Origin: Paenarthrobacter sp. A20
GTDB taxonomy: Bacteria > Actinomycetota > Actinomycetes > Actinomycetales > Micrococcaceae
NCBI RefSeq assembly: GCF_024168825.1
Contig: NZ_JALJWH010000001.1
Span: forward strand, 1,488,001-1,552,000
DNA: 64,000 nt
Reading direction: 5' to 3'
Shown: positions 1-64,000 of the stretch, one piece after another
Layout of the letters: every line of letters starts with the position of its first letter
How positions within the stretch are numbered: position 1 is the stretch's first letter
The notes under the pieces: model-generated
What the model saw: the letters and a program-made list of their open reading frames with translations, nothing else
Told to the model about the DNA's origin: nothing
Databases searched by the model: none
Position numbers and translations under genes: made by a program

Positions 1-165
1 TCCTATTGGGGTGTCTCGCACGAGCTGCTTATTGCTGACTTCTATTCCCGGCTGGCAGAACCCGGACCTTTCTGGATCAACCCCGCGGAGGCCGGGAAAT
101 CATTGGGCATCATCAAGGACATCTACGCACAGAGCTACCCTGAAATGCCCGGGCGGGTGGGCTGA
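1..165 (+). CDS. Gfo/Idh/MocA-family oxidoreductase, C-terminal end (partial)
   Basis: The frame is open from the first base and ends at a TGA at 163-165, so only the last 54 residues are visible. The tail reads as a short amphipathic segment followed by PFWINPAEAGKSLGII, the pattern seen at the end of many Gfo/Idh/MocA dehydrogenases, where a final helix carries a conserved K-S-L. The family oxidises sugars or inositols with NAD(P). A second member of the family starts at 6600, and both flank the ABC importer, which suggests a role in the same sugar pathway. The substrate cannot be told from this fragment. Confidence 0.6.
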   Translation, partial: SYWGVSHELLIADFYSRLAEPGPFWINPAEAGKSLGIIKDIYAQSYPEMPGRVG

Positions 166-193
166 GCCATCTGTGCAACCGCTTGGCGATGGG

Positions 194-226
194 GGCCGGA
201 AACCGTTGGGGGTTCCGGCCATTTTC
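194..226 (+). terminator. Rho-independent terminator after the partial oxidoreductase
   Basis: GGCCGGAA and TTCCGGCC form a perfect 8-bp GC-rich stem that can be extended by two pairs with one bulge. It is followed by ATTTTC. It lies 29 bases after the stop codon and separates the upstream gene from the importer promoter. Confidence 0.6.
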
Positions 227-287
227 GTGTCTGATTCACGGCTTTTGATGAGGGCTTGCGGCCACTTGGCAACAATCTAAGAAACTT

Positions 288-305
288 TTGACAATCGGTT
301 GCCAA
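288..305. promoter_or_regulatory. LacI-type operator (uronate regulon site A)
   Basis: TTGACAATCGGTTGCCAA is an 18-bp imperfect palindrome centred on CG, as expected for a LacI-family operator. Closely related 18-mers occur at 8935, 11804 and 13324, each upstream of a gene of the same locus. It lies 105 bases before the importer gene at 411. A further half-site, TTGGCAAC, is seen at 266. The likely ligand is the LacI protein encoded at 7844; that link is inferred. Confidence 0.7.
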
Positions 306-410
306 CCTCGAACAAAGTCCGTACTGTAAATCCCACACCCAGAAATATGTGGCGCAGGCCACATCACCCGCTCTGACTCGCATCAGGCAAAGACTCAGTA
401 GGAGCCGACA

Positions 411-1949
411 ATGAAGTTAGGTCCCAAGGCGGCAGCAGCCGCCATCGTCCTCAGCGCCTCCCTGGCGCTCACCGCATGTGGCGGCGGGAATGCCGGTGCC
501 GGAGCCGGTTCCACTCCCGGCACCAAGACGGTCACGGCCTTGACGCTGGGCACCCTGCGCGACCTCACATCCTGGGACCCGGCACAGGCCCACGTAGGCC
601 ACGCGCTGCAGCCGTACCAGGCAGCGTACGATTCCCTGATCCTGCGCGAACCCGACGGCAAGCTCAGCCCCATGCTTGCAACGGCGTGGAAGTACAACGA
701 CACCAACACCAAGCTCACAGTGGATCTCCGGAAGGACGTCACCTTCAGCGATGGCGCCAAGTTCGATGCCACTGCGGCCAAGGCCAATATGGACCACTTC
801 AAGAAGGCCAACGGTCCCCAGATGGCCCAGTTGAGTTCTGTGTCTGACATCGCAGTGGTGGACGAGGACACCATCGACATCAACTTGAGCGCACCAGAGC
901 CAGCACTGGAGTACTTCCTGAGCCAGGCAGCCGGCCTGATGGGAAGCCCCGCAGCACTGGGGACGGACGCCATCAAGACCGTGCCCGTTGGCTCCGGCCC
1001 GTACGTCATGGACAAGGCAGCCTCGGTGAAGGACTCGCAGACGGTGTTCACCGCCCGTGAAGGTTACTGGAACACGGACCTGCAGAAGTACAAGAAGCTG
1101 ACCCTCAAGGTCCTCCTGGATCCCACTGCACGCACCAACGCACTGGTCTCCGGCCAGATCGACGCCACCCTGCTGGACCCGAAGAACGGCAAGCAGGCCG
1201 AGGGCGCCAAGATGAAGCTTGAGACCAACCAGGTTGACTGGTCCGGGCTCCTGCTGCTGGACCGTGACGGCACCAAGAACCCGGCGCTGGCCAACGTCAA
1301 GGTCCGCCAGGCCATCAACCACGCTTTCGACCGCAAGACCATCCTCGAGCAGGTCATGCTGGGTCAAGGAACTCCCACCTCACAGCCGTTCGGCAAGGAC
1401 AGCGGGGCGTGGACCGAGGAGCTGGAGAACTACTACAGCTACGATCCGCAGAAGGCCAAGGATCTCCTGAAGGAATCCGGTTTCGAAGGCAAAGTGACCA
1501 TTGACGTTCCCACCTTGCCGGGGGCTGAAACCCTCATTTCGGTGCTCCAGCAGCAACTGGCGGATGTCGGAATCACCCTGAAGCCGGGCGCTGCGATCAC
1601 CAACACCTTCACCTCTGATGTTGCGGCGCAGAAGTACCACGCCCTGTTCTTCAACCTCTTCCAGGGCGAGCCCACGGTTGCGATCGACCAGATCGTCTCC
1701 ACCAAGGCTCTTTACAACCCGTTCAAGAACACCACTCCCGAGCTTGAGGCCAAGATTGCGGCCGTCCGCAGCGGCGGCCAGGATGCCGGCAAGCTGGCCC
1801 AGGAAGTTAACAAGTACGTGGTGGAACAGGCCTGGTTCGCCCCGCTGTTCCGCGTGAACCAGATGTACTACCACAACGACAAAGTGAACGTCACCCCGCA
1901 GGCACAGCAGGCCGTTCCATCCATCTACAACTACTCGCCCGCCAAGTAG
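411..1949 (+). CDS. ABC transporter substrate-binding lipoprotein, family 5 (SBP_bac_5)
   Basis: A 512-residue extracytoplasmic solute receptor. The N-terminus is a lipoprotein signal: a lysine-containing start, a hydrophobic run, and the lipobox L-T-A-C with cysteine near residue 23, followed by a glycine-rich linker. The body has the length and layout of the oligopeptide/nickel-binding family 5, including a typical early SWDPAQ segment and the later VRQAINHAFDR motif. It is the first gene of a four-gene importer operon. Family 5 receptors bind peptides but also oligosaccharides, and the neighbours here are sugar-acid enzymes, so a uronide-containing oligosaccharide is a reasonable guess. 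A 6-base gap leads into the permease gene. Confidence 0.88.
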   Translation: MKLGPKAAAAAIVLSASLALTACGGGNAGAGAGSTPGTKTVTALTLGTLRDLTSWDPAQAHVGHALQPYQAAYDSLILREPDGKLSPMLATAWKYNDTNTKLTVDLRKDVTFSDGAKFDATAAKANMDHFKKANGPQMAQLSSVSDIAVVDEDTIDINLSAPEPALEYFLSQAAGLMGSPAALGTDAIKTVPVGSGPYVMDKAASVKDSQTVFTAREGYWNTDLQKYKKLTLKVLLDPTARTNALVSGQIDATLLDPKNGKQAEGAKMKLETNQVDWSGLLLLDRDGTKNPALANVKVRQAINHAFDRKTILEQVMLGQGTPTSQPFGKDSGAWTEELENYYSYDPQKAKDLLKESGFEGKVTIDVPTLPGAETLISVLQQQLADVGITLKPGAAITNTFTSDVAAQKYHALFFNLFQGEPTVAIDQIVSTKALYNPFKNTTPELEAKIAAVRSGGQDAGKLAQEVNKYVVEQAWFAPLFRVNQMYYHNDKVNVTPQAQQAVPSIYNYSPAK

Positions 1950-1955
1950 GAACCC

Positions 1956-2897
1956 ATGATCAAGTTCATTGCGAAAAGACTGGGCAGTGGTCTGGTGGTG
2001 TTGTTCGTAGTCTCGGTCCTCACCTTCACCCTGCTGTACACCTCCAGCGGAAGTATCGCCCAGAACATCCTGGGCGATCAGGCAACACCGGAACAGGTTG
2101 CCTTGAAGGAACAGGAACTGGGACTCGATCAACCGCTCTTTGTCCGTTACTTCGCCTGGTTGGGCGATGCGCTCACAGGCAACCTTGGAGCTTCCTGGTT
2201 CACCTCGGAGCCGGTGGCCAACTCCCTGGCCACCCGTATCCCGGTCACCATGACCATGGTTTTCACCGCAATGATCCTGATCGCCATCTGTGCAGCACTG
2301 ATCGGTGTTGCCGCAGCCGTGAAGCGCGGCTGGGTGGACAGGGTGGTCCAGATTGGCGCGATCGTTGGGGACTCCATTCCCGGGTATGTGATTGGCGTGT
2401 TCCTGGTAACCATCCTGGCCATCCAGCTGGGCTTCTTCCCCGCCACCAGCACCATCTCTCCGGAGGTGGGGCCGGAGGCCTGGGTCTACTCCATGACCCT
2501 CCCGGTGATCGCTTTGCTGATCAACGGCGTGACTGGCGGCGCACAGCAGATCCGCTCCGCAGTCATCAAACAGCTTGAGCGTGACTACGTCCGGACGTTG
2601 CGCAGCCGCGGCATTGGAGAGCGAGAAATCCTCTTCAAGCACGTGCTCCGCAGCGCGGCACCTGCAGGCTTGACGGTGTTGAGCCTGCAACTGATCGGCA
2701 TGCTGGGCGGCGTAGTGATCATCGAGCAGATCTTCGCCCTCCCGGGCATGGGTCCGCTGGCTGTTGCCGCTACCACCCAAACCGATCTTCCCGTGGTCAT
2801 GGGAGTGGTGATGTACACCGTGGTGGTGGTCATCGTCGTGAACCTCCTGGTGGACATCCTCAATGGTTGGCTCAACCCGAAAGTGCGTGTCTCATGA
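1956..2897 (+). CDS. ABC transporter permease, DppB/OppB type
   Basis: A 313-residue inner-membrane permease with about six transmembrane helices and the BPD_transp_1 fold. The N-terminal segment after the first helix carries the DppB-like extracellular loop. The EAA-type cytoplasmic loop, which docks the ATPase, is seen as RDYVRTLRSRGIGEREILFK around residues 208-227. It pairs with the permease half of the next gene. Its stop codon overlaps the next start as ATGA, which indicates translational coupling. Confidence 0.9.
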   Translation: MIKFIAKRLGSGLVVLFVVSVLTFTLLYTSSGSIAQNILGDQATPEQVALKEQELGLDQPLFVRYFAWLGDALTGNLGASWFTSEPVANSLATRIPVTMTMVFTAMILIAICAALIGVAAAVKRGWVDRVVQIGAIVGDSIPGYVIGVFLVTILAIQLGFFPATSTISPEVGPEAWVYSMTLPVIALLINGVTGGAQQIRSAVIKQLERDYVRTLRSRGIGEREILFKHVLRSAAPAGLTVLSLQLIGMLGGVVIIEQIFALPGMGPLAVAATTQTDLPVVMGVVMYTVVVVIVVNLLVDILNGWLNPKVRVS

Positions 2898-4774
2898 GCG
2901 ACTCCGTAGATTCAACAGCAGCAACAGCTGCAGTCACCGGCCTTGCGGCCAAGACAGGCCAGAGCGGCACGGTGGTCCGTTCCACCGTGATGCGCCGTCT
3001 CCTGAAGAACCCCATGGGCATCGCCTCGCTGGTGATCCTGCTGACGATCGCTGCGCTGGCCATCCTGGCGCCGGTGATCGCGCCTTTCGAAGAGAACTTC
3101 GCCAACATTTCCAAGACCCTGGCCGCCCCGGATTCAGTGAACATCCTGGGCACGGACAGTGCAGGACGCGACACCTGGAGCCGCCTGCTCTTCGGTGCGC
3201 AGCTGACGTTGTTGTCTGCGCTGCTGTGTGCCGGTGTGGCGATCGCCATCGGACTCCCGGCGGGCCTGATCGCCGGCTACTACGCAGGCAAATTCGAGGC
3301 CGTTTCCAACTGGGTAGTCAGCATCCTCATGAGCCTGCCCGGCCTGATCGTCCTGCTCACCATCCGCGCAGCCTTCGGACCGTCGGTATGGATTTCCATG
3401 ATCGCCTTTGGTGTCCTGATCAGCCCGTCGTATTTCCGGTTGACCCGGACCGCAGTCCAGTCGGTCCGGAACGAGCTCTACGTCGACGCTGCCCGGGTTT
3501 CCGGTCTTTCGGACCTGAGCATCATTGCCCGCCACATCTTCTCCGTGGTCCGCGCACCCATCATCATCCAAACCGCCGCCATCGCCGGGGTTGCCATCGC
3601 CATCCAGTCCGGACTCGAATTCCTGGGCCTGGGCGATCCCACCAAAGCCACCTGGGGCGTCATGCTCTCGGAAGGCTTCAAGAACGTCTACCTCACCCCG
3701 ATTCTGCTGCTCTGGCCGGCACTGGCCATGGCCCTGACCATCGGCGGACTGGTCCTTCTGGGCAACGCCATCCGCGACGCCCTGGAAGACGGCGAAAAGA
3801 TCAAGCACCGCAAGAAGCGGGCGGTTGCCTCTGTTGCAAGCACGACGCCGGACCCCGCCACGGCGGGCCAGTCACGGAAGTCCGTGGCCGCCGTCGACGT
3901 CGGAACCGAGCACCACCTGGTCAAGGTGACCAACCTCGGCGTCGGCTATCCGCAGGCTGACGGTTCCATCAAAAAGGTAGTGGACGATGTTTCCTTCCAC
4001 GTGGACCGCGGCGAGATCCTGGGAATCGTTGGTGAATCGGGCTCGGGCAAGTCCCAGACCGCGTTCTCCATCCTGGGCCTGCTGCCGGACAACGCCCGGA
4101 TTGTGGGCGGCTCCATCCAGTTCGACGGCAGCTACACGGTGGCCCCCGGCGATGACCGCGTCAACCAGGAACGGCTGTCCAAACTGCGCGGCAAGCGGAT
4201 CTCCTACATTCCGCAGGAGCCCATGAGCAACCTGGACCCGGCGTTCACCATCGGCTACCAGCTGGTGACGCCCATGGTCCGTGTCCTGGGAATCTCCAAG
4301 GCAGAAGCCCGCCAGCGTGCGCTCAAGCTGCTCACCGACGTCGGCATTGCCAACCCGGAACGCACCTTCGAGGCGTACCCGCACGAGGTCTCCGGTGGCA
4401 TGGCCCAGCGCGTGCTGATTGCCGGTGCCATCAGCTGCGAACCGGACCTGGTGATCGCTGACGAACCCACCACCGCACTCGATGTCACCGTGCAGGCAGA
4501 TGTGTTGGACCTGCTCCGCGAACTGCAGCAACGGCTGAACATCGGCGTGATCCTGGTGACCCACAACTTCGGAGTTGTTGCCGACCTCTGCGACCGCGTG
4601 GCCGTGATGCAGAACGGGCGGCTCGTGGAAGAAGGCACGGTCCGGGACATTCTCCGGAACCCGAAAGAGCCGTACACGCAGACCCTGCTGGGGTCCATGC
4701 TCGAAGGAAAGACCCCCATGACCATGCTTGTGTCACAGCCTGGATCAGCAGCACAGAAGGAGCCTGTCGCATGA
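2894..4774 (+). CDS. ABC transporter permease fused to ATP-binding protein (DppC-DppD type)
   Basis: A 626-residue protein joining two importer subunits. Residues 1-300 are a DppC-like permease: an N-terminal OppC segment, about six helices, and the coupling loop with AARVSGLSD. A basic/alanine-rich linker follows. From about residue 340 there is a complete ABC ATPase with Walker A GESGSGKS near residue 380, signature VSGGMAQRV near 500 and Walker B LVIADEPTTALD near 518, ending in the oligopeptide-transporter C-terminal extension. The ATG at 2894 was chosen because it overlaps the previous stop and yields a normal DppC start; an upstream in-frame ATG at 2867 lies inside the previous gene. 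Such fusions are known in actinobacteria. Confidence 0.9.
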   Translation: MSDSVDSTAATAAVTGLAAKTGQSGTVVRSTVMRRLLKNPMGIASLVILLTIAALAILAPVIAPFEENFANISKTLAAPDSVNILGTDSAGRDTWSRLLFGAQLTLLSALLCAGVAIAIGLPAGLIAGYYAGKFEAVSNWVVSILMSLPGLIVLLTIRAAFGPSVWISMIAFGVLISPSYFRLTRTAVQSVRNELYVDAARVSGLSDLSIIARHIFSVVRAPIIIQTAAIAGVAIAIQSGLEFLGLGDPTKATWGVMLSEGFKNVYLTPILLLWPALAMALTIGGLVLLGNAIRDALEDGEKIKHRKKRAVASVASTTPDPATAGQSRKSVAAVDVGTEHHLVKVTNLGVGYPQADGSIKKVVDDVSFHVDRGEILGIVGESGSGKSQTAFSILGLLPDNARIVGGSIQFDGSYTVAPGDDRVNQERLSKLRGKRISYIPQEPMSNLDPAFTIGYQLVTPMVRVLGISKAEARQRALKLLTDVGIANPERTFEAYPHEVSGGMAQRVLIAGAISCEPDLVIADEPTTALDVTVQADVLDLLRELQQRLNIGVILVTHNFGVVADLCDRVAVMQNGRLVEEGTVRDILRNPKEPYTQTLLGSMLEGKTPMTMLVSQPGSAAQKEPVA

Positions 4775-5646
4775 GTGCCGCAGACAAGTCCCCGCTCCTC
4801 TCAGTGGAGAACCTGGTAGTGGAGTACCCCAGCAAGCGGTTCCGGGCCAAGCCCTTCCGAGCGTTGACGGACATCAACATCACCATCGGCCAGGGCGAAA
4901 CCCTCGGGCTGGTAGGGGAGTCCGGTTCGGGCAAGACCACCCTTGGCCGCGCCGTCCTGGGCCTGGCCCCGGTCACCGCCGGAAAGGTGATCTTCGAGGG
5001 CAACGACATCAGCAACGCGTCGCGCAAAGAACGCCGCACGCTCAGCCGGGACCTGCAAGTGGTGTTCCAGGACCCTTACACCTCGCTCAACCCGGCGCTG
5101 GAAATCGGCGACATCCTGGCTGAACCGTTGGGGGTGCAGGGCATGGAACCCGCCGCAGCGAAGAAGCGTGTCAAGGAACTCCTGGACCAGGTGGGCCTGC
5201 CCACCGACGCCATCCACCGGCTGCCACGCGAGTTCAGCGGTGGCCAGCGCCAACGCGTTGCGATCGCCCGGGCACTTGCCCTGTCCCCAAAACTGATTGT
5301 CTGCGATGAGCCCGTGAGCGCACTGGACCTCTCCACCCAGGCCCGGGTTCTGGACCTCTTCCTGCAAATCCAGAAGGACACCGGCGTTTCCTACCTGTTC
5401 GTCTCGCACGACCTCGACGTCGTGCGGCACATCAGCCACCGTGTGGCCGTCATGTACCACGGCGAAATTGTGGAACAAGGCCCCGCGGAGATCGTCACCC
5501 GCGATCCCGAACACCCCTACACGCAGCGGCTTTTGCTCGCATCGCCCGTGCCCGATCCGGACCGGCAGGAACAACGCCGGGCAGACCGGCACCGGCTGAT
5601 GGCCACCCAACGTAACCAGATTGAACAAGCGGGTGCCGTGGCCTGA
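4771..5646 (+). CDS. ABC transporter ATP-binding protein, DppF/OppF type
   Basis: A 291-residue ATPase, the second nucleotide-binding subunit of the importer. Walker A GESGSGKT lies near residue 50, the Q-loop in VVFQDPYTSLNP, the signature FSGGQRQRVAIA near residue 155, and Walker B LIVCDEPVSALD near 176, followed by the H-loop in SHDLD. It forms a heterodimer with the ATPase half of the fused protein upstream. Its start overlaps the upstream stop as ATGA. It is the last gene of the importer operon proper, although the enzymes that follow may be cotranscribed. Confidence 0.92.
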   Translation: MSAADKSPLLSVENLVVEYPSKRFRAKPFRALTDINITIGQGETLGLVGESGSGKTTLGRAVLGLAPVTAGKVIFEGNDISNASRKERRTLSRDLQVVFQDPYTSLNPALEIGDILAEPLGVQGMEPAAAKKRVKELLDQVGLPTDAIHRLPREFSGGQRQRVAIARALALSPKLIVCDEPVSALDLSTQARVLDLFLQIQKDTGVSYLFVSHDLDVVRHISHRVAVMYHGEIVEQGPAEIVTRDPEHPYTQRLLLASPVPDPDRQEQRRADRHRLMATQRNQIEQAGAVA

Positions 5647-5712
5647 TAGCCGGCGGCACCCAGCAGAACCCACGCGGCCCCTTAACTGTGGCCGGAAATT
5701 TTGGAGGAAAAA

Positions 5713-6573
5713 GTGGCCACAATAGGCGTACAGGCGATGATGTTGAAGGACAGCTTCGCCGAAGTTGGAGCGTTTGAGACCCTGCGGAAAGTGAACGCAA
5801 TCGGGTACAACGCGGTGGAGATCTCCCAGATCCCCATGACACCGGAAAATGTTGACGAGTTGGACCGCTCACGCTCGGAGCTGGGCATGGATATTGCTGC
5901 CCTCTCCGTGAATGTGGAAGGCCGCAAGGGCATGCCCGTCGAGTCCCTTGCGGACAACTTCGACAAGATTGTGGATGACGCGAAGCGCCTGGACACATCG
6001 CTGCTGCGGATTGGCATGCTGCCGTTCGGGGCCATGAAGTCCCTGGAGGCCGTGGTTGACTTCGCCAAGCAGGCAAACGGTTATGCCGAGCGGCTCCAGG
6101 AGCAGGGCATCAGTCTCTACTATCACAACCACCACATCGAGTTTGCGAAGTTCGACGGCAAATACATGCTGGACATCATCGCGGAAAACTCTCCGGCCAT
6201 GGGCATGGAAATCGACGTGCACTGGGTTCAGCGCGGCGGCCTGGACCCGGTCCGGACACTTGAAAAGTACTCGGGACGCACAGCAATGGTCCACCTGAAG
6301 GATTACAGGATCGGGCAAATGCCGGAATCGTCCTTCGGCCTCCTGGAAAAGGGCGACTTCCCCGGCTTCATGGCCGAGTTCAAGAACGTGGTGCAGTTCG
6401 CTGAGGTGGGCGAGGGAAACCTGGATTTCCCGTCAATCGTGCCCGCAGCGGTGGCCGCCGGCGCCCAGTACCTCTTGGTGGAGCAGGACGAACTGTACGG
6501 CCGCACTGTATGGGATGCCCTCCAGACCTCGTACGACAACCTGGTGGCCATGGGCCACGCCGACCTTTTCTAG
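5713..6573 (+). CDS. Sugar phosphate isomerase/epimerase family protein (TIM barrel)
   Basis: A 286-residue AP-endonuclease-2/xylose-isomerase-like TIM barrel. Probable metal-binding residues sit in YYHNHHIEF, EIDVHW and VHLKDY, in the order expected for the family (including IolE/IolI-like enzymes and ketose epimerases). The GTG at 5713 is preferred because GGAGG lies 5 bases before it; an in-frame TTG at 5701 precedes this ribosome site. It is followed by an oxidoreductase gene, a pairing common in inositol and oxidised-sugar pathways. The exact substrate is not determined. Confidence 0.8.
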   Translation: MATIGVQAMMLKDSFAEVGAFETLRKVNAIGYNAVEISQIPMTPENVDELDRSRSELGMDIAALSVNVEGRKGMPVESLADNFDKIVDDAKRLDTSLLRIGMLPFGAMKSLEAVVDFAKQANGYAERLQEQGISLYYHNHHIEFAKFDGKYMLDIIAENSPAMGMEIDVHWVQRGGLDPVRTLEKYSGRTAMVHLKDYRIGQMPESSFGLLEKGDFPGFMAEFKNVVQFAEVGEGNLDFPSIVPAAVAAGAQYLLVEQDELYGRTVWDALQTSYDNLVAMGHADLF

Positions 6574-6599
6574 ATTATTCACCACAGGAGAATGCATTC

Positions 6600-7766
6600 A
6601 TGAGCAAGAAAGTACGCCTCGGCATCATCGGCCTGGGCCAGCAGGGTGGCGCCTACGCCAGGTTCATCAAGGACGGCACCGTCACCAACATGGAGATCGG
6701 CGCCATCTGCGACATCGATCCCGCCAAGAAGGAACTGGCAGCATCCCAGTATCCGGGCGTTCCGTTCTACGACGACTACCTGGCGATGCTTGAAAGCGGC
6801 TCCGTGGACGCAATTGTCACCTGCGTCCCCCATTTCCTGCATCCCGAGATGGGCATTGAATCGCTCAAGCGCAACATCCACGCGCTGGTGGAGAAGCCTG
6901 CCGGGGTGTACACCAAGCAGGTCAAGGAACTGAACGAGTTCGCTGCATCCAAGCCGGAGCTTTCCTTCGGCATCATGTTCAACCAGCGCAACAACCCGCT
7001 GTACAAGAGGCTCAAGGAAATCGTTGATAACGGCGAGATCGGCAGTATCCGGCGCACCAACTGGATCATCACCAACTGGTGGCGACCGCAGGGCTATTAC
7101 AACTCCAGTGAGTGGCGCGCAACGTGGGGCGGCGAAGGCGGCGGAGTCCTGGTCAACCAGGCACCGCACCAGCTGGACCTCTGGCAGTGGATCTGCGGCG
7201 TCCCCAAGTCCGTGTACTCCAAGGTGGCGTACGGTTTCCGCCGCGACATCGCCGTCGAGGATGAGGTCACCGCAGTAGTTGATTATGGCGACGGCGCCAC
7301 AGGCGTTTTCGTGACAGCCACCCACGACATCGTGGGAACCGACCGCTTCGAAATCCTGGGCGACCAAGGCAAGATCGTGGTGGAAGACAGCAAGGTTGCC
7401 ACGGTAACGCGCCTGGTCAAGCCGGAACGCGAACTCAGCGATTCCATGGACATGGACGATGTCCGGAAGCTCTTCATGGGCCAGCTGAACCGCGACGAGT
7501 TCTACACCACCGAGGTCATCGAGTTCGAGTCCGTGTGGGGCGGCCAGCACGCAGGTGTCCTGGAGAACTTTGCCGCCAACATCCTGGACGGCACGCCGCT
7601 GCTCGCTCCGGGATCCGACGGCATCAACGGTGTCCGCCTTGCCAACGCGATCCACCTCTCCAGCTGGACGGGCAAGGAAGTCTCCCTGGACTTCGACGAG
7701 GACGAATTCCTGCAGGAACTGAACAAGCGCATCGCCGAAGAGGGCAAGTTCCCCGAGCGCTCCTGA
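6600..7766 (+). CDS. Gfo/Idh/MocA-family oxidoreductase
   Basis: A 388-residue NAD(P)-dependent dehydrogenase. The N-terminal Rossmann fold shows GIIGLGQQGGAYA, the middle carries the family signature VEKPAGV, and the C-terminal domain has the PHQLDLWQW segment that holds the active-site histidine. AGGAG lies 8 bases before the ATG. It probably acts with the TIM-barrel protein upstream, for example in epimerising or oxidising a sugar acid or inositol. A strong terminator follows, so it likely ends the importer transcription unit. Confidence 0.85.
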   Translation: MSKKVRLGIIGLGQQGGAYARFIKDGTVTNMEIGAICDIDPAKKELAASQYPGVPFYDDYLAMLESGSVDAIVTCVPHFLHPEMGIESLKRNIHALVEKPAGVYTKQVKELNEFAASKPELSFGIMFNQRNNPLYKRLKEIVDNGEIGSIRRTNWIITNWWRPQGYYNSSEWRATWGGEGGGVLVNQAPHQLDLWQWICGVPKSVYSKVAYGFRRDIAVEDEVTAVVDYGDGATGVFVTATHDIVGTDRFEILGDQGKIVVEDSKVATVTRLVKPERELSDSMDMDDVRKLFMGQLNRDEFYTTEVIEFESVWGGQHAGVLENFAANILDGTPLLAPGSDGINGVRLANAIHLSSWTGKEVSLDFDEDEFLQELNKRIAEEGKFPERS

Positions 7767-7775
7767 CCCCTTCGG

Positions 7776-7820
7776 AACAGGCCGGCTGCCACCATTCTTT
7801 GGCAACCGGCCTGTTTTGTT
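7776..7820 (+). terminator. Rho-independent terminator
   Basis: A 16-bp stem (7776-7791 with 7800-7815) with one mismatch and an 8-base loop, followed by TTGTT. The right arm contains GGCAACCGG, matching one half of the LacI operator found elsewhere in the locus, so this hairpin could also bind the regulator. It lies between the oxidoreductase and the lacI-type gene. Confidence 0.75.
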
Positions 7821-7843
7821 GCCACGAGGTCTACGATGGAGCG

Positions 7844-8890
7844 GTGACCGACGTGACGAGCCCCGGAGCAGCAACCGCACCCGCCAAGCGTGGACGGGGC
7901 GAGAAATCCTCCGCCACCATCTACGACATCGCCAAGCTTGCGGGGGTGAACCCCTCCACGGTGTCCCGGGCCCTCAGCAAGCCGGGCAGGGTCAGCGCCA
8001 AGACCCAGAAGATCATCGAGGACGCGGCGGCGGAACTGAACTACCAGGTGAACCCCTTCGCCCGCGCACTCCCCACGGGCCGCACACAGACCATCGGGCT
8101 GATCGTCGCGGACATCACCAACCCCACCTTCTTCGACATCATCCGCGGTGCCGAGACCACAGGATCAGCCCGCGATTACACGCTGGTCCTGGCCGAATCC
8201 GCAGAGTCTCCGGAGACCGAGGTCACGGCCGCGCGACGCCTGCTGAGCACTGTCGATGGCCTCATCCTGGCCAGTCCCCGCATGGACGACGACCATATCC
8301 GTGCTCTTGCGGCGGACAAGCCGGTGGTGGTCATCAACCGGCAAATCGATGGCGTGCCGTGCGTCGTGCCTGACGTCAACAAGGGCATCAGCGAGGCCGT
8401 TCGCAGCTTGGCCGCCAACGGCCACACCAGCCTCGCATACGTTGCCGGACCGGCGCAGTCGTGGATGACGGGCCGCCGATGGGAAGGTGTCAAAGCTGCC
8501 TGTGAGTGGTCCAAGTTGGGGGCCGTCCGCCTGGAATCGTCCAAGCCAACGGTCGACGGCGGCAGGCAGGTTGCGCGCGATGTCCTGGAGAGCGGGGTGA
8601 CGGCGGTCATCACCTACAACGACCTCCTGGCCATCGGCCTCATGCAGGAACTGCAGGCCGGCGGCATGCGCGTTCCGGACCAGATCAGCATTGTTGGTTT
8701 CGATGACATCTTCGGGGCGGATTTCACCACCCCTGCCCTGACCACCGTGCGTTCACCCCTGGGGGAGTGCGGCACCCGCGCCGTGACCATCCTGCTGGAC
8801 GTGCTGCAGGGCCATGACGCCCCGGATGAAGCCGTAAGCGTGGAAACCGAACTCGTGGTGCGCGGCTCCAGTGGCAGGCTTCTCGCCTAG
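7844..8890 (+). CDS. LacI-family transcriptional regulator of the hexuronate locus
   Basis: A 348-residue repressor. After a short basic tail there is a LacI helix-turn-helix, ATIYDIAKLAGVNPSTVSRAL, with a hinge helix ending NPFARALPTGRT. The rest is a periplasmic-binding-like ligand domain with the usual IGLIVADITNPTFF start and VGFDDI near the end. The GTG at 7844 is the first start after the upstream terminator and gives the usual family length. It lies in the middle of the uronate genes. The four shared palindromes at 288, 8935, 11804 and 13324 are its most likely targets. Confidence 0.88.
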   Translation: MTDVTSPGAATAPAKRGRGEKSSATIYDIAKLAGVNPSTVSRALSKPGRVSAKTQKIIEDAAAELNYQVNPFARALPTGRTQTIGLIVADITNPTFFDIIRGAETTGSARDYTLVLAESAESPETEVTAARRLLSTVDGLILASPRMDDDHIRALAADKPVVVINRQIDGVPCVVPDVNKGISEAVRSLAANGHTSLAYVAGPAQSWMTGRRWEGVKAACEWSKLGAVRLESSKPTVDGGRQVARDVLESGVTAVITYNDLLAIGLMQELQAGGMRVPDQISIVGFDDIFGADFTTPALTTVRSPLGECGTRAVTILLDVLQGHDAPDEAVSVETELVVRGSSGRLLA

Positions 8891-8934
8891 CTGGCGGCTC
8901 CAGGAAGTGCTCAGTAGCAACTAGTTGGCAATTT

Positions 8935-8952
8935 TTGGCAACCGGTTGACAA
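8935..8952. promoter_or_regulatory. LacI-type operator (uronate regulon site B)
   Basis: TTGGCAACCGGTTGACAA differs from a perfect palindrome at one position. It lies 30 bases before the start codon of uxaC, a position that would block initiation. A second TTGGCAA half-site is at 8925. Confidence 0.75.
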
Positions 8953-8981
8953 GGATGGCAAGTGGGCCGCAAGATTGACCT

Positions 8982-10388
8982 ATGTCACAGTCCATTGCCG
9001 CACACCCTGACAGGCTCCTGCCCGCAGATCCCGGGACGCGCAGCATCGCGCGGTCCTTGCTGGAGCGCGTCCAGGACCTGCCCATCATTTCTCCGCACGG
9101 CCACGTTGACGCCGCCGTCATCGAGCAGAACACTCCGTTCCCCGATCCCGCGGCCCTCCTGGTCAGTCCGGACCACTACGTCACGCGACTGATCCACGCC
9201 AATGGTGTTCCGATGGACCAGTTGCTCTCCGGCGCAGCCTCCGCGCCGGAATCCAGGGAGATCTGGCGACAGTTCGTTGAAGCCTGGCCGCTGTTCGAGG
9301 GCACGGCCTCCGGGTACTGGCTGCGCACGCAGTTCGACGACGTGTTCAAGCTCGGCGCGGATCTCCGCGACATGCCGGCGGACGCGAGCTACGACGCGAT
9401 CGCCGCAAAGCTGGTGGAACCTGACTTCAGGCCCCGGCAGCTCTTCAAGGACTTCAACATCGAAGTCCTTGCCACCACGGATGACCCCCTGGACAGCCTT
9501 GCCAGCCACAAGGCCCTCACCGAAGACCCCAGCTTCAACGGCCGCGTCCTGCCAACCTTCCGCCCCGACGCCTACCTCAATGTGGCGCACCCCAGCTGGA
9601 GTGCCAACGTAGACAGGCTGATCGAAACCGCGGCCGACGGCGCGACAGGCTACGCCGGCTACATCGCAGCCCTGGAAAACCGCCGTCGCTACTTCGTGGA
9701 GCATGGCGCGGTCTCCGCGGACCATGGCGTCCGAACGCCCGCAACACTCAAACTCGATCCTGCCGAAGCCGAAGCCCTCTTTGAGAAGGCGCGCTCCGGC
9801 AAAGCGACGGCTGTAGACCGCGACGCGTTCGAGGCCCACATGATGTACCAGATGGCCCGGATGTCCGTGCAGGACGGCCTGGTCATGACCATCCACCCGG
9901 GCTCCTACCGGAACCACCACGAACCCACGTTCAATGAGTTTGGGGCTGACACCGGTCACGACATTCCGTTCGCAGTGAACTACACCGAGGCCATCCGTCC
10001 GCTGCTGCAGGACTTCGGCACGGCCAAGGACTTCCACCTGGTGCTCTTCACGCTGGACGAGACAGTCTTCTCCCGCGAACTGGCTCCACTTGCCGGTTTC
10101 TACCCGTCTGTCTACATCGGCGCACCCTGGTGGTTCCTCGACGCGCCCGATGCCATGCTGCGCTTCCGCTCCGCCGTCACTGAGACCGCTGGCTTCTCGC
10201 GGTCATCGGGTTTCATCGATGACACCCGGGCGTTCTGCTCCATCCCTGCGAGGCACGACGCCTCGCGCAGGATCGAAGCCTCGTTCCTGGCGCGTCTCGT
10301 TGCCGAGCACCGCGTGACCGAAGACCGCGCGCATGAGCTGATCCTCGACGTCGTCGATTCCTCGCCCCGCAGGGTGTTCAAGCTGTGA
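8982..10388 (+). CDS. uxaC: Glucuronate isomerase
   Basis: A 468-residue member of the UxaC family, which converts D-glucuronate to D-fructuronate (and galacturonate to tagaturonate). The zinc-site HGHVD motif is present near residue 40 (SPHGHVDAA), and the length and the late GAPWWFLD and SSGFIDDTRAF segments fit the family. It opens a two-gene unit whose second gene overlaps it as GTGA. The operator just upstream indicates control by the LacI regulator. Together with the next gene and the mannonate dehydratase at 13444 it makes most of the glucuronate pathway to 2-keto-3-deoxygluconate. Confidence 0.92.
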   Translation: MSQSIAAHPDRLLPADPGTRSIARSLLERVQDLPIISPHGHVDAAVIEQNTPFPDPAALLVSPDHYVTRLIHANGVPMDQLLSGAASAPESREIWRQFVEAWPLFEGTASGYWLRTQFDDVFKLGADLRDMPADASYDAIAAKLVEPDFRPRQLFKDFNIEVLATTDDPLDSLASHKALTEDPSFNGRVLPTFRPDAYLNVAHPSWSANVDRLIETAADGATGYAGYIAALENRRRYFVEHGAVSADHGVRTPATLKLDPAEAEALFEKARSGKATAVDRDAFEAHMMYQMARMSVQDGLVMTIHPGSYRNHHEPTFNEFGADTGHDIPFAVNYTEAIRPLLQDFGTAKDFHLVLFTLDETVFSRELAPLAGFYPSVYIGAPWWFLDAPDAMLRFRSAVTETAGFSRSSGFIDDTRAFCSIPARHDASRRIEASFLARLVAEHRVTEDRAHELILDVVDSSPRRVFKL

Positions 10389-11752
10389 CCGCCGGGAATC
10401 TTCCGCGCCTGGGCCGTTCGGTGTCGCCCGCCGCCAAAGCACCCATCCGGATAGTGCACCTTGGCCTGGGCGCCTTCCACCGTTCACATCAGGCCTGGTA
10501 CACGCAGCACGCCGGCGACGCGGGGGAGTGGGGCATTGCCTCCTTCACCGGTCGTCGCCCGGACGCCGCCGAAGTTCTCGCCGCGCAGGACGGTTTGTTC
10601 ACGGTGGTGGAGCGCTCGGACGCCGGCGATTCCTTTGAAGTTGTGGGGAGTATCGTCGAGGCCGTCGATGGCGCCAACGTGGACCGTTTGGTTGAACTGG
10701 TGGCGTCGTCGGGGACTGCTGTGGTCACGCTGACCATCACGGAAGCGGCCTATGGCCTCGGTGCCGACGACGTTCCGCTGCTGGTTTCCGGCAAGCAGCC
10801 TACGACGCCGTTGGGCCGCTTGGTCCTCGGCCTCGCCGCCCGTCGGGATGCCGACGCCGGTCCCCTCGCCGTGGTTTCCTGCGACAACCTTTCGGACAAT
10901 GGAAACGTCGCCAAGGAAAGCGTGCTGGGTATCGCCCGCGCATACGACACTGGGCTTGCGGACTGGATCGAAGCCAACGTCAGTTTCGTCAGCACCTCGG
11001 TGGACAGGATTACGCCGCGCACTACGGAAGCAGACCTCGACGCCGTCGCGGCCTCGTGTGGGTACCAGGACGACGCCCCGGTGGTCACCGAGCCCTTCCA
11101 CAACTGGGTACTGAGCGGGGATTTCCCGGCCGGTCGCCCTCGGTGGGAAGACGCCGGAGCCGCCTTCGTGGACGACATTGAGCCCTACGAGAACCGCAAG
11201 CTCTGGCTCCTCAACGGAGCGCACTCTATCCTGGCCTACTCCGGGCAGCTTCGAGGGCATACCACCGTGGCCGAAGCGTTGGCCGACGCCGTGTGCCGCG
11301 ACGCTGTGGAGGAGTTCTGGGAGGAAGCGTCCCGCCACCTTCCGGGTGACGAGCTGGGGATTCCCGAATACCGGGCTGCGTTGCTGGAGCGATTTGGCAA
11401 CTCACGGATTGCGCACCACTTGGCCCAGATTGCCATGGATGCCAGCACCAAACTGAGGATGCGGGCACTACCTGTCCTCCGGGCTGAACGTGAGGCGGGT
11501 CGGAGTGGTGCGGGGGCGGCCACCATGATCGCGGTGTGGGCCGCATTTGTGGCAGGCAATCCCGGCCTGCAGGACCCGCAGTCGGATGCCGTCTCTGAGG
11601 CCAACCGACTTTCCGGCGTTGAACGTACCGCTGCCCTTGTGGCGTTGCTTGATACAGGGCTTGCCGGGGATCCCGCGGTTGTGGAGCTCATCCAGGAGCT
11701 CAGCGCAGGCTTCGCGTCTGTGGTTCCCGCGAAGACAGGGACTGCGGCTTAG
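10385..11752 (+). CDS. uxuB: Mannitol dehydrogenase family protein, probable fructuronate reductase
   Basis: A 455-residue polyol-type long-chain dehydrogenase. The N-terminal nucleotide-binding segment is IVHLGLGAFHRSHQAWY, and the active-site region KLWLLNGAHS carries the conserved Lys, Asn and His. The family includes mannitol dehydrogenase, tagaturonate reductase (UxaB) and fructuronate reductase (UxuB). Its overlap with uxaC and the mannonate dehydratase downstream make D-fructuronate to D-mannonate the most probable reaction. The GTG start overlaps the uxaC stop. The gene symbol rests on this context. Confidence 0.8.
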   Translation: MTAGNLPRLGRSVSPAAKAPIRIVHLGLGAFHRSHQAWYTQHAGDAGEWGIASFTGRRPDAAEVLAAQDGLFTVVERSDAGDSFEVVGSIVEAVDGANVDRLVELVASSGTAVVTLTITEAAYGLGADDVPLLVSGKQPTTPLGRLVLGLAARRDADAGPLAVVSCDNLSDNGNVAKESVLGIARAYDTGLADWIEANVSFVSTSVDRITPRTTEADLDAVAASCGYQDDAPVVTEPFHNWVLSGDFPAGRPRWEDAGAAFVDDIEPYENRKLWLLNGAHSILAYSGQLRGHTTVAEALADAVCRDAVEEFWEEASRHLPGDELGIPEYRAALLERFGNSRIAHHLAQIAMDASTKLRMRALPVLRAEREAGRSGAGAATMIAVWAAFVAGNPGLQDPQSDAVSEANRLSGVERTAALVALLDTGLAGDPAVVELIQELSAGFASVVPAKTGTAA

Positions 11753-11803
11753 GCCTCTTTGAGATTCGGCACCCGTTAGCGTGCCCAGGCTGTCCAGAGT
11801 TCA

Positions 11804-11821
11804 CCGGCAACCGCTTGCCAA
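11804..11821. promoter_or_regulatory. LacI-type operator (uronate regulon site C)
   Basis: CCGGCAACCGCTTGCCAA aligns with the three other 18-bp sites of the locus over its full length, keeping GGCAACCG and TTGCCA. It lies about 120 bases before the symporter start. Confidence 0.68.
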
Positions 11822-11924
11822 AGTGACTAGAATTACAACAGCTGCACAACCGAGCCGCCAGTTCCAGTGATCCACTGTCGAGTCGACTCGGACCGCAATG
11901 ACGCGAAGGGTAAAGGAGCCCGCA

Positions 11925-13322
11925 TTGAAAAAGCTCAGCAAACTCAGCATCGCCGGCTATGGTGCCGGCGACGCCGCCAATAATCTCGCCTTCACCACTG
12001 CCACCATGTTCCTGTTGGTTTACTACACGGATGTCGCGGGAATCTCAGCCGCCGCGGCAGGCACCTTGCTCCTGGTGGTCAGGATCTTCGACGCCTTTGC
12101 CGACGTTTTCGCCGGACGCCTGGTGGACCGCACGTACAGCAAGCGTTTCGGGAAGTTCCGCCCGTTCATCATGTTCGGTTCCATTCCGCTGCTGCTCCTG
12201 AGTGTTGCCACGTTCTCCGTGCCGCAGCTGGGGGAGACCGGGACCCTGCTCTACGCCTACGTGACCTACGCGGCCCTGGGGTTGGCCTACTCCTTGGTCA
12301 ACATCCCCTATGGATCCCTGGCCGGAGCGATGACCCAGGACCCGGGGGACCGCGCCAAGCTTGGCTCGGCCCGCATGGTGGGCGCGCTGCTGGTCGGTTC
12401 TGCCCTGGGAATCTTCGTGGCTCCCCTGATCAAGCCCGGCGCGGATCTCCAGTCCACCTTCACCACCATCACTTTGGCCTTTGTGGTGATCGGCGCAGCG
12501 CTGTACTTCTTTACGGTGCTTACCGCCAAGGAGCGCGTTCACCGTTCGGTGCCCAATGTTTCCTTCAAGCAGAGCATGGATACCCTGAAGACCAACCGCC
12601 CTCTGCTGATGCTGTGCCTGAGCAGCTTCCTTTTCCTCACCGGCTATATGGCCTTGTCCTCCGTGCAGCTGTACTACCTGCGCGACGTCCTGGGGCGATT
12701 GGATCTCTACCCGGTGCTGGCCATCGTCCAGTTGGTCATGACGCTGGCCCTGGCGCCGCTGATGCCGAGGCTGGTCCGCAAGCTGGGTAAGAAGAACGTC
12801 TACATCGCGGCGGGAGCCCTGTCCACGGTGGGTGGAATCATCGTTTTCCTCTCGCCTTCATCCATGGTCTGGGTTGGATTTTCCGGTCTGGTGATCAGCC
12901 TGATGGGCGTCATGGCCGTGAACATCGTGGTGTGGGCCCTGGAGGCAGACACTGTGGAGTACGGCGAGTGGAAGACGGGCGTACGCACCGAAGGAATCAC
13001 CTATGCGTTGTTCTCTTTCACGCGGAAGACCGGCCAGGCTGTTGGTGGTGCCCTGGCCGCCTACTGCCTTGCCGTCGGCGGGTACAAGTCCGGCGTAGCG
13101 CAGAGTGCCGAAGCCTTGCAGGGCATTCAGTTTGCCGCCGGGGCGCTCCCGGCCATCATGACCATCCTGGCAATCGTGGTGATGACCAAATACAAACTCA
13201 CGGATGTTTTGCACGCGCAGATCGTTGGTGAGATCAGCGCACGGCGTTTGGTGGAACAGGAGCCCGACGCATCCGGACGGGCTGCCCGGGAAACCGTGGA
13301 AGCTGACGCCCACAAGAAATAG
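11925..13322 (+). CDS. GPH-family sugar (hexuronide):cation symporter
   Basis: A membrane protein of about 465 residues with 12 predicted helices, of the glycoside-pentoside-hexuronide:cation symporter family (MelB, GusB/UidB). It starts with the family pattern [13 protein letters not shown] and has the loop [17 protein letters not shown]. The TTG at 11925 is chosen because AAAGGAG lies 7 bases before it; an ATG at 11898 has no visible ribosome site. The neighbours suggest uptake of glucuronate or a glucuronide. The C-terminal tail is acidic and alanine-rich. Confidence 0.85.
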
Positions 13323-13323
13323 T

Positions 13324-13341
13324 CCGGCAACCGGTTGCCAC
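13324..13341. promoter_or_regulatory. LacI-type operator (uronate regulon site D)
   Basis: CCGGCAACCGGTTGCCAC contains the perfect 14-bp palindrome GGCAACCGGTTGCC. It starts one base after the symporter stop codon and lies about 100 bases before mannonate dehydratase, so it marks a separate promoter for that gene. Confidence 0.75.
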
Positions 13342-13443
13342 AAGATGGAAACCAACCTAAAATCGTACTTAATCCCCCGAAGCGGGCACCGCATCGCCGC
13401 GAGTGTCAACGCTTCGACCAGCAGAATCCCGAAAGGTCAAGCT

Positions 13444-14673
13444 GTGAAAATCATTGCCGCTGAAGTCTTTGTGACCAGCCCGTCCCGCAACTTCGTCACC
13501 CTGCGCATCACCACCGAGGACGGTGTGACGGGCATCGGTGACGCCACGCTCAACGGCCGCGAACTCGCCGTCGCCGCGTACCTCAAAGAACACGTCGCGC
13601 AGTTGCTCATCGGCAAGGATCCGCACCGGATCGAGGACACCTGGCAGTTCCTCTACCGCAGCTCGTACTGGCGCCGCGGCCCGGTCACCATGGCGGCCAT
13701 TGCCGCCGTCGATATGGCGCTGTGGGATATCAAGGGCAAGATCGCCGGCATGCCGGTGTACCAGTTGCTCGGTGGTGCGTCCCGCAACGGGCTTCGTGCC
13801 TACGGCCACGCCTCGGGTGCTGACATTCCTTCGCTGTTCGACTCCGTCCGCGAGCACCTGGAACTGGGCTACAAGTCCATCCGCATCCAGACCGCGATCC
13901 CCGGCATCAAGGCCGTCTACGGTGTCGCCGCCCAGGCCCAGGCTTCGGGTGAGCGTTACGACTACGAGCCCGCTGGCCGCGGCGCGTTCCCGCAGGAAGA
14001 GGACTGGGACACCCGCGCCTACCTGCGTCACCTGCCCACCGTCTTCGAAGCCGTCCGCAACGAATTCGGCCCCGAAATCCCGCTGCTGCACGACGGCCAC
14101 CACCGGATGACGCCCATCCAGGCCGCCAAGCTCGGAAAGGCCCTGGAGCCGTACGACCTCTTCTGGCTGGAGGACTGCACCCCGGCCGAAAACCAGGAAG
14201 GCCTGCGCCTGGTCCGCCAGCACACCACCACCCCGCTGGCCATCGGCGAAATCTTCAACACCGTGTTCGACTTCCAGACCCTCATCAAGGAACAGCTGAT
14301 CGACTACGTCCGCGCAGCCTCCACCCACTTCGGCGGCATCTCACCGTTGAAGAAGGTCATGGACTTCGCCGCCCAGTACCAGATCAAGTCAGGCTTCCAC
14401 GGACCCACTGACATCTCCCCGGTGGGCTTCGCCGCCCAGTTGCACGTTGGCCTGGCCATCCACAACTACGGCATCCAGGAATACATGCAGCACTCGGACA
14501 AGACCAACGAGGTCTTCCAGCAGTCCATGACCTTCAAAGATGGCTACTTGCACCCGGGCGACAACCCCGGCATCGGCGTCGAGTTCAACGAGGAAGCTGC
14601 CGCGGCGTTCCCGTACCAGCAGGCCTACCTGCCCTACAACCGCCTCGTGGACGGCACTGTTCATGACTGGTAA
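13444..14673 (+). CDS. manD: D-mannonate dehydratase, enolase superfamily (ManD/RspA type)
   Basis: A 409-residue enolase-superfamily protein. The barrel shows metal ligands in the usual order: Asp in LLHDGHHR, Glu in FWLEDC and Glu in IGEIFN, followed by [10 protein letters not shown] and [12 protein letters not shown], which are typical of the ManD group. The reaction expected is D-mannonate to 2-keto-3-deoxy-D-gluconate, the step after fructuronate reductase. Some members dehydrate gluconate instead, so the substrate is supported by context. The GTG start follows a weak GAAAGG. Its own operator lies upstream. Confidence 0.88.
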
Positions 14674-14680
14674 AGCGGTC

Positions 14681-15625
14681 ATGACTGGTGATGTGAATGC
14701 CCGCCACCACATCGTGGTGATGGGGGTGGCCGGCTGCGGCAAGAGCACCATTGGTGCCGCCCTTGCTGAGCGCCTCGACGCAGAATTTCTCGACGGCGAT
14801 TCGCTGCACCCCCAAGCGAATATCGACAAGATGGCTTCGGGTACTCCGCTGGACGACGACGACCGGGCACCATGGCTGGCCGAAATCGGACGGCGGTTCC
14901 CGGCGTCGAACTCTGCTCTTGTCATTGCGTGCAGCGCGCTCAAGCGCTCGTACCGGGACATTATCCGCAGTGCCGATCCCTCGGTGGTGTTCGTTCACCT
15001 GCACGGCACGCGTGAGCTGCTGAACGCACGCATGAACGCGCGTCCCGGACACTTCATGCCGGCGTCGCTGCTGGACTCGCAATTGGCAACCCTGGAGCCG
15101 TTGCAGTCCGACGAAGCCGGGGTGGTTGTGAACATTGCCCAATCCGTGGAAGACATCGTGGCTGAAGTGGGCGCAGCCCTGAGCGGGTTGGCGGAAGTAC
15201 CGGCCGGAGGGTTCTCCGTGGACCTCAAAGCTGCTCCGTTCAAGCTGGACGACGCCGCTGTGCAATGGGTGGAGTCCACCATCAGCACCATGACGCTGGA
15301 AGAGAAGATCGGCCAGCTCTTCATCAACCACAACAACGATTACTCTCCCGGGTACCTCGACGGCGTGCTGGAGAACTTCCACGTGGGCGGCATGCGGTAC
15401 CGTCCCGGACCTTCGGCGGCTGTTCAGGAACACATCCGCTACGCCCAGTCCAAGACCCGCATCCCATTGCTCATTGCGTCCAACCCGGAAATGGGTGGGG
15501 CGGGCAGTTGCGACGACGGCACGTTCGTGTCCACCCACCTGCAGGCGGGTTTCCCACCCGGACAAGTCAATCGCCCGGCAGATGGGCCAGGTTGCCGGCG
15601 TCGAAACTGCTGCGCTGGGCTGTAA
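14681..15625 (+). CDS. Gluconokinase, frame continuing into the N-terminus of a GH3 glycosidase
   Basis: Residues 1 to about 170 are a complete GntK-type gluconokinase: P-loop GVAGCGKST near residue 15, FLDGDSLHP, and ACSALKRSYRD. The enzyme phosphorylates D-gluconate to 6-phosphogluconate. No stop codon follows. The same frame runs on into the start of a GH3 glycosidase (TMTLEEKIGQLF) and reads true until THLQAG near 15549, after which it becomes nonsense and stops at 15625. An ATG at 14663 and a GTG at 14693 are alternative starts. Whether the protein is a true fusion, or the glycosidase starts separately at GTG 15218 behind GGAGG, cannot be decided here. Confidence 0.75.
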   Translation: MTGDVNARHHIVVMGVAGCGKSTIGAALAERLDAEFLDGDSLHPQANIDKMASGTPLDDDDRAPWLAEIGRRFPASNSALVIACSALKRSYRDIIRSADPSVVFVHLHGTRELLNARMNARPGHFMPASLLDSQLATLEPLQSDEAGVVVNIAQSVEDIVAEVGAALSGLAEVPAGGFSVDLKAAPFKLDDAAVQWVESTISTMTLEEKIGQLFINHNNDYSPGYLDGVLENFHVGGMRYRPGPSAAVQEHIRYAQSKTRIPLLIASNPEMGGAGSCDDGTFVSTHLQAGFPPGQVNRPADGPGCRRRNCCAGL

Positions 15626-16946
15626 CTGGGCCTTCGCGCCGATCGTGGACATCCACTACAACTGGCGGAACACCGTGATCTCCACGCGTGCGTTCGGCAA
15701 CACCCCGGAGATTGTGGTGGAGCGGGCCAAGGAGTACTTCGACGGCATCAGTGAATCACCCACGGTCTGCGCCATGAAGCACTTTCCGGGGGACGGGATT
15801 GATGAGCGCGACCAGCACGTGGTGACCTCGTACAACACTCTTGGCTATGACGAGTGGAACAAGAGCTACGGGCACGTGTACCGCGAAATGATCGGGCACG
15901 GCGTGCAGTCCATTATGGTGGGCCACATCGGCGCTCCTGAGGTGTCCCGGCATTTCCGCCCAGGACTGTCGGATTCCGAGGTGTTGCCGGCAACGCTGGC
16001 TCCGGAACTCCTGCAGGATCTGCTGCGTGGCGAACTCGGTTTTAACGGGCTGGTCCTGACGGATGCGTCACTGATGGTTGGTTTGACGCAGGCCATGAAG
16101 CGGCGCGACCTGGTGCCCGCGACGATCGCCGCGGGCTGCGACATGTTCCTGTTCTTCCGGAACCCGGAAGAGGACTTCGGGTACATGCTGGACGGCTACA
16201 AGTCGGGAGTCATCAGCGAGGGGCGGCTGCAGGATGCGTTGCGGCGGATTCTCGGCCTGAAAGCGAGCCTTGGCCTGCACCTTCGTGCGGACCTGGTCCC
16301 AGCTGTGGAGGCCCTTGAGGTGATCGGCAGTGCGGCCCACCGTGCCATTGCTGCGGACATCGCGGACAAGACCGTCACCCTGGTGAAGGACACTGGTCAC
16401 AACCTTCCGATCACCCCGGAAACTCATCCGAGGATCCGCCTCTACGGCATTTCGGGTGGAGCCGACTTCACCCGGGCCGATCCTTTGGCGTACCTGGACA
16501 CTGTCCGGGAGGAACTGGAAGCTGCAGGCTTTGAGGTCAGCGTCTTCAAGACCGCTGAGCAGCGTGAAGCTGCGGGAGAGGCCGGCGTGAACTTCATGCG
16601 GGTCCTGTCCGAGGAAGCCACCGGCGACTACGCGGAGCGCTATGACGCTGCCTTTGTGTTCGCCAATGTGAAGGGCTTCGCCCAGGAGGCGGCCATCCGT
16701 ATCAAGTGGTCGTCGCCCATGGCTGCCGAGATTCCCTGGTACACCACGGAAGTTCCCACGGTGTTTGTCTCGCTGAACCAGCCAAACCACCTGATCGACG
16801 TGCCCATGGTCAAAACAGCCATCCACGCCCACGCAGGAACGCGCGAGGCCATTCGCGCCACCATCCGGAAAATCCAGGGCAAGTCCGAATTCCAGGGGAC
16901 GTTCAACCAGAACGTGTTCTGCGATTCGTTCGACACCCGCCTCTGA
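15218..16946 (+). pseudogene. GH3 beta-N-acetylhexosaminidase-like gene with a frameshift
   Basis: Two overlapping frames together make one GH3 protein of about 575 residues. The first part (from GTG 15218, with GGAGG 7 bases before it) has the N-terminal MTLEEKIGQLF motif. The second, in another frame from about 15553 to 16946, has the NagZ-type motif KHFPGDG with the later D-H pair and the nucleophile segment LVLTDAS. Removing one T from the run at 15550-15552 joins them exactly. The gene is therefore either a one-base frameshift mutant or a sequencing error. Its location suggests release of sugars from oligosaccharides imported by the neighbouring transporters. No signal peptide is seen. 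Confidence 0.75.
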
Positions 16947-17002
16947 TTTCCCTGTTCCCAGCAGGGAAGAGTTCCTCCCCGCCATCACGGAGGAGCCAAA
17001 TA

Positions 17003-17040
17003 AAACCCGGCGCTGCCCACAAGGCAGCGCCGGGTTTTTG
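17003..17040 (+). terminator. Strong rho-independent terminator closing the uronate locus
   Basis: A perfect 14-bp stem, AACCCGGCGCTGCC with its complement, a 5-base loop and a T5 tail. It lies about 57 bases after the GH3 stop. Confidence 0.92.
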
Positions 17041-17064
17041 TTGCCTGCGGCGCGGCAGTGAACA

Positions 17065-17081
17065 ATTGTGAACGCTAACAA
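17065..17081. promoter_or_regulatory. Operator-like site, copy 1
   Basis: ATTGTGAACGCTAACAA. Its exact reverse complement recurs at 17157-17173. Each copy is itself an imperfect LacI-type palindrome around CG. They lie upstream of the sugar importer, whose operon ends in a LacI-type gene. Confidence 0.7.
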
Positions 17082-17156
17082 CGTTTCAAGTCAAGGCCCT
17101 TGGGAGACCTTTCGAATCGCGGCCGTTTCGTGATCCACGGCACTTGACCGCGAGTA

Positions 17157-17173
17157 TTGTTAGCGTTCACAAT
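17157..17173. promoter_or_regulatory. Operator-like site, copy 2 (inverted)
   Basis: TTGTTAGCGTTCACAAT is the exact reverse complement of the copy at 17065. The two centres are about 92 bases apart, close to nine helical turns, which would suit DNA looping by a tetrameric or paired repressor. Between 16947 and 17307 I see only the terminator and these two sites. Confidence 0.7.
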
Positions 17174-17307
17174 GGCAGTCGCACCACCTTGACGTGGCAT
17201 GTGCCGCCCCCAAGCCCACAAGCCCGGAAAAGCGTTACCGTGCCGGACGCGCAGATGCTCCGGCTGCATCAGAGTTCGCGGCAATGCTGCCGCGGAAGGA
17301 GAGCAAC

Positions 17308-18432
17308 GTGAGATTGAAGAAACTCCTGGGCGCCGTAGCGGTTGTCCTTGCCGTGACTGTCGGAGCCACGGGCTGCGGCAGCCGTGGAGGCACTGCAGAA
17401 TCCAGCAGCACTGCGAATCCCAGCGATTCACTGGTAGGTATCTCGATGCCCACCCAGACATCCGAACGTTGGATCGCTGACGGTGCCAACGTAGAGAAGT
17501 CCCTGAAGGACCTCGGCTACAAAACAGACCTCCAGTTCGCCAACGATGACATCCCCACGCAGGTCTCCCAGATCGAGAACATGCTGACCAAGGGTGCCAA
17601 GGCACTGATCATTGCCGCCATCGACGGCACGACGTTGACCGATGTCCTGGCCAAGGCCAAGGAACAGAACGTCAAGGTCATCGCCTACGACCGCCTCATC
17701 AACGGCACGCCCAACGTTGACTACTACACCACGTTCGACAACTACACCGTGGGCGTCCAGCAGGCCACCTCGCTGCTGACCGGCCTGGGCCTGGTGGACG
17801 CCAGCGGCAAGAAGGTTGAGGGCAAGGGCCCGTTCAACGTTGAGCTGTTCGCGGGCAGCCCGGACGACAACAACGCCAACTTCTTCTGGACCGGCGCCAT
17901 GGACACCCTCAAGCCGTACATGGATGCGGGTACCTTGAAGGTCCCCAGCGGCCAGACCAAGTTTGAGCAGGCTGCAATCCTGCGCTGGCAGGCACCCGTA
18001 GCCCAGAAGCGCATGGAAGACATCCTCACCTCGGCCTACAGCTCCGGCACCAAGCTGGACGGCGTGCTCTCCCCGTATGACGGCCTGTCCATCGGCATCA
18101 TCTCCGCACTGACCAGCACCGGTGGCTATTCCACCGGAAGCCTGCCCGTCGTCACGGGCCAGGACGCAGAAAAGGGCTCCGTGAAGTCCATCGTCGCCGG
18201 CGAGCAGTACTCCACGATCTTCAAGGACACCCGCCAGCTCGGCGCGCAGGCCGTGAAGATGGTGGACGCTGTCCTCAAGGGCACCGAGCCGGAAACCAAT
18301 GACACCAAGACCTACAACAACAAGGTCAAGGTTGTTCCGGCCTTCCTCCTGAAGTCCGTCATCATCACCAAGGACAACTTCCAGAAGGAACTCATCGACT
18401 CGGGCTACTACAAGGAATCCGACGTCAAGTAA
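17308..18432 (+). CDS. chvE: Multiple-monosaccharide ABC transporter substrate-binding lipoprotein (ChvE-like)
   Basis: A 374-residue sugar receptor. The N-terminus is a lipoprotein signal with lipobox G-A-T-G-C. The mature part is a periplasmic-binding type I fold with [17 protein letters not shown] at the start and KVIAYDRLI in the middle, as in ChvE, which binds several aldoses. GTG 17308 is chosen because AAGGAG lies about 6 bases before it. A stable hairpin follows the gene and separates it from the ATPase gene. The name follows similarity to the ChvE group only. Confidence 0.85.
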
Positions 18433-18438
18433 CACCAC

Positions 18439-18489
18439 CTGTGGCCCCGCCGCGCCCGTGCGTTCCTGCGCGGCGCGGTGGGGCCACAG
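18439..18489 (+). terminator. Intra-operon hairpin after the substrate-binding gene
   Basis: Left arm 18439-18455 and right arm 18473-18489 pair over 17 bases with a single G-T. There is no T-run. Such hairpins between receptor and ATPase genes usually stabilise the receptor mRNA or partly terminate, giving more receptor than transporter; that role is inferred. Confidence 0.7.
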
Positions 18490-18552
18490 CCTCCCTTAGA
18501 GCCTCCGAGCCCTCGGTCCGGCCAAGTTCCAACCAGTCAGCGGGAATTGACG

Positions 18553-20082
18553 ATGAACGTACCCATTCTTCAAATGCGAGGAATCACCAAGACTTTCCCC
18601 GGAGTTAAAGCCCTCCAGGACGTCACCCTGGACGTCAACCGAGGCGAGGTCCACGCCATTTGTGGTGAGAACGGCGCCGGCAAGTCCACCCTGATGAAGG
18701 TGCTCTCCGGCGTCTACGCGAACACCACCTTCGACGGCGACATCCTCTTCGAGAACGAACCCTGCGAATTTTCAAGCATCACGGACAGCGAGAAGCGCGG
18801 CATCGTGATCATCCACCAGGAACTGGCCCTCAGCCCGTACCTGTCCATCGCCGAGAACATCTACTTGGGCAACGAGCTGGCCAACAAAGGCTGGGTGGAC
18901 TGGCGCAGGACCAACCTGGAAGCTGCCAAGCTGCTGGCCCGCGTGGGGCTCAGCGAAAACCCGGTCACGCCCATCCAACACATCAGCGTTGGCAAGCAGC
19001 AACTGGTGGAGATCGCCAAGGCCCTGTCCAAAGAGGTCAAGCTCCTCATCCTGGACGAACCCACCGCGGCGCTGAACGATGAAGATTCAGACCATTTGCT
19101 GGACCTCATCCTGCACCTCAAGGGCCAGGGCGTTACCAGCATCATCATCAGTCACAAACTCAACGAGATCCGCAAAGTGGCCGACGCCGTCACCATCATC
19201 CGCGACGGCAAATCCATTGAGACACTGCGGCTGGACCAAGGCCAGATCACGCAGGAACGCATCATCCGTGGAATGGTCGGGCGCGACCTTGAGAGCCTCT
19301 ACCCGGACCGAACACCCAACATCGGCGAGGAAGTCCTCCGGATCGAGGACTGGACGGTGCAGCATCCGCAGGACCACGCGCGGACAGTGGTTAACAACGC
19401 CAGCCTGAACGTCCGCAGGGGTGAGGTAGTGGGCTTGGCCGGGCTCATGGGGGCCGGCCGGACCGAACTTGCCATGAGCGTCTTCGGCCGGACCTACGGA
19501 CGCGCCGTTTCGGGCAAGGTCTACAAATACGGCCAGGAGATCAACACGTCCACCGTCTCCGACGCCATCGACCACGGGATCGCCTACGCCACCGAAGACC
19601 GGAAGCACTACGGCCTGAACCTAATCGAAGATATCAAACGGAACATCTCCATGGCAGCGCTGAACAAGCTGACCAAGCGCGGCTGGGTGGACGGCAACAA
19701 AGAGACCACCGTAGCCAACCAATACCGCAAGAGCATGAACATCAAGGCGCCGTCCGTCGCTGCCATCACCGGCAAGCTCTCGGGCGGAAACCAGCAAAAA
19801 GTAGTGCTGAGCAAATGGATGTTCTCTGACCCGGACGTCCTGATCCTGGACGAACCAACCCGCGGGATCGACGTCGGCGCCAAGTTCGAGATCTACACGA
19901 TCATCGCGGAGCTCGCAGCTGCCGGGAAGGCCGTCATTGTGATCTCCTCCGAGCTTCCGGAGCTCCTGGGTATCTGCGACAGGATCTACACGCTGTCAGC
20001 GGGCCACATTACCGGCGAGGTCCCCATCGCCGAAGCCACCCAGGAAACCCTCATGCACTTCATGACCAAAGAGAAGGAATAG
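18553..20082 (+). CDS. gguA: Multiple-monosaccharide ABC transporter ATP-binding protein (GguA/MmsA type)
   Basis: A 509-residue ATPase with two tandem ABC domains, the usual arrangement for ribose/xylose-type importers. The first has Walker [10 protein letters not shown] near residue 38 and the [11 protein letters not shown]alker B. The second has the degenerate Walker [10 protein letters not shown] near residue 297, the signature LSGGNQQKV and [13 protein letters not shown]. The ATG at 18553 gives a normal N-terminus. The permease gene follows 5 bases after the stop. Confidence 0.88.
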
Positions 20083-20087
20083 CGAAC

Positions 20088-21371
20088 ATGTCCGCCCTAC
20101 GAGAATCCCTTGGCTTCCTCACAAGCCGCCTCCGCCAGGTTGGCATCTTCGTCGCCCTGATCCTGATCGTCATCCTTTTCCAGGTCCTGACCGACGGCAT
20201 CCTGCTGCAGCCGCAGAACGTCACCAACCTGGTGGTCCAGAACAGCTACATCCTGATCCTGGCCATAGGCATGGTGATGGTCATCATCGCCGGGCACATC
20301 GACCTTTCCGTCGGTTCCATCGCAGGCTTCATCGGCGCCGTAGCCGGCGTGATGATCGTGCATTGGGGCTGGGCGTGGTGGATTGCCATCCCGGCCTGCC
20401 TCCTGGTCGGTGCCCTGGTGGGAGCATGGCAAGGCTACTGGATCGCCTATGTGGGGATTCCAGCCTTCATCGTCACCCTCGCCGGAATGCTGATCTTCCG
20501 TGGCCTGACACTCATCACCCTCAAGAACCAGCAGATCACCCCGTTCCCCAACGAACTCCGTGCACTGGGCGGCGGCTTCCTGCCGGACATTTCCGGGGGC
20601 ACCTCCGTCCTTGAATGGCTCACGGTCATCCTCGGCGTCGGCGGCACCGCAGCCATCCTCTTCCAGGCCCTGAAGGAACGCCGGGTCCGCCGCAAGTTCA
20701 ACCTCGAGAATGAGCCCATGGCCTGGTTCGCCGTCAAGAACGGGTTCATCGCAATCCTGATGCTCATCATCACCTTCCTCCTGGCCAGCTACCGCGGTAC
20801 ACCCATCGTCCTGATCGTCCTGGCTGTCCTGGTGATTGTTTACTCGGCCCTGATGAACAACAGCGTTTTCGGCCGCCACACGTACGCGATCGGTGGCAAC
20901 CTCCACGCAGCCGAGCTCTCCGGCATCAAGACCAAGAAGGTCACCTTCCGGTTGTTCGTCAACATGGGCGTCCTCGCCGCGTTGGCCGGACTGGTGTTCA
21001 CGGCACGCCTGAACTCGGCGCAACCCGCGGGCGGCACCGGCTTCGAACTGGACTCCATTGCTGCTGCCTTCATCGGTGGCGCCGCGGTCCAGGGCGGTAT
21101 CGGCACCGTGGCCGGCGCTATGATCGGTGGCCTGATCATGGGCGTCCTGAACAACGGCATGTCCATCCTTGGCCTGGGCACGGACTATCAGCAGCTCATC
21201 AAGGGCCTGGTGCTCCTGCTTGCCGTCGGCTTCGACATCTTCAACAAGAACCGGACCGGTGCAGGTGGAGGGTCCTCCATGGGCCGCCGCTTCAAATGGA
21301 AGACCACGCCGCCTGCAACTGAGGCCGCACCGGCTGCCAGGACTGAACCCGTCGGCGTCGACGCGAAGTAA
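20088..21371 (+). CDS. gguB: Multiple-monosaccharide ABC transporter permease (GguB/MmsB type)
   Basis: A 427-residue permease of the BPD_transp_2 family with about 10 hydrophobic segments. It carries GHIDLSVGSIAGFIGA and VGIPAFIVTLAGMLIFRGL early on and GRHTYAIGGN plus the glycine-rich IGGAAVQGGIGTVAGAMIGG near the end, all typical of xylose/ribose permeases. The length, longer than RbsC, fits the GguB group. The C-terminal tail is hydrophilic and alanine-rich. Confidence 0.88.
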   Translation: MSALRESLGFLTSRLRQVGIFVALILIVILFQVLTDGILLQPQNVTNLVVQNSYILILAIGMVMVIIAGHIDLSVGSIAGFIGAVAGVMIVHWGWAWWIAIPACLLVGALVGAWQGYWIAYVGIPAFIVTLAGMLIFRGLTLITLKNQQITPFPNELRALGGGFLPDISGGTSVLEWLTVILGVGGTAAILFQALKERRVRRKFNLENEPMAWFAVKNGFIAILMLIITFLLASYRGTPIVLIVLAVLVIVYSALMNNSVFGRHTYAIGGNLHAAELSGIKTKKVTFRLFVNMGVLAALAGLVFTARLNSAQPAGGTGFELDSIAAAFIGGAAVQGGIGTVAGAMIGGLIMGVLNNGMSILGLGTDYQQLIKGLVLLLAVGFDIFNKNRTGAGGGSSMGRRFKWKTTPPATEAAPAARTEPVGVDAK

Positions 21372-21377
21372 TCCCTG

Positions 21378-22442
21378 ATGTCATCAGGGGGAGCGGCCGG
21401 GCCCCAGGCAACGCCCGGGGCCAGGCCGCCAGTGATGAGCGACGTCGCGAAGATGGCAGGTGTCTCGCACCAGACCGTCTCCCGTGTGCTGAACCACCAC
21501 CCGAACGTCAGCGGCAAGACCAAGGAACGCGTGGAATCCGCCATCGCAGTGCTTGGTTATCGCCGTAACACGGCAGCCCGCAGCCTGGTGACGCGGCGAT
21601 CCCGGACCATTGGGGTGCTCGCCTGCGAGACAGGCCAGTTCGGGCCTGCCAACACCCTCTTGGGTGTTGAACAGGCGGGAAGGGAAGCGGGGTACTTCGT
21701 CAGCATCGCCAACCTTCGCGAAGTGACCAGCGACAGCGTCAACGACGCCATCGCCCACTTCCGAAACCAATCCGTGGACGGCATCGTCATCCTGGTTCCG
21801 CACCCTGACGTACTGGCCGTCCTGGGCGACGTTTCGGTCCCCGTGCCGATCGTCGCCGTGGGAGCGGGTGCCGGAAACCAGCTGACGGGCGCCTCCCTGG
21901 ATCAACGTTTGGGAGCCCGTCTGGCTGTACAGCACTTGATCGCTTTGGGGCACCGGAATATTGCGCACATTTCGGGACCGCCACACTGGATCGACGCTGC
22001 CGAACGCATCAAAGGATGGCAGGAAGCGCTGGGCAGTGCAGGCCTTGAAGCCGAGGTTCTGCTCCAGGGCACATGGGACGCAGCATCCGGCTACCGCGCC
22101 GGCCTGGAACTCCTCCGACACCACAGCATCACCGCTGTTTTCGTCGCCAACGACCAGATGGCCGTGGGCGTCCTCCGGGCTGTACAGGAAGCCGGGTGCG
22201 AGGTTCCGGGAGACATCAGCGTGGTGGGCTATGACGATCAGCCGGAGGCAGAGTTCTTCATGCCGCCACTGACAACCATCAAGCAGGATTTCGAGGAATT
22301 GGGCCGCCGCTGCATGGAAGCGGTGCTGCAGCAACTGGAGGGAGACGGAGGCAGCGGCGAACAGATGGTCAATCCCCGCTTGGTGATCCGCTCCACCACG
22401 GCGGCCCCTGCCCTTCACAAAGCTCCGTTCCCACTAAACTAG
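21378..22442 (+). CDS. LacI-family transcriptional regulator of the sugar importer
   Basis: A 354-residue repressor with an 18-residue leader, then the helix-turn-helix MSDVAKMAGVSHQTVSRVLN and a sugar-binding-like C-terminal domain ending with VGYDDQPEAEFFMPPLTTI. It is the last gene of the importer operon, 6 bases after the permease stop, so it is probably autoregulated through the paired sites at 17065 and 17157. An alternative start at ATG 21435 would begin at the helix-turn-helix. Confidence 0.85.
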   Translation: MSSGGAAGPQATPGARPPVMSDVAKMAGVSHQTVSRVLNHHPNVSGKTKERVESAIAVLGYRRNTAARSLVTRRSRTIGVLACETGQFGPANTLLGVEQAGREAGYFVSIANLREVTSDSVNDAIAHFRNQSVDGIVILVPHPDVLAVLGDVSVPVPIVAVGAGAGNQLTGASLDQRLGARLAVQHLIALGHRNIAHISGPPHWIDAAERIKGWQEALGSAGLEAEVLLQGTWDAASGYRAGLELLRHHSITAVFVANDQMAVGVLRAVQEAGCEVPGDISVVGYDDQPEAEFFMPPLTTIKQDFEELGRRCMEAVLQQLEGDGGSGEQMVNPRLVIRSTTAAPALHKAPFPLN

Positions 22443-22447
22443 GAGCC

Positions 22448-23020
22448 ATGACTTCCACGCCTGACACTGCTGCTGCCCGCGCCCGCCTTCTTGAACTCAT
22501 CAAAGAACTCGCGGTGGTCCGCGGCAAGGTGATCCTCTCCAGCGGCAAGGAAGCGGACTACTACATCGACCTTCGCCGCATCACCTTGAACCACGAGGCC
22601 TCCAAGCTGGTGGGCCAGGTCATGTTGGCCATGATCGACGACGCCGGCGTTTCAGTTGAGTGCGCCGGCGGACTCACCATGGGTGCCGACCCCGTCGGTA
22701 CCGCCGTGATGCACGCTGCTGCCGACGCCGGGCGTGCCGTGGATGCCTTCGTGGTCCGTAAGGCCCAGAAGTCCTACGGCATGGGCCGCCAGGTGGAAGG
22801 TCCCTCGGTTGAAGGCCGCAACGTTGTGGTCCTGGAGGACACGTCCACCACCGGCGGGTCTGCCCTGACCGCCGTCGAAGGTGTCCGCAAGGCGGGTGGC
22901 AACGTGGTGGCCGTCGCCGTGATCGTAGACCGCGACACCGGCGCGAAAGAGAAGATCGAAGCCGAAACCGGTGTGCCGTACCTCTTCGCTTTCGGCAAGG
23001 ACGAGCTGGGCCTCAGCTAA
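22448..23020 (+). CDS. pyrE: Orotate phosphoribosyltransferase
   Basis: A 190-residue type I phosphoribosyltransferase that makes orotidine 5'-phosphate from orotate and PRPP in pyrimidine synthesis. The PRPP loop is VVVLEDTSTTGGSA near residue 125, and the flexible catalytic loop carries RKAQKSYG. It begins only 5 bases after the regulator stop, with AGGAG in front of the ATG, so it may be partly read through from the sugar operon, which is an unusual neighbour for pyrE. Confidence 0.92.
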   Translation: MTSTPDTAAARARLLELIKELAVVRGKVILSSGKEADYYIDLRRITLNHEASKLVGQVMLAMIDDAGVSVECAGGLTMGADPVGTAVMHAAADAGRAVDAFVVRKAQKSYGMGRQVEGPSVEGRNVVVLEDTSTTGGSALTAVEGVRKAGGNVVAVAVIVDRDTGAKEKIEAETGVPYLFAFGKDELGLS

Positions 23021-23028
23021 GGAGTTTT

Positions 23029-23077
23029 TGTACAGCTCTTGACCTTAAAGGCGCATCTTAAGGGCATCAGCTGTACA
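23029..23077. repeat. Nested inverted repeat downstream of pyrE
   Basis: TGTACAGCT (23029-23037) pairs with AGCTGTACA (23069-23077), and inside it CCTTAA (23043-23048) pairs with TTAAGG (23058-23063). It lies in the 106-base gap before the hydrolase gene. It could be a weak terminator or an operator; the low GC of the arms is unlike the terminators elsewhere in the window. Confidence 0.55.
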
Positions 23078-23126
23078 CAAACTGCGGGGCTGTGAGGCAC
23101 CGCCTTTCGAAGCCTATGCTTGCTGC

Positions 23127-24251
23127 GTGGACGTTCAAGTAGGGAAGCTCCCGGCACCTCCGGAGGTGGACGAAAACCTCCCGGTGCCGGCTTCTCCAGA
23201 AGCTGGGAAAGCAGAGGATCCGGGCGCATGGGCCCGGGTCCTGCCTTACGCTGCCCGGCTGAAGACGACGTCCCGCCGCAACTTCCTCATCACCGCCGGA
23301 GCCTCGGCAGCGCTCGCGGGGGACATGCTCTTTACCCGGCATGTGCAGGCCGAGCGCCGGGCCACCAAGATCCTCCGCGTGCCCGATCCGTACTCGGACC
23401 TTTACTTTCCCAAGGCTAGCTGGATCCTCTTCCCCGGGTACAAAACGAGCTGGGAAGAAGCTCAATGGATTCTCAACACCCTGCGCCCGGCCCTGCACCA
23501 GCGCGGCCGTCTCGCCGCCGTCGGATATTCCAACCTGGGCCTGGACGTGGACGAGGTCGTCCGCGCAATCATCCTGCACGTCCGTGAACTGGAGTTGGAG
23601 AAGCTGTACTTCTACGGCCACAGTTTCGGTGGGATGCTGGCCACGCAAGTGGCCGCCCGGCTGCTGGAGCTGCACGGCGTTGAGACACAGTTGATCGTCT
23701 TGGACTCGAGCCCGTTCAGCCGGGCGGACGTCTTGGACCAGAGCTGGTTCGACGGTGTGGTCTTCCTGTACGAAAACGGGTTCCGTATTCCGTCGGTCCT
23801 GCGCGGCGGCTATGAGCTGGGGGAGCGTGTGGCCCACAAGGACGAGCGCACGTGGCGGCAGATCCTTGACCAAAGCCTGGAGCAGCTCTCGCCGATCGCC
23901 CCTTCCAGTGTGCTGATCCAGACGGAGTCGGCGTACATCTACCACTTCGACGGACTCCGCCTGGCTGGAAAGATCGGTGGCGCCAAGATGGCGTTCATGG
24001 GCAACTCCAAAGACGGCACCGTGAATTACGAGTCTGCGCGCGCCGGGTGGAGCAAGGTGTTCGGCGCCAACATGGCGATGCCTACGCTCAGCACAGAGGG
24101 CGCCCGGCCAGCGCACGCGAGCCCGCAATGGAACGGGAGTGTGTACCGTCCGTTGCTGGAACGCGTCCAGAATGAGCTCCAGCCGCTCCCGCCCGAGCCC
24201 GAGGAACCGTCATTCCAGGAGCCGAATGGCAAGGTTATCCGCCCGGTGTAG
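23127..24251 (+). CDS. Alpha/beta hydrolase with an internal twin-arginine motif
   Basis: A 374-residue serine-hydrolase-like protein. The nucleophile elbow GHSFGG lies near residue 164. Before it, residues 48-75 carry S-R-R-N-F-L followed by an alanine-rich hydrophobic stretch, which matches a Tat signal or anchor but sits behind a 47-residue acidic and proline-rich head. The substrate is unknown. It may be a membrane-anchored protein with a cytoplasmic head, or the true start may lie further in. It converges on the phosphatase gene with a 10-base gap. Confidence 0.65.
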   Translation: MDVQVGKLPAPPEVDENLPVPASPEAGKAEDPGAWARVLPYAARLKTTSRRNFLITAGASAALAGDMLFTRHVQAERRATKILRVPDPYSDLYFPKASWILFPGYKTSWEEAQWILNTLRPALHQRGRLAAVGYSNLGLDVDEVVRAIILHVRELELEKLYFYGHSFGGMLATQVAARLLELHGVETQLIVLDSSPFSRADVLDQSWFDGVVFLYENGFRIPSVLRGGYELGERVAHKDERTWRQILDQSLEQLSPIAPSSVLIQTESAYIYHFDGLRLAGKIGGAKMAFMGNSKDGTVNYESARAGWSKVFGANMAMPTLSTEGARPAHASPQWNGSVYRPLLERVQNELQPLPPEPEEPSFQEPNGKVIRPV

Positions 24252-24261
24252 GTTTCTCCGG

Positions 24262-25011
24262 TCAGCGCGCTTCACGCAGCGAATCAACCTCGACGGCGGT
24301 AAGGCCCGCCTCGCGCAGGAAGCCGTGAACGTCGCCGAACTCCTGCGCGAAACCGGCCAGAAAACGCCGCATCGCAGCTTCGGGACTTTGCAGGATCATG
24401 AGGTCAGGGCTGAAGTACTCCTCCGGGGTTGACGGGACGCTGAGGCGCCATGTCTCTGCCATGATCTTCAGGACATCCGGAAGGTTGGCTGTGGTTGCGG
24501 CGTAGTCAGCCACCACTTGATCCTCGGTCCCGCCGGATGCCAGGAACCCGATCGCCGACACCACGCCTGTCCGGTCCTTACCCAACGAACAGTGCACCAA
24601 AGTGCGTTTGCCTCGGGCGACGGGACGCAGTGCGTCAGCAACCCACTCAGGCCGTATCCGGATCCAGCCCAGATAAAGGTCACCAAGATCCTCGGCCGTT
24701 TCGACTGCCTGGAGCGAGCCCGCCACGGCGTTGGGGTCCAGTGGGTTATTGACGAGTTCGACGGCGGGCGGGACCGCGCCGCCGTCGTGAATCAACCCGC
24801 CGTCGTTAATCAACCCGCCGTCGTGAATCAACCGGTCGTCGTGAATCAACCATGGAACCAAGGACCGCTCCAGCTCGCTGCGCAGGTCCACGATGGCCTG
24901 GATGCCGTGCTCCGCCAGGAAGCCGGACGTTGCAGCGGCATCCATACCGAAGGGCTGGCTCCCCCTGAGAATCCGGCCGCCGGCCAGGGGACGCAGATTG
25001 AGCACAGCCAT
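24262..25011 (-). CDS. Tyrosine-protein phosphatase family protein
   Basis: A 249-residue phosphatase of the Y_phosphatase3 type. The catalytic loop HCSLGKDRTG places the nucleophile at Cys141 and the phosphate-binding arginine at Arg147 (C-x5-R). The N-terminal FRSG-like segment is GGRILRGSQPF. Residues 55-78 are a low-complexity run of LIHDGG-type hexapeptides encoded by four 18-bp tandem repeats, unusual within this fold. It is the second gene of a two-gene minus-strand unit with the HAD phosphatase, 12 bases downstream. Confidence 0.85.
   Translation of the reverse strand: MAVLNLRPLAGGRILRGSQPFGMDAAATSGFLAEHGIQAIVDLRSELERSLVPWLIHDDRLIHDGGLINDGGLIHDGGAVPPAVELVNNPLDPNAVAGSLQAVETAEDLGDLYLGWIRIRPEWVADALRPVARGKRTLVHCSLGKDRTGVVSAIGFLASGGTEDQVVADYAATTANLPDVLKIMAETWRLSVPSTPEEYFSPDLMILQSPEAAMRRFLAGFAQEFGDVHGFLREAGLTAVEVDSLREAR
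24779..24850. repeat. Tandem repeat, four 18-bp units
   Basis: Four adjacent copies of a unit resembling CCGCCGTCGTGAATCAAC; the second has one change and the fourth two. It lies within the tyrosine phosphatase gene and keeps its frame. Confidence 0.9.
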
Positions 25012-25023
25012 GGTTCTATCCTT

Positions 25024-25854
25024 CTAGATTTGGCTCTTGAGGTCGGCCACGGAGTTCAGGATCTGATTGGGCCTGAACGGGAAGGACACGATTTCCTCCC
25101 GCTGGGTGATGCCGCTGAGCACCAGGACCGTGTGCAGGCCAGCTTCCATGCCCGCCACGATGTCCGTGTCCATTCGGTCGCCGATCATAGCCGTGGTCTC
25201 GGAGTGGGCATCGATCTGGTTCATGGCGGAGCGGAACATCATGGGGTTCGGTTTGCCCACGATGTACGGCTCGCGGCCGGTCGCTTTGGTGATCATGGCC
25301 GCGATGGCGCCGGTTGCGGGCATGGGGCCGTCCTTGGAAGGACCGGTGGCATCCGGGTTGGTCGCGATGAAGCGTGCACCGGCCAGGATGTGGCGGACGG
25401 CCATGGTGATCGCTTCGAAGGAGTAGGTGCGGGTCTCCCCGAGGACCACGAAGTCGGGATCGGTGTCAGTGAGGATGAACCCGGCCTCGTGCAGTGCGGT
25501 AGTAAGGCCGGCCTCGCCGATGGTGTAGGCGCGGTTGCCTGAGTCCGAGGATTGGACCTGGTCCTTCAGGAACTGGGCGGTGGCCAGTGCGGAGGTCCAG
25601 ATGTTCTCTTCGGGGACTTCCAGGCCGGACGCACGGAGGCGGGCGGCAAGGTCACGCGGGGTGAAGATGGAGTTGTTGGTCAGCACCAGGAAGCGCTTGG
25701 AGGTATCTACCCAGCGCTGGATGAGTTCAGCTGCGCCGGGGATCGCCTGGTTTTCATGGACCAAGACGCCGTCCATGTCAGTGAGCCAGCATTCGATTTC
25801 GTGGCCGTTCCGGTAAACGGACGTGGATGTGTGGGGCGTGGATTCTTCTGCCAT
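25024..25854 (-). CDS. HAD-superfamily hydrolase, class IIA (NagD-like)
   Basis: A 276-residue phosphatase of the HAD-IIA group (NagD, phosphoglycolate/4-nitrophenyl phosphatases). Motif I is DMDGVL with Asp26 and Asp28, motif II is VLTNNS, and the late IGDRMDTDIVAG gives motif IV. A C2-type cap lies between. The ATG at 25854 is chosen because GGAGG lies 5 bases before it; the frame stays open upstream to 25905. It leads a two-gene unit with the tyrosine phosphatase. The physiological substrate is not evident. Confidence 0.85.
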   Translation of the reverse strand: MAEESTPHTSTSVYRNGHEIECWLTDMDGVLVHENQAIPGAAELIQRWVDTSKRFLVLTNNSIFTPRDLAARLRASGLEVPEENIWTSALATAQFLKDQVQSSDSGNRAYTIGEAGLTTALHEAGFILTDTDPDFVVLGETRTYSFEAITMAVRHILAGARFIATNPDATGPSKDGPMPATGAIAAMITKATGREPYIVGKPNPMMFRSAMNQIDAHSETTAMIGDRMDTDIVAGMEAGLHTVLVLSGITQREEIVSFPFRPNQILNSVADLKSQI

Positions 25855-26117
25855 ATTTGCCTCCGGCTGGGATTGTTCATGCACTGCCATCCAGTCTTTC
25901 ATCAATCCGCCGCCTTAACCTCCTGCAATCCCTCTTATGTGGGTAGTTCTGCCCATGCGGATTATCCGCTGTGACTTGCGTCTGGAGCCTCATGCTCGAC
26001 TACGCTTGGGGCGGCGCAGGCGTGCCACCACCGTGGGTCGGGGGATCGACACGGCGGATTTCTTGTGTCGCCGCGCTGGAGCAGGTCCCCACTCACTACC
26101 TCTGAAAGGGCCTGTCT

Positions 26118-27311
26118 ATGAGCAACAACAACGGAGTGCCGCAGCCTCCCTACAACCCCGACGGCGTGCCGCAGCCCCGCTACGACACCGGCCAAGGCCA
26201 GTATGGCCAGTACCAGCCGGGGCAGACGCAGCCCACGTACCAGCCTGAGGGCCAGACTGAAGCGTTCCCGGCGCAGCAGCCACCGACGCAGGCATTCCCA
26301 GCAGCGTCCAACACTGTGCCGCAGGGACAGCCAGGATTCCCGCCGCCCGGTGCAGGCAACCCGTCCCAGCCCGGATACCCAGGACAGCCCGGCGGACCCG
26401 GACAGCCCGGATACCCCGGACAGCCCGGCGGACCCGGCCAGAACCCGGGCGACCACAACAGGAAGTCCCTGTTCCTCATCCTGGGTGGGGTCGCCGTCGT
26501 CGTGATTATTGCGTTGGTCGTGGCGTTCACATGGCTGATCCCCGCAATGACCAAGCCCACGGCTGTCGAAACGCCGTCGGTGACATCCTCTGACGCAGCG
26601 TCGGACGCGGCGGCTGAGCCGTCCGCCGAGCCGTCCGCCGAGTCGGAACCCTCCGGTGACGCGTCGGCGTCCACCGATATGCCCGCTGACGCCATTCCGT
26701 TGCCTGCAGTATGGGAAGAATTCGCCGGACCCACCAACGTTCCGGCCGACGGCGACCCCCTGTTCAGCAAGTGGGTCACCGGCGAATCGTCCTTCCAGTA
26801 CCTTGCCGAATGGACCCACGATGAGTCGTTCGGCATCACCAAGGACCCCACCACGGGTGAGGAGATCCAGAAGAAGGCCCAGGGCACGGTTGAGACCGAC
26901 GGCGACGGAATCGCGCTCGCCTACGCGTTCTTCGCGGAGTCCGAGGAAGGCAAGTTCGGCAAGGATCCCGCAGAGGTCAAGAAGGCCATCGAGGACATCG
27001 AGGCCCGGTACAAGGGCATGACGGCCACCGAACTTCCCCAGAACCTGGTAGGCCACAAGTGCACGTCCGATTTCAAAACCTCGATGCCGGAAATCCGTGA
27101 ATTCCGCCGTGGCGCCGCAGTAGTCATTGGTTTCACCTGCACCAACGCCCGCGGCGAAGCAATCCAGGCCGTCAACCTGTTCTCCGTGACACCGTGGGGT
27201 ACACCCCAGATGCTGGGCGTCAGCGGACACAAGGAATACTGGGATGCCCACCCCGGGCTCTTCGAACAGCTGGCCAACTCCTACCGCATCAACAAGTGGA
27301 AGATGGGCTAG
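26118..27311 (+). CDS. Hypothetical membrane-anchored protein with a Pro/Gly/Gln-rich cytoplasmic head
   Basis: A 397-residue protein. Residues 1-115 are rich in Pro, Gly, Gln and Tyr, with a perfect-to-near repeat of a 12-residue PG-rich unit. One transmembrane helix follows around residues 117-145. Then comes a Ser/Ala/Glu/Asp-rich linker and an extracellular domain of about 200 residues containing two cysteines in KCTSD and GFTCTN that could pair. The layout is common among actinobacterial cell-envelope proteins of unknown function. I do not recognise the outer domain. GAAAGGG precedes the start. Confidence 0.7.
   Translation: MSNNNGVPQPPYNPDGVPQPRYDTGQGQYGQYQPGQTQPTYQPEGQTEAFPAQQPPTQAFPAASNTVPQGQPGFPPPGAGNPSQPGYPGQPGGPGQPGYPGQPGGPGQNPGDHNRKSLFLILGGVAVVVIIALVVAFTWLIPAMTKPTAVETPSVTSSDAASDAAAEPSAEPSAESEPSGDASASTDMPADAIPLPAVWEEFAGPTNVPADGDPLFSKWVTGESSFQYLAEWTHDESFGITKDPTTGEEIQKKAQGTVETDGDGIALAYAFFAESEEGKFGKDPAEVKKAIEDIEARYKGMTATELPQNLVGHKCTSDFKTSMPEIREFRRGAAVVIGFTCTNARGEAIQAVNLFSVTPWGTPQMLGVSGHKEYWDAHPGLFEQLANSYRINKWKMG
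26367..26438. repeat. Tandem repeat, two 36-bp units
   Basis: Two adjacent 36-bp units differing at two positions, encoding two copies of a QPGYPGQPGGPG block in the proline-rich head of the membrane protein. Confidence 0.88.
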
Positions 27312-27367
27312 GTCCGCTGGCCGAAGCCCGATCAAAACGGGCAACAGGGCAGGGCTAAAGTTGAGGG

Positions 27368-28054
27368 GTGACTGACCTTCCCCCCACCACAGCCCTGCCC
27401 ACGCCTGCTGAAACGACACCGGACGGCGAGGCAGAAGCGAAACCCGAGGTCGGCGTCGGGCCTTGGGAAGGTGAGTTGCCGGTTGGTGAGCACTGGGACC
27501 CGGACCTGTTGAGGGATGGTGACCGCCGCAACGTGGTGGACCAGTACCGGTACTGGAAACACGAGGCGATCGTGGCCGACCTTGATTCCAAGCGCCACGA
27601 ATTCCACATCGCCATCGAGAACTGGCAGCACGACCTCAACATCGGCACCGTGGTGCGGACCGCCAACGCGTTCCTCGCCAAAGAGGTCCACATCATTGGC
27701 CGACGGCGGTGGAACCGTCGCGGGGCCATGGTCACCGACCGCTACCAGCACGTCCGCCACCACCCCACCGTTGAGGACTTTGTCCAGTGGGCCGAGGGGG
27801 AGGGGCTTGCTGTAATCGGCATCGATATCTTCCCGGATTCCGTGCCGCTTGAAACCTTCGACCTTCCCAGGAAGTGCGTCCTGGTGTTCGGCCAGGAGGG
27901 CCCGGGCCTCACGCCCGAGGTGCACGAAGCCGCCGTCGCAACCCTGTCCATTGAGCAGTTCGGATCCACCCGGTCCATGAACGCGGCGTCGGCCGCAGCG
28001 ATCGCCATGCACGCCTGGGTCCGCCGGCACGTGTTCCAGCAGCCAGTCGCTTAG
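27368..28054 (+). CDS. TrmH/SpoU-family RNA methyltransferase
   Basis: A 228-residue SPOUT methyltransferase. The three family motifs are present: NIGTVVRTANAF, VLVFGQEGPGLTPEV and STRSMNAASAAAIA, which form the trefoil knot that binds S-adenosylmethionine and place the catalytic Arg and Asn. Such enzymes methylate ribose 2'-OH in tRNA or rRNA. The exact site is not predictable from the sequence alone. The start is GTG with only a weak GA-rich ribosome site. A hairpin follows the stop. Confidence 0.85.
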   Translation: MTDLPPTTALPTPAETTPDGEAEAKPEVGVGPWEGELPVGEHWDPDLLRDGDRRNVVDQYRYWKHEAIVADLDSKRHEFHIAIENWQHDLNIGTVVRTANAFLAKEVHIIGRRRWNRRGAMVTDRYQHVRHHPTVEDFVQWAEGEGLAVIGIDIFPDSVPLETFDLPRKCVLVFGQEGPGLTPEVHEAAVATLSIEQFGSTRSMNAASAAAIAMHAWVRRHVFQQPVA

Positions 28055-28059
28055 CCCTG

Positions 28060-28089
28060 CGCCGAGATGGCAAGAGTGCCAACTCGGCG
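28060..28089 (+). terminator. Hairpin, probable terminator after the methyltransferase
   Basis: CGCCGAG pairs with CTCGGCG and, after an A-A mismatch, TGGCA pairs with TGCCA around an AGAG loop. There is no clear T-run. Confidence 0.5.
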
Positions 28090-28215
28090 GAAGTGTTAAG
28101 TGCCACAGTGACCCGAAACACGGCGTCCCGGCGGATATCGCTAGGATGGGTGCTAGCCGTAAGCGGTCTACTCCAGGGTTACCAACCCACAGACGAATTC
28201 AGCATAGGAGTCACC

Positions 28216-29235
28216 ATGCCCATTGCAACCCCAGAGATTTACTCCGAGATGATCGACCGTGCGAAGGCTGGCGGATTCGCTTTCCCCGCGGTCAACGTGA
28301 CGTCGTCGCAGACTCTGAACGCTGCGATCCGCGGTTTCGCCGAGGCCGAATCCGATGGCATCATCCAGGTTTCCACCGGTGGCGCAGCCTACTGGTCCGG
28401 CGCTTCGGTCAAGGACATGGTGGCCGGTTCCCTGGGCTTCGCCGCGTTCGCCCGCGAAGTTGCCAAGAACTACAACGTCAACATCGCCCTGCACACGGAC
28501 CACTGCCCGCAGGACAAGCTGGCGGACTTCGTCCTGCCGTTGCTGGCCGCGTCCGAGGAAGCCGTCAAGGCCGGCAAGGACCCGATCTTCAACTCGCACA
28601 TGTGGGACGGCTCGCACGAGACCCTGTCGGAGAACCTGCGCATCGGCCGTGAACTGCTGGAGCGTGCCGCTGCTGCGAAGATCATCCTCGAGGTTGAAAT
28701 CGGCACTGTTGGTGGCGAGGAAGACGGTGTTGAGAACGAAATCAACGAGAAGCTTTACACCACCACCGAGGACGCGCTGGCCACGATCGAGGCACTGGGT
28801 GCCGGCGAAAACGGCCGCTACCTCACCGCGCTGACCTTCGGCAACGTGCACGGTGTGTACAAGCCGGGCAACGTGAAGCTCCGCCCGGAACTGCTTAAGC
28901 AGATCCAGGCCGAGGTTGGCGCGAAGATCGGCAAGGAAAACCCGTTTGACCTGGTGTTCCACGGCGGTTCGGGCTCCACGGAGCAGGAAATCGCTGACGC
29001 TGTTTCCTACGGTGTCATCAAGATGAACATCGACACTGACACCCAGTACGCGTTCACCCGTCCGGTGGCCGGGCACATGCTCGCCAACTACGACGGCGTG
29101 CTGAAGATCGACGGCGAAATGGGCAACAAGAAGACCTACGATCCCCGCGTTTGGGGTGCTTCGGCTGAAGCCGGTATGGCCGCGCGCATCGTCGAAGCCG
29201 CCCAGCAGCTCGGATCGGTGGGCAAGACCTTCTAA
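28216..29235 (+). CDS. fbaA: Class II fructose-bisphosphate aldolase
   Basis: A 339-residue zinc aldolase that cleaves fructose 1,6-bisphosphate to dihydroxyacetone phosphate and glyceraldehyde 3-phosphate in glycolysis and gluconeogenesis. It has the metal site HTDHC, the EIGTVGGEEDG loop, and FHGGSGST and MNIDTDTQ phosphate-binding segments. TAGGAG lies 5 bases before the ATG. The stop overlaps the next start by one base (TAATG), so the two genes form an operon. Confidence 0.95.
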   Translation: MPIATPEIYSEMIDRAKAGGFAFPAVNVTSSQTLNAAIRGFAEAESDGIIQVSTGGAAYWSGASVKDMVAGSLGFAAFAREVAKNYNVNIALHTDHCPQDKLADFVLPLLAASEEAVKAGKDPIFNSHMWDGSHETLSENLRIGRELLERAAAAKIILEVEIGTVGGEEDGVENEINEKLYTTTEDALATIEALGAGENGRYLTALTFGNVHGVYKPGNVKLRPELLKQIQAEVGAKIGKENPFDLVFHGGSGSTEQEIADAVSYGVIKMNIDTDTQYAFTRPVAGHMLANYDGVLKIDGEMGNKKTYDPRVWGASAEAGMAARIVEAAQQLGSVGKTF

Positions 29236-29657
29236 TGTCGGACGAATTCCGGAAGAACCTGATGGGGCCGGAGCCCACGCTCCTGCCCGCCGAAACCGAG
29301 ATCTACCAGCACCTGGCTCTCGGCAAGGAAGCACTGGACCTCGTGGAGAAGAACCCCACGTCGTCCCTGCTGTGGGCCATCCTCGCGGAGGAAGCCTGGG
29401 CCGAAGGCCGGACCATCGAGTCCTACGCCTACGCTCGTGTCGGCTACCACCGCGGCCTGGATTCCCTGCGCCGCAACGGGTGGCGCGGCGTCGGACCCAT
29501 CCCGTGGGAGCACGAGCCCAACCAGGGCTTCCTGCGTGCGCTCTACGCGCTGGGCCGTGCGGCCTCCGCTATCGGCGAGGCTGAAGAGCCGGAGCGGATC
29601 GAGAAGTTCCTGAACGACTCGGACCCCAAGGCCAAGGCAGCGCTCGAAGCCCGCTAA
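29235..29657 (+). CDS. DUF3151 family protein
   Basis: A 140-residue protein of the actinobacterial DUF3151 family, with the conserved segments WAILAEEAWAEG, ARVGYHRGLDSLRRNGWRG and WEHEPNQGFLRAL. No signal or membrane segment is seen. It is a regular neighbour of class II aldolase in this group of organisms, with unknown function. It is translationally coupled to fbaA here. Confidence 0.88.
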   Translation: MSDEFRKNLMGPEPTLLPAETEIYQHLALGKEALDLVEKNPTSSLLWAILAEEAWAEGRTIESYAYARVGYHRGLDSLRRNGWRGVGPIPWEHEPNQGFLRALYALGRAASAIGEAEEPERIEKFLNDSDPKAKAALEAR

Positions 29658-29673
29658 GGCATCAAAGCAATGA

Positions 29674-29720
29674 ACGACGGCGGCCCTCACCAAAAGGTGA
29701 GGGCCGCCGTCGTCGTTAAA
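29674..29720. terminator. Bidirectional terminator, GACGGCGG-type hairpin
   Basis: A perfect 18-bp stem (29674-29691 with 29696-29713) around an AAAA loop, followed by CGTTAAAA. It sits between convergent genes. Closely similar hairpins occur at 33870, 39851 and 55311. Confidence 0.92.
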
Positions 29721-29724
29721 AGCG

Positions 29725-30546
29725 TTAGTCCGTGACCGCTGCGTGGCGGGGTCGCCCGAGCGGGACCACCAGCGGCGTGTGCGTCACGGGGTCGTCGATG
29801 ATTTGGCAGGCCATGCCGAACACGTCCTCCACCAAGGACTCGGTGATCACGTCAGCGGGAGCCCCTTCGGCCACTACCACGCCGTCTTTCATGGCGATGA
29901 TGTGGTCTGCGTAGCGGCTGGCATGGTTGAGGTCGTGCAGCACTGCGACCAGCGTGTGGCCCTTGTCCAGGTTGAGCTCGCGGAAGAGTTCCAACAGTTC
30001 GATCTGGTGTGCGATATCAAGGAACGTGGTGGGCTCGTCCAGGAGCATCAGCGGCGTCTGCTGGGCGAGAACCATGGCCACCCACACACGCTGGCGCTGG
30101 CCGCCGGAGAGCTCGTCAACCAGCCGCCCGGACAATGCGGCGACGCCGGTGGCATCCATGGCTTCCACGACGGCCATTTCATCGGCTTCGGACCATTGCC
30201 GCAGCAGTTTCTGGTGCGGGTACCGGCCTCGTGCCACGAGGTCGGCCACGGTGATGCCGTCGGGTGCGATGGAGGACTGCGGCAGCAACCCGAGGCGCCG
30301 GGAGAGTTCCTTCGAGGGCAGCGCGGTCACGGATTTGCCGTCCAGCAGCACCTGTCCGCTGCGCGGCTTGATGAGCCGGGCGAGGGCGCGCAGGAGCGTG
30401 GACTTGCCGCAGGCGTTGGGCCCCACGATCACGGTGAACTTTCCCTCGGGGATGCGCACGTTGAGGTTCTCGGAGATGATGCGTTGCTCGTAGCCGATGG
30501 TCAGGGCTTCGGCGTGGAGCTGCGGAGCAGAAGTAGTGAGGATCAT
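29725..30546 (-). CDS. Siderophore-iron ABC transporter ATP-binding protein
   Basis: A 273-residue ATPase of the FecE/FepC group. It has Walker A GPNACGKST, the signature LSGGQRQRVWVAM, Walker B LMLLDEPTTFLD and the H-loop in LHDLNHA. The start at 30546 follows AAGGA and overlaps the permease stop as ATGA. It is the third gene of a minus-strand unit with two FecCD permeases and powers import of ferric siderophore. Confidence 0.92.
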   Translation of the reverse strand: MILTTSAPQLHAEALTIGYEQRIISENLNVRIPEGKFTVIVGPNACGKSTLLRALARLIKPRSGQVLLDGKSVTALPSKELSRRLGLLPQSSIAPDGITVADLVARGRYPHQKLLRQWSEADEMAVVEAMDATGVAALSGRLVDELSGGQRQRVWVAMVLAQQTPLMLLDEPTTFLDIAHQIELLELFRELNLDKGHTLVAVLHDLNHASRYADHIIAMKDGVVVAEGAPADVITESLVEDVFGMACQIIDDPVTHTPLVVPLGRPRHAAVTD

Positions 30547-31607
30547 GATTTCCTTGCTTCCCTGGCCAGCAGCCAGACGAGGTAGATACCGCCGATGCAT
30601 ACCGTCACAACGCCGACGGGGAGCTGGATCGGAGAGAACAGGCGTTGCGCGGCGAGGTCGCTCGCCACCAGCAGGAAGGCACCCATCACTGCGGACGGAA
30701 CCAAGGTGATGCCGGCGCTCCCGGTGAGCCGACGGGCCAACTGCGGGGCGGCGAGGGCGACGAACGCTATGGGACCGGCCACTGCCGTCACAGCCGCAGT
30801 GAGCGCCACGCCCAGGCTGAGCAGCAACAAACGGGTGGGTTCCGCCCGGACGCCCAAGGCGCGTGCGGCGTCGTCGCCCATTTCCAGGAGTTGCATCCGA
30901 CGCGTCACGGCCAGCGTGGCCAAGCCAACCACAACAACCACGACGGCGGCAGGCGCCGCTTGCTCCCACGTGATGCCGTTGAGGGACCCGGCTCCCCAAA
31001 CGGCTGCCGCCAGGGCGGCTTCAAGTTCGGCCTGCAGGATGAGCCAGTGATTCAAGGCGGCCAGCATTGCGCTGATGCCGATGCCCACGATGATGAGCCG
31101 GAAGCCTTGGGAGCCGCGGCGGTAAGCCAGCAAATAGACGGCCAGAGCGGTGAGGACGCCACCCACAAGGGCGCCCGCTGCGATGCCAAGGTAGCCCCCA
31201 CCAACTGTCAGCATCACGATCAGCGCACCAGTGTAGGCGCCTGTGTTGAAGCCGATGATGTCCGGGCTGCCCAAAGGGTTGCGGGTCATGGACTGGAAAA
31301 TGCCGCCGCTCATGCCCAGGGCGGCACCGAACACCAACGCCGCCAGCACACGAGGGAGACGCCACTCCATGACGATGGTCTGTGCAAGTCCCGGGGCATC
31401 TCCGGTGAAGGCTTGCAGGACCTGTTGCACAGTGACGTCGTAGTCGCCGGTGGCCAGTGAAACCACGGCCACGGCAAGCGCGGCCAGGAGCAGCGGGATG
31501 CAGACGAGGATGCTGCGGACATCGAACCGGAGGCTCAGCGAGCGGTTGCGAAGCAGGACGGTGGGCCGGCCAAAGTCCACTCGAGTCCCGGGGTCCAGGC
31601 GACTCAT
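30543..31607 (-). CDS. FecCD-family siderophore permease (FepG-like)
   Basis: A 354-residue permease with about 9-10 membrane helices. FecCD markers are present: EWRLPRVLAALVFGAALGMSG, RNPLGSPDIIGF, and the late GPIAFVALAAPQLARRL. It overlaps both neighbours by four bases (ATGA), so the three genes are tightly coupled. It forms a heterodimer with the next permease. Confidence 0.92.
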   Translation of the reverse strand: MSRLDPGTRVDFGRPTVLLRNRSLSLRFDVRSILVCIPLLLAALAVAVVSLATGDYDVTVQQVLQAFTGDAPGLAQTIVMEWRLPRVLAALVFGAALGMSGGIFQSMTRNPLGSPDIIGFNTGAYTGALIVMLTVGGGYLGIAAGALVGGVLTALAVYLLAYRRGSQGFRLIIVGIGISAMLAALNHWLILQAELEAALAAAVWGAGSLNGITWEQAAPAAVVVVVVGLATLAVTRRMQLLEMGDDAARALGVRAEPTRLLLLSLGVALTAAVTAVAGPIAFVALAAPQLARRLTGSAGITLVPSAVMGAFLLVASDLAAQRLFSPIQLPVGVVTVCIGGIYLVWLLAREARKS

Positions 31608-32662
31608 AGTCCGCTCACCTTCCGGCGCCGCGCCAACGCGATCAGCACGGGAGCACCGATGAACGCGGTCACCACTCCCACTTGGAGCTCACCGGGTGCG
31701 GCAACCCTGCCAACGACGTCGGACACCAGCAGCAGGATGGGGGAGAGCACCACGGTGGTGGCCAGGATCCACCGCTGGTCCGGGCCCACGATCCACCGGG
31801 CCACGTGCGGAATCATGAGCCCCACGAATCCGATGGCTCCGGCACCGGCCGTTGCTGCGCCGCTCAGGAGGGTGATGGAAATAATCCCCAGGATGCGCGT
31901 GCGGTTGACGTTGGCCCCCAGGGAGGTGGCGAGGTCGTCGCCCAGCGCCACGGCATTGAGTCCGCGGACGCAGAACAACGCCACCAGCAGGCCCGCGCCC
32001 ATGAACGGCGCCACAGTCAGGACCGACTCCATGCTGCGCGTGTCCAGTGAGCCGATGCTCCACGAGCGCAGGTGGTCAAAAGCTTTCGGATTCAGGAGCG
32101 TGAGCCCGGATCCAATGCCGGTGAGCACCGCGCCCAAGGCCACTCCGGCCAGCGTCAGCCGGATCGGATTCACCACGTTCCTGCCGGAAGTGCCGATCAA
32201 GTACACGGCCGCCGTTGTGAGGATGGCGCCGGCAAACGCGAACCAGATGTAACCACTCAGGGAACCAACGCCGAAGACGCCGATCGCCAGCACGATCGCG
32301 AAGGATGCGCCGGCGTTGACGCCCAGGATGCCAGGATCTGCCAGCGGATTCCGCGTGATCGCCTGGATCAGCGCGCCGGCTACACCCAGGGCGACTCCGA
32401 CGGCGATCCCCATCAAGGTACGCGGCAGGCGGCTTTCCAGAATGATCGCGTGATCTGCCGTGTCCTGTGGGTTGGTGAACGCTTCCAGGACGGTGGCAGC
32501 CGGGATGAACTTCGCCCCGATGCCCAGGCTCAACATCACGGCACCCAGGAGTACCGCCGCGGCAAGGGCCAGGAAGACGATCCGCCAGCGGGATTTATTG
32601 ACGACGCCGGAATGCGGCACCGCGCCGGCAGCCGGAAGGGCGGGAGCGGCTACTTGGGACAT
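31604..32662 (-). CDS. FecCD-family siderophore permease (FepD-like)
   Basis: A 352-residue permease of the FecCD family, first gene of the minus-strand unit. It has ESRLPRTLMGIAVGVALGVAGA, RNPLADPGILGVN and GFVGLMIPHVARW. The ATG at 32662 gives a normal short N-terminus; the frame stays open to an ATG at 32695, but neither shows a strong ribosome site. The shared promoter region to the receptor gene holds an iron box. Confidence 0.9.
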   Translation of the reverse strand: MSQVAAPALPAAGAVPHSGVVNKSRWRIVFLALAAAVLLGAVMLSLGIGAKFIPAATVLEAFTNPQDTADHAIILESRLPRTLMGIAVGVALGVAGALIQAITRNPLADPGILGVNAGASFAIVLAIGVFGVGSLSGYIWFAFAGAILTTAAVYLIGTSGRNVVNPIRLTLAGVALGAVLTGIGSGLTLLNPKAFDHLRSWSIGSLDTRSMESVLTVAPFMGAGLLVALFCVRGLNAVALGDDLATSLGANVNRTRILGIISITLLSGAATAGAGAIGFVGLMIPHVARWIVGPDQRWILATTVVLSPILLLVSDVVGRVAAPGELQVGVVTAFIGAPVLIALARRRKVSGL

Positions 32663-32767
32663 AGCGCCGTCATGTGGGACACAGCAGGGGACCATTCCGG
32701 AGAGGTGGGGCGGTAATAGGGGGCGATCCCGTGACTGTTGTCACAACGTCACGGAAGTGTGCCTTAA

Positions 32768-32786
32768 TTAGGTTAGCCTTACCCAG
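32768..32786. promoter_or_regulatory. DtxR/IdeR-type iron box
   Basis: TTAGGTTAGCCTTACCCAG matches 15 of 19 positions of the DtxR/IdeR consensus, including the entire left half. It lies in the promoter region between the divergent permease and receptor genes, as expected for iron repression of both. Confidence 0.75.
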
Positions 32787-32830
32787 TGAAAAATGACGAT
32801 TTTGAAGTACAGCCGCGTAAGGCTTCCCGC

Positions 32831-33838
32831 ATGCGCAAGCTTTCCATGAAGGTGGCCGGAGTCGCCTTGGTAGCTGGCCTCCTTGCGGGCTGCGGCGCCA
32901 GTGGTGGCTCGGGCTCCAGTGCCGGCAACGCGGATGTTGCAACGGGCGGATCCAAGTTCACTACTGCGGACCAGGAAACGGCCAAGCTCGGCACGGACGC
33001 CGCCCCCGGCGTTTTCCCGCGTACCCTGAAGCACGCCAACGGTGAGACCACCTTGGAGAAGAAGCCCACACGCGTGGTGGTCCTCGACACCGGGGAGCTG
33101 GACGACGTCGTGACCCTTGGCATCACGCCGGTAGGGATGGCCACCACCGAAGGCGCCAACCCTGTCCCCACGTACTTGGCTGACAAGGTCAAGGATGTGG
33201 CTTCGGTAGGCACCATCCAGGACCTTAACCTCGAAGCAATCGCTGCGCTGAAGCCGGACCTCATCCTGGGCAGCCAGCTCCGCGCCGACAAACTGTACAA
33301 GCAACTGTCCGCCATTGCCCCCACAGTCTTCAGCATCCGCCCCGGCTTCCCGTGGAAAGAGAACTTCCTCCTGGTGGGCAAGTCCTTGGGCGAGGAAGAC
33401 AAAGCCGTCAAGGCCTTGAACGACTACCAAACGGAAGCGGACGCCCTCAAGGCAGACGTCAAGGGCGATCCCAAAATCTCGCTGGTCCGCTTCCTGCCGG
33501 GCAAGATCCGCCTCTATGCGAACAAGTCACTGATCGGCGTCATCCTGAAGGACGCTGGCCTGGACCGTCCCGAGAACCAGAATATTGACGAACTCGCCGC
33601 CGAGATTTCGGCCGAAAACATCGAGCAAGGGGATGCAGACTGGATCTTCTACAGCAGCTACGGTGACCCCGCTGCCACCGGCGAAACGTCCGTGGTTGAA
33701 GGCGCTGTCTGGCCTAAGCTCGGTGCCGTCAAAGCCGGCCAGGCCAAGGCCGTCAGCGACGACGTCTGGTTCCTCGGCCTCGGCCCCACCGGCGCCCAGC
33801 TGATCCTCAAGGACCTCCGGAGCATGCTGGTCGGCTAA
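32831..33838 (+). CDS. Iron-siderophore ABC transporter substrate-binding lipoprotein
   Basis: A 335-residue receptor of the FepB/FhuD fold. The lipoprotein signal is short and basic, with lipobox L-L-A-G-C, followed by a Gly/Ser linker. The mature part opens with the usual KKPTRVVVLDTGELD, and has LEAIAALKPDLILGSQL. ATG 32831 has TAAGG 8 bases before it. A GTG at 32786 would abut the iron box and leave no ribosome site, so it is less likely. It is divergent from its permease genes. Confidence 0.88.
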   Translation: MRKLSMKVAGVALVAGLLAGCGASGGSGSSAGNADVATGGSKFTTADQETAKLGTDAAPGVFPRTLKHANGETTLEKKPTRVVVLDTGELDDVVTLGITPVGMATTEGANPVPTYLADKVKDVASVGTIQDLNLEAIAALKPDLILGSQLRADKLYKQLSAIAPTVFSIRPGFPWKENFLLVGKSLGEEDKAVKALNDYQTEADALKADVKGDPKISLVRFLPGKIRLYANKSLIGVILKDAGLDRPENQNIDELAAEISAENIEQGDADWIFYSSYGDPAATGETSVVEGAVWPKLGAVKAGQAKAVSDDVWFLGLGPTGAQLILKDLRSMLVG

Positions 33839-33869
33839 CGCCTCCACCCCAAAACAAGCACCCCAACGT

Positions 33870-33914
33870 ACGACAGCGGCCCCCACCAAAAGGTGAGGGC
33901 CGCCGTCGTCGTTA
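33870..33914. terminator. GACGGCGG-type hairpin terminator
   Basis: An 18-bp stem with two mismatches around AAAA. The right 28 bases are the same as in the terminator at 29674, including GGCCGCCGTCGTCGTTAA. It ends the receptor gene. Confidence 0.85.
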
Positions 33915-33919
33915 ATTCG

Positions 33920-33983
33920 CCCAAGTAGGTCGCATTTGTGCGCGTATTGAGCGCTCAAAACGCGCACAAATGCGACTCAGTTG
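33920..33983. repeat. Very long near-perfect palindrome
   Basis: A 17-bp arm at 33929-33945 pairs perfectly with 33960-33976. The loop is itself the palindrome TTGAGCGCTCAA, so only one A-A mismatch per side breaks a 48-base palindrome. Weaker pairing (CCCAA/TTGGG) extends it to 64 bases. It lies between convergent genes, directly after a terminator. It has no T-run. Confidence 0.88.
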
Positions 33984-33990
33984 GGTACGG

Positions 33991-34623
33991 CTAGGCCTTG
34001 CGGGGGATGCCCGTGCGTGCCATGGCCTCGGCGTAGGCGCCGTGGATGGCATCCAGGTATTCCTGCTGGCGTGCCGGAGTTCCGGCGAAGGAGCGGCCAC
34101 CGAGCGAGCGGACCTTGAAGGTCTTGAAGCCGCGGCGGGCGATGCTGGCCGGAGCAGCCTTCATGAGCTGGTCGGCGAGGCGGTGGGCCTCATTGCCGTG
34201 CGCCACCAGTGCGGAGGTGCGCGGGAGGAGCTGGAGGAGGCGCAGCAAAGGCTTGAGGCCTTCGGTGATGTTGGCCGGCGTGAGCTTGCCCGGTTCCTCG
34301 GTGGGTTCGATCCACGGGTACGCGTTCCACGGAATCATGAGCTCGGGGCGGAGGCCAAGCTGCCACTGCATGCCGAGCATGCGGGTGGCGGCTTCGTCGT
34401 CACCAGGGGTGATGAAGCCCTCGCCGGTGTTGGTGCGCTGATTGGAGAAAAGGCTGACGATGCGGCAGTCATCCATGCTGTGGGCGGGGTCGATGTAAAG
34501 GACCTCGCTGCCCGGCTTCTGCTCCTTGATGGAGTCGCACAGCTCGTTGACCTCGGCGATGTGCGGTTCGTAGCGGCGGTTCCAGAGGATTTCTTCGGGT
34601 GATTCAGTCGCCAGTTCTTGCAT
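33991..34623 (-). CDS. Uracil-DNA glycosylase-superfamily-like protein
   Basis: A 210-residue cytoplasmic protein. The order of segments LYIDPAHS, SNQRTNTGEGFITPGDDEAA and MIPWNAYPW, then a leucine-rich LLRLLQLLP strand ending ALVAHGNEA, resembles distant UDG-superfamily proteins annotated in actinobacteria. The usual catalytic motifs of family 1 UDG are not seen, so base-excision activity is uncertain. It stands alone on the minus strand. AGGAG lies 13 bases upstream of the ATG. Confidence 0.55.
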   Translation of the reverse strand: MQELATESPEEILWNRRYEPHIAEVNELCDSIKEQKPGSEVLYIDPAHSMDDCRIVSLFSNQRTNTGEGFITPGDDEAATRMLGMQWQLGLRPELMIPWNAYPWIEPTEEPGKLTPANITEGLKPLLRLLQLLPRTSALVAHGNEAHRLADQLMKAAPASIARRGFKTFKVRSLGGRSFAGTPARQQEYLDAIHGAYAEAMARTGIPRKA

Positions 34624-34865
34624 CAGGGGTTAGGTCTCCTAGGTGTTACAGCGCACCATTCCAAGGGGCCGCGGGCATGCCGCAGCCGAACCTCAAAGGG
34701 TGCTGTTGGGGGCTAACTAACCTTACCGGACTATGGGGGTTAACGGGGCCCGCTCCGGCGCGCCCCGAAATGCGACGCGGCGTGTTGCCCGGAAACGTGT
34801 CGGGTATCTCGACGGCGGCGGTCAAGTCTCGACGACGGCCCGCGGGGTCGTGCATGATGCGGCAT

Positions 34866-35204
34866 ATGGAGAAACAAGAACCGTCCGCTGCCGCCCTTTC
34901 CGCTTTCGAGGGCCTGGGCGCAGAACTTGCCGCGGCCGGCGTCGTCATGGGAAAGATGTTCGGGGCCAGTTCGCTCATGCTGAACAAGAAGGCGTTGGCC
35001 TGCTTGAACGGCGACAAGGTGGTCTTCAAACTCGGCCGGGACACCGCGGAGCACGCCCGTGCGCTTGATCTGCCGGGCGCGGTGTTGTTTGATCCGTCAG
35101 GAATGAAGCGCCCGTTCAAGGACTGGGTTGAAGTACCTTTTTCCTGCAACGAAGAGTGGCCCGCGTTCGCCGAAGCTGCGCTGCAGTTCGTGGCCGGTGA
35201 GTGA
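34866..35204 (+). CDS. TfoX N-terminal-domain protein
   Basis: A 112-residue protein with the TfoX_N pattern: a GKMFGASSLMLNKKALACL hairpin, then VVFKLG, and a final RPFKDWVEVP. TfoX proteins take part in competence regulation in proteobacteria, but the stand-alone N-terminal domain in actinobacteria has no established role. The ATG at 34866 gives the family length; an open frame extends further upstream but is not homologous. Confidence 0.75.
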   Translation: MEKQEPSAAALSAFEGLGAELAAAGVVMGKMFGASSLMLNKKALACLNGDKVVFKLGRDTAEHARALDLPGAVLFDPSGMKRPFKDWVEVPFSCNEEWPAFAEAALQFVAGE

Positions 35205-35315
35205 TTAACCCTTAAGTGCCGGTCAGCGCCGCTGCTGTCCACCCGAGTAGAAGATGGGTTGGAAGGGGAGCCATTTGGCGACCCGTCACGCGCCAACACT
35301 CATCTCGGGGGAACA

Positions 35316-35933
35316 ATGGTTGCACATGAAGTAGCTTCACCGGAAACAAGGCAGCGTCACAGCAAGGCACCCAAGGTCCGCGCTTTCCTGGCCGGTGGGC
35401 TGGTACTCGGAGTAGGCGCTGCGATTACCTTGGCAGCGTGGAACGACTCCGAATTTGCCCAAGGCACCTTCACCGCTGGTTCGTTCAACCTTGAGGGCAG
35501 CACGGACGGCACGGCGTTCGGAGAGAACCCGGTTGCGACACCGGCAACGCTTGGCTTCACTGCCACGCCGTCCAACCTTTCACCGGGGGACGTGGTCACG
35601 GCGCCCTTCGCGGTCAGGCTGGATGATGCCACCACCAACGACGCCACCGTCACCGTCTCAACTGAAGCATCAACGGGTGCACTGACCGGTCTCACGTACT
35701 CCCTCACGCAATCGACGGATTTTGGGTGCGCCGAACCAGTGGACACCACGTTGGTGGCAGCCGGACAAGTACTGGGGACGACGCCGGGCAGTGTCACCTT
35801 TGCGCTGACGCAGGGAGCGGGCACCAATCCGGGCGATGCAGTGAACCTGTGCTTCCGGATCACGGCCGACGATGACCTCGTCCAGTCCCAAACCGGGACC
35901 ACCACCTGGGAATTCGCCGCGCAATCGCAGTGA
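35316..35933 (+). CDS. Secreted protein with SipW-type signal sequence (1)
   Basis: A 205-residue exported protein. The N-terminus has a long basic region, then a hydrophobic helix FLAGGLVLGVGAAITLAAW and the after-cleavage pattern NDSEFAQGTFTAGSF, the hallmark of TasA/CalY-type substrates of SipW signal peptidases. The rest is a beta-rich domain with two cysteines. A GGGGGAA ribosome site precedes the ATG. It opens a five-gene unit with a second substrate, a SipW peptidase, an LAXTG protein and a third substrate. Confidence 0.8.
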   Translation: MVAHEVASPETRQRHSKAPKVRAFLAGGLVLGVGAAITLAAWNDSEFAQGTFTAGSFNLEGSTDGTAFGENPVATPATLGFTATPSNLSPGDVVTAPFAVRLDDATTNDATVTVSTEASTGALTGLTYSLTQSTDFGCAEPVDTTLVAAGQVLGTTPGSVTFALTQGAGTNPGDAVNLCFRITADDDLVQSQTGTTTWEFAAQSQ

Positions 35934-35936
35934 TCC

Positions 35937-36596
35937 ATGGGTCGTCGACAAGCCAAGACCAAGCACGGTGCGGTTGCCCTGCGCATCCGTGCGATCCTCG
36001 CCGGGGCGTTGGTGCTGGGGCTCGGCAGCTCAGTGACCCTGGCGTCCTGGACTGACAGCGACTTTGCCGGTGGCTCCTTCGGGGCGAGCGTTTTCCAAAC
36101 GGAATCCAATGTCACCAAGCCGTACAGCGCCGCAGGCGCATGGAATACCAATGACGTGTCTCCGGGCGGCACGCTGGTGTTCGCCGCTACTGCGATGAGC
36201 CCTGGCACTGTGGCCTATGCACCGTTCGCCATCCGGACCAAAGCCACCTCGGTAGCCGGCGAGGTGGTCCTCGGGGTTCCGGTGGTGACCAGCAGCGGTA
36301 CCGGAAACGCGGACCTGGGGGCGGCGCTCAGATACCGCGTGGTCCGGTCGGCCACCTGCGACGCGTCGTCGTTTACCGGGACGCCAACGTTCGTGGTGGG
36401 CAGCGACGGAGCCAAACCGTTCACGCAAGGGCAGGCGGCCGGCGTCGTAAATCCCCTGGCCGCCGCAACAGCGACGCTTCCCGGGGCTCCGACGCAGTTC
36501 TGCTTCGAGGTCACCCTTCCCCTTGGCGCAAACAATGCCCTGCAAGGCCAGACCGCCACCGCAACCTGGCAATTTACTGCCACCTCAAGCTCATGA
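35937..36596 (+). CDS. Secreted protein with SipW-type signal sequence (2)
   Basis: A 219-residue paralogue-like partner of the first gene. After a basic head it shows ILAGALVLGLGSSVTLASW then TDSDFAGGSFGASVF, again the SipW-dependent pattern. The mature domain is Thr/Ala/Val-rich with two cysteines, probably an immunoglobulin-like beta fold. It starts 3 bases after the previous stop and overlaps the peptidase start as ATGA, which ties substrate and peptidase production together. Confidence 0.8.
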   Translation: MGRRQAKTKHGAVALRIRAILAGALVLGLGSSVTLASWTDSDFAGGSFGASVFQTESNVTKPYSAAGAWNTNDVSPGGTLVFAATAMSPGTVAYAPFAIRTKATSVAGEVVLGVPVVTSSGTGNADLGAALRYRVVRSATCDASSFTGTPTFVVGSDGAKPFTQGQAAGVVNPLAAATATLPGAPTQFCFEVTLPLGANNALQGQTATATWQFTATSSS

Positions 36597-37117
36597 GCCG
36601 CCGCCCGTTCCGCAGCCGGCTGCGGGAAGTCCTGTTGAACATCGCGGCCGCAGGCGGGGCTGTGTGCATCCTTGCGGTGATCTGCGCACTGCTGTTCAAC
36701 ATCACGCTGATCATGTTCAAGACGGGGTCGATGTCGCCCGGTATCCCGGCGGGTTCGCTCGCCGTGGTCCGTGAAATCCCTGCCAGCGGGATCAACGCAG
36801 GCGACGTCGTGACCGTGGACAGGCCGGGGAAGCTGCCCATCACGCACAGGGTCCAAACAGTGGAGCCTGCGGACGGATCTGCGCGAACCATCACCATGAA
36901 GGGTGATGCCAACACCGAAGCGGATCCGGCACCCTATGTGGTGGAGAAGGTCCGGCTGGTCCTCTGGTCCGTGCCGGGGCTCGCCCAGCCACTGTCCGCG
37001 GCCGCCAATCCGGTGGTTCTTGGCGCCACAACTATTGCTGTCTCCGGGCTGGTGACCTGGGTCCTGTGGCCAAGGAATCCGAGCCGGCGCAGGAGCGGGC
37101 AGCATGTGGCGGCGTAG
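36593..37117 (+). CDS. sipW: SipW-type signal peptidase I
   Basis: A 174-residue membrane-bound signal peptidase. An N-terminal transmembrane helix precedes the catalytic segment TGSMSPG (Ser46), and the second catalytic box has His (ITHRV, His85) where bacterial-type enzymes have Lys. This Ser-His pair defines the ER/SipW-type group. A C-terminal helix follows. Such enzymes process TasA-like fibre or surface proteins, and two such substrates lie directly upstream and one downstream. Confidence 0.9.
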   Translation: MSRRPFRSRLREVLLNIAAAGGAVCILAVICALLFNITLIMFKTGSMSPGIPAGSLAVVREIPASGINAGDVVTVDRPGKLPITHRVQTVEPADGSARTITMKGDANTEADPAPYVVEKVRLVLWSVPGLAQPLSAAANPVVLGATTIAVSGLVTWVLWPRNPSRRRSGQHVAA

Positions 37118-37766
37118 TGGGTTGTGGACGGCAGCCGTTGCGGCAGTGCTGCTGCTGGGTGCCGCACCCGCGGTTGCCGCCGATGGGGAGGCTTCGGGTT
37201 GGTTGGAGCTCGACGCCGGTCCAGCCGGCCAAGTGCATCGGCTCACCCCGGGCGGCAGTGCGGATTGGGCGGTGGATGTCCATGTTCGCGGCGAACCTGC
37301 CACATCCCTCGACGTCGGGCTGCAATCCGAGCCGGCGTCAACGGAGGTGCTGCGGGATTTCCTGAGCGTGGAGCTCAAGGCTTGCTCGCAACCCTGGGAG
37401 GGAAGCTCCTGCGCGGAGGGCCAGCGTGTCTTGTTGGGACGGACATCGCTGGACACTGCCGGGGGTGTGCAGGTGGACCTCATGGAACCCGGCAGTGCCG
37501 AATCGACCAACGCCTACGTCCTCCTGACAGCAACGTTGGCCGAGGACGTGCCCCGTGAGGTGCAGGGGAGCCGTACGCAGATCGTGGTGGGCGTCCACGG
37601 GTCAGGGGACGACACGGGTGGGCCGGGCTTCCCCGGAAACCCGGCCGGGCCGTCGTCGGGAATCCTGGCAGACACCGGTTTTCGCCTGGGAGGGTTTGCG
37701 CTCCTCGGTTTCGGGGCGGTCGCGGCAGGGTTTGGACTGGCCCGTTTGCGGGGTGCTGCCGGGTGA
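37104..37766 (+). CDS. Surface protein with LAXTG-type sorting signal
   Basis: A 220-residue protein with a classical signal peptide cleaved after A-V-A-A near residue 26, a beta-rich domain, a Gly/Pro-rich linker and a C-terminus reading LADTG (residue 188), a hydrophobic helix and a final arginine pair region. LAXTG is the motif used by class E sortases of actinobacteria, so the protein is probably linked to the cell wall. It overlaps the SipW gene by 14 bases and the next gene as GTGA, so it belongs to the same operon. No sortase gene is in the window. Confidence 0.75.
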   Translation: MWRRSGLWTAAVAAVLLLGAAPAVAADGEASGWLELDAGPAGQVHRLTPGGSADWAVDVHVRGEPATSLDVGLQSEPASTEVLRDFLSVELKACSQPWEGSSCAEGQRVLLGRTSLDTAGGVQVDLMEPGSAESTNAYVLLTATLAEDVPREVQGSRTQIVVGVHGSGDDTGGPGFPGNPAGPSSGILADTGFRLGGFALLGFGAVAAGFGLARLRGAAG

Positions 37767-38293
37767 ATATGTTCAAGCGGGCGCGGGTTGGACTGACGGT
37801 GGCGTTGCCCCTCGCCGTCGTGCTTTCCGCGGTGAACCCACCGGCCGTCACGGAAGCGGCATGGCAACGCGATCAGTACTCGGCAGGGAGCTTCGGCACG
37901 GTGACCATCCCGGCTCCAACACTCAACGGTCCATGTGTGTACAACAACGGGATCGCCGGTCTGGGCGCCTATGTGCGGGTGTACTGGAAACCACCAGCAG
38001 GCTACGCACTGGCGGATGCAGAAATGCAGGCTTCCACCAGTGGCCTGGGGTCCCTTCTGGCGCCACTGACCGGCTACTCGTTGGCTGGGAACACTACCGG
38101 AACAGCGGCAGGCGGATACACCACGGACGTTGCCACCAATTTGTTGGGCGGTCTGCTGGGCCTTGGCACGGAACTCCAACTCGCCATTGTGGTGAAGCGG
38201 TACGGGTGGACCTCCCAGCCGGCCTCAGTGGCCACGAATGCGGGACTCATCCTTGGACTGGGCGGCAACTGCCGGAACCTGCCGGCCGCTTAG
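37763..38293 (+). CDS. Secreted protein with SipW-type signal sequence (3), divergent
   Basis: A 176-residue exported protein. The signal VGLTVALPLAVVLSAV is followed by EAAWQRDQYSAGSFGTVTI, a shortened version of the SipW-dependent pattern. The mature domain has two cysteines near its ends (GPCVYNN and GGNCRN) that may pair, and Gly/Leu-rich stretches. It overlaps the LAXTG gene as GTGA and is the last gene of the operon. An ATG at 37769 is an alternative start. I do not recognise the domain. Confidence 0.7.
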   Translation: MNMFKRARVGLTVALPLAVVLSAVNPPAVTEAAWQRDQYSAGSFGTVTIPAPTLNGPCVYNNGIAGLGAYVRVYWKPPAGYALADAEMQASTSGLGSLLAPLTGYSLAGNTTGTAAGGYTTDVATNLLGGLLGLGTELQLAIVVKRYGWTSQPASVATNAGLILGLGGNCRNLPAA

Positions 38294-38528
38294 AGATGGC
38301 CCGTCCCAGGTTTCACTGAAGAAAACTTCACCCTGCCGCCTTCCAAGACACCTTGACACCAGAGAAAGCGGTGTCATCGGCTAAACTTGGCTGGTAAGAG
38401 CCCCGAAACTCTTGCGTAGGTCGCCGCTCGCGGCAGGCTGCACCGGTAACGTCGGGGCATTCTCATGTACGGCGTCGAGTTCTGGTCATCCGGCCAGTGT
38501 CTCGCCCGAAAGAATGGGGGAGGATCCC

Positions 38529-39818
38529 ATGCCCGCTATCGTGATCGTCGGAGCCCAGTGGGGCGACGAAGGCAAAGGCAAAGCAACCGATCTGCTCGGT
38601 GGCCGCGTTGACTACGTGGTCAAGCCCAATGGCGGTAACAACGCCGGGCACACCGTGGTTGTTGGCGGTGAGAAGTATGAGCTGAAGCTCCTTCCCGCGG
38701 GCATCCTGAGCCCCAACGCAATTCCTATTATTGGCAACGGCTGCGTGGTGAACCTCGAGGCCCTGTTCCAGGAAATCGATGGCCTCGAAGCCCGTGGCGC
38801 GGATACTTCCCGCCTGCGCGTCTCGGCCAACGCCCACCTGGTTGCCCCGTACCACCAGGTGCTGGACAAGGTCACCGAGCGCTTCCTCGGCAGCCGCGCC
38901 ATTGGCACCACCGGCCGCGGCATCGGTCCGGCCTACATGGACAAGGTGGCCCGCCTCGGCATCCGCGTCCAGGACGTCTTTGACGAGTCCATCCTCCGCC
39001 AGAAGGTGGAAGGTTCGCTGCGCCAGAAGAACGAACTCCTGGTCAAGGTGTACAACCGCCGCGACATCATTGCTGACGAGATCGTGGAGTACTTCCTGTC
39101 CTTCGCCGAGCGCCTGCGCCCGTTGGTCATCGACAGCACCCTCGAGCTCAACAACGCACTGGATGAGGGCAAGGTCGTCCTCATGGAAGGTGGCCAGGCC
39201 ACGTTCCTGGACGTCGACCACGGCACCTACCCGTTCGTCACCTCGTCCAACCCGACTGCAGGCGGCGCCTCCGTTGGTTCGGGCATTGGCCCTACCCGCA
39301 TCTCGCGCTCCATCGGCATCATCAAGGCGTACACCACGCGTGTTGGCGCCGGACCGTTCCCCACGGAACTGTTCGATGAGATGGGTGTTTACCTGCAGAA
39401 GACCGGTGGCGAGTTCGGTGTGAACACCGGCCGTCCCCGCCGCTGCGGTTGGTACGACGCCGTCCTGGCACGCCACGCTTCCCGCGTCAACGGCTTCACG
39501 GACTACTTCGTCACCAAGCTGGACGTCCTCACGGGCATCGAGCAGATCCCTGTCTGCGTCGCCTACGACGTCGACGGTGTCCGCCACGACGAGATGCCCA
39601 TGACGCAGACCGAGTTCCACCACGCTGTCCCGATCTTCGAGTACTTCGACGGTTGGACCGAAGACATCACCGGTGCGCGCACCCTGGAGGACCTCCCGGA
39701 GAACGCCCGCAACTACGTGCTGGCCCTCGAAAAGCTCTCCGGAACGCGCTTCTCGGCCATCGGCGTCGGCCCGGACCGCGACCAGACCATCGTTGTTCAC
39801 GACCTGATCAACGACTAA
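38529..39818 (+). CDS. purA: Adenylosuccinate synthase
   Basis: A 429-residue enzyme that joins IMP and aspartate using GTP, the first step from IMP to AMP. It begins with the P-loop [12 protein letters not shown], then [42 protein letters not shown] and [19 protein letters not shown] lies just upstream of the ATG. The 235-base gap before it holds a small hairpin, TGACACC/GGTGTCA at 38354-38376, but no recognisable riboswitch. Confidence 0.96.
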
Positions 39819-39850
39819 GGTCTTCCGGACTTCGCCGTTCATTGAACGCT

Positions 39851-39914
39851 GACGACGGCGGCGGGTCACCTTGGTTCCTTATGGAACCGACAGGTGGCCC
39901 GCCGTCGTCGTTTC
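39851..39914. terminator. Bidirectional terminator, GACGGCGG-type, with an inner hairpin
   Basis: GACGACGGCGGCGGGTCACC pairs with the run ending CCCGCCGTCGTCG, and the loop holds a second hairpin GGTTCC/GGAACC. It ends in CGTTTCC. The right half lies within the 3' end of the convergent DUF2306 gene. Confidence 0.85.
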
Positions 39915-40604
39915 CGGTTTAACGGCCCGGCCCGCCGTGCGGGAGGCGTGGCCGGGCCTTCTGGCGCGCCTGCGGATGACGTACTCGGCCACCGCAAGGT
40001 TGATGACCCAGGAGGCACCCATGAGGATTGCCCGTGTTGTCTCGTTGGTGGGGCCGGCAACCAGTATCCACGACAGGATGACCAGGGCTTGCGTTCCGGC
40101 CCCCAGGGCGATTGCGTAGGCCCGCGTCATCCATGCGCCGTGGGTGGCGTAGTCCCGGCGTCGAATCGCAAAGAGTCCCAGGATGATGCTCGCGACCATG
40201 GCCGAACCAAAGATCAGCCGAAGGACCAGAAGCGCCTCGCCGTCGCCTTCGGGGAGGTCGTAGAACATGGACATCCATAAGCCGGACAGGGCAGCGAGCA
40301 AGCCGGCCGGCACAAGGATGCGTCCGGCCATCCGGTGCCATGACCGCTTGCCGCGCCGAAGCGAAGGGATGAACTGGAAAGCCCCGAGCAGGCTGTAAAC
40401 CGTCACGGTGACGATGTGGGTTATCACCGGGATGGGCGAACCGAAGAACCTGGCGTTTTGCGGAGTGGGTGCGCCGCCCGTCAATTCAGAGAGGCGGGCG
40501 GCACCGGCTATGACCGGGACGAGGCTGAGTGCGATCAAGGCCGCGGGCACCGCCCACTTTGCCTGGTGGTTGCCGCGGGAGGATGTGGTGGTTCGTGCTG
40601 TCAT
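39879..40604 (-). CDS. DUF2306-family membrane protein
   Basis: A 241-residue integral membrane protein with about six helices. The segment HIVTVTVYSLLGAFQFIPSLR followed by WHRMAGRILVP and the later THGAWMTRAYAIALG are typical of DUF2306 proteins, which share conserved histidines with cytochrome-like membrane proteins; the function is unknown. The extreme C-terminus is basic and overlaps a terminator. It is divergent from a TetR gene, and two palindromes lie in the shared promoter region, so it is a likely target of that regulator. Confidence 0.75.
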   Translation of the reverse strand: MTARTTTSSRGNHQAKWAVPAALIALSLVPVIAGAARLSELTGGAPTPQNARFFGSPIPVITHIVTVTVYSLLGAFQFIPSLRRGKRSWHRMAGRILVPAGLLAALSGLWMSMFYDLPEGDGEALLVLRLIFGSAMVASIILGLFAIRRRDYATHGAWMTRAYAIALGAGTQALVILSWILVAGPTNETTRAILMGASWVINLAVAEYVIRRRARRPGHASRTAGRAVKPETTTAGHLSVP

Positions 40605-40641
40605 GGCTCTGCCTTGCGCTCTTTGGTGACCGGCGTCCTGA

Positions 40642-40662
40642 AAGGTGTACGGCGTACACCTT
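40642..40662. promoter_or_regulatory. TetR-type operator 1
   Basis: A perfect 21-bp palindrome (10-bp arms AAGGTGTACG) centred at 40652. It sits 38 bases upstream of the DUF2306 start and 85 bases upstream of the tetR start. Confidence 0.82.
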
Positions 40663-40677
40663 CATGATGGAAAGGCT

Positions 40678-40696
40678 AGGTGTACGCTGTATACCT
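40678..40696. promoter_or_regulatory. TetR-type operator 2
   Basis: AGGTGTACGCTGTATACCT repeats the first operator with one mismatch between its arms. The centres are 35 bases apart. The AGGTGTAC half-site is the same. Confidence 0.8.
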
Positions 40697-40746
40697 GTCA
40701 ACCCCCGGACTCCGGTCCTTGCGGTACTTTTCGGAAGGCATGTCAT

Positions 40747-41487
40747 ATGACCCAGCTGGCGGAAGCAGCCCGACGCGTACCCCTGAACCGCGACCGCGTG
40801 CTGGAAGCCGCCGTCGCGCTTGCCGACGAGGTGGGAATTGAGTCACTGAGCATGCGTCGGCTCGCGCAGGAACTCGGCGTTGTTCCAATGGCGCTGTACA
40901 AGCACGTCGCCAACAAGGAAGAACTCCTGGACGGCATGGTGGACACCCTCGTCAGCGAAATCGACCCGCCCGTTCCGGAGGCGCCGTGGAAGTCTGCCGT
41001 CCGGCTGCGGGTGCTTTCGGCCAGGCGGGCACTCCTGCGGCACCCCTGGGCCCGCCCTGTGATTGAGACCCGCACCACCACCACGCCGGCCGTACTCGAG
41101 TACATGGACGGCTTTGTGGGAATGTTCCTTGGGGGAGGGTTATCCGTGGATCTCACGCACCACGTCATGCACGCCTTGGGCAGCCGGATGTGGGGGTTCA
41201 CCCAAGAGGTCTTCGACGACTCGGCGGGGCGGGATGCCGGCGGGCAGCAAAGCATGCCGGCCGAGGTCCGGACCGCCATGGCGAGGCAGATGGCCGAGAG
41301 CTACCCGAATCTCTTTCGGATTGCCTTGGCGGCAGCACATGAGGATGAGTCCGTTGTAGGGTCCGGTTGCGATGACCAGTTCGAGTTCGAGTTTGCCCTC
41401 GACCTCCTCCTTGACGGATTTGAGCGGCTCCACGAGCAGGATTGGACGAGCACGATTGGACGGGCAGATGACCACAGTGACCGATGA
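40747..41487 (+). CDS. TetR-family regulator (TetR_C-type effector domain)
   Basis: A 246-residue repressor. The helix-turn-helix is SLSMRRLAQELGVVPMALYKHVANKEELLDGMVD near residues 32-65, and the long C-terminal domain resembles the tetracycline-repressor type. GGAAGG precedes the ATG at 40747. The next gene, an MFS exporter, overlaps its 3' end by 20 bases, so the two are cotranscribed. The twin palindromes in the upstream region are the likely binding sites, which would make the operon self-regulated and also control DUF2306. Confidence 0.85.
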   Translation: MTQLAEAARRVPLNRDRVLEAAVALADEVGIESLSMRRLAQELGVVPMALYKHVANKEELLDGMVDTLVSEIDPPVPEAPWKSAVRLRVLSARRALLRHPWARPVIETRTTTTPAVLEYMDGFVGMFLGGGLSVDLTHHVMHALGSRMWGFTQEVFDDSAGRDAGGQQSMPAEVRTAMARQMAESYPNLFRIALAAAHEDESVVGSGCDDQFEFEFALDLLLDGFERLHEQDWTSTIGRADDHSDR

Positions 41488-42925
41488 CGGAATCGGGTTC
41501 CGATCCCGTCGTGGACCCATTCTGATTGCTTTGATGCTCTCCACGGGCCTGGTGGCGATCGATGCCACAATTGTTGCCACGGCGGTGCCATCGATCGTTG
41601 ATGACATCGGCGGGTTCTCCTCGTTCCCGTGGCTCTTTTCCGCATACCTGTTGGCCCAGGCGGTGTCCGTCCCTGTCTACGCCAAACTCTCGGATGTCCT
41701 GGGCCGCAAACCGGTCATACTCCTTGGCATCGGCCTTTTCCTGCTCGGATCGATTCTCTGCGGAGTGGCGTGGAGCATGCCGGCGCTCATCGCATTCCGC
41801 GTGCTTCAAGGGCTCGGTGCGGGAGCCGTGCAGCCTGTAGCCATCACCATTGCAGGCGACATCTACACGCTTGCGGAGCGGGCGAAGGTGCAGGGCTACC
41901 TGGCGAGCGTGTGGGCCGTTTCTTCCGTGGTGGGGCCAACACTGGGTGGCGTGTTCGCGTCGCTGGAAATCTGGCGTGGGATCTTCCTCATCAACATCCC
42001 GCTATGCCTCCTGGCGGGTTGGATGCTGATCCGTACTTTCCACGAGAACGTGGAGCGTACCAAGCACCGCATCGACTACCTGGGAGCCGGACTGCTGACG
42101 ATCTCCCTGAGCCTGCTCATCCTGGGGGCGCTCCAAGGGGGCCAGGCCTGGCCGTGGAACTCACCCATCAGCATCACTGTATTTGCCGGGGGAGCCGTGG
42201 TGCTGATCGCGTTCCTCCTGGTGGAGCGGAAGGCGTCGGAGCCGGTCCTGCCGCCCTGGGTCGTCTCGCGCAGGCTGCTGGCGACGACGGCGATGGTCGC
42301 TTTCGGGGTCGGCGCGGTGATGCTGGGGCTCACCTCTTACGTGCCCACCTTCCTGGAAGGCGCACTGTCCACGTCACCGCTCCTGGCTGGCCTTGCGTTG
42401 GCAGCATTGACGCTGGGCTGGCCCATCAGCGCTTCCCAAGCCGGCCGGTTCTACCTCCGGATCGGGTTCAAGCGGACGGCCGTCATTGGCATCGTGATCA
42501 CGGTGGTTGGCACCGCCGTCCTGGCCCTCACCGCCTCGTCGCCCAGCGTTCTGCTGGTGGCGGTTGCCTGTTTCATCGTTGGACTCGGGTTGGGCCTGGT
42601 GGCAACTCCAAGCCTCATTGCCGCCCAGACCAGCGTCGAATGGAATGAGCGCGGCGTCGTCACCGGGACCAACCTCTTTGCGCGTTCCATCGGCAGCTCC
42701 ATCGGTGTGGCCGTGTTCGGGGCGGTGGCCAACGCCATTTATGCCAACGGTCCAAGCGGCGGCCCCGATCCTCAAACCACAGTTCACGCATCCGCTGCCG
42801 TCTTCATGGCTGTGCTTGTCAGTGCCATCCTCACGGTCGTGGCAGTTCTGGCGATGCCGTCGGAGGGCAAGGTCAGCAGGACGGAACCGGCAGGGAAGGC
42901 CAGCCCGGAACCTGCCAACGACTAG
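41468..42925 (+). CDS. MFS multidrug efflux transporter, DHA2 (14-helix) type
   Basis: A 485-residue transporter with about 14 helices, related to EmrB/QacA. It has LDATIV-type motif LVAIDATIVATAVPSI in the first helix, SDVLGRKPV in the first loop (motif A), RVLQGLGAGAVQP (motif B) and GPTLGG (motif C, antiporter motif). It overlaps the TetR gene, so it is probably induced by its own substrate. GTG 41477 is an alternative start. Confidence 0.88.
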   Translation: MTTVTDDGIGFRSRRGPILIALMLSTGLVAIDATIVATAVPSIVDDIGGFSSFPWLFSAYLLAQAVSVPVYAKLSDVLGRKPVILLGIGLFLLGSILCGVAWSMPALIAFRVLQGLGAGAVQPVAITIAGDIYTLAERAKVQGYLASVWAVSSVVGPTLGGVFASLEIWRGIFLINIPLCLLAGWMLIRTFHENVERTKHRIDYLGAGLLTISLSLLILGALQGGQAWPWNSPISITVFAGGAVVLIAFLLVERKASEPVLPPWVVSRRLLATTAMVAFGVGAVMLGLTSYVPTFLEGALSTSPLLAGLALAALTLGWPISASQAGRFYLRIGFKRTAVIGIVITVVGTAVLALTASSPSVLLVAVACFIVGLGLGLVATPSLIAAQTSVEWNERGVVTGTNLFARSIGSSIGVAVFGAVANAIYANGPSGGPDPQTTVHASAAVFMAVLVSAILTVVAVLAMPSEGKVSRTEPAGKASPEPAND

Positions 42926-42934
42926 TCTCAAATC

Positions 42935-43807
42935 ATGGAGAATCTGATCACGGGCACCCTGGAGAAGCTGTTCGAAGGCACTGTGTGGGCGGAGGGGCCA
43001 GTCTGGGTTCCTGCGTCGCAGACGGTTCGCTGGAGCGACATCCCCAACAACCGGATTCTCGAGTTCACGCCCGCCACTGCTCGGACGCGTGAGTATGCCA
43101 CCGCCGTCGAATACACCAACGGGCGTACCCTCGACCGCGACGGCAGCGTGGTGCAGTGCAGCCATGGCCGCAGGCGCGTTGAGCGGGATCACGACGGCGT
43201 GGTGACCGGAATCGTCGATTCGTTCGGCGGACATCGGCTCAATTCGCCCAACGACGTCGTGGTGGCCGGCGATGGCACAGTCTGGTTTACGGATCCACCG
43301 TACGGAATCCTGCCCGGGACCGTCGAAGGCCACGAGGGCGAGCAGGAATACGGTGGTTGCTACGTCTTCCGCTTCGACCCGGGAACGGAAGAGCTGACGC
43401 CGGTGGTGACGGACCTTGTTCACCCCAATGGCCTGGCGTTCTCTCCGGACGAGTCGCTGCTGTACGTCGCTGACACGGCGGGTCCGGGCCTCGGGGTCCC
43501 CTTCCGGATCGCTGTTTATCCCGTTGAGGGCGGCGTTTGCGGGGAAGGCCGGACGTTTGTTGAGCTTGAAGATGACGCGGCATCGGACGGATTCCGCGTT
43601 GATGTCGACGGTAGGGTGTGGACGTCAGCTGGGTCATCGGTCCGCGTGTATTCGCCCGACGGCGGGTTGCTGACCGCCGTCGACGTTCCGGAAAGAGTCT
43701 CCAACCTTTGCTTTGGCGGAGCCGATGGCCGCGACCTGTACATCACCGCCACCACGTCCTTGTACCGACTGCGGACATCGACGCAGGACACGGTCGCGAA
43801 GCGTTAG
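42935..43807 (+). CDS. SMP-30/gluconolactonase family protein
   Basis: A 290-residue six-bladed beta-propeller lactonase-like protein. EGPVWVPASQTVRWSDI, with Glu as a probable calcium ligand, SPNDVVVAGDGTVWFTDPPYG and HPNGLAFSPDESLLYVADT give the family calcium-site motifs in order. Members hydrolyse sugar lactones such as gluconolactone. It begins 9 bases after the exporter stop and may be cotranscribed. It is not clearly tied to the uronate locus. Confidence 0.85.
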   Translation: MENLITGTLEKLFEGTVWAEGPVWVPASQTVRWSDIPNNRILEFTPATARTREYATAVEYTNGRTLDRDGSVVQCSHGRRRVERDHDGVVTGIVDSFGGHRLNSPNDVVVAGDGTVWFTDPPYGILPGTVEGHEGEQEYGGCYVFRFDPGTEELTPVVTDLVHPNGLAFSPDESLLYVADTAGPGLGVPFRIAVYPVEGGVCGEGRTFVELEDDAASDGFRVDVDGRVWTSAGSSVRVYSPDGGLLTAVDVPERVSNLCFGGADGRDLYITATTSLYRLRTSTQDTVAKR

Positions 43808-43853
43808 CCAAGGCGAACCGTTCGACAGCTGGCCGTTAAGGGGAGCATAATGG

Positions 43854-43879
43854 TTAGCGGAGCTAATTAGCATTGCTAA
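43854..43879. promoter_or_regulatory. MarR-type tandem operator
   Basis: Two directly abutting 13-bp palindromes, TTAGCGGAGCTAA and TTAGCATTGCTAA. Both have the form TTAGCNNNGCTAA. They lie 30 bases before the marR start, beside its GGAGG. Confidence 0.85.
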
Positions 43880-43909
43880 CTATTATCGCACCTCAGGAGG
43901 CGCCTCCCA

Positions 43910-44401
43910 GTGACGGCAAGCAAGCCAGCAACTAAAACCAGCACAGCAACTAAAACCCAAGCCACAGCCCAGGAATCCGACGGCATTCGGGCGGATATCC
44001 TGGCCATCGATCTTCGTACCGCCGTGATGCGCACTTCGCGCAGGCTCCGGATCGAAGCCACGGGCGATGTCATTACCCCAGGCCAGTACACAGTGCTCGC
44101 CCACCTCAACGCCGGTTCGCAGACACTCCGCGAATTGGCCGAACGCGAGCACGTCCAGGCCCCGTCGATGACCCGGATTGTGAACGCCTTGACGGACCAG
44201 GGTTTCGCTGCCCGGCAGCCGCATCCCGGAGACGGGCGGCAAGTCCACATCAGCATCACTCCCGCAGGCCAGGAAGTCCTGGCGGAGGCACGCAGCCAGC
44301 GGACTGCCTGGCTGGCCCAGCGAGTCGCAGGACTTAGCGAGGAGGACCGACTGACGCTCAGCCGCGCCGCGCACATCATGCAGGAAATGAGCGCCAAGTG
44401 A
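43910..44401 (+). CDS. MarR-family transcriptional regulator
   Basis: A 163-residue winged-helix regulator. After a Thr/Lys/Ala-rich tail, the core has LRELAEREHVQAPSMTRIVNALTDQGFAARQPHPGDGRQVHISIT, the recognition helix and wing of the MarR fold. CAGGAGG lies 10 bases before the GTG start. It overlaps the next gene, an MFS transporter, as GTGA. The two TTAGC-type palindromes at its promoter make it a self-repressing exporter operon. Confidence 0.9.
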   Translation: MTASKPATKTSTATKTQATAQESDGIRADILAIDLRTAVMRTSRRLRIEATGDVITPGQYTVLAHLNAGSQTLRELAEREHVQAPSMTRIVNALTDQGFAARQPHPGDGRQVHISITPAGQEVLAEARSQRTAWLAQRVAGLSEEDRLTLSRAAHIMQEMSAK

Positions 44402-45660
44402 GTGCCATGTTCCGGGCCTTGGAGAACCCCAACTACCGGGTCTGGGCGGGCGGTGCGCTGGTCTCCAACGTCGGCACCTGGATGCAGCGAGTAGCCCAGG
44501 ACTGGCTGGTCCTGACTGTCCTCACCAACCACTCCGGTACGGCCGTTGGCATCACTACGGCACTTCAGTTCCTCCCCATGCTGCTGCTGGGCCCCTACGC
44601 CGGCGTACTTGCCGACCGGTACCGCAAGCGCGTGATCCTGCTGTGGACCCAGGCCGCGATGGGGGTCTGTGGGCTGATCGTTGGCCTGCTGGTGGTCATG
44701 GGCTGGGCGCAATTGTGGCATGTCTACCTCGCTGCCCTTGCGCTCGGACTTGCTGCAGCGATCGACGGCCCGGCCCGGCAGGCGTTCGTTTCCGAACTTG
44801 TAGGACCGGACAAGATCTCCAATGCCGTGGCCCTCAATTCCGCGTCGTTCAACAGTGCCCGGCTGACCGGCCCGGCCATTGCCGGCGTGCTCATCGCGTG
44901 GATCGGTACGGGGCCCGTCTTCCTCCTGAACGCCGCGAGCTTTGTGGCGGTCATCATTTCGCTCTTCCGCGTCAAGATCTCCCAGCTCGAACCGAGCGTC
45001 CCGGTGGTTCGCGGCAAGCACCAAGTGGCGGAGGGCCTGCGCTACGTGCGTCAGCGTCCGGACCTGGTCCTCATCCTCGTCATGGTGGGGCTCCTGGGTG
45101 CCTTCGGCATGAACTTCGCTGTCACGAACTCCCTGATGGCCACCACCGAATTCGGCATGGGTCCTGAAGAATTTGGACTCCTCGGCTCCATCATGGCCGT
45201 GGGAACACTCGCAGGCGCCCTGCTGGCCGCCCGACGGTCCGGTCCCCGTCTGCGCTTCATGCTGGGGGGTGCCTTGACCCTGGGGGCCTTCACCCTCCTG
45301 GCCAGCATCTCGCCCACGTTTTGGATCTATGCGGCCGTCCTCATCCCCGTTGGCCTCGCCTCCATTACGTTCCTCAACAGCTGCAACACCACTATCCAGT
45401 TGTCCGTGGAACCACAGTTCCGGGGACGGGTCCTCGCCCTGTACCTTGCCATCCTGCAAGGGGGAACGGCGATTGGTGCTCCCCTGATGGGCTGGATCGG
45501 CACGGAGTTTGGTGCTCGATGGGCGGTGGCCGCTGGCGGAGCGATCGTCCTCGCCACGGGCGTCGCATCAGTGATCCTGGTCAGCCGTCGCAGCCAGCGC
45601 ACCATCCGCGATCAGGTGCGTGCCGCGTGGCTCAGGAGGCGTGCGACGCAGGCTTCCTGA
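44398..45660 (+). CDS. MFS transporter, MFS_3 (enterobactin exporter-like) type
   Basis: A 420-residue transporter with 12 predicted helices. The N-terminus FRALENPNYRVWAGGALVSNVGTWMQ and the loop ADRYRKRVIL are typical of the MFS_3 group that includes EntS-like exporters and many drug pumps. It is translationally coupled to the MarR gene, which indicates induction by a toxic compound. An ATG at 44407 is an alternative start. It converges on the next gene with a 21-base gap. Confidence 0.88.
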   Translation: MSAMFRALENPNYRVWAGGALVSNVGTWMQRVAQDWLVLTVLTNHSGTAVGITTALQFLPMLLLGPYAGVLADRYRKRVILLWTQAAMGVCGLIVGLLVVMGWAQLWHVYLAALALGLAAAIDGPARQAFVSELVGPDKISNAVALNSASFNSARLTGPAIAGVLIAWIGTGPVFLLNAASFVAVIISLFRVKISQLEPSVPVVRGKHQVAEGLRYVRQRPDLVLILVMVGLLGAFGMNFAVTNSLMATTEFGMGPEEFGLLGSIMAVGTLAGALLAARRSGPRLRFMLGGALTLGAFTLLASISPTFWIYAAVLIPVGLASITFLNSCNTTIQLSVEPQFRGRVLALYLAILQGGTAIGAPLMGWIGTEFGARWAVAAGGAIVLATGVASVILVSRRSQRTIRDQVRAAWLRRRATQAS

Positions 45661-45681
45661 GGCCTTGGGCTCCTTGATGAT

Positions 45682-47031
45682 CTAGCGGACCTCGAGGTCC
45701 TCCAGGGATTTGCCCTTGGTGTCCGAAGACAGCAGGGTGGCTATCGCCGAGACAAGGCAGATTCCCAGTGTGGTCAGGCCGATGACCATGGGGATGTTCG
45801 CTGATCCCGGGGGAGCGATCGCTGTGAAAAGGCTGGGGAAGAACGACGCGATCATGAGGCCGATGTTTTGTGAGACCGCGAAGCCCGTCACCCGCATCCG
45901 CATGGGGAACTGCTCCTGGAAGAAGGTGGCAAAGGTGGCGTTCCACATCTGGAAGAGGATGCCTTGCACGATCACAACGCAGATGAACACCAACGGCAGG
46001 CTTCGCTGTTCGATCGCCCAGAGGTACCCAACGGTCAGCAGTCCGCCGGAGATTCCACCGGCCACCATGAGGGCACGCCGACCGATCCGGTCGGACAGGG
46101 CGCCGAACAACGGGATGGTGGCTACCGCGGCCACGTTGGCAGCCATGGTGACCCAAAGGAACTCGCTGCTGGAGAAGCCGATGCCGTAGCCCTTCTGGGT
46201 GGCGAAGGAGACGCCGAAGATGAGGGTGGCCATGCCGATGACGTTGGTGAAGGTCATGAGGATGCACCGGACCAGGACCCAGGGGTGGGTGCGCAGGAGG
46301 TCGACCAAGGGGAACCTGCGCTTGGCGGTGGCGTCCTCGGACTGTGCCAGGTAGGCGGGCGGCTCCTGCACTCGGCGGCGGATGACGTACCCGGCGATGA
46401 TCACGACTGCGCTGAGCAGGAAGGGCAGGCGCCAGCCCCATGAGTGGAACTGTTCTTCCGGGAGGAGGGCGGCGAGTGGAATCAGGACGGCTGTGGCGAG
46501 GATGGAGCCCACCTGCGTGCCTTGCAGGCTGAAGCTGGCAAAGAAGCCACGCTTGGAATCGGGGGAGTGCTCCACGATCATCGCGCTGGCGCCGCCCAGT
46601 TCGCCGGCGACCGCGAAACCCTGGATCAGCCGGAGGATTACCAGGAGGACGGGCGCAAGAAGCCCCACTTGACCGTAGGTGGGCAGGAGCCCCACGGCAA
46701 AGGTGGCGAAGCCCATGAGGAGCATCGCGAACACGAGCACCTTTTTGCGGCCGTGCCGGTCCCCGTAGGCACCCAGGACGACGGCGCCGAGCGGGCGGGA
46801 AACATAGCCCACCGCGTAGGTGGCCAGCGAGGCGATAATGCCGACGGTGGGATTCTCGGTGGGGAAGAAGATAGTGGGGAAAAGCAGGGTCGCTGCCAGT
46901 GAGTACAGGGCGAAGTCGTAGTACTCCAGCGCACTTCCGATCCAGCCGCTCATCGCGGCTTTCCTGGGATCCTTGTGGCCGGTGGCTTCGCTCTGGGTGG
47001 AGGGGAGATCCCTCCCGTGCATGACGCTCAT
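45682..47031 (-). CDS. MFS transporter, MHS (metabolite:proton symporter) family
   Basis: A 449-residue symporter with 12 helices. GSALEYYDFALYSLAATLLF, RPLGAVVLGAYGDRHGRKKVL (motif A) and RLIQGFAVAGELGGA are MHS-family markers, shared with proline/betaine, shikimate and citrate carriers. The ATG at 47031 is chosen for its AGGAG about 10 bases before it; the frame is open further to 47151. It stands alone, so the substrate (an organic acid or betaine) cannot be told. Confidence 0.85.
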   Translation of the reverse strand: MSVMHGRDLPSTQSEATGHKDPRKAAMSGWIGSALEYYDFALYSLAATLLFPTIFFPTENPTVGIIASLATYAVGYVSRPLGAVVLGAYGDRHGRKKVLVFAMLLMGFATFAVGLLPTYGQVGLLAPVLLVILRLIQGFAVAGELGGASAMIVEHSPDSKRGFFASFSLQGTQVGSILATAVLIPLAALLPEEQFHSWGWRLPFLLSAVVIIAGYVIRRRVQEPPAYLAQSEDATAKRRFPLVDLLRTHPWVLVRCILMTFTNVIGMATLIFGVSFATQKGYGIGFSSSEFLWVTMAANVAAVATIPLFGALSDRIGRRALMVAGGISGGLLTVGYLWAIEQRSLPLVFICVVIVQGILFQMWNATFATFFQEQFPMRMRVTGFAVSQNIGLMIASFFPSLFTAIAPPGSANIPMVIGLTTLGICLVSAIATLLSSDTKGKSLEDLEVR

Positions 47032-47131
47032 TGCGGCTGAACTCCTATGTCGTCGTTGGCAAGGAACAAGAGCTCTTCCCATCCAAGACTGAACAATGCG
47101 GTGCTCATTCAGCGTGAGGAAGGTTACATCT

Positions 47132-47143
47132 TGAATCGATTCA
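47132..47143. promoter_or_regulatory. Palindrome upstream of the MHS transporter
   Basis: TGAATCGATTCA is a perfect 12-bp palindrome in an AT-rich patch about 100 bases upstream of the transporter start. It may be an operator. The rest of the 244-base divergent gap holds no clear feature. Confidence 0.4.
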
Positions 47144-47275
47144 TAAATCATAAGTCGTGACCTGCGCTACGTCAACGCGCGGCGGATCCTTTATCACTCC
47201 ACCGATGTCAATGGTTCGGACACGCTGGTTTCGGGTCTGGTCATCGCACCCGCTGCTCCGGCTGCGTTAGGGGGC

Positions 47276-48382
47276 ATGCCGTGGAAGACTGGACGCATGT
47301 CTCCCCGTCCCATGAAACCGCGCCCCCAGTCCGACGCCGTTGAAAGCGACGGGCCCAAACCGGCGGCCAACGCACGTCGCCACCTCGCCATGAGGCTCGA
47401 CGACGCGTGGCTGGGTTTCCAGACCCGCATTGCCATCCGGCGTGGCCGGGTAGAGACAGTAATTCCCTATACGGGCTACGGTTCCACGTCCTGGGTCCGG
47501 GTTCTCGCCCGGGTTGTACGGAGCGACCCCCGGGACGCTGCGGGCCACGCCAAGCCGTTGCAGGAAAGCATGCGCGGCTGGCGAAACTTCACGAGTGCCC
47601 CCGTGGCCAACGCCGCAGTGAAAGTCACTATCGACGGCACCGTTCATGACGTCGTCGCAGACCGCGGCGGAGTGGTGGATGCTCGGATCCCGGTAGCCCT
47701 CGACGCCGGGTGGCACGCCATCACGCTGCAGTCCGGTGAGTCCCGGGTAGTGGAGGCGCCCGTACGGATTGTCGCGGACGACGCAGACTTCGGCGTCGTA
47801 TCCGACATCGACGACACCGTCATGGTCACTGCGCTGCCCCGTCCGTTCCTGGCCGCCTGGAACACGTTCGTCCTTAACGAGCACGCGAGGACGCCCACCC
47901 CCGGGATGGCCGTGCTGTACGAACGGATTGCCCGGACAGCCCCCTCAGCTCCCGTGTTGTACCTGTCCACGGGAGCATGGAACGTGGCACCCACGCTGTC
48001 ACGGTTCCTGTCGCGCAATTTGTATCCTGCCGGCCCCAAGCTCCTGACCGACTGGGGCCCCACCCCTGACCGCTGGTTCCGCAGCGGCCAGGAGCACAAG
48101 AGGAACTCCCTGGAGCGCCTCGCCGAAGAGTTCCCGCACGTCAAGTGGCTGCTGGTGGGCGACGACGGGCAACATGACGAAGCCATCTATTCCGAATTCG
48201 CCCAGCAGCATCCCGAAAACGTCAGGGCAATCGCGATCCGCCAACTCTCGGCCGGCGAAGCCGTACTCGCCGGTGGCCGTTCCAAGTCCGGGGGCCAGCC
48301 CACTCCTGGCGTCCCGTGGATCTACGCCCCGGACGGTGCCGGGATGTCCGCGCAGCTCGAGGAGTTGGGGATTATCCGGTGA
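47276..48382 (+). CDS. APP1-type phosphatase domain protein (DUF2183)
   Basis: A 368-residue protein with the phosphatidate phosphatase APP1 catalytic domain. The HAD-like motif SDIDDTV lies near residue 178, followed by LYLSTGAWN and LLVGDDGQHD, which supply the other catalytic positions. The family dephosphorylates phosphatidate in yeast; bacterial members are uncharacterised. No signal or membrane helix is evident. The ATG at 47276 is the longest start; ATG 47297 is also possible since GGAAG lies 10 bases before it. Confidence 0.8.
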   Translation: MPWKTGRMSPRPMKPRPQSDAVESDGPKPAANARRHLAMRLDDAWLGFQTRIAIRRGRVETVIPYTGYGSTSWVRVLARVVRSDPRDAAGHAKPLQESMRGWRNFTSAPVANAAVKVTIDGTVHDVVADRGGVVDARIPVALDAGWHAITLQSGESRVVEAPVRIVADDADFGVVSDIDDTVMVTALPRPFLAAWNTFVLNEHARTPTPGMAVLYERIARTAPSAPVLYLSTGAWNVAPTLSRFLSRNLYPAGPKLLTDWGPTPDRWFRSGQEHKRNSLERLAEEFPHVKWLLVGDDGQHDEAIYSEFAQQHPENVRAIAIRQLSAGEAVLAGGRSKSGGQPTPGVPWIYAPDGAGMSAQLEELGIIR

Positions 48383-48503
48383 CGTCGATGAACACAGGGT
48401 TCGCGTAGAACCAGGTGTCCGTCCACGGATCGGCGTCGCCGAGGTTGTCACCGTGGCGGATGGGGCCTGCAGGATCCACGGACGCGCCGTAGTATCCGGC
48501 CCT
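48372..48503 (-). pseudogene. C-terminal remnant of an unidentified gene
   Basis: On the minus strand about 43 codons read as natural protein, AGYYGASVDPAGPIRHGDNL followed by a Trp-rich segment and FYANPVFIDVTG, ending in TAA at 48372-48374. The frame is closed a few codons upstream by TGA, with no start or ribosome site. It overlaps the stop of the APP1 gene on the other strand. It looks like the tail of a gene lost by deletion. The ending loosely resembles CehA/McbA-type metallohydrolases, but I cannot assign it. Confidence 0.5.
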
Positions 48504-48631
48504 GTGGTCTGTACATTTGTCTATTCAGCAAACAGCTTTTCGCTGAATGTAGTGCCTCTTCCTGCAGGTCCCTTCCCTACGGTGGAACCAGATGCTTCGC
48601 ACATCGATCCGCCGTAAGAAATGAGAATGCA

Positions 48632-50137
48632 GTGACTGAAATCAACCAACTCCACGTCGTCCCGCACTGGATCGGTGGCGCCGAGTCGCCGTCGGCCGGG
48701 GATCGCACGGCCCCTGTCTTCGATCCGGCCCTCGGCCGGGAAACCAAGCTGGTCAACCTCGGGAACGCGGAAGACATCGAGTCGGCCATCTCTTCGGCCC
48801 ACAAGGCATTCCCGGCCTGGCGCGATATGTCCATCACCAAGCGACAGCAAATCATCTTCCGCTTCCGGGAACTGCTGAATGAGCGCAAGGGCGAACTCGC
48901 CGGCATCATCACCTCCGAGCACGGCAAGGTGGTCTCCGACGCCCTTGGTGAAATCACCCGCGGCCAGGAAGTCGTGGAACTGGCCACCGGCTTCCCGCAC
49001 CTCATCAAGGGTGAGCATTCGGAAAATGTCTCCACCGGCGTCGACGTTTACTCCACCAAGGCCCCGCTGGGCGTTGTGGGGATCATCAGCCCGTTCAACT
49101 TCCCGGCCATGGTGCCGCTGTGGTTCCTGCCGATCGCCATCGCCGCCGGCAACACCGTGGTGTTGAAGCCGAGCGAAAAGGACCCGACGGCGGCCAACTG
49201 GCTCGCTGCCCTGTTCACCGAGGCCGGGCTTCCTGATGGTGTCTTCAACGTGCTGCACGGCGACAAGGAAGCAGTGGATGGGCTTCTGGAGCACCCGGAC
49301 GTCAAAGCGATTTCCTTTGTCGGTTCCACACCGATTGCCCAGTACATCTACGAGACCGCTGCCCGCAACGGCAAGCGCGTCCAGGCGCTGGGCGGGGCGA
49401 AGAACCACATGTTGGTCCTGCCCGACGCCGACCTCGAGTTGACTGCCGACGCCGCCATCAACGCCGGCTTCGGTTCCGCCGGTGAACGCTGCATGGCCAT
49501 CAGCGTGGTGGTCGCCGTCGAACCGGTCGCCGACGCGCTGATCGGGAAGATCACCGACCGCATGTCCACCCTGAAGATCGGCGATGGCCGACGCAACTGC
49601 GATATGGGCCCGCTTGTCACCCGCCAGCACCGCGACAAGGTGGCGTCCTACATTGACGTCGCCATCGAGGACGGCGCCAAGGTCGTGGTGGACGGCCGCG
49701 GCATCGAGGTGGACGGGGACCAGAACGGTTTCTGGCTTGGCCCGACGCTCATCGACGACGTTCCGGTCACCTCCCGGGTGTACACCGAGGAAATCTTCGG
49801 CCCCGTGCTGGCCGTGGTCCGCGTGAAGAGCTACGAAGAGGGCCTGCACCTGATCAACTCCGGCGCCTTCGGCAACGGCACGGCGATCTTCACGAACGAC
49901 GGCGGCGCCGCCCGCCGCTTCCAGACCGAGGTCGAGGTGGGCATGGTGGGCATCAATGTGCCGATCCCCGTGCCCGTGGCCTACTACTCCTTCGGCGGCT
50001 TCAAGGACTCCATCTTCGGCAGCTCCAAGGCCTACGGCCTGCAGGGCTTCCAGTTCTTCACCCGCGAGAAGGCCATCACGTCACGTTGGCTCGACCCCAG
50101 CCACGGCGGCATCAACCTGGGCTTCCCGCAAAACTAA
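48632..50137 (+). CDS. mmsA: CoA-acylating methylmalonate-semialdehyde dehydrogenase
   Basis: A 501-residue aldehyde dehydrogenase that converts malonate or methylmalonate semialdehyde to acetyl- or propionyl-CoA. It has FNFPAMVPLWFLPIAIA, the catalytic Cys in GERCMAIS near residue 285 and EIFGPVL; MmsA enzymes characteristically lack the usual base Glu of the superfamily. It acts in valine, myo-inositol and beta-alanine breakdown; the nearby class III aminotransferase points to beta-alanine. The start is GTG. The promoter region holds TTCAGC/GCTGAA arms and an ACATTTGT motif. Confidence 0.9.
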   Translation: MTEINQLHVVPHWIGGAESPSAGDRTAPVFDPALGRETKLVNLGNAEDIESAISSAHKAFPAWRDMSITKRQQIIFRFRELLNERKGELAGIITSEHGKVVSDALGEITRGQEVVELATGFPHLIKGEHSENVSTGVDVYSTKAPLGVVGIISPFNFPAMVPLWFLPIAIAAGNTVVLKPSEKDPTAANWLAALFTEAGLPDGVFNVLHGDKEAVDGLLEHPDVKAISFVGSTPIAQYIYETAARNGKRVQALGGAKNHMLVLPDADLELTADAAINAGFGSAGERCMAISVVVAVEPVADALIGKITDRMSTLKIGDGRRNCDMGPLVTRQHRDKVASYIDVAIEDGAKVVVDGRGIEVDGDQNGFWLGPTLIDDVPVTSRVYTEEIFGPVLAVVRVKSYEEGLHLINSGAFGNGTAIFTNDGGAARRFQTEVEVGMVGINVPIPVPVAYYSFGGFKDSIFGSSKAYGLQGFQFFTREKAITSRWLDPSHGGINLGFPQN

Positions 50138-50167
50138 CGAAAGGTGAGAGTGTCCCTATGTTTTTCG

Positions 50168-51367
50168 TCAAGCGGTTTTGGGTGTTGGGGGTTGGTAGAG
50201 GGTGCCGTCGCGGAGCATGGCGTAGAGGGTGTCGCAGCGTCGTCGTGCGAGGGCGATGAGTGCTTGGTTGTGGCGTTTTCCTTCGGCTCGTTTGCGTTCG
50301 TAGTATGCCCGGGACGGTGGGTCGTGGAGCGCAGCGAATGCGGAGAGGAACAGGGTTCGTTTGAGGACTTTGTTGCCTTTTCTTGAGGAATGGTCGCCGC
50401 GGATGGAGGACCCGGATCGCCAGGTGACGGGGGCCAGCCCGGCGTAAGAGGCCAGGTGCCCGGCGGTGGGGAACTCTTTCCCGGCGACTTCGGTGAGGAT
50501 TCGTGCGGCGGTCCTGATGCCCACGGCCGGCAGAGACATCAGGACCGGGTGAAGAGGGTGGGCCTCCACGAGAGCTTCGACCTGGGTGAGGACCGTGGCG
50601 CGGCTTTCGTGGAGCCCGGCGAGCATGGCCGCGAGCTGGGGCAGCACGATGGTCGCGGCGTTCGTTCCTACGACAGTGACTGTTTGCCGGCCCAAGGCCT
50701 CGATGATGTCATCGGCAAGACGTTCACCCATCCGCGGCGCGAGTTTGCTCAGCCGGGTCCCGATCCGGCGCCGGCCCGCGTGACGGAGCGCTTCAGGGGT
50801 AGGCCAGGTCCGCAGCAGGTCATGCACCGCCGGGTGGTCCATGTAGGGTCCCAGCACCCTTTCCAGAGCTGGGTGGATCTGGGTGAGCAGCCCACGGATC
50901 CGGTTCGAAGTCGCCGTGGCCTGCTTGGCCAGATCCTCGTCGAACCCGCAAAGCATGCTCAGCTCAGCGAGCTGCTCATCGACCAACTGAACCGAGCGCA
51001 GGGCATGCGGCATGGTCCTGGCGGCCTCGGCGATGATGAACGCGTCCCGGGCATCGGTCTTCGCCTCTCCGGGGTGAAGATCCGCGATCCGGCGCATCGC
51101 CAGCCCCGGCAGGTAGCCGACCAGCACCCCGGCGGCCTGGGCAACCGCTACCGGCAACGCGCCGATAGTCGCTGGCTGGTCAACGACCAGCAACACACGT
51201 CCGGCGTCCACAAGTTCGGCGATGATTTCCCGGATTTTGGCTTCATCGTTGGGCAGCGCCCGGTCCAGTAATTTCCTGCCGGCCCGATCCACGGCAACGG
51301 CATGATGGACGCCCTTGCCAACATCCAGCCCAATAAACACCTCGACACCGTCGTGGTTCGTGATCAT
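50168..51367 (-). CDS. IS110-family transposase
   Basis: A 399-residue DEDD recombinase. The N-terminal RuvC-like domain starts with FIGLDVGKGVHHAVAVD, giving the first acidic residue, and further acidic residues follow in KTDARDAFIIAE. The C-terminal Transposase_20 domain shows SLPAVGIRTAARILTE, FPTAGHLASYAGLAPVTWRSG and NKVLKRTLFLSAFAAL, including the catalytic serine region. The ATG at 51367 has GGAGG 6 bases before it. The gene appears intact, so the element may be active. Confidence 0.93.
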   Translation of the reverse strand: MITNHDGVEVFIGLDVGKGVHHAVAVDRAGRKLLDRALPNDEAKIREIIAELVDAGRVLLVVDQPATIGALPVAVAQAAGVLVGYLPGLAMRRIADLHPGEAKTDARDAFIIAEAARTMPHALRSVQLVDEQLAELSMLCGFDEDLAKQATATSNRIRGLLTQIHPALERVLGPYMDHPAVHDLLRTWPTPEALRHAGRRRIGTRLSKLAPRMGERLADDIIEALGRQTVTVVGTNAATIVLPQLAAMLAGLHESRATVLTQVEALVEAHPLHPVLMSLPAVGIRTAARILTEVAGKEFPTAGHLASYAGLAPVTWRSGSSIRGDHSSRKGNKVLKRTLFLSAFAALHDPPSRAYYERKRAEGKRHNQALIALARRRCDTLYAMLRDGTLYQPPTPKTA

Positions 51368-51633
51368 CTGGCACCTCCAGTCGTAGTCAACTACCTCCAC
51401 TGGCCCACCATCGGTGTCAGGACCCGGCACCCACGTTACGCACGACGTTCCCGAACTGTCCTGCCCCTATCAGCGGTCTCCCGGCACCTACCAACCCCGG
51501 TGACAACACTCTCAAGATCATCGACTGACAGAGCGTCACAATCATGCCGGGATCAGCAGGCCAGCACACCCATATCCTGCACCAGGAAACAGGCTACGAA
51601 AAAGGTAACGAGCGTCCGTATTTTGTGGCCGGG
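51368..51633 (-). ncRNA. Candidate bridge-RNA region of the IS110 element
   Basis: In IS110 elements the long non-coding stretch upstream of the transposase encodes a structured bridge RNA that pairs with target and donor DNA. This 265-base region has the right size and position. It contains CAGGAC (51418-51423) and GTCCTG (51458-51463), which can close a large hairpin. No pairing loops have been verified, so this rests on family knowledge and position. Confidence 0.35.
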
Positions 51634-51682
51634 AGGTGAGAGCGCGTCTGACCTGATGGACGCCCTCTCACCTCCTGCCCGT
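51632..51682. terminator. Convergent terminator at the IS insertion point
   Basis: GGAGGTGAGAGCGCGTC (51632-51648) pairs with 51659-51675 over 16 of 17 positions around a 10-base loop, and is followed by TGCCCGTTTT. It lies between mmsA and the PucR gene and was probably the shared terminator before the IS arrived. Confidence 0.75.
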
Positions 51683-51734
51683 TTTGGGCTAACGCTCTTC
51701 CACCTTTCGCCCGTTTTGGGCTAACGCTCTTCCA
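51677..51734. repeat. Direct repeat, 26 bp with 32-base period
   Basis: GCCCGTTTTGGGCTAACGCT and the next six bases occur at 51677-51702 and again at 51709-51734. The second copy includes the stop codon of the PucR gene. GCCCGTTTTGGGC is a small hairpin in each copy, so the duplication doubles a short terminator-like stem. Confidence 0.85.
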
Positions 51735-53250
51735 GGAACTCGACGGCGGCGAACAGTTCCAGCCTGTCGCGCAGGCTGTCGAGGTTGAGTCCCAGGACGG
51801 TGCCCGCAGCATCAATGCGGTTCCTGAGGGTGTGCCGGTGAACCCCCAACTGCCGTGCCGTCCGGTCCCAGACGCAGTTGTTCGCCAGCCACGCAGTGAC
51901 CGTCGGCAACAGTTGGGTCTGCTCCGATTCATCATGCTTGGCCAACGGCTCAATCAGGCGCCGAGCAACTGACCCAGCCTCTTCCCGGTGCAGCAGGCCC
52001 AGCATCCCGCCTTGCGAAATCTCATCGAAGGCCACCAGTGGGCGGGAGAGTTCCGACGCCCGTTGCAATGATCGCCCGGCTTCCTTCAATGCCTTGTCGA
52101 GGTGGCCGAAGTCCGTTTCCCCGGAAGAGCCCGCGGTTGCGCCGTACCTTTCCAGGAGGACAGTGACCTTTTGCTGGAGGGCTGGCCCGGCCAGCACCAC
52201 GATGTTCTCGTTCCGCTGGGCGTAGAAGACGGCACCGCGGTGGTCGTCCGACAACAACTCCAGCGCTTCCAAGAGGTTCTGTCCCTGCCCGGGAGGCTGC
52301 GCCAAGGTCACCACCAAGGGGTTCGCAGGCAGCCGGCCCCAGACCTGCCGGGCCGTGCGCTCAGCAACATCCGTGCTTCCCGCCAGCAATTGCTCGAAAA
52401 CGCCTGCACGCAGGTGGCGGCGTGCCGTATCCAGGTTTCGCGTCTGCTCCAGTGCAAGGCTTGCCAAAGCAATCACGCTGTTGATGATGTCCGTGCGGGC
52501 CGGGTCCAGGGGTTCGATGGCGCCCAGGACCAAGACTCCGCGCAAATGGTGCCTGCGGCCCAGCGTCTGCAGGGTGATCTGCTCGCCGTCGACCGTCAGT
52601 TGCGACACAGAACGCGATCCTTGGTCGAGGGATTTCCGCACGGCTTCTTCCACTCCAGGCATCAGGGCAGAGGGCACGGGACGGTTGTTGGGCATCAGGA
52701 TGTGGTTTCCTGCGGCGTCGAACAGGGCTACCCAGCCATGCAGTTGCCGTTCGAGTTCGGCCAATATGGATCGCAGTCCGTCGGGACGAAGGGCGGCCCG
52801 CGCGATGGCCCGTTGGGCTTGGAGCGACCACTCAGACCGCGCGTTCTGTTCCCTCGCCAACCAGTCCGCAACGAACCGTATGACAGCGATGAAGGGAGTC
52901 CTGTCGGGGACCTCGAGCAAGGGCAACCCTTGGGTCCGGCATGCCTCAACCAGCCCTGCCGGCAGTGCACCGTGGATCACTTGAGTGGCAAAACCGAGGC
53001 CGCTGATCCCGTGTTTGACCAACCGCTCCACGTAATCGCTGTAAAGGGAAACAGGGGCATCGCCGACAGGAAATTGCGTTCCATCCGTCAGGAGCAGTTG
53101 CCCGGCGTCGAGGAACGGGGTGGGGTCGTCAAGGTCCGAACTATGGACCCAGGACACCGAAGCATCCGCCGCGGGATCTGCGGCCTCCGGGGTCACCAGC
53201 CTCAGGTTCAGCGAGCCCTTGTGGAGGATCGTGTTGATAGTTGGCGGCAT
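51721..53250 (-). CDS. PucR-family transcriptional regulator
   Basis: A 509-residue regulator. The N-terminal PucR sensor domain contains DGTQFPV and HGISGLGFATQ, a central GGDEF-like CdaR domain follows, and the C-terminus is the HTH_30 domain NNCVWDRTARQLGVHRHTLRNRI near residues 465-487. The ATG at 53250 is behind AGGAG. It is divergent from the aminotransferase gene and originally faced mmsA. PucR-type proteins usually activate amine, purine or omega-amino-acid catabolism, so it probably controls both flanking enzymes. Confidence 0.88.
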   Translation of the reverse strand: MPPTINTILHKGSLNLRLVTPEAADPAADASVSWVHSSDLDDPTPFLDAGQLLLTDGTQFPVGDAPVSLYSDYVERLVKHGISGLGFATQVIHGALPAGLVEACRTQGLPLLEVPDRTPFIAVIRFVADWLAREQNARSEWSLQAQRAIARAALRPDGLRSILAELERQLHGWVALFDAAGNHILMPNNRPVPSALMPGVEEAVRKSLDQGSRSVSQLTVDGEQITLQTLGRRHHLRGVLVLGAIEPLDPARTDIINSVIALASLALEQTRNLDTARRHLRAGVFEQLLAGSTDVAERTARQVWGRLPANPLVVTLAQPPGQGQNLLEALELLSDDHRGAVFYAQRNENIVVLAGPALQQKVTVLLERYGATAGSSGETDFGHLDKALKEAGRSLQRASELSRPLVAFDEISQGGMLGLLHREEAGSVARRLIEPLAKHDESEQTQLLPTVTAWLANNCVWDRTARQLGVHRHTLRNRIDAAGTVLGLNLDSLRDRLELFAAVEFLEER

Positions 53251-53375
53251 GCTCAAGCGCTCCTTGGAAAAACGTAGTTCCACACCCCGCTAACTATACA
53301 AATGTCGAGAGATACATCTCCTCCCAAAAGCTCATGATGAAAGGGAAGCCCCCGCCCTTTCGAGAGGACCCTCCA

Positions 53376-54704
53376 ATGTCTCCCACCCGGACCGCCCTGG
53401 CAGTTTCCACGTCAAATGCCGAGGTTGCTGCCTTGGACACGGCCAATGTCTTCCACTCGTGGTCAGCACAGAAGTCCTTGAAGCCCCTGGCTATCGCCGG
53501 TGGTTCCGGCAGCACGGTCTGGGACCACGAAGGCAGGACGTACCTGGACTTCTCCAGCCAGCTGGTCAACACCAACATCGGCCACCAGCACCCGCGCCTG
53601 ATCGAGGCCATCAAACAGCAGCTGGACACCCTCACCACGGTTGCACCCTCGCATGCCAACCACACCCGCGCCCTGGCAGCCCGGAAGGTCCTGTCCCACG
53701 CGCCGTCGAATATGGACAAGGTGTTCTTCACCAACGGCGGCGCTGACGCCAACGAGAACGCCATACGCATGGCCCGCCTGCACACCGGGCGGGACAAAGT
53801 CATCTCCCGTTACCGCTCGTACCACGGCAACACCGGTGCAGCCATCGTGGCCACCGGTGACTGGCGCCGCATCCCCAACGAATACTCCCGCGGACACGTC
53901 CACGTCTTTGGGCCGTACCTTTATCGCTCCGAGTTCTGGGCCGAAACCCCGGAACAGGAAGCGGAGCGCGCCCTGCAGCACCTGCGCCGCACCATCGAAC
54001 TCGAAGGGCCGCAATCAGTGGCCGCTGTGCTCCTCGAAACCGTTCCCGGCACCGCCGGCATCCTGCTCCCGCCGCCCGGCTACCTGGAAGGCGTCCGCGC
54101 ACTCTGCGATCAGCACGGAATCGTCCTGATCCTGGACGAGGTCATGGCCGGCTTCGGCCGCACCGGCGACTGGTTCGCCCTGGACGCCTTCAACGTCAAG
54201 CCCGATCTCATCACCTTCGCCAAAGGAGTCAACTCGGGCTACGTGCCGGTGGGCGGCGTCATCATCTCCGAAGAAATCTCGGCCACCTTCGACGAAAGGG
54301 TCTTCCCCGGAGGCCTCACCTACTCCGGCCACCCACTTGCCGCTGCCTCCATCGTGGCCTCGATTGAGGCGTTCGAAGAAGAGAACATCATCGGGAACGC
54401 CGCACGCATCGGCGCCGACCACTTGGAGCCCGGCCTGAAGGTCCTCGCTGCCAAGCACGGTGTCATCGGTGAAGTGCGCGGACGCGGCGTGTTCTGGGCC
54501 CTCGAACTCGTCGAAGACCGCGAAACCCGCACGCCCGTTACTGCAGGGTTCATGGGCAAGCTCAAAGCGGAACTGCTCAACCGCGGACTGTTGCCCTTCA
54601 TCGCCGACAACCGCGTGCACGTGGTGCCTCCCGCCGTCGTGACCCCCGAAGAAGTGCGCCAGGCACTGGCGATTTACGACGACGCCCTGACCGCCGTTAG
54701 TTGA
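53376..54704 (+). CDS. Class III aminotransferase, probable omega-amino acid (beta-alanine):pyruvate transaminase
   Basis: A 442-residue PLP enzyme of fold type I. TNGGADANENAIRMAR gives the cofactor phosphate site, LILDEVMAGFGRTG the Asp that contacts the pyridine nitrogen, and TFAKGVNSG the Schiff-base lysine. It aligns best with taurine/beta-alanine/GABA:pyruvate transaminases. With mmsA it would turn beta-alanine into malonate semialdehyde and then acetyl-CoA. GAGAGGA lies before the ATG. The divergent PucR gene is its probable regulator. Confidence 0.82.
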   Translation: MSPTRTALAVSTSNAEVAALDTANVFHSWSAQKSLKPLAIAGGSGSTVWDHEGRTYLDFSSQLVNTNIGHQHPRLIEAIKQQLDTLTTVAPSHANHTRALAARKVLSHAPSNMDKVFFTNGGADANENAIRMARLHTGRDKVISRYRSYHGNTGAAIVATGDWRRIPNEYSRGHVHVFGPYLYRSEFWAETPEQEAERALQHLRRTIELEGPQSVAAVLLETVPGTAGILLPPPGYLEGVRALCDQHGIVLILDEVMAGFGRTGDWFALDAFNVKPDLITFAKGVNSGYVPVGGVIISEEISATFDERVFPGGLTYSGHPLAAASIVASIEAFEEENIIGNAARIGADHLEPGLKVLAAKHGVIGEVRGRGVFWALELVEDRETRTPVTAGFMGKLKAELLNRGLLPFIADNRVHVVPPAVVTPEEVRQALAIYDDALTAVS

Positions 54705-54800
54705 CAGGAAAGTGCCCATGACTTTTTTAGCCCAAGACCCACCACAGCCCCAACTGAGCAGTTTCGGAGAAGCATCCAGCCTGCCGGCACCGTAGCTTTG

Positions 54801-54819
54801 GGATATCCGCAAGATATCC
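54801..54819. promoter_or_regulatory. Inverted repeat upstream of the DUF1801 gene
   Basis: GGATATC and GATATCC form perfect 7-bp arms separated by CGCAA, 21 bases before the start codon. The position suits an operator or a leader hairpin near the ribosome site. Confidence 0.5.
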
Positions 54820-54840
54820 AGCAGAGAAGAGGGGCCTGCC

Positions 54841-55296
54841 ATGGCTGAGACCGGAACGACCCACAAGACCAAGTCCTACGACGGCTTTACGGAGGAAGAG
54901 CGCGCCGCAATGAAGGAGCGCGCTCAGGAGCTGAAGAAGGCTCCGCGCAAGAAGGCGTCCAAGGCAGACGGTGAAGCCGACGTGATGGCAAAGATCGCCG
55001 AAATGCCCGAGGCGGACAAGGTCATGGCCGAACGGCTCCACGCAATCGTCAAGGAACACGCGCCGGAACTGACGCCCAAGACCTGGTACGGGATGCCGGC
55101 CTACGCCAGGGACGGGAAGAACATCGTCTTCTTCCAGAGCTCACACAAGTTCAAGGCACGGTACGCCACGCTCGGCTTCGAAGAAAACGCCAAGCTCGAC
55201 GACGGCGCCATGTGGCCCACGTCGTTTGCCCTCAAGGAGATTACTCCGGAGGTCGAAACGAAGATCGTCGAACTCATCAAGCGGGCCATCGCCTGA
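54841..55296 (+). CDS. DUF1801 (YdhG-like) family protein
   Basis: A 151-residue protein. A lysine-rich head is followed by the DUF1801 core: LHAIVKEHAPELTPKTWYGMPAYARDGK, with FFQSSHKFKARYATLGF. The fold is related to frataxin-like iron chaperones, but the function in bacteria is not settled. GAAGAGGGG precedes the ATG. A perfect terminator follows at once, so it forms a single-gene unit. Confidence 0.8.
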   Translation: MAETGTTHKTKSYDGFTEEERAAMKERAQELKKAPRKKASKADGEADVMAKIAEMPEADKVMAERLHAIVKEHAPELTPKTWYGMPAYARDGKNIVFFQSSHKFKARYATLGFEENAKLDDGAMWPTSFALKEITPEVETKIVELIKRAIA

Positions 55297-55310
55297 CGGT
55301 CTGAAATCCG

Positions 55311-55355
55311 CGACGGCGGCTGGTCGCCCACACGGGCGACCAGCCGCCGTCGTTG
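55311..55355. terminator. GACGGCGG-type hairpin terminator
   Basis: A perfect 19-bp stem (55311-55329 with 55334-55352) with an ACAC loop and TTG after it. It lies between convergent genes and ends in GCCGCCGTCGTT, like the other terminators of this type. Confidence 0.92.
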
Positions 55356-55369
55356 ACTCTCAAAGGAGG

Positions 55370-55558
55370 TCAGTAGGTGGGATCTGGGTTCGGGTGCGGC
55401 GGAACGGGCCCAGGATCGGGCGCCGGTGACGGGCCAGGTGTTGGGTTGGGGCTTGGAATGGGACTGGGCGGAAACGGTGTGGTGGGGTCCGGTGGTGGCG
55501 CCACGGGTCCGGGATCCGGTGGGAATGGCTCGGGCTCGTGAGTTGGCGGAAGGGTCAT
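55370..55558 (-). CDS. Small proline-rich protein
   Basis: A 62-residue protein in which roughly half of the residues are proline, with runs such as PPPDPTTPFPPSPIP and no charged or hydrophobic core. AAAGGAG lies 6 bases before the ATG, which supports real translation. It has no signal peptide. It could be an unstructured cytoplasmic peptide, or a spurious frame in a GC-rich repeat; the ribosome site and the terminator on its 3' side favour a gene. Confidence 0.5.
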   Translation of the reverse strand: MTLPPTHEPEPFPPDPGPVAPPPDPTTPFPPSPIPSPNPTPGPSPAPDPGPVPPHPNPDPTY

Positions 55559-55636
55559 GGTCTCTCCTTTGCGTCCTCAGGTAGATACCCGCAGCCTACG
55601 CGCCGTCGGCACGAAGGTGAACGCATCAGGCGATTT

Positions 55637-55652
55637 TAGGTCAAATGACCTA
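55637..55652. promoter_or_regulatory. TetR-type operator
   Basis: TAGGTCA and TGACCTA are perfect 7-bp arms around AA. It lies 12 bases before the start codon of the reductase gene whose operon encodes a TetR regulator. Confidence 0.75.
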
Positions 55653-55663
55653 GAATCAAGTTT

Positions 55664-56710
55664 ATGAACGATCTCCTTGAACTCGATCCCTCCGGCCCTG
55701 TGCTGATCGCAGGCGGCTACGGCACAGTCGGAACTGCCCTCACCCAACTCGCCGCGAAGGAGTGGCCCCTACTTCTGACCGGGAGGAATCCAGACCGGGG
55801 AAGCAGCCTCGCCAACGAAAGAGTTGCCGTCCGTCGGTGGGACCTCAACCAGCCGGAACCCTTCAAAGCCAACGTCAGGGCCGTCATCAGCACGGTCAAC
55901 GACCCCGACGACAGGGTGCTCCGCGCGGCAGTCCAGGCCGGGATTCCATATGTTGACGTCACCCGCTGGACCAGCCGTGTCACCCGGGCCCTGACCCTGG
56001 CAACCCTCATGCAGCCGGAAGCTCCCGTGCTGTTGAGTTCGGGCTGGATGGGAGGCATTACCAACATCGTGGCAGCGGCATTGGCTGAGGAAGTGGGAGG
56101 CGCTGACCAGATCGACGTCGCCATCCGCTATGACACCAACGACCAAGCCGGCGCCGACTCTGTCGACTTTATCGACCGGCTGGGACTGGACTTTGAAGTA
56201 CGCAAAGGCGGTACGGCCGCCGTCGTACGTCCCCTCAGTGACACCCGCTGGGTGGACATTGCCGGCCACCGCACCAAAGTCGCCCGCCTGGACACCCCTG
56301 AGCAGTTCACCTTGCCGCTGACTATCGGCGCCGGCTCGGTGGCCACGAGGATTGGCTTCAGTTCCAACACCTCCACGACGGCGTTGCTCGCCGCGAGGAC
56401 GATAGGGCTGTTCCGCTGGGGGAGCGGAGAACGGTGGGAACCGCTCCGGCGGTCCCTTTTGTACTCGCCGGGATCGGGCGGAACCGCGCACCTTCGTGTG
56501 GATGTGGAGGGGCCGGGCGGCACCAGAACTGCCGTCATTTCGGATCCCCAGGGACAGGCGCACCTGACCGCGTTGGGTGGTTTGTTGGGACTCCACTCGG
56601 TGCTTGGCGCCGGGGCACAGGCAGGAGTCTTTTTCCCTGAATCGGTGCCGGAACCGGCCTCGCAGCTCGCGAAACTGGAATCGTGGGGTGTGACAATATT
56701 GAGGTCATGA
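55664..56710 (+). CDS. Saccharopine dehydrogenase-like NAD(P)-binding protein
   Basis: A 348-residue protein with an N-terminal Rossmann fold: VLIAGGYGTVGTALTQLAA. The region AVISTVNDPDDRVLRAAVQAGIPYVDVTRW is typical of saccharopine-dehydrogenase-like reductases. The substrate is unknown. It is the first gene of a three-gene chain with a TetR gene (ATGA overlap) and a fucosidase (GTGA overlap). The palindrome just upstream suggests control by that TetR. Confidence 0.72.
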   Translation: MNDLLELDPSGPVLIAGGYGTVGTALTQLAAKEWPLLLTGRNPDRGSSLANERVAVRRWDLNQPEPFKANVRAVISTVNDPDDRVLRAAVQAGIPYVDVTRWTSRVTRALTLATLMQPEAPVLLSSGWMGGITNIVAAALAEEVGGADQIDVAIRYDTNDQAGADSVDFIDRLGLDFEVRKGGTAAVVRPLSDTRWVDIAGHRTKVARLDTPEQFTLPLTIGAGSVATRIGFSSNTSTTALLAARTIGLFRWGSGERWEPLRRSLLYSPGSGGTAHLRVDVEGPGGTRTAVISDPQGQAHLTALGGLLGLHSVLGAGAQAGVFFPESVPEPASQLAKLESWGVTILRS

Positions 56711-57321
56711 CCGAAAGCAAGGGCGCCCTGCGGAAGGCGGCGCTCCTTGACGCTGCGGAGGAAGTGCTGGTCACCAAGGGGAACGCAAACGCAGCAATGC
56801 GGGACTTCGCCGCCGCTGCAGGTGTGCGGATAGGGCACCTGCAGCACTACTTCCCAACCCGGGCCGACCTCATCCGTTCCGTCCTTGAACGGACACTCGA
56901 GCGCTCGCTGCGGAGGCTTGAGGAAACGGCCGGGTTTGAGCTCGGTGCCGAGTCTTCCGGCCAACTTTCCCAGAACGATTCCCACCGCCTGCTCACGGCG
57001 CTGCTCCAGGAGCATTCGGGCCTGGCAGACGTCAGGATGCACCTGGAAATCTGGGCCATGGCTGCCTCCGACGAGTCAGCGGCCGGTGCCGTGAGGGCGT
57101 TCTATTCACAGTACTCGGCGCGTGTGCAAGGCGTGGTCCGGCGTGGCAGGCCGGACCTTACCGAGCCCCAAACAAGCGACGTTGCCGCCGCGATAGTGAG
57201 CCTCTTCGAAGGCGCTGCCGTCACACGGTCCGACATCGCAGGACTGCGAACTGAACAAGGCGACCAAACCATCATTCGCACGGCACAGTGGTTGATCCAC
57301 GGACAGGAAGCTCCTCTGTGA
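56707..57321 (+). CDS. TetR-family transcriptional regulator
   Basis: A 204-residue repressor with helix-turn-helix NAAMRDFAAAAGVRIGHLQHYFPTRADLI near residues 28-56 and a TetR_C_6-like effector domain. The ATG at 56707 overlaps the stop of the reductase gene, and its own stop overlaps the fucosidase start. It probably binds the TAGGTCA palindrome at 55637 and represses its own operon. Confidence 0.85.
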   Translation: MTESKGALRKAALLDAAEEVLVTKGNANAAMRDFAAAAGVRIGHLQHYFPTRADLIRSVLERTLERSLRRLEETAGFELGAESSGQLSQNDSHRLLTALLQEHSGLADVRMHLEIWAMAASDESAAGAVRAFYSQYSARVQGVVRRGRPDLTEPQTSDVAAAIVSLFEGAAVTRSDIAGLRTEQGDQTIIRTAQWLIHGQEAPL

Positions 57322-58574
57322 CTCAGGTGATGCCCACCCCCGCCCAACTTCGGTGGCAACAGTTGGAATTCGGCGCGTTCATCCACTTCGGCATCAACAC
57401 CTTCGCCGGTAAGGAATGGAGCGACGGCAGCATCCCGGCCTCCACCTTCAACCCCTCAGAGCTCGACGCCGGAAGCTGGGTTCGCGTGGCCAAGGAAGCG
57501 GGTGCCAGGTACTTGGTCCTCACTGCCAAGCACCATGACGGCTTCTGTCTCTGGCCGACGACCACCACTGACTACTCCGTCGCTTCCTCGCCGTGGCGCG
57601 GTGGCAAGGGCGACGTGGTTCGCGACGTCGCCGAGGCCTGCGCGGAACAGGGGATAGGACTGGGCCTCTACCTGTCACCCTGGGACCGGAACGCCGACTG
57701 CTACAGCGATTCCGCAGCCTATGACGACTTCTACCTCCAGCAGCTCACGGAACTGTGCACGGGCTATGGTCCGCTCATGGAGCTGTGGTTCGACGGCGCG
57801 GGTTCGGTGGGCCGGGAGTACGACTGGGACAGGATCATTGCGGTAGTTAAGGAACACCAGCCTGAGGCCATGATTTTCAACATGGGCCAGCCGACCATCC
57901 GCTGGGTGGGCAACGAGAACGGCCTGGCGTTGGATCCCGTGAACTACGTGGTGGACCGCACGTCCGATACCCAATACACGGACTCCAGCTCGGGGCTCGG
58001 AACTGCGCACTACTTGCCGCCCGAATGCGACGTTTCCATCCGTCGTGGCTGGTTCTGGCACCCGGACGACGAAGTAAAATCCACCGGGCACCTGCTCGCG
58101 ATCTACTACCAGTCTGTGGGTATGGGAGCCAACCTTCTGCTGAACCTGCCGCCGGACACCCGCGGATTGATTCCCGACGAGGACGTGCGACGGCTCCGGG
58201 AATGGACGGCGGAGTTGGACCGTCGGCTCTCCGGCGCGGTTGAGGCAACCGTAGAACATCACGACGGCGGAGCGACCTTGAGCTTTCCGGCTGCGGTCAC
58301 CTTCAATCACCTTGAGCTCGTGGAGGACCTGAGTTCGGGGCAGCGGATCACGCACCACGTTGTTTCCGGAGATGATTCAAAGCTTGTTGAGGGAAAGACG
58401 GTCGGTAACCGACGCATCCACCAGCTGCCCGTTGTCACCGCAAAAAGGTTGCACGTGAAACTGAGCGGTGAAGGTGGCAGCATGGCATCGGCGCGGGTCT
58501 ACACCGGGGCCCTCGATGCTGCAGTGCCAGCGATTCCCGAGGGCTACGAGGCTCCCACGGACGCGCCGGACTGA
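57318..58574 (+). CDS. Alpha-L-fucosidase-like glycosidase (GH29)
   Basis: A 418-residue GH29 protein. FGAFIHFGINTFAGKEW, YLVLTAKHHDGFCLWP and LMELWFDGAG are the family motifs, the last holding the catalytic Asp nucleophile. No signal peptide is present, so it acts inside the cell on imported fucosides or on other sugars. The catalytic acid/base is not conserved across GH29 and cannot be placed. It is the last gene of the TetR-controlled unit. Confidence 0.88.
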   Translation: MTQVMPTPAQLRWQQLEFGAFIHFGINTFAGKEWSDGSIPASTFNPSELDAGSWVRVAKEAGARYLVLTAKHHDGFCLWPTTTTDYSVASSPWRGGKGDVVRDVAEACAEQGIGLGLYLSPWDRNADCYSDSAAYDDFYLQQLTELCTGYGPLMELWFDGAGSVGREYDWDRIIAVVKEHQPEAMIFNMGQPTIRWVGNENGLALDPVNYVVDRTSDTQYTDSSSGLGTAHYLPPECDVSIRRGWFWHPDDEVKSTGHLLAIYYQSVGMGANLLLNLPPDTRGLIPDEDVRRLREWTAELDRRLSGAVEATVEHHDGGATLSFPAAVTFNHLELVEDLSSGQRITHHVVSGDDSKLVEGKTVGNRRIHQLPVVTAKRLHVKLSGEGGSMASARVYTGALDAAVPAIPEGYEAPTDAPD

Positions 58575-58665
58575 CGTCTGCAGGGCCCGGGCGGGCCGGC
58601 ACTGCCAGCCGCCGGGCAACGTTCCCGGGGGTGCTCCTTATTTTGTCGGTGCCTCCTGCAAGAGT

Positions 58666-60084
58666 ATGGACATGGAGCAGATTTGGGACAGGCGAGCGGG
58701 TGTGGTGGCGTCGGGCGCGCCCATTCCTGCGCTGGTTCCTGTCGGTGACGATTCCGTTCGTCCAAGCCGTATCCGGCTCGGTGCTGTGGAGTCCGGCACT
58801 GTCAGTGGCGACTTGATCAATCAGTTGCGGGCGTTGGAGGAGATGAAGTCAGCCATCGTTGCTTTGCAGGTGAGGATCGCGGTGGCGTTGGATCTGGCGC
58901 AGCGCCAGGAGCAGGCAGAAGCCGGTGTGCCCGTGTCCGAGCGGGGTAAGGGTGTTGGGGCGCAGGTGGCGTTGGCTCGGCGGGAGTCCCCGAACCGTGG
59001 GTCCCGGCTGTTGGGGATGGCCAAAGCCCTGGTCATGGAGATGCCGAGGACTCTGGCGGCGCTGGAGTCAGGGGAGTTGAATGAGTGGCGTGCCACGTTG
59101 CTGGTGAAGGAAACGGCGTGCTTGTCTGTGGAGGACAGGTGTGCGGTGGATGAGGAACTCGCCGCGGACACCGGAACTTTCGACGGCGCTGGGGATCAAG
59201 CGATCATTGCCGCGGCGAAAGCGGCCGCGTACCGGCGTGATCCGCGGTCGGTGGTGAAGCGTGCCTCCCACGCCGTGTCCGAGCGGACCGTGAGTCTTCG
59301 TCCGGCGCCGGACACCATGACGTACTTGACTGCGTTGCTGCCGGTCGCGCAAGGGGTCGCGGTCTATGCCGCGCTCACGCGTCGGGCTGATTCTGCCCGT
59401 TCGGCCGGTGATCCCCGGAACCGGGGCCAGGTCATGGCCGACACCCTCGTCGAGCGCATCACCGGTACACCGGGAGGGATCTCAGGGATCAACCTGGACC
59501 TCGTCATGACCGACCGAACCCTCTTCCAGGGCGATGCCGAACCCGCACGCGTGAAGGGCTACGGAATCGTCCCAGCAGGGTGGGCCCGGAAACTGGTCGG
59601 TGCCGGCGGTGCAGGCCCTGTCGGCGGTGCAGGCGGCGCAGGCAGGGAGATTCCAGTCGTCCAGGATCCCTCGGCTGGCAGCGACTCCGGTCCTCCGCGG
59701 AATCCTGAGCTCCAGGTCTGGGTCCGCCGGCTCTACACTGCACCGGCCACAGGAGATCTCCTGACAACGGATTCCAAAGCCAGACTCTTCCCACCACGAC
59801 TCAGACGTTTCATCGAAACCCGCGATGACACCTGCCGCACCCCCTACTGCGACGCGCCCATCCGCCCCATCGACCACATCGTGCCCTGGCACGCCGGAGG
59901 CACCACCACCCTGGCCAACGGGGCCGGACTCTGCGAAGCCTGCAACCACACCAAAGAAAACCCGGGCTGGAGCGCCAACACCAGGCCCGGGGAAAGACAC
60001 ACCCTGGAAATACGCACGCCCACCGGACACAGCTACCGCTCGCAAGCGCCGCCCCTGCCCGGGCACCGGCCCTCCAGAACGTAA
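58666..60084 (+). CDS. DUF222 domain HNH endonuclease
   Basis: A 472-residue protein of the actinobacterial DUF222/13E12-like family. DUF222 occupies about residues 60-330, and the C-terminal HNH domain has CRTPYCDAPIRPIDHIVPWHAGG and LCEACNHTKE, with the metal-binding His and Cys residues. A low-complexity Gly/Ala stretch lies between them. Members are multicopy in Arthrobacter genomes and have no established role. The ATG at 58666 is preferred; ATG 58672 is equally possible. Confidence 0.85.
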   Translation: MDMEQIWDRRAGVVASGAPIPALVPVGDDSVRPSRIRLGAVESGTVSGDLINQLRALEEMKSAIVALQVRIAVALDLAQRQEQAEAGVPVSERGKGVGAQVALARRESPNRGSRLLGMAKALVMEMPRTLAALESGELNEWRATLLVKETACLSVEDRCAVDEELAADTGTFDGAGDQAIIAAAKAAAYRRDPRSVVKRASHAVSERTVSLRPAPDTMTYLTALLPVAQGVAVYAALTRRADSARSAGDPRNRGQVMADTLVERITGTPGGISGINLDLVMTDRTLFQGDAEPARVKGYGIVPAGWARKLVGAGGAGPVGGAGGAGREIPVVQDPSAGSDSGPPRNPELQVWVRRLYTAPATGDLLTTDSKARLFPPRLRRFIETRDDTCRTPYCDAPIRPIDHIVPWHAGGTTTLANGAGLCEACNHTKENPGWSANTRPGERHTLEIRTPTGHSYRSQAPPLPGHRPSRT

Positions 60085-60423
60085 TCACCGCCGTTCAAAC
60101 GTGCCCGCAGGACGCCCATATCGGTGCGTCCTGACGTGCCCTGAAAAGTTTTCAAAAAAGATTCGTACCCGGCGTAACCCTTTGGCGTACGTGGACGATT
60201 ACGTCTGTGAAAGGGCCGAGCTGGAATTTGTCCCCCATCATGTTCCAGCTCGGCTCTTCCTTGTCCGGATCAATTTGCCTGATCAGATTTTCCTCGGACA
60301 AGCGGGTCCTCCGTGAGGATGGCCCGGCAGAGCAGATACCCTTGGTGAAGTCCTCCGTCGTGCAAAGGCGGGTGACCTGGCTACAAAGCCACGGACCTGC
60401 CGCCGATCGAAAGTCCCATAACT
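60085..60423. other. Intergenic region with a terminator and a structured leader
   Basis: No gene is seen. CAGGACGC and GCGTCCTG (60108-60133) form the probable HNH terminator. GTAACC at 60173 and CGATT at 60196, spaced like an ECF promoter, are a possible autoregulated promoter of the sigma operon. Two hairpins follow in its leader, 60211-60258 (16 bp, one G-T) and 60260-60302 (8 bp). The ECF promoter is a weak call. Confidence 0.5.
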
Positions 60424-60978
60424 GTGACCGACGCATTGACCGACGAAGCGCTTCATGCGCTCAAGGGCAATAACGCGGAACTGTTCAGTGCCGTCTACCA
60501 GTCCTACGCGGGCCAGGTTCTCGGCTACCTGACGGCCAAAGGCGTGCCCGATCCTGAAGCAAGTACGCAGGATGTGTTCCTCGCGGTCTTGCCGCGGCTG
60601 GATGACCTCAGCGGCGGTGTTAACGGCCTGCGGACATTCATCTTCTCGGTGGCCCATGCACGCATGGTGGATGAGCACCGGAAGCAAAGCCGGGCTCCGA
60701 TACACCACGAGTTCGAGCCCGAGCGGGATACGCGCGAATCGAGCTCTGCGGAGGCCGAAGCTTTGACCAGGCTGGCGCCGAATGAGGTGGCAGCACTCCT
60801 GGATTACCTGGGCGACGACCAACGTGAGGTCCTGAACCTCCGCATCGTGGCCGGCCTGACGGTTGAACAGGTAGCCGACATCATGGGGAAAACCGCCGGC
60901 GCAGTAAAGCAGTTGCAGCGCCGGGCTCTTATTACGCTCCGTGAGCATTCGGCAGTAAAGGAATACGTGTCGCCATGA
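60424..60978 (+). CDS. ECF-type RNA polymerase sigma factor
   Basis: A 184-residue sigma-70-family factor with region 2 (ELFSAVYQSYAGQVLGYLTAKG to FIFSVAHARMVDEHRKQ) and region 4 (LRIVAGLTVEQVADIMGKTAGAVKQLQRRAL, the helix-turn-helix that binds the -35 element). Region 3 is missing, as in ECF factors. The start is GTG with a weak ribosome site. Its stop overlaps the next gene as ATGA, and that gene encodes a membrane protein of anti-sigma-like design. Confidence 0.88.
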   Translation: MTDALTDEALHALKGNNAELFSAVYQSYAGQVLGYLTAKGVPDPEASTQDVFLAVLPRLDDLSGGVNGLRTFIFSVAHARMVDEHRKQSRAPIHHEFEPERDTRESSSAEAEALTRLAPNEVAALLDYLGDDQREVLNLRIVAGLTVEQVADIMGKTAGAVKQLQRRALITLREHSAVKEYVSP

Positions 60979-61820
60979 CATACAGGGATACAGACCGCGA
61001 AGCGATGGTTGACGAGTTGTTGCTCGACGCCGATCTCGCCGACGCCTCGGACGTCCGGAATACGCTGCTTTCGCTGGGTACCTTTGCCAATCTGTCGGCT
61101 CCTGCCCCCAGCGCGGAGCTCGCTGCCATGATCGCCGGACCGCACGATGAACTGTCCAAGCGTCGTTGGCGGCACAAGCATCGGACCGCTGTGGTCAGCA
61201 TTGCCGTGGTTGCTGCGATGGGACTTGGTGTGAGCGGTGTTGCCGCGGCCAGTTCGGGCTTCACTCGGAACCCGTCTTTCATTGATGAACTCATCGGGAA
61301 TTTCCAGCCCCAGCCGGCAGTCGCCGCGCCGGTACTCCCTGCGCCCGATGCGCCACGTGTCAGCACGGAAGCGGCTCCTGCCGCAGATCCGGCCGCTGTT
61401 CCACCTGCCTCGGAAGTGCCGTCGATTCCCGTCGCAGGCACCGTGCCAACACCAGCGATGCCTGTCGAAAATCCCGCCCCGGCACAAACCCCGGCAAAGG
61501 CGCCGGCAGCGGACGTGGCACAGCCGCCGGCAGCGGTCGCTGTCCCGGAAGCCACCGTACCCACCCCCGCCGTCCCGAACGGGTCCAAGCCAAACCCGGC
61601 CCACAACGCGCAGGCGAAGCCGAGCCAGGTCAAGCCGCGGGGCCAGGAAGCAGTCTGGCCTGAAGCATCAAAACCCGGTGCGGGGCAGTCAGACAAGCCC
61701 GGGGCCCAGGGCAGCAAACAAGGCCCGCAGCTTCCGTCGTTGTCCGACAAGCGCGCAGAAGAGCAGTTCCAGACTGCGATGGACAAGTGGAAGCAGTGGC
61801 TGAAACGCGGTCACCGCTAG
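60975..61820 (+). CDS. Putative membrane anti-sigma-like protein
   Basis: A 281-residue protein. About 70 cytoplasmic residues precede one transmembrane helix (TAVVSIAVVAAMGLGVSGVAA, residues 75-95). The outer part is Pro/Ala-rich over 150 residues and ends in a charged helix. The cytoplasmic part lacks the zinc HxxxCxxC motif of ZAS anti-sigma factors. It overlaps the sigma gene as ATGA, which is the main reason for the call. It could equally be an unrelated cell-wall protein of the sigma regulon. Confidence 0.6.
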   Translation: MTYRDTDREAMVDELLLDADLADASDVRNTLLSLGTFANLSAPAPSAELAAMIAGPHDELSKRRWRHKHRTAVVSIAVVAAMGLGVSGVAAASSGFTRNPSFIDELIGNFQPQPAVAAPVLPAPDAPRVSTEAAPAADPAAVPPASEVPSIPVAGTVPTPAMPVENPAPAQTPAKAPAADVAQPPAAVAVPEATVPTPAVPNGSKPNPAHNAQAKPSQVKPRGQEAVWPEASKPGAGQSDKPGAQGSKQGPQLPSLSDKRAEEQFQTAMDKWKQWLKRGHR

Positions 61821-61837
61821 TCGTGTTTGGGGGCTGG

Positions 61838-62332
61838 CTACGCCAGAACCTGGCGCTTCGAAGAGATAACCCCGGTATCGAAGCCAGCCAGATGGAGGCC
61901 ACCGTGGAAGCGGGCGTGCTCGATCTTCACGCAGCGGTCCATGACCACGTTGAGGCCCGCAGATTCGGCGTCGCGGGCAACCTCTTCATGCCACGAACCG
62001 AGCTGCAGCCACAGCGTCTTGGCGCCAACCGCGACGGCTTCGTCCAAGACCCCCGGAAGGTCGTCGTTCTTGCGGAAGACGTCCACGATATCCGGTGACT
62101 CGGGAAGGTCGGCCAGCGACGCGTACGTTGGCTGGCCCAGGATTTCCTTGACCACAGGGTTGACGAAGTAGACCTTGTAACGGGTGGACGACTGCAGGTA
62201 CGTGGCCACGAAGTAGCTGGCACGGGACGGCTTGTCCGAGGCACCAACGATCGCGATGGACTTCGCCTGCCGGAGGAGTGCCAGGCGCTCAGGAGCAGAT
62301 GGGCCCTCCCAGGTACGTTCAGTGGTGCTCAT
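61838..62332 (-). CDS. CoA-binding domain protein
   Basis: A 164-residue protein with a Rossmann-like CoA-binding domain: SIAIVGASDKPSRASYFVATYL, VYFVNPVVKEILGQPTYASL and LWLQLGSWHEEVARDAESAG. Such small proteins resemble the nucleotide-binding domain of succinyl-CoA synthetase; the function is unknown. It overlaps metY as ATGA and so belongs to a minus-strand operon with sulfur genes. CoA-binding proteins commonly neighbour metY in actinobacteria. Confidence 0.85.
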   Translation of the reverse strand: MSTTERTWEGPSAPERLALLRQAKSIAIVGASDKPSRASYFVATYLQSSTRYKVYFVNPVVKEILGQPTYASLADLPESPDIVDVFRKNDDLPGVLDEAVAVGAKTLWLQLGSWHEEVARDAESAGLNVVMDRCVKIEHARFHGGLHLAGFDTGVISSKRQVLA

Positions 62333-63696
62333 GCTTTCGCTCCTACGGTTTGAGTGCCTGCCGCCGGGATTGCCACCGCGCAGGCTTCACCTGGTTCTTC
62401 ATCAGATGCAACCGTCTGGGCCGCCGTCAGCGCCTGGTCCAGGTCCCAGAGGATGTCCTCAAGGTCTTCCAAGCCAACGGAGATCCGGACCAGGTCCTCC
62501 GGCACACCAGCCGACTCAAGCTGTTCGGCGCTGAGCTGCTGGTGGGTGGTGGAACCGGGGTGGATGACCAAGGTGCGGGCGTCGCCCACGTTGGCCAGAT
62601 GGGACGCGATCTGCAGCGACTCGATAAACTTCCGGCCAGCTGCACGACCCCCGGCAACACCGAACGAGAAAACGGAACCCGGCCCCTTGGGCAGGTACTT
62701 CCGTGCGCGATCGAAGTGCGGGTGGGACGGCAAACCTGAGTAGTTCACGTACGCCACGCGGGGATCGGCATCGAGCCATCCGGCCACGGCCTGGGCGTTC
62801 TTCAGGTGCTCATCCAGGCGCTGGGGGAGCGTTTCAACACCCTGCAGCAGCTGGAACGCGGAAAGGGGTGAGAGCGCCGGGCCGATGTCGCGAAGGTGCT
62901 CGCAACGCAGCTTGGTGAGGAAGCCGTATTCGCCAAAGTTGCCCCACCAGGAGACATTGCCGTAGGACGGGACAGGTTCGGTCATCATGGGGAACTTGCC
63001 GTTGCCCCAATTGAACCGGCCGCTTTCCACGATCACACCGCCCAGGGTGGTGCCGTGGCCGCCGATGAACTTGGTGGCCGAGTGGATCACGATGTCCGCA
63101 CCGTGCTCGAACGGCCGCACGAGGTAAGGCGTGCTCAAGGTGGCGTCGACCACCAAGGGGATACCGGCGTCGTGCGCTACCTTGGCCAGCCCGGCAAGAT
63201 CCTGCACTTCCGACGACGGGTTCGCAACGACCTCGACGAACAATGCCTTGGTGTTCTCCTGAATGGCTGCGGCGTAATCGGCCGGATCCGTTCCGGGCAC
63301 GAAGGTGGTGCCCACGCCAAAGCGGCGAAGGGACACGTCCAGCTGCGTGACAGTGCCGCCGTACAGCTGGGACGCCGCGACGATGTGGTCGCCGGACTGC
63401 GTCAGCGCGGCGAAGGTGATGAACTCGGCAGCCATGCCCGACGCCGTTGCTACCGCCCCGATCCCGCCCTCAAGGGACGCGATACGCTCCTCGAAAGCCG
63501 CGACAGTTGGGTTGCCGATGCGCGAGTAGATGTTGCCGTACTTCTGCAGGGCGAAGAGGTTCGCGGCATCGTTGGTGTCCTTGAAGACGAAGGACGTGGT
63601 CTGGTAGATCGGCACCGCGCGGGCGCCGTGCTCGGCGTCGGGAGTGCCTCCGGCATGGAGGGCACGGGTGCGGAATCCGAAGGTACGGTCAGCCAT
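62329..63696 (-). CDS. metY: O-acetylhomoserine sulfhydrylase / aminocarboxypropyltransferase
   Basis: A 455-residue PLP enzyme of the Cys/Met metabolism family. It has the N-terminal TRALHAGG segment, SRIGNPTVAAFEERIASLEGG, and the PLP lysine in IHSATKFIGGHG near residue 210. It makes homocysteine (or methionine with methanethiol) from O-acetylhomoserine. Its start overlaps the upstream LLM gene as ATGA. The pairing with an LLM monooxygenase suggests use of sulfide from organosulfur compounds; that link is inferred. Confidence 0.92.
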   Translation of the reverse strand: MADRTFGFRTRALHAGGTPDAEHGARAVPIYQTTSFVFKDTNDAANLFALQKYGNIYSRIGNPTVAAFEERIASLEGGIGAVATASGMAAEFITFAALTQSGDHIVAASQLYGGTVTQLDVSLRRFGVGTTFVPGTDPADYAAAIQENTKALFVEVVANPSSEVQDLAGLAKVAHDAGIPLVVDATLSTPYLVRPFEHGADIVIHSATKFIGGHGTTLGGVIVESGRFNWGNGKFPMMTEPVPSYGNVSWWGNFGEYGFLTKLRCEHLRDIGPALSPLSAFQLLQGVETLPQRLDEHLKNAQAVAGWLDADPRVAYVNYSGLPSHPHFDRARKYLPKGPGSVFSFGVAGGRAAGRKFIESLQIASHLANVGDARTLVIHPGSTTHQQLSAEQLESAGVPEDLVRISVGLEDLEDILWDLDQALTAAQTVASDEEPGEACAVAIPAAGTQTVGAKA

Positions 63697-64000
63697 CAGA
63701 CTGCCACCGAATCGGCGACGGGTGTGGAGGAGAGGTCCAGCTCGGTGCCGTTCTTGCGGGCAAGGTCTGCTTCGAGTTCACGGACGATCGGCAGGACGTC
63801 CTGGCCGAACGCAGCGAGCTCTTCCTGGAAGTGCAGGTACCCGGTGAGGAACAGGTTCACGCCGATCTTCTTGTACTCCACGATCCGCTCGGCAATCTGT
63901 TCCGGGGTGCCGATCAGCTGGGTCTTGAAACCGTCGTTGTACTGGACCAGGTCCTCAAACGTGGAGTCCGCCCACATGCCCTTGCCGTCCTTGGTGGAGG
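63696..64000 (-). CDS. LLM-class flavin-dependent oxidoreductase, C-terminal part (partial)
   Basis: The frame runs off the right edge of the window, so only the last 100 residues are seen. FKTQLIGTPEQIAERIVEYKKIGVNLFLTGYLHFQEEL is typical of the C-terminus of luciferase-like monooxygenases such as SsuD, SfnG and dimethylsulfone monooxygenases. These release sulfite or oxidise sulfones using FMNH2. It is the upstream gene of the metY operon, with an ATGA overlap. Confidence 0.8.
   Translation of the reverse strand, partial: STKDGKGMWADSTFEDLVQYNDGFKTQLIGTPEQIAERIVEYKKIGVNLFLTGYLHFQEELAAFGQDVLPIVRELEADLARKNGTELDLSSTPVADSVAV

Follow-up and report, generated by a model that had tools for sequence, protein, structure and literature searches.

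The five genes at positions 35316-38293 of the analysed window, a stretch of 64,000 nt from Paenarthrobacter sp. A20 (NZ_JALJWH010000001.1), on balance probably encode a surface fibre held together non-covalently by donor strands and rooted covalently in the cell wall, with two paralogous proteins (S1 and S2) as shaft, a protein with an LADTG sorting motif as base and a third substrate of SipW (S3) as initiator or tip. Gene order, SipW-type signals, the sorting motif, predicted folds, a profile relationship, recurrence, fused frames and a class E sortase were computed, and from them we infer cleavage, donor-strand assembly, the roles and order of the subunits, wall attachment and the fibre itself. 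S1, S2 and S3 would be exported via Sec and then cut by the dedicated SipW, and this cut would release an N-terminal segment to be donated into the groove of the adjacent subunit. As both donors and acceptors, S1 and S2 would make up the shaft; S3, a donor segment without a detectable TasA-like core, would sit at the start or the tip of the fibre; and the LADTG protein, a TasA-like core without a SipW-type donor segment, would act as acceptor only and cap the cell-proximal end, where a class E sortase would link it to peptidoglycan. Accounts differ on how donor-strand fibres of Gram-positive bacteria attach to the cell, and this operon offers a covalent answer that is testable in a soil genus. 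If true, the model would also extend TasA-like matrix fibres to a large actinobacterial group, and would give a function to families annotated so far only by SipW-signal, 'cell wall protein' or 'hypothetical protein' names.

SipW and its predicted substrates

All five genes lie on the + strand, as do the features described below, in the order S1, S2, SipW, LADTG protein and S3. Neighbouring genes are separated by 3 nt or overlap by 4-14 nt, and the tightly joined layout of the original prediction holds in the coordinates: a 3-nt gap separates S1 from S2, S2 and SipW overlap by 4 nt, SipW and the LADTG protein by 14 nt, and the LADTG protein and S3 by 4 nt. The gene starting at 38529, beyond S3, is presumably purA-like. 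Upstream of S1 the promoter scan returned no promoter, and the terminator scan found two overlapping terminator-like sites, with no excess over shuffles.

S1 (205 aa; 35316..35933) and S2 (219 aa; 35937..36596) both pass the NCBIfam model of SipW-type signals, TIGR04088 (34.9 and 28.0 bits, respectively; cut-off 19 bits), and S2 is a paralogue of S1, with 34% identity (E 1e-23). An aromatic residue occupies the second predicted mature position in S1, S2 and S3; in S2, read directly, it is the W of a SipW-type motif like that of S1. The segment of S1 just past the predicted cut (residues 41-57; 35436..35486), which we propose as its donor strand, is more conserved than residues 76-205 (mean top-residue fraction 0.87 vs 0.67; 50 aligned rows), with W42 kept in all 50 rows, and in the AlphaFold monomer model pLDDT falls below 50 at residues 1-46 and 48-53. 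The corresponding candidate donor strand of S2, proposed from its motif, comprises residues 37-53 (36045..36095).

As to the suspected jelly-roll/Ig-like fold of TasA, the best PDB match of the AlphaFold model of S1 is Bacillus TasA, a rank that it shares with unrelated beta-sandwiches (7.9 and below), and Foldseek gave no match at E <= 0.001, with TasA absent among the 50 matches listed. A sequence-only PDB search with the S1 profile was not useful (best E 1.2). Neither S1 nor S2 matched any Pfam family, PF12389 included, or the NCBI TasA model NF046066 at E<=1. PF12389, the Camelysin metallo-endopeptidase family, is weakly matched by 27/50 rows of the S1 family (best E 0.007), which would favour a secreted protease system of the camelysin type; however, HExxH is present in none of these 50 rows, and the protease reading, which we consider highly improbable, was rejected on this ground.

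S3 (176 aa; 37763..38293) starts with GTG at 37763, and the gene finder favoured the GTG at 37799. It gave no TIGR04088 match at E<=1, but profile-profile comparison pairs the N-termini of S3 and S1 with a probability of 95.5%. W34 (the second predicted mature position), C58 and C170 are each found in 40/40 aligned rows and G42 in 38/40; residues 33-48 (37859..37906), the N-terminus past the predicted cut and, from W34 and G42, the proposed donor strand, are less conserved than the remaining protein (0.52 vs 0.71). The S3 profile was not useful in a sequence-only PDB search (best E 2) and produced weak scattered Pfam hits with no sensible family, as did the LADTG protein (best E 0.014 and 0.0064). 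By eye the core of S3 resembles FN3, an impression to which we give no weight. Judged from its sequence, S3 has no detectable TasA-like core and is probably a donor but not an acceptor, in keeping with a role as initiator or tip. The three substrates originally predicted are right for SipW, as S1, S2 and S3.

The peptidase itself (174 aa; 36593..37117) is of the archaeal/ER type and passes TIGR02228 (56.7 bits, cut-off 51.85), and does not reach the Bacillus SipW equivalog model NF046067 (36.8 of 190 bits). S46, H85 and D105 are invariant in 8 aligned rows, its own included, and we take them to be catalytic as in the SipW family; the codons of Ser46 (36728..36730) and His85 (36845..36847) fall within invariant GSM and THR motifs, respectively.

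The LADTG protein as predicted wall-anchored base

The fourth gene (220 aa; 37104..37766), a proposed wall-anchored base subunit with a TasA fold, begins with an ordinary AxA-type Sec signal, read from the sequence and predicted to end after residue 25 (37104..37178), for which the general signal peptidase is the probable processing enzyme; no NCBIfam model, LPXTG-anchor models and TIGR04088 included, matched the protein at E<=1. Near its C-terminus lies the LADTG motif (residues 188-192; 37665..37679), followed by a hydrophobic stretch and a basic tail (37680..37763). This arrangement is conserved across 36 aligned rows, made up of the window protein plus 35 out of 57 further homologues, in which L188 (36/36), A189 (33/36), T191 (35/36) and G192 (36/36) are kept, in agreement with the LAXTG-bearing protein that had been predicted; the AlphaFold model places a helix at 189-218. 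These are the features of a class E substrate, LAXTG being the signal reported to be used by class E sortases in the available text of PMC5148588. The same genome encodes a class E sortase (G000 C1:940824; NF033747, 248.9 bits, cut-off 160), as well as a class C sortase that adjoins its own SpaH-type pilin gene, and neither of the two sortase genes found lies at the operon. The fourth gene encodes a sortase substrate, not the 'sortase-type protein' of the original prediction. A covalent Spa-type pilus, its subunits polymerised by sortase, might be entertained because of the class C enzyme; however, S1, S2 and S3, as read, lack sorting signals and that enzyme is encoded far away beside its own pilin. 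With no shaft sorting signals and no class C sortase in the cluster this pilus was rejected, and we regard it as very improbable.

The AlphaFold model of the LADTG protein also has Bacillus TasA as its best PDB match, more clearly than S1, although Foldseek gave no match at E <= 0.001 and a sequence-only PDB search with the profile gave no hit. Comparison of S1/S2 with the anchor in hhalign yielded a probability of 34.8% with wider alignments, the anchor rows of which were chosen by sorting signal under a relaxed motif, and 0.3% with narrower ones; the 34.8% result was checked against a reversed profile, column shuffles (a mild control) and two other operon proteins. This comparison suggests that the LADTG protein is related to S1/S2 but lacks their N-terminal donor segment. 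The reading first predicted, in which a class E sortase ties a TasA-like fibre to the wall, has the best support, given the TasA match of S1 and the strong score of the sortase, although TasA is tied with unrelated folds for S1, and fibre, wall linkage and dependence on SipW are predictions.

The polarity of such a fibre could be reversed, with the LADTG protein nucleating it at the wall by a self-complemented core or a short N-terminal strand, and S3 being a terminal adhesin added last. TapA has been proposed as first-strand donor in the available parts of PMC9674648 and PMC10151520, and the mature anchor does have a conserved N-terminal strand of its own (residues 32-36, each identical in 33-35 of 35 rows). 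However, the anchor carries an ordinary signal instead of the SipW-type N-terminus reported to be common to TapA and TasA, and we hold this polarity to be decidedly unlikely. A fibre with the LADTG protein as acceptor-only base is the reading that we retain.

Recurrence and fusions in Actinobacteria

The co-occurrence of these genes beyond the window was surveyed in the best 80 of 249 related SipW loci, which come from Micrococcaceae, Microbacteriaceae, Brevibacterium, Brachybacterium, Nakamurella and Rhodococcus, among others. The set recurs in Actinobacteria: S1-type genes lie upstream of SipW in 79/80 of these loci and S3 downstream in 63/80, and in 45/80 the slot following SipW encodes an LxxTG protein. 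No strict LxxTG protein occupies that slot in the other 35; 12 of the 63 S3-bearing loci have no space for an anchor gene, and the 8 Rhodococcus/Rhodococcoides loci have neither anchor nor S3; not every form thus includes the anchor. In one case (G012) the gene finder missed the anchor, which is present in another frame with LSDTG. Around the 80 SipW genes, an LxxTG sorting signal was found in 46/288 stop-to-stop frames whose end falls 400-1000 nt past SipW and in 38/11,532 other frames of the same loci, figures to be read as a contrast and not as a formal probability because the loci are related to each other. Homologues are annotated as 'SipW-dependent-type signal peptide-containing protein', 'cell wall protein' or 'hypothetical protein'.

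Additionally, in 29 of these best 80 loci the SipW frame continues into the anchor slot, an unusual protein design by which the enzyme freeing the donor strands would be delivered together with the base receiving them; Leucobacter and Mycetocola are among the genera with such fusions. In one record (L082) a single frame spans SipW, the anchor slot and S3, its S3 part matching the S3 profile weakly (E 0.0021). As it includes an undetermined base, the long L115 frame is not claimed as a triple fusion.

These data bear on whether there is a fibre at all, since a TasA-like surface coat or display could also account for the operon, with S1, S2 and S3 either secreted or loosely attached and with a separate wall protein, the LADTG protein, binding some of them or a ligand. 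The weak sequence similarity to TasA and the loci without room for an anchor fit this reading; against it speak the donor-like N-terminus with a W invariant in S1 and S3 rows, the two proteins (S1 and the LADTG protein) with TasA as best fold match and the fused frames, and we consider it unlikely. Extending the anchored-fibre model beyond the window, we propose, tentatively and with less confidence than for the operon itself, an undescribed class of actinobacterial filaments that would combine donor-strand polymerisation of SipW-processed TasA-like subunits with sortase anchoring through an acceptor-only base, with peptidase-base fusions in several lineages and an exchangeable tip. The last gene would encode this tip; in variant cassettes, a choice-of-anchor G protein replaces S3. 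In a further cassette, the first gene encodes an RCC1-like protein.

Relation to known systems

No actinobacterial SipW fibre system was found in the open-licence literature among the matches listed, in line with the original prediction, and within that scope the layout appears novel, adding a wall-anchor protein to the already known TasA/SipW-type fibre kit. TapA and CapP act as fibre initiators or chaperones, and cell attachment is described differently in the available parts of PMC13082335, PMC9674648 and PMC10151520. In Bacillus subtilis, the tapA-sipW-tasA operon likewise has a dedicated SipW beside its substrates and an accessory subunit (PMC9674648, in part), and TasA is the best fold match for S1, with ties, and for the LADTG protein. 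The Bacillus cereus TasA-CalY-CapP system resembles ours in having two TasA-type subunits and a third SipW-processed protein, CapP, which organises assembly; unlike ours it is described as sortase-independent, with CapP said to be held at the wall by its C-domain, and the available text mentions no LPXTG-type signal (PMC13082335). Clostridium perfringens sipW-bsaA(B,C) is also a SipW operon with matrix subunits, with a sortase gene adjoining; according to the part of the report available, srtB is dispensable for the polymer and BsaA is without an LPXTG-like motif (PMC7395162). In contrast, the anchor here lies inside the operon and the sortase elsewhere in the genome.

In comparison with B. 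subtilis, two shaft paralogues are encoded here, S3 stands in place of TapA and a protein with predicted TasA fold, often sharing a frame with SipW, combines a sortase motif with an ordinary Sec signal; S1 and S2 also fall short of the TasA and camelysin models. The bundling pili of Pyrobaculum (7ueg) differ in being archaeal, and we know of no sortase anchoring for them. Lastly, Streptomyces chaplins are, to our knowledge, not TasA-like. ChpA-C, like the LADTG protein, combine an LAXTG signal with a class E sortase (PMC5148588, available text).

The operon, its peptidase and its substrates

The arrangement claimed in the original prediction was borne out in both coordinates and order: direct reading of the window gives five genes on the + strand, S1 (35316-35933), S2 (35937-36596), the archaeal/ER-type signal peptidase SipW (36593-37117), the LADTG protein (37104-37766) and S3 (37763-38293). 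Their spacing of +3, -4, -14 and -4 nt suggests that translation may be coupled across the five genes. A basic gene finder using codon statistics learned from the window called all of them, with scores that were low when compared to neighbouring housekeeping genes. The next gene, starting at 38529, is presumably purA-like, and the nearest named relatives belong to Paenarthrobacter and Arthrobacter, which makes Paenarthrobacter the probable source of the window.

S2 is a paralogue of S1 (34% identity, E 1e-23), and both scored above the 19-bit cut-off of the NCBI SipW-type signal model (34.9 and 28.0 bits, respectively). S3 matched none of the family models searched, and profile comparison related its N-terminus to that of S1 (probability 95.5%), in agreement with the three SipW-type substrates originally proposed. 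The peptidase reached 56.7 bits against the archaeal-type signal peptidase model (cut-off 51.85), and Ser46, His85 and Asp105, which we take to be its catalytic residues, are kept in 8/8 aligned rows. Furthermore, the second predicted mature position is tryptophan in all 50 S1 rows (the window protein and 49 of 120 listed homologues; 1,351 found), in all 40 S3 rows (the window protein and 39 of 120 listed homologues; 157 found) and likewise in S2. One abstract reports that E. coli LepB cleaves poorly when this position is aromatic, and that TasA, which has such a residue, is cut by SipW (PMC10269814). The operon is of the same kind as the TasA, CalY, CapP and BsaA systems, and a TasA-type reading, with secreted fibre subunits cut by SipW, is likely; the filament itself is a prediction. 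We rate the operon as an apparently undescribed variant of this kind, since the closest reports describe sortase-independent assembly (PMC13082335) or a neighbouring sortase that is present but not needed (PMC7395162), and since no actinobacterial SipW fibre system is described in the titles and abstract openings of the open-licence literature matches listed.

The LADTG protein as a candidate anchor

The signal of the LADTG protein is of the ordinary type, ending in an AxA-type site, and the protein is therefore probably not a SipW substrate. Its C-terminal motif is conserved in 36 aligned rows (L188 36/36, A189 33/36, T191 35/36, G192 36/36), drawn from 58 homologues including its own in a search that scored the best candidates only, and leads into a hydrophobic stretch and then a basic tail. 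A point against a sorting signal is that the window protein had no match at E<=1 among the NCBIfam anchor models. Two sortases were matched in the genome (5.38 Mb, 3 contigs), both outside the window: a class E enzyme (248.9 bits, cut-off 160), whose neighbours include presumably protein kinase-like and penicillin-binding protein-like genes, and a class C enzyme (260.6 bits, cut-off 160) adjoining a SpaH-type major pilin gene. The latter two, with an 888-aa isopeptide-domain protein, form a Spa-type pilus set at 806382-811687 of contig C1 (locus L053, 2383-7688). LAXTG is the motif reported for class E sortases (PMC5148588). We somewhat favour a wall-anchored form that has the LADTG protein for its base.

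In narrow alignments hhalign saw no relation between S1 and the LADTG protein (probability 0.3%). Wide alignments from related loci (153 S1/S2-type and 48 anchor rows) aligned 111 columns in order, with P 4e-4 and probability 34.8%; control P values were 0.53 for the reversed anchor, 0.10 for the best of 100 column shuffles, 0.06 for the S3 core and 0.09 for SipW. The aligned part starts at an L-S/T-P-G motif of both proteins, and by direct reading about a dozen residues separate the signal of the window LADTG protein from its first strand, with no SipW-type motif there. The TasA donor strand is reported to comprise the first mature residues, 28-38 (PMC9674648). Its S1 counterpart, residues 41-57, is low-confidence in the monomer model and among the most conserved parts of S1 (mean top-residue fraction 0.87 vs 0.67 for residues 76-205). 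The S3 counterpart is less conserved than the S3 core (0.52 vs 0.71), W34 and G42 excepted. From the start of the alignment, the missing motif, the TasA donor strand and the conservation of these segments, we infer that S1 and S2 would both donate and accept a strand, the LADTG protein would only accept one and S3 would only donate one. The subunit order S3 - S1/S2 - LADTG protein is put forward tentatively.

Recurrence and fusion around related SipW genes

A SipW profile scan of one genome per species found 249 relatives, the best 80 of which were examined; these loci include near-duplicates (L090 and L091 of one strain, L105 and L106 of one species), two from one genome (L068 and L120) and four with less than 1 kb of DNA downstream. 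Of the 80 loci, 79 have S1-type genes upstream of SipW, and 72 have at least two of them. S3 was found no more than 3 kb downstream in 63 loci and a strict sorting signal in 43, and all three features coincide in 41. When the tail rule is slightly looser than for the strict count, LxxTG sorting signals are present in 46 of 288 frames ending 400-1000 nt after SipW (45 loci), against 38 of 11,532 other frames. The SipW-to-S3 distance is bimodal. In 12 loci it is 43-251 nt, too short for an anchor gene, and in 51 it is 675-887 nt; the relaxed motif finds the signal in 43 of these 51. In none of the eight Rhodococcus/Rhodococcoides loci was S3 or a sorting signal detected (L099 has only 600 nt downstream).

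The SipW frame continues for at least 150 aa in 30/80 loci. One of these frames (L067) enters S3 with no anchor gene, as does one in a same-genus genome (G023), and the other 29 enter the anchor slot after SipW. The relaxed motif recognises a sorting signal in 23 of the 29 and the strict motif in 21; some of the remainder stop at contig ends or carry a longer tail. Among the 29 are frames of Leucobacter, Mycetocola, Plantibacter and some Arthrobacter, and on a quick SipW-domain tree (80 rows) the fused/separate label takes 10 parsimony changes, at least two forced by well-supported branches. Repeatedly fused proteins usually act together; a fused SipW-anchor form would need cutting to free its pieces. 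In Zimmermannella faecalis (L082, about 4900-6690) one stop-free frame, possibly a polyprotein, joins SipW to an anchor that contains LPATG and to a region resembling S3, whose signal is of the SipW type and whose match to the S3 profile is weak (E 0.0021). The L115 frame resembles it but holds an unknown base.

Distribution and possible cassette exchange

Among 149 evenly drawn genomes of the order (SipW threshold E <= 1e-8), SipW was found in 74 and S1 in 26, beside SipW in every case (coordinates compared by eye); S3 occurs in eight, seven times beside SipW and once (G181) about 12 kb off. Within the genus (37 genomes, own included), a close SipW (E < 1e-60) is present in five, while three more have one at 39-43% (E 1e-33 to 1e-37). 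Two of these three, G033 and G008, carry at the same purA-adjoining place a different cassette of four genes, encoding a substrate, SipW, an anchor-like protein and a last protein of 575-583 aa, which in G033 scores 150.4 bits against the NCBI choice-of-anchor G model (cut-off 45). These two cassettes span 3899-7809 of L046 and 4532-8323 of L047, with last proteins of 575 aa (choice-of-anchor G family) and 583 aa, respectively. G005 and G012 carry the five-gene set at another place, flanked by what we take to be hpt and ftsH. Because the cassette differs at the same place in the former pair and the set is located elsewhere in the latter, the operon has the look of an accessory cassette that can be exchanged, with its last gene as the part that would vary most.

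G005, besides its five-gene set, has another SipW cassette (L048, 6753-12487); it encodes an LPHTG protein, and a 576-aa RCC1-like protein is encoded upstream of its SipW gene. In the window's own genome, a further SipW gene is found at C1:657421-658987 (L051, 7422-8988) together with a substrate of 201 aa (40.2 bits vs the camelysin Pfam cut-off of 22.5). Near 1967k of the same contig (L052, 6262-6867) lies a substrate identical to that one in length, first 50 residues and SipW-signal score, adjoined by a 155-aa protein that resembles S3 by eye. Lastly, a 399-aa transposase-like gene, presumably IS110-like, occupies 50168-51367 of the window, and a second copy of equal length and translated start is found at L053 11953-13152.
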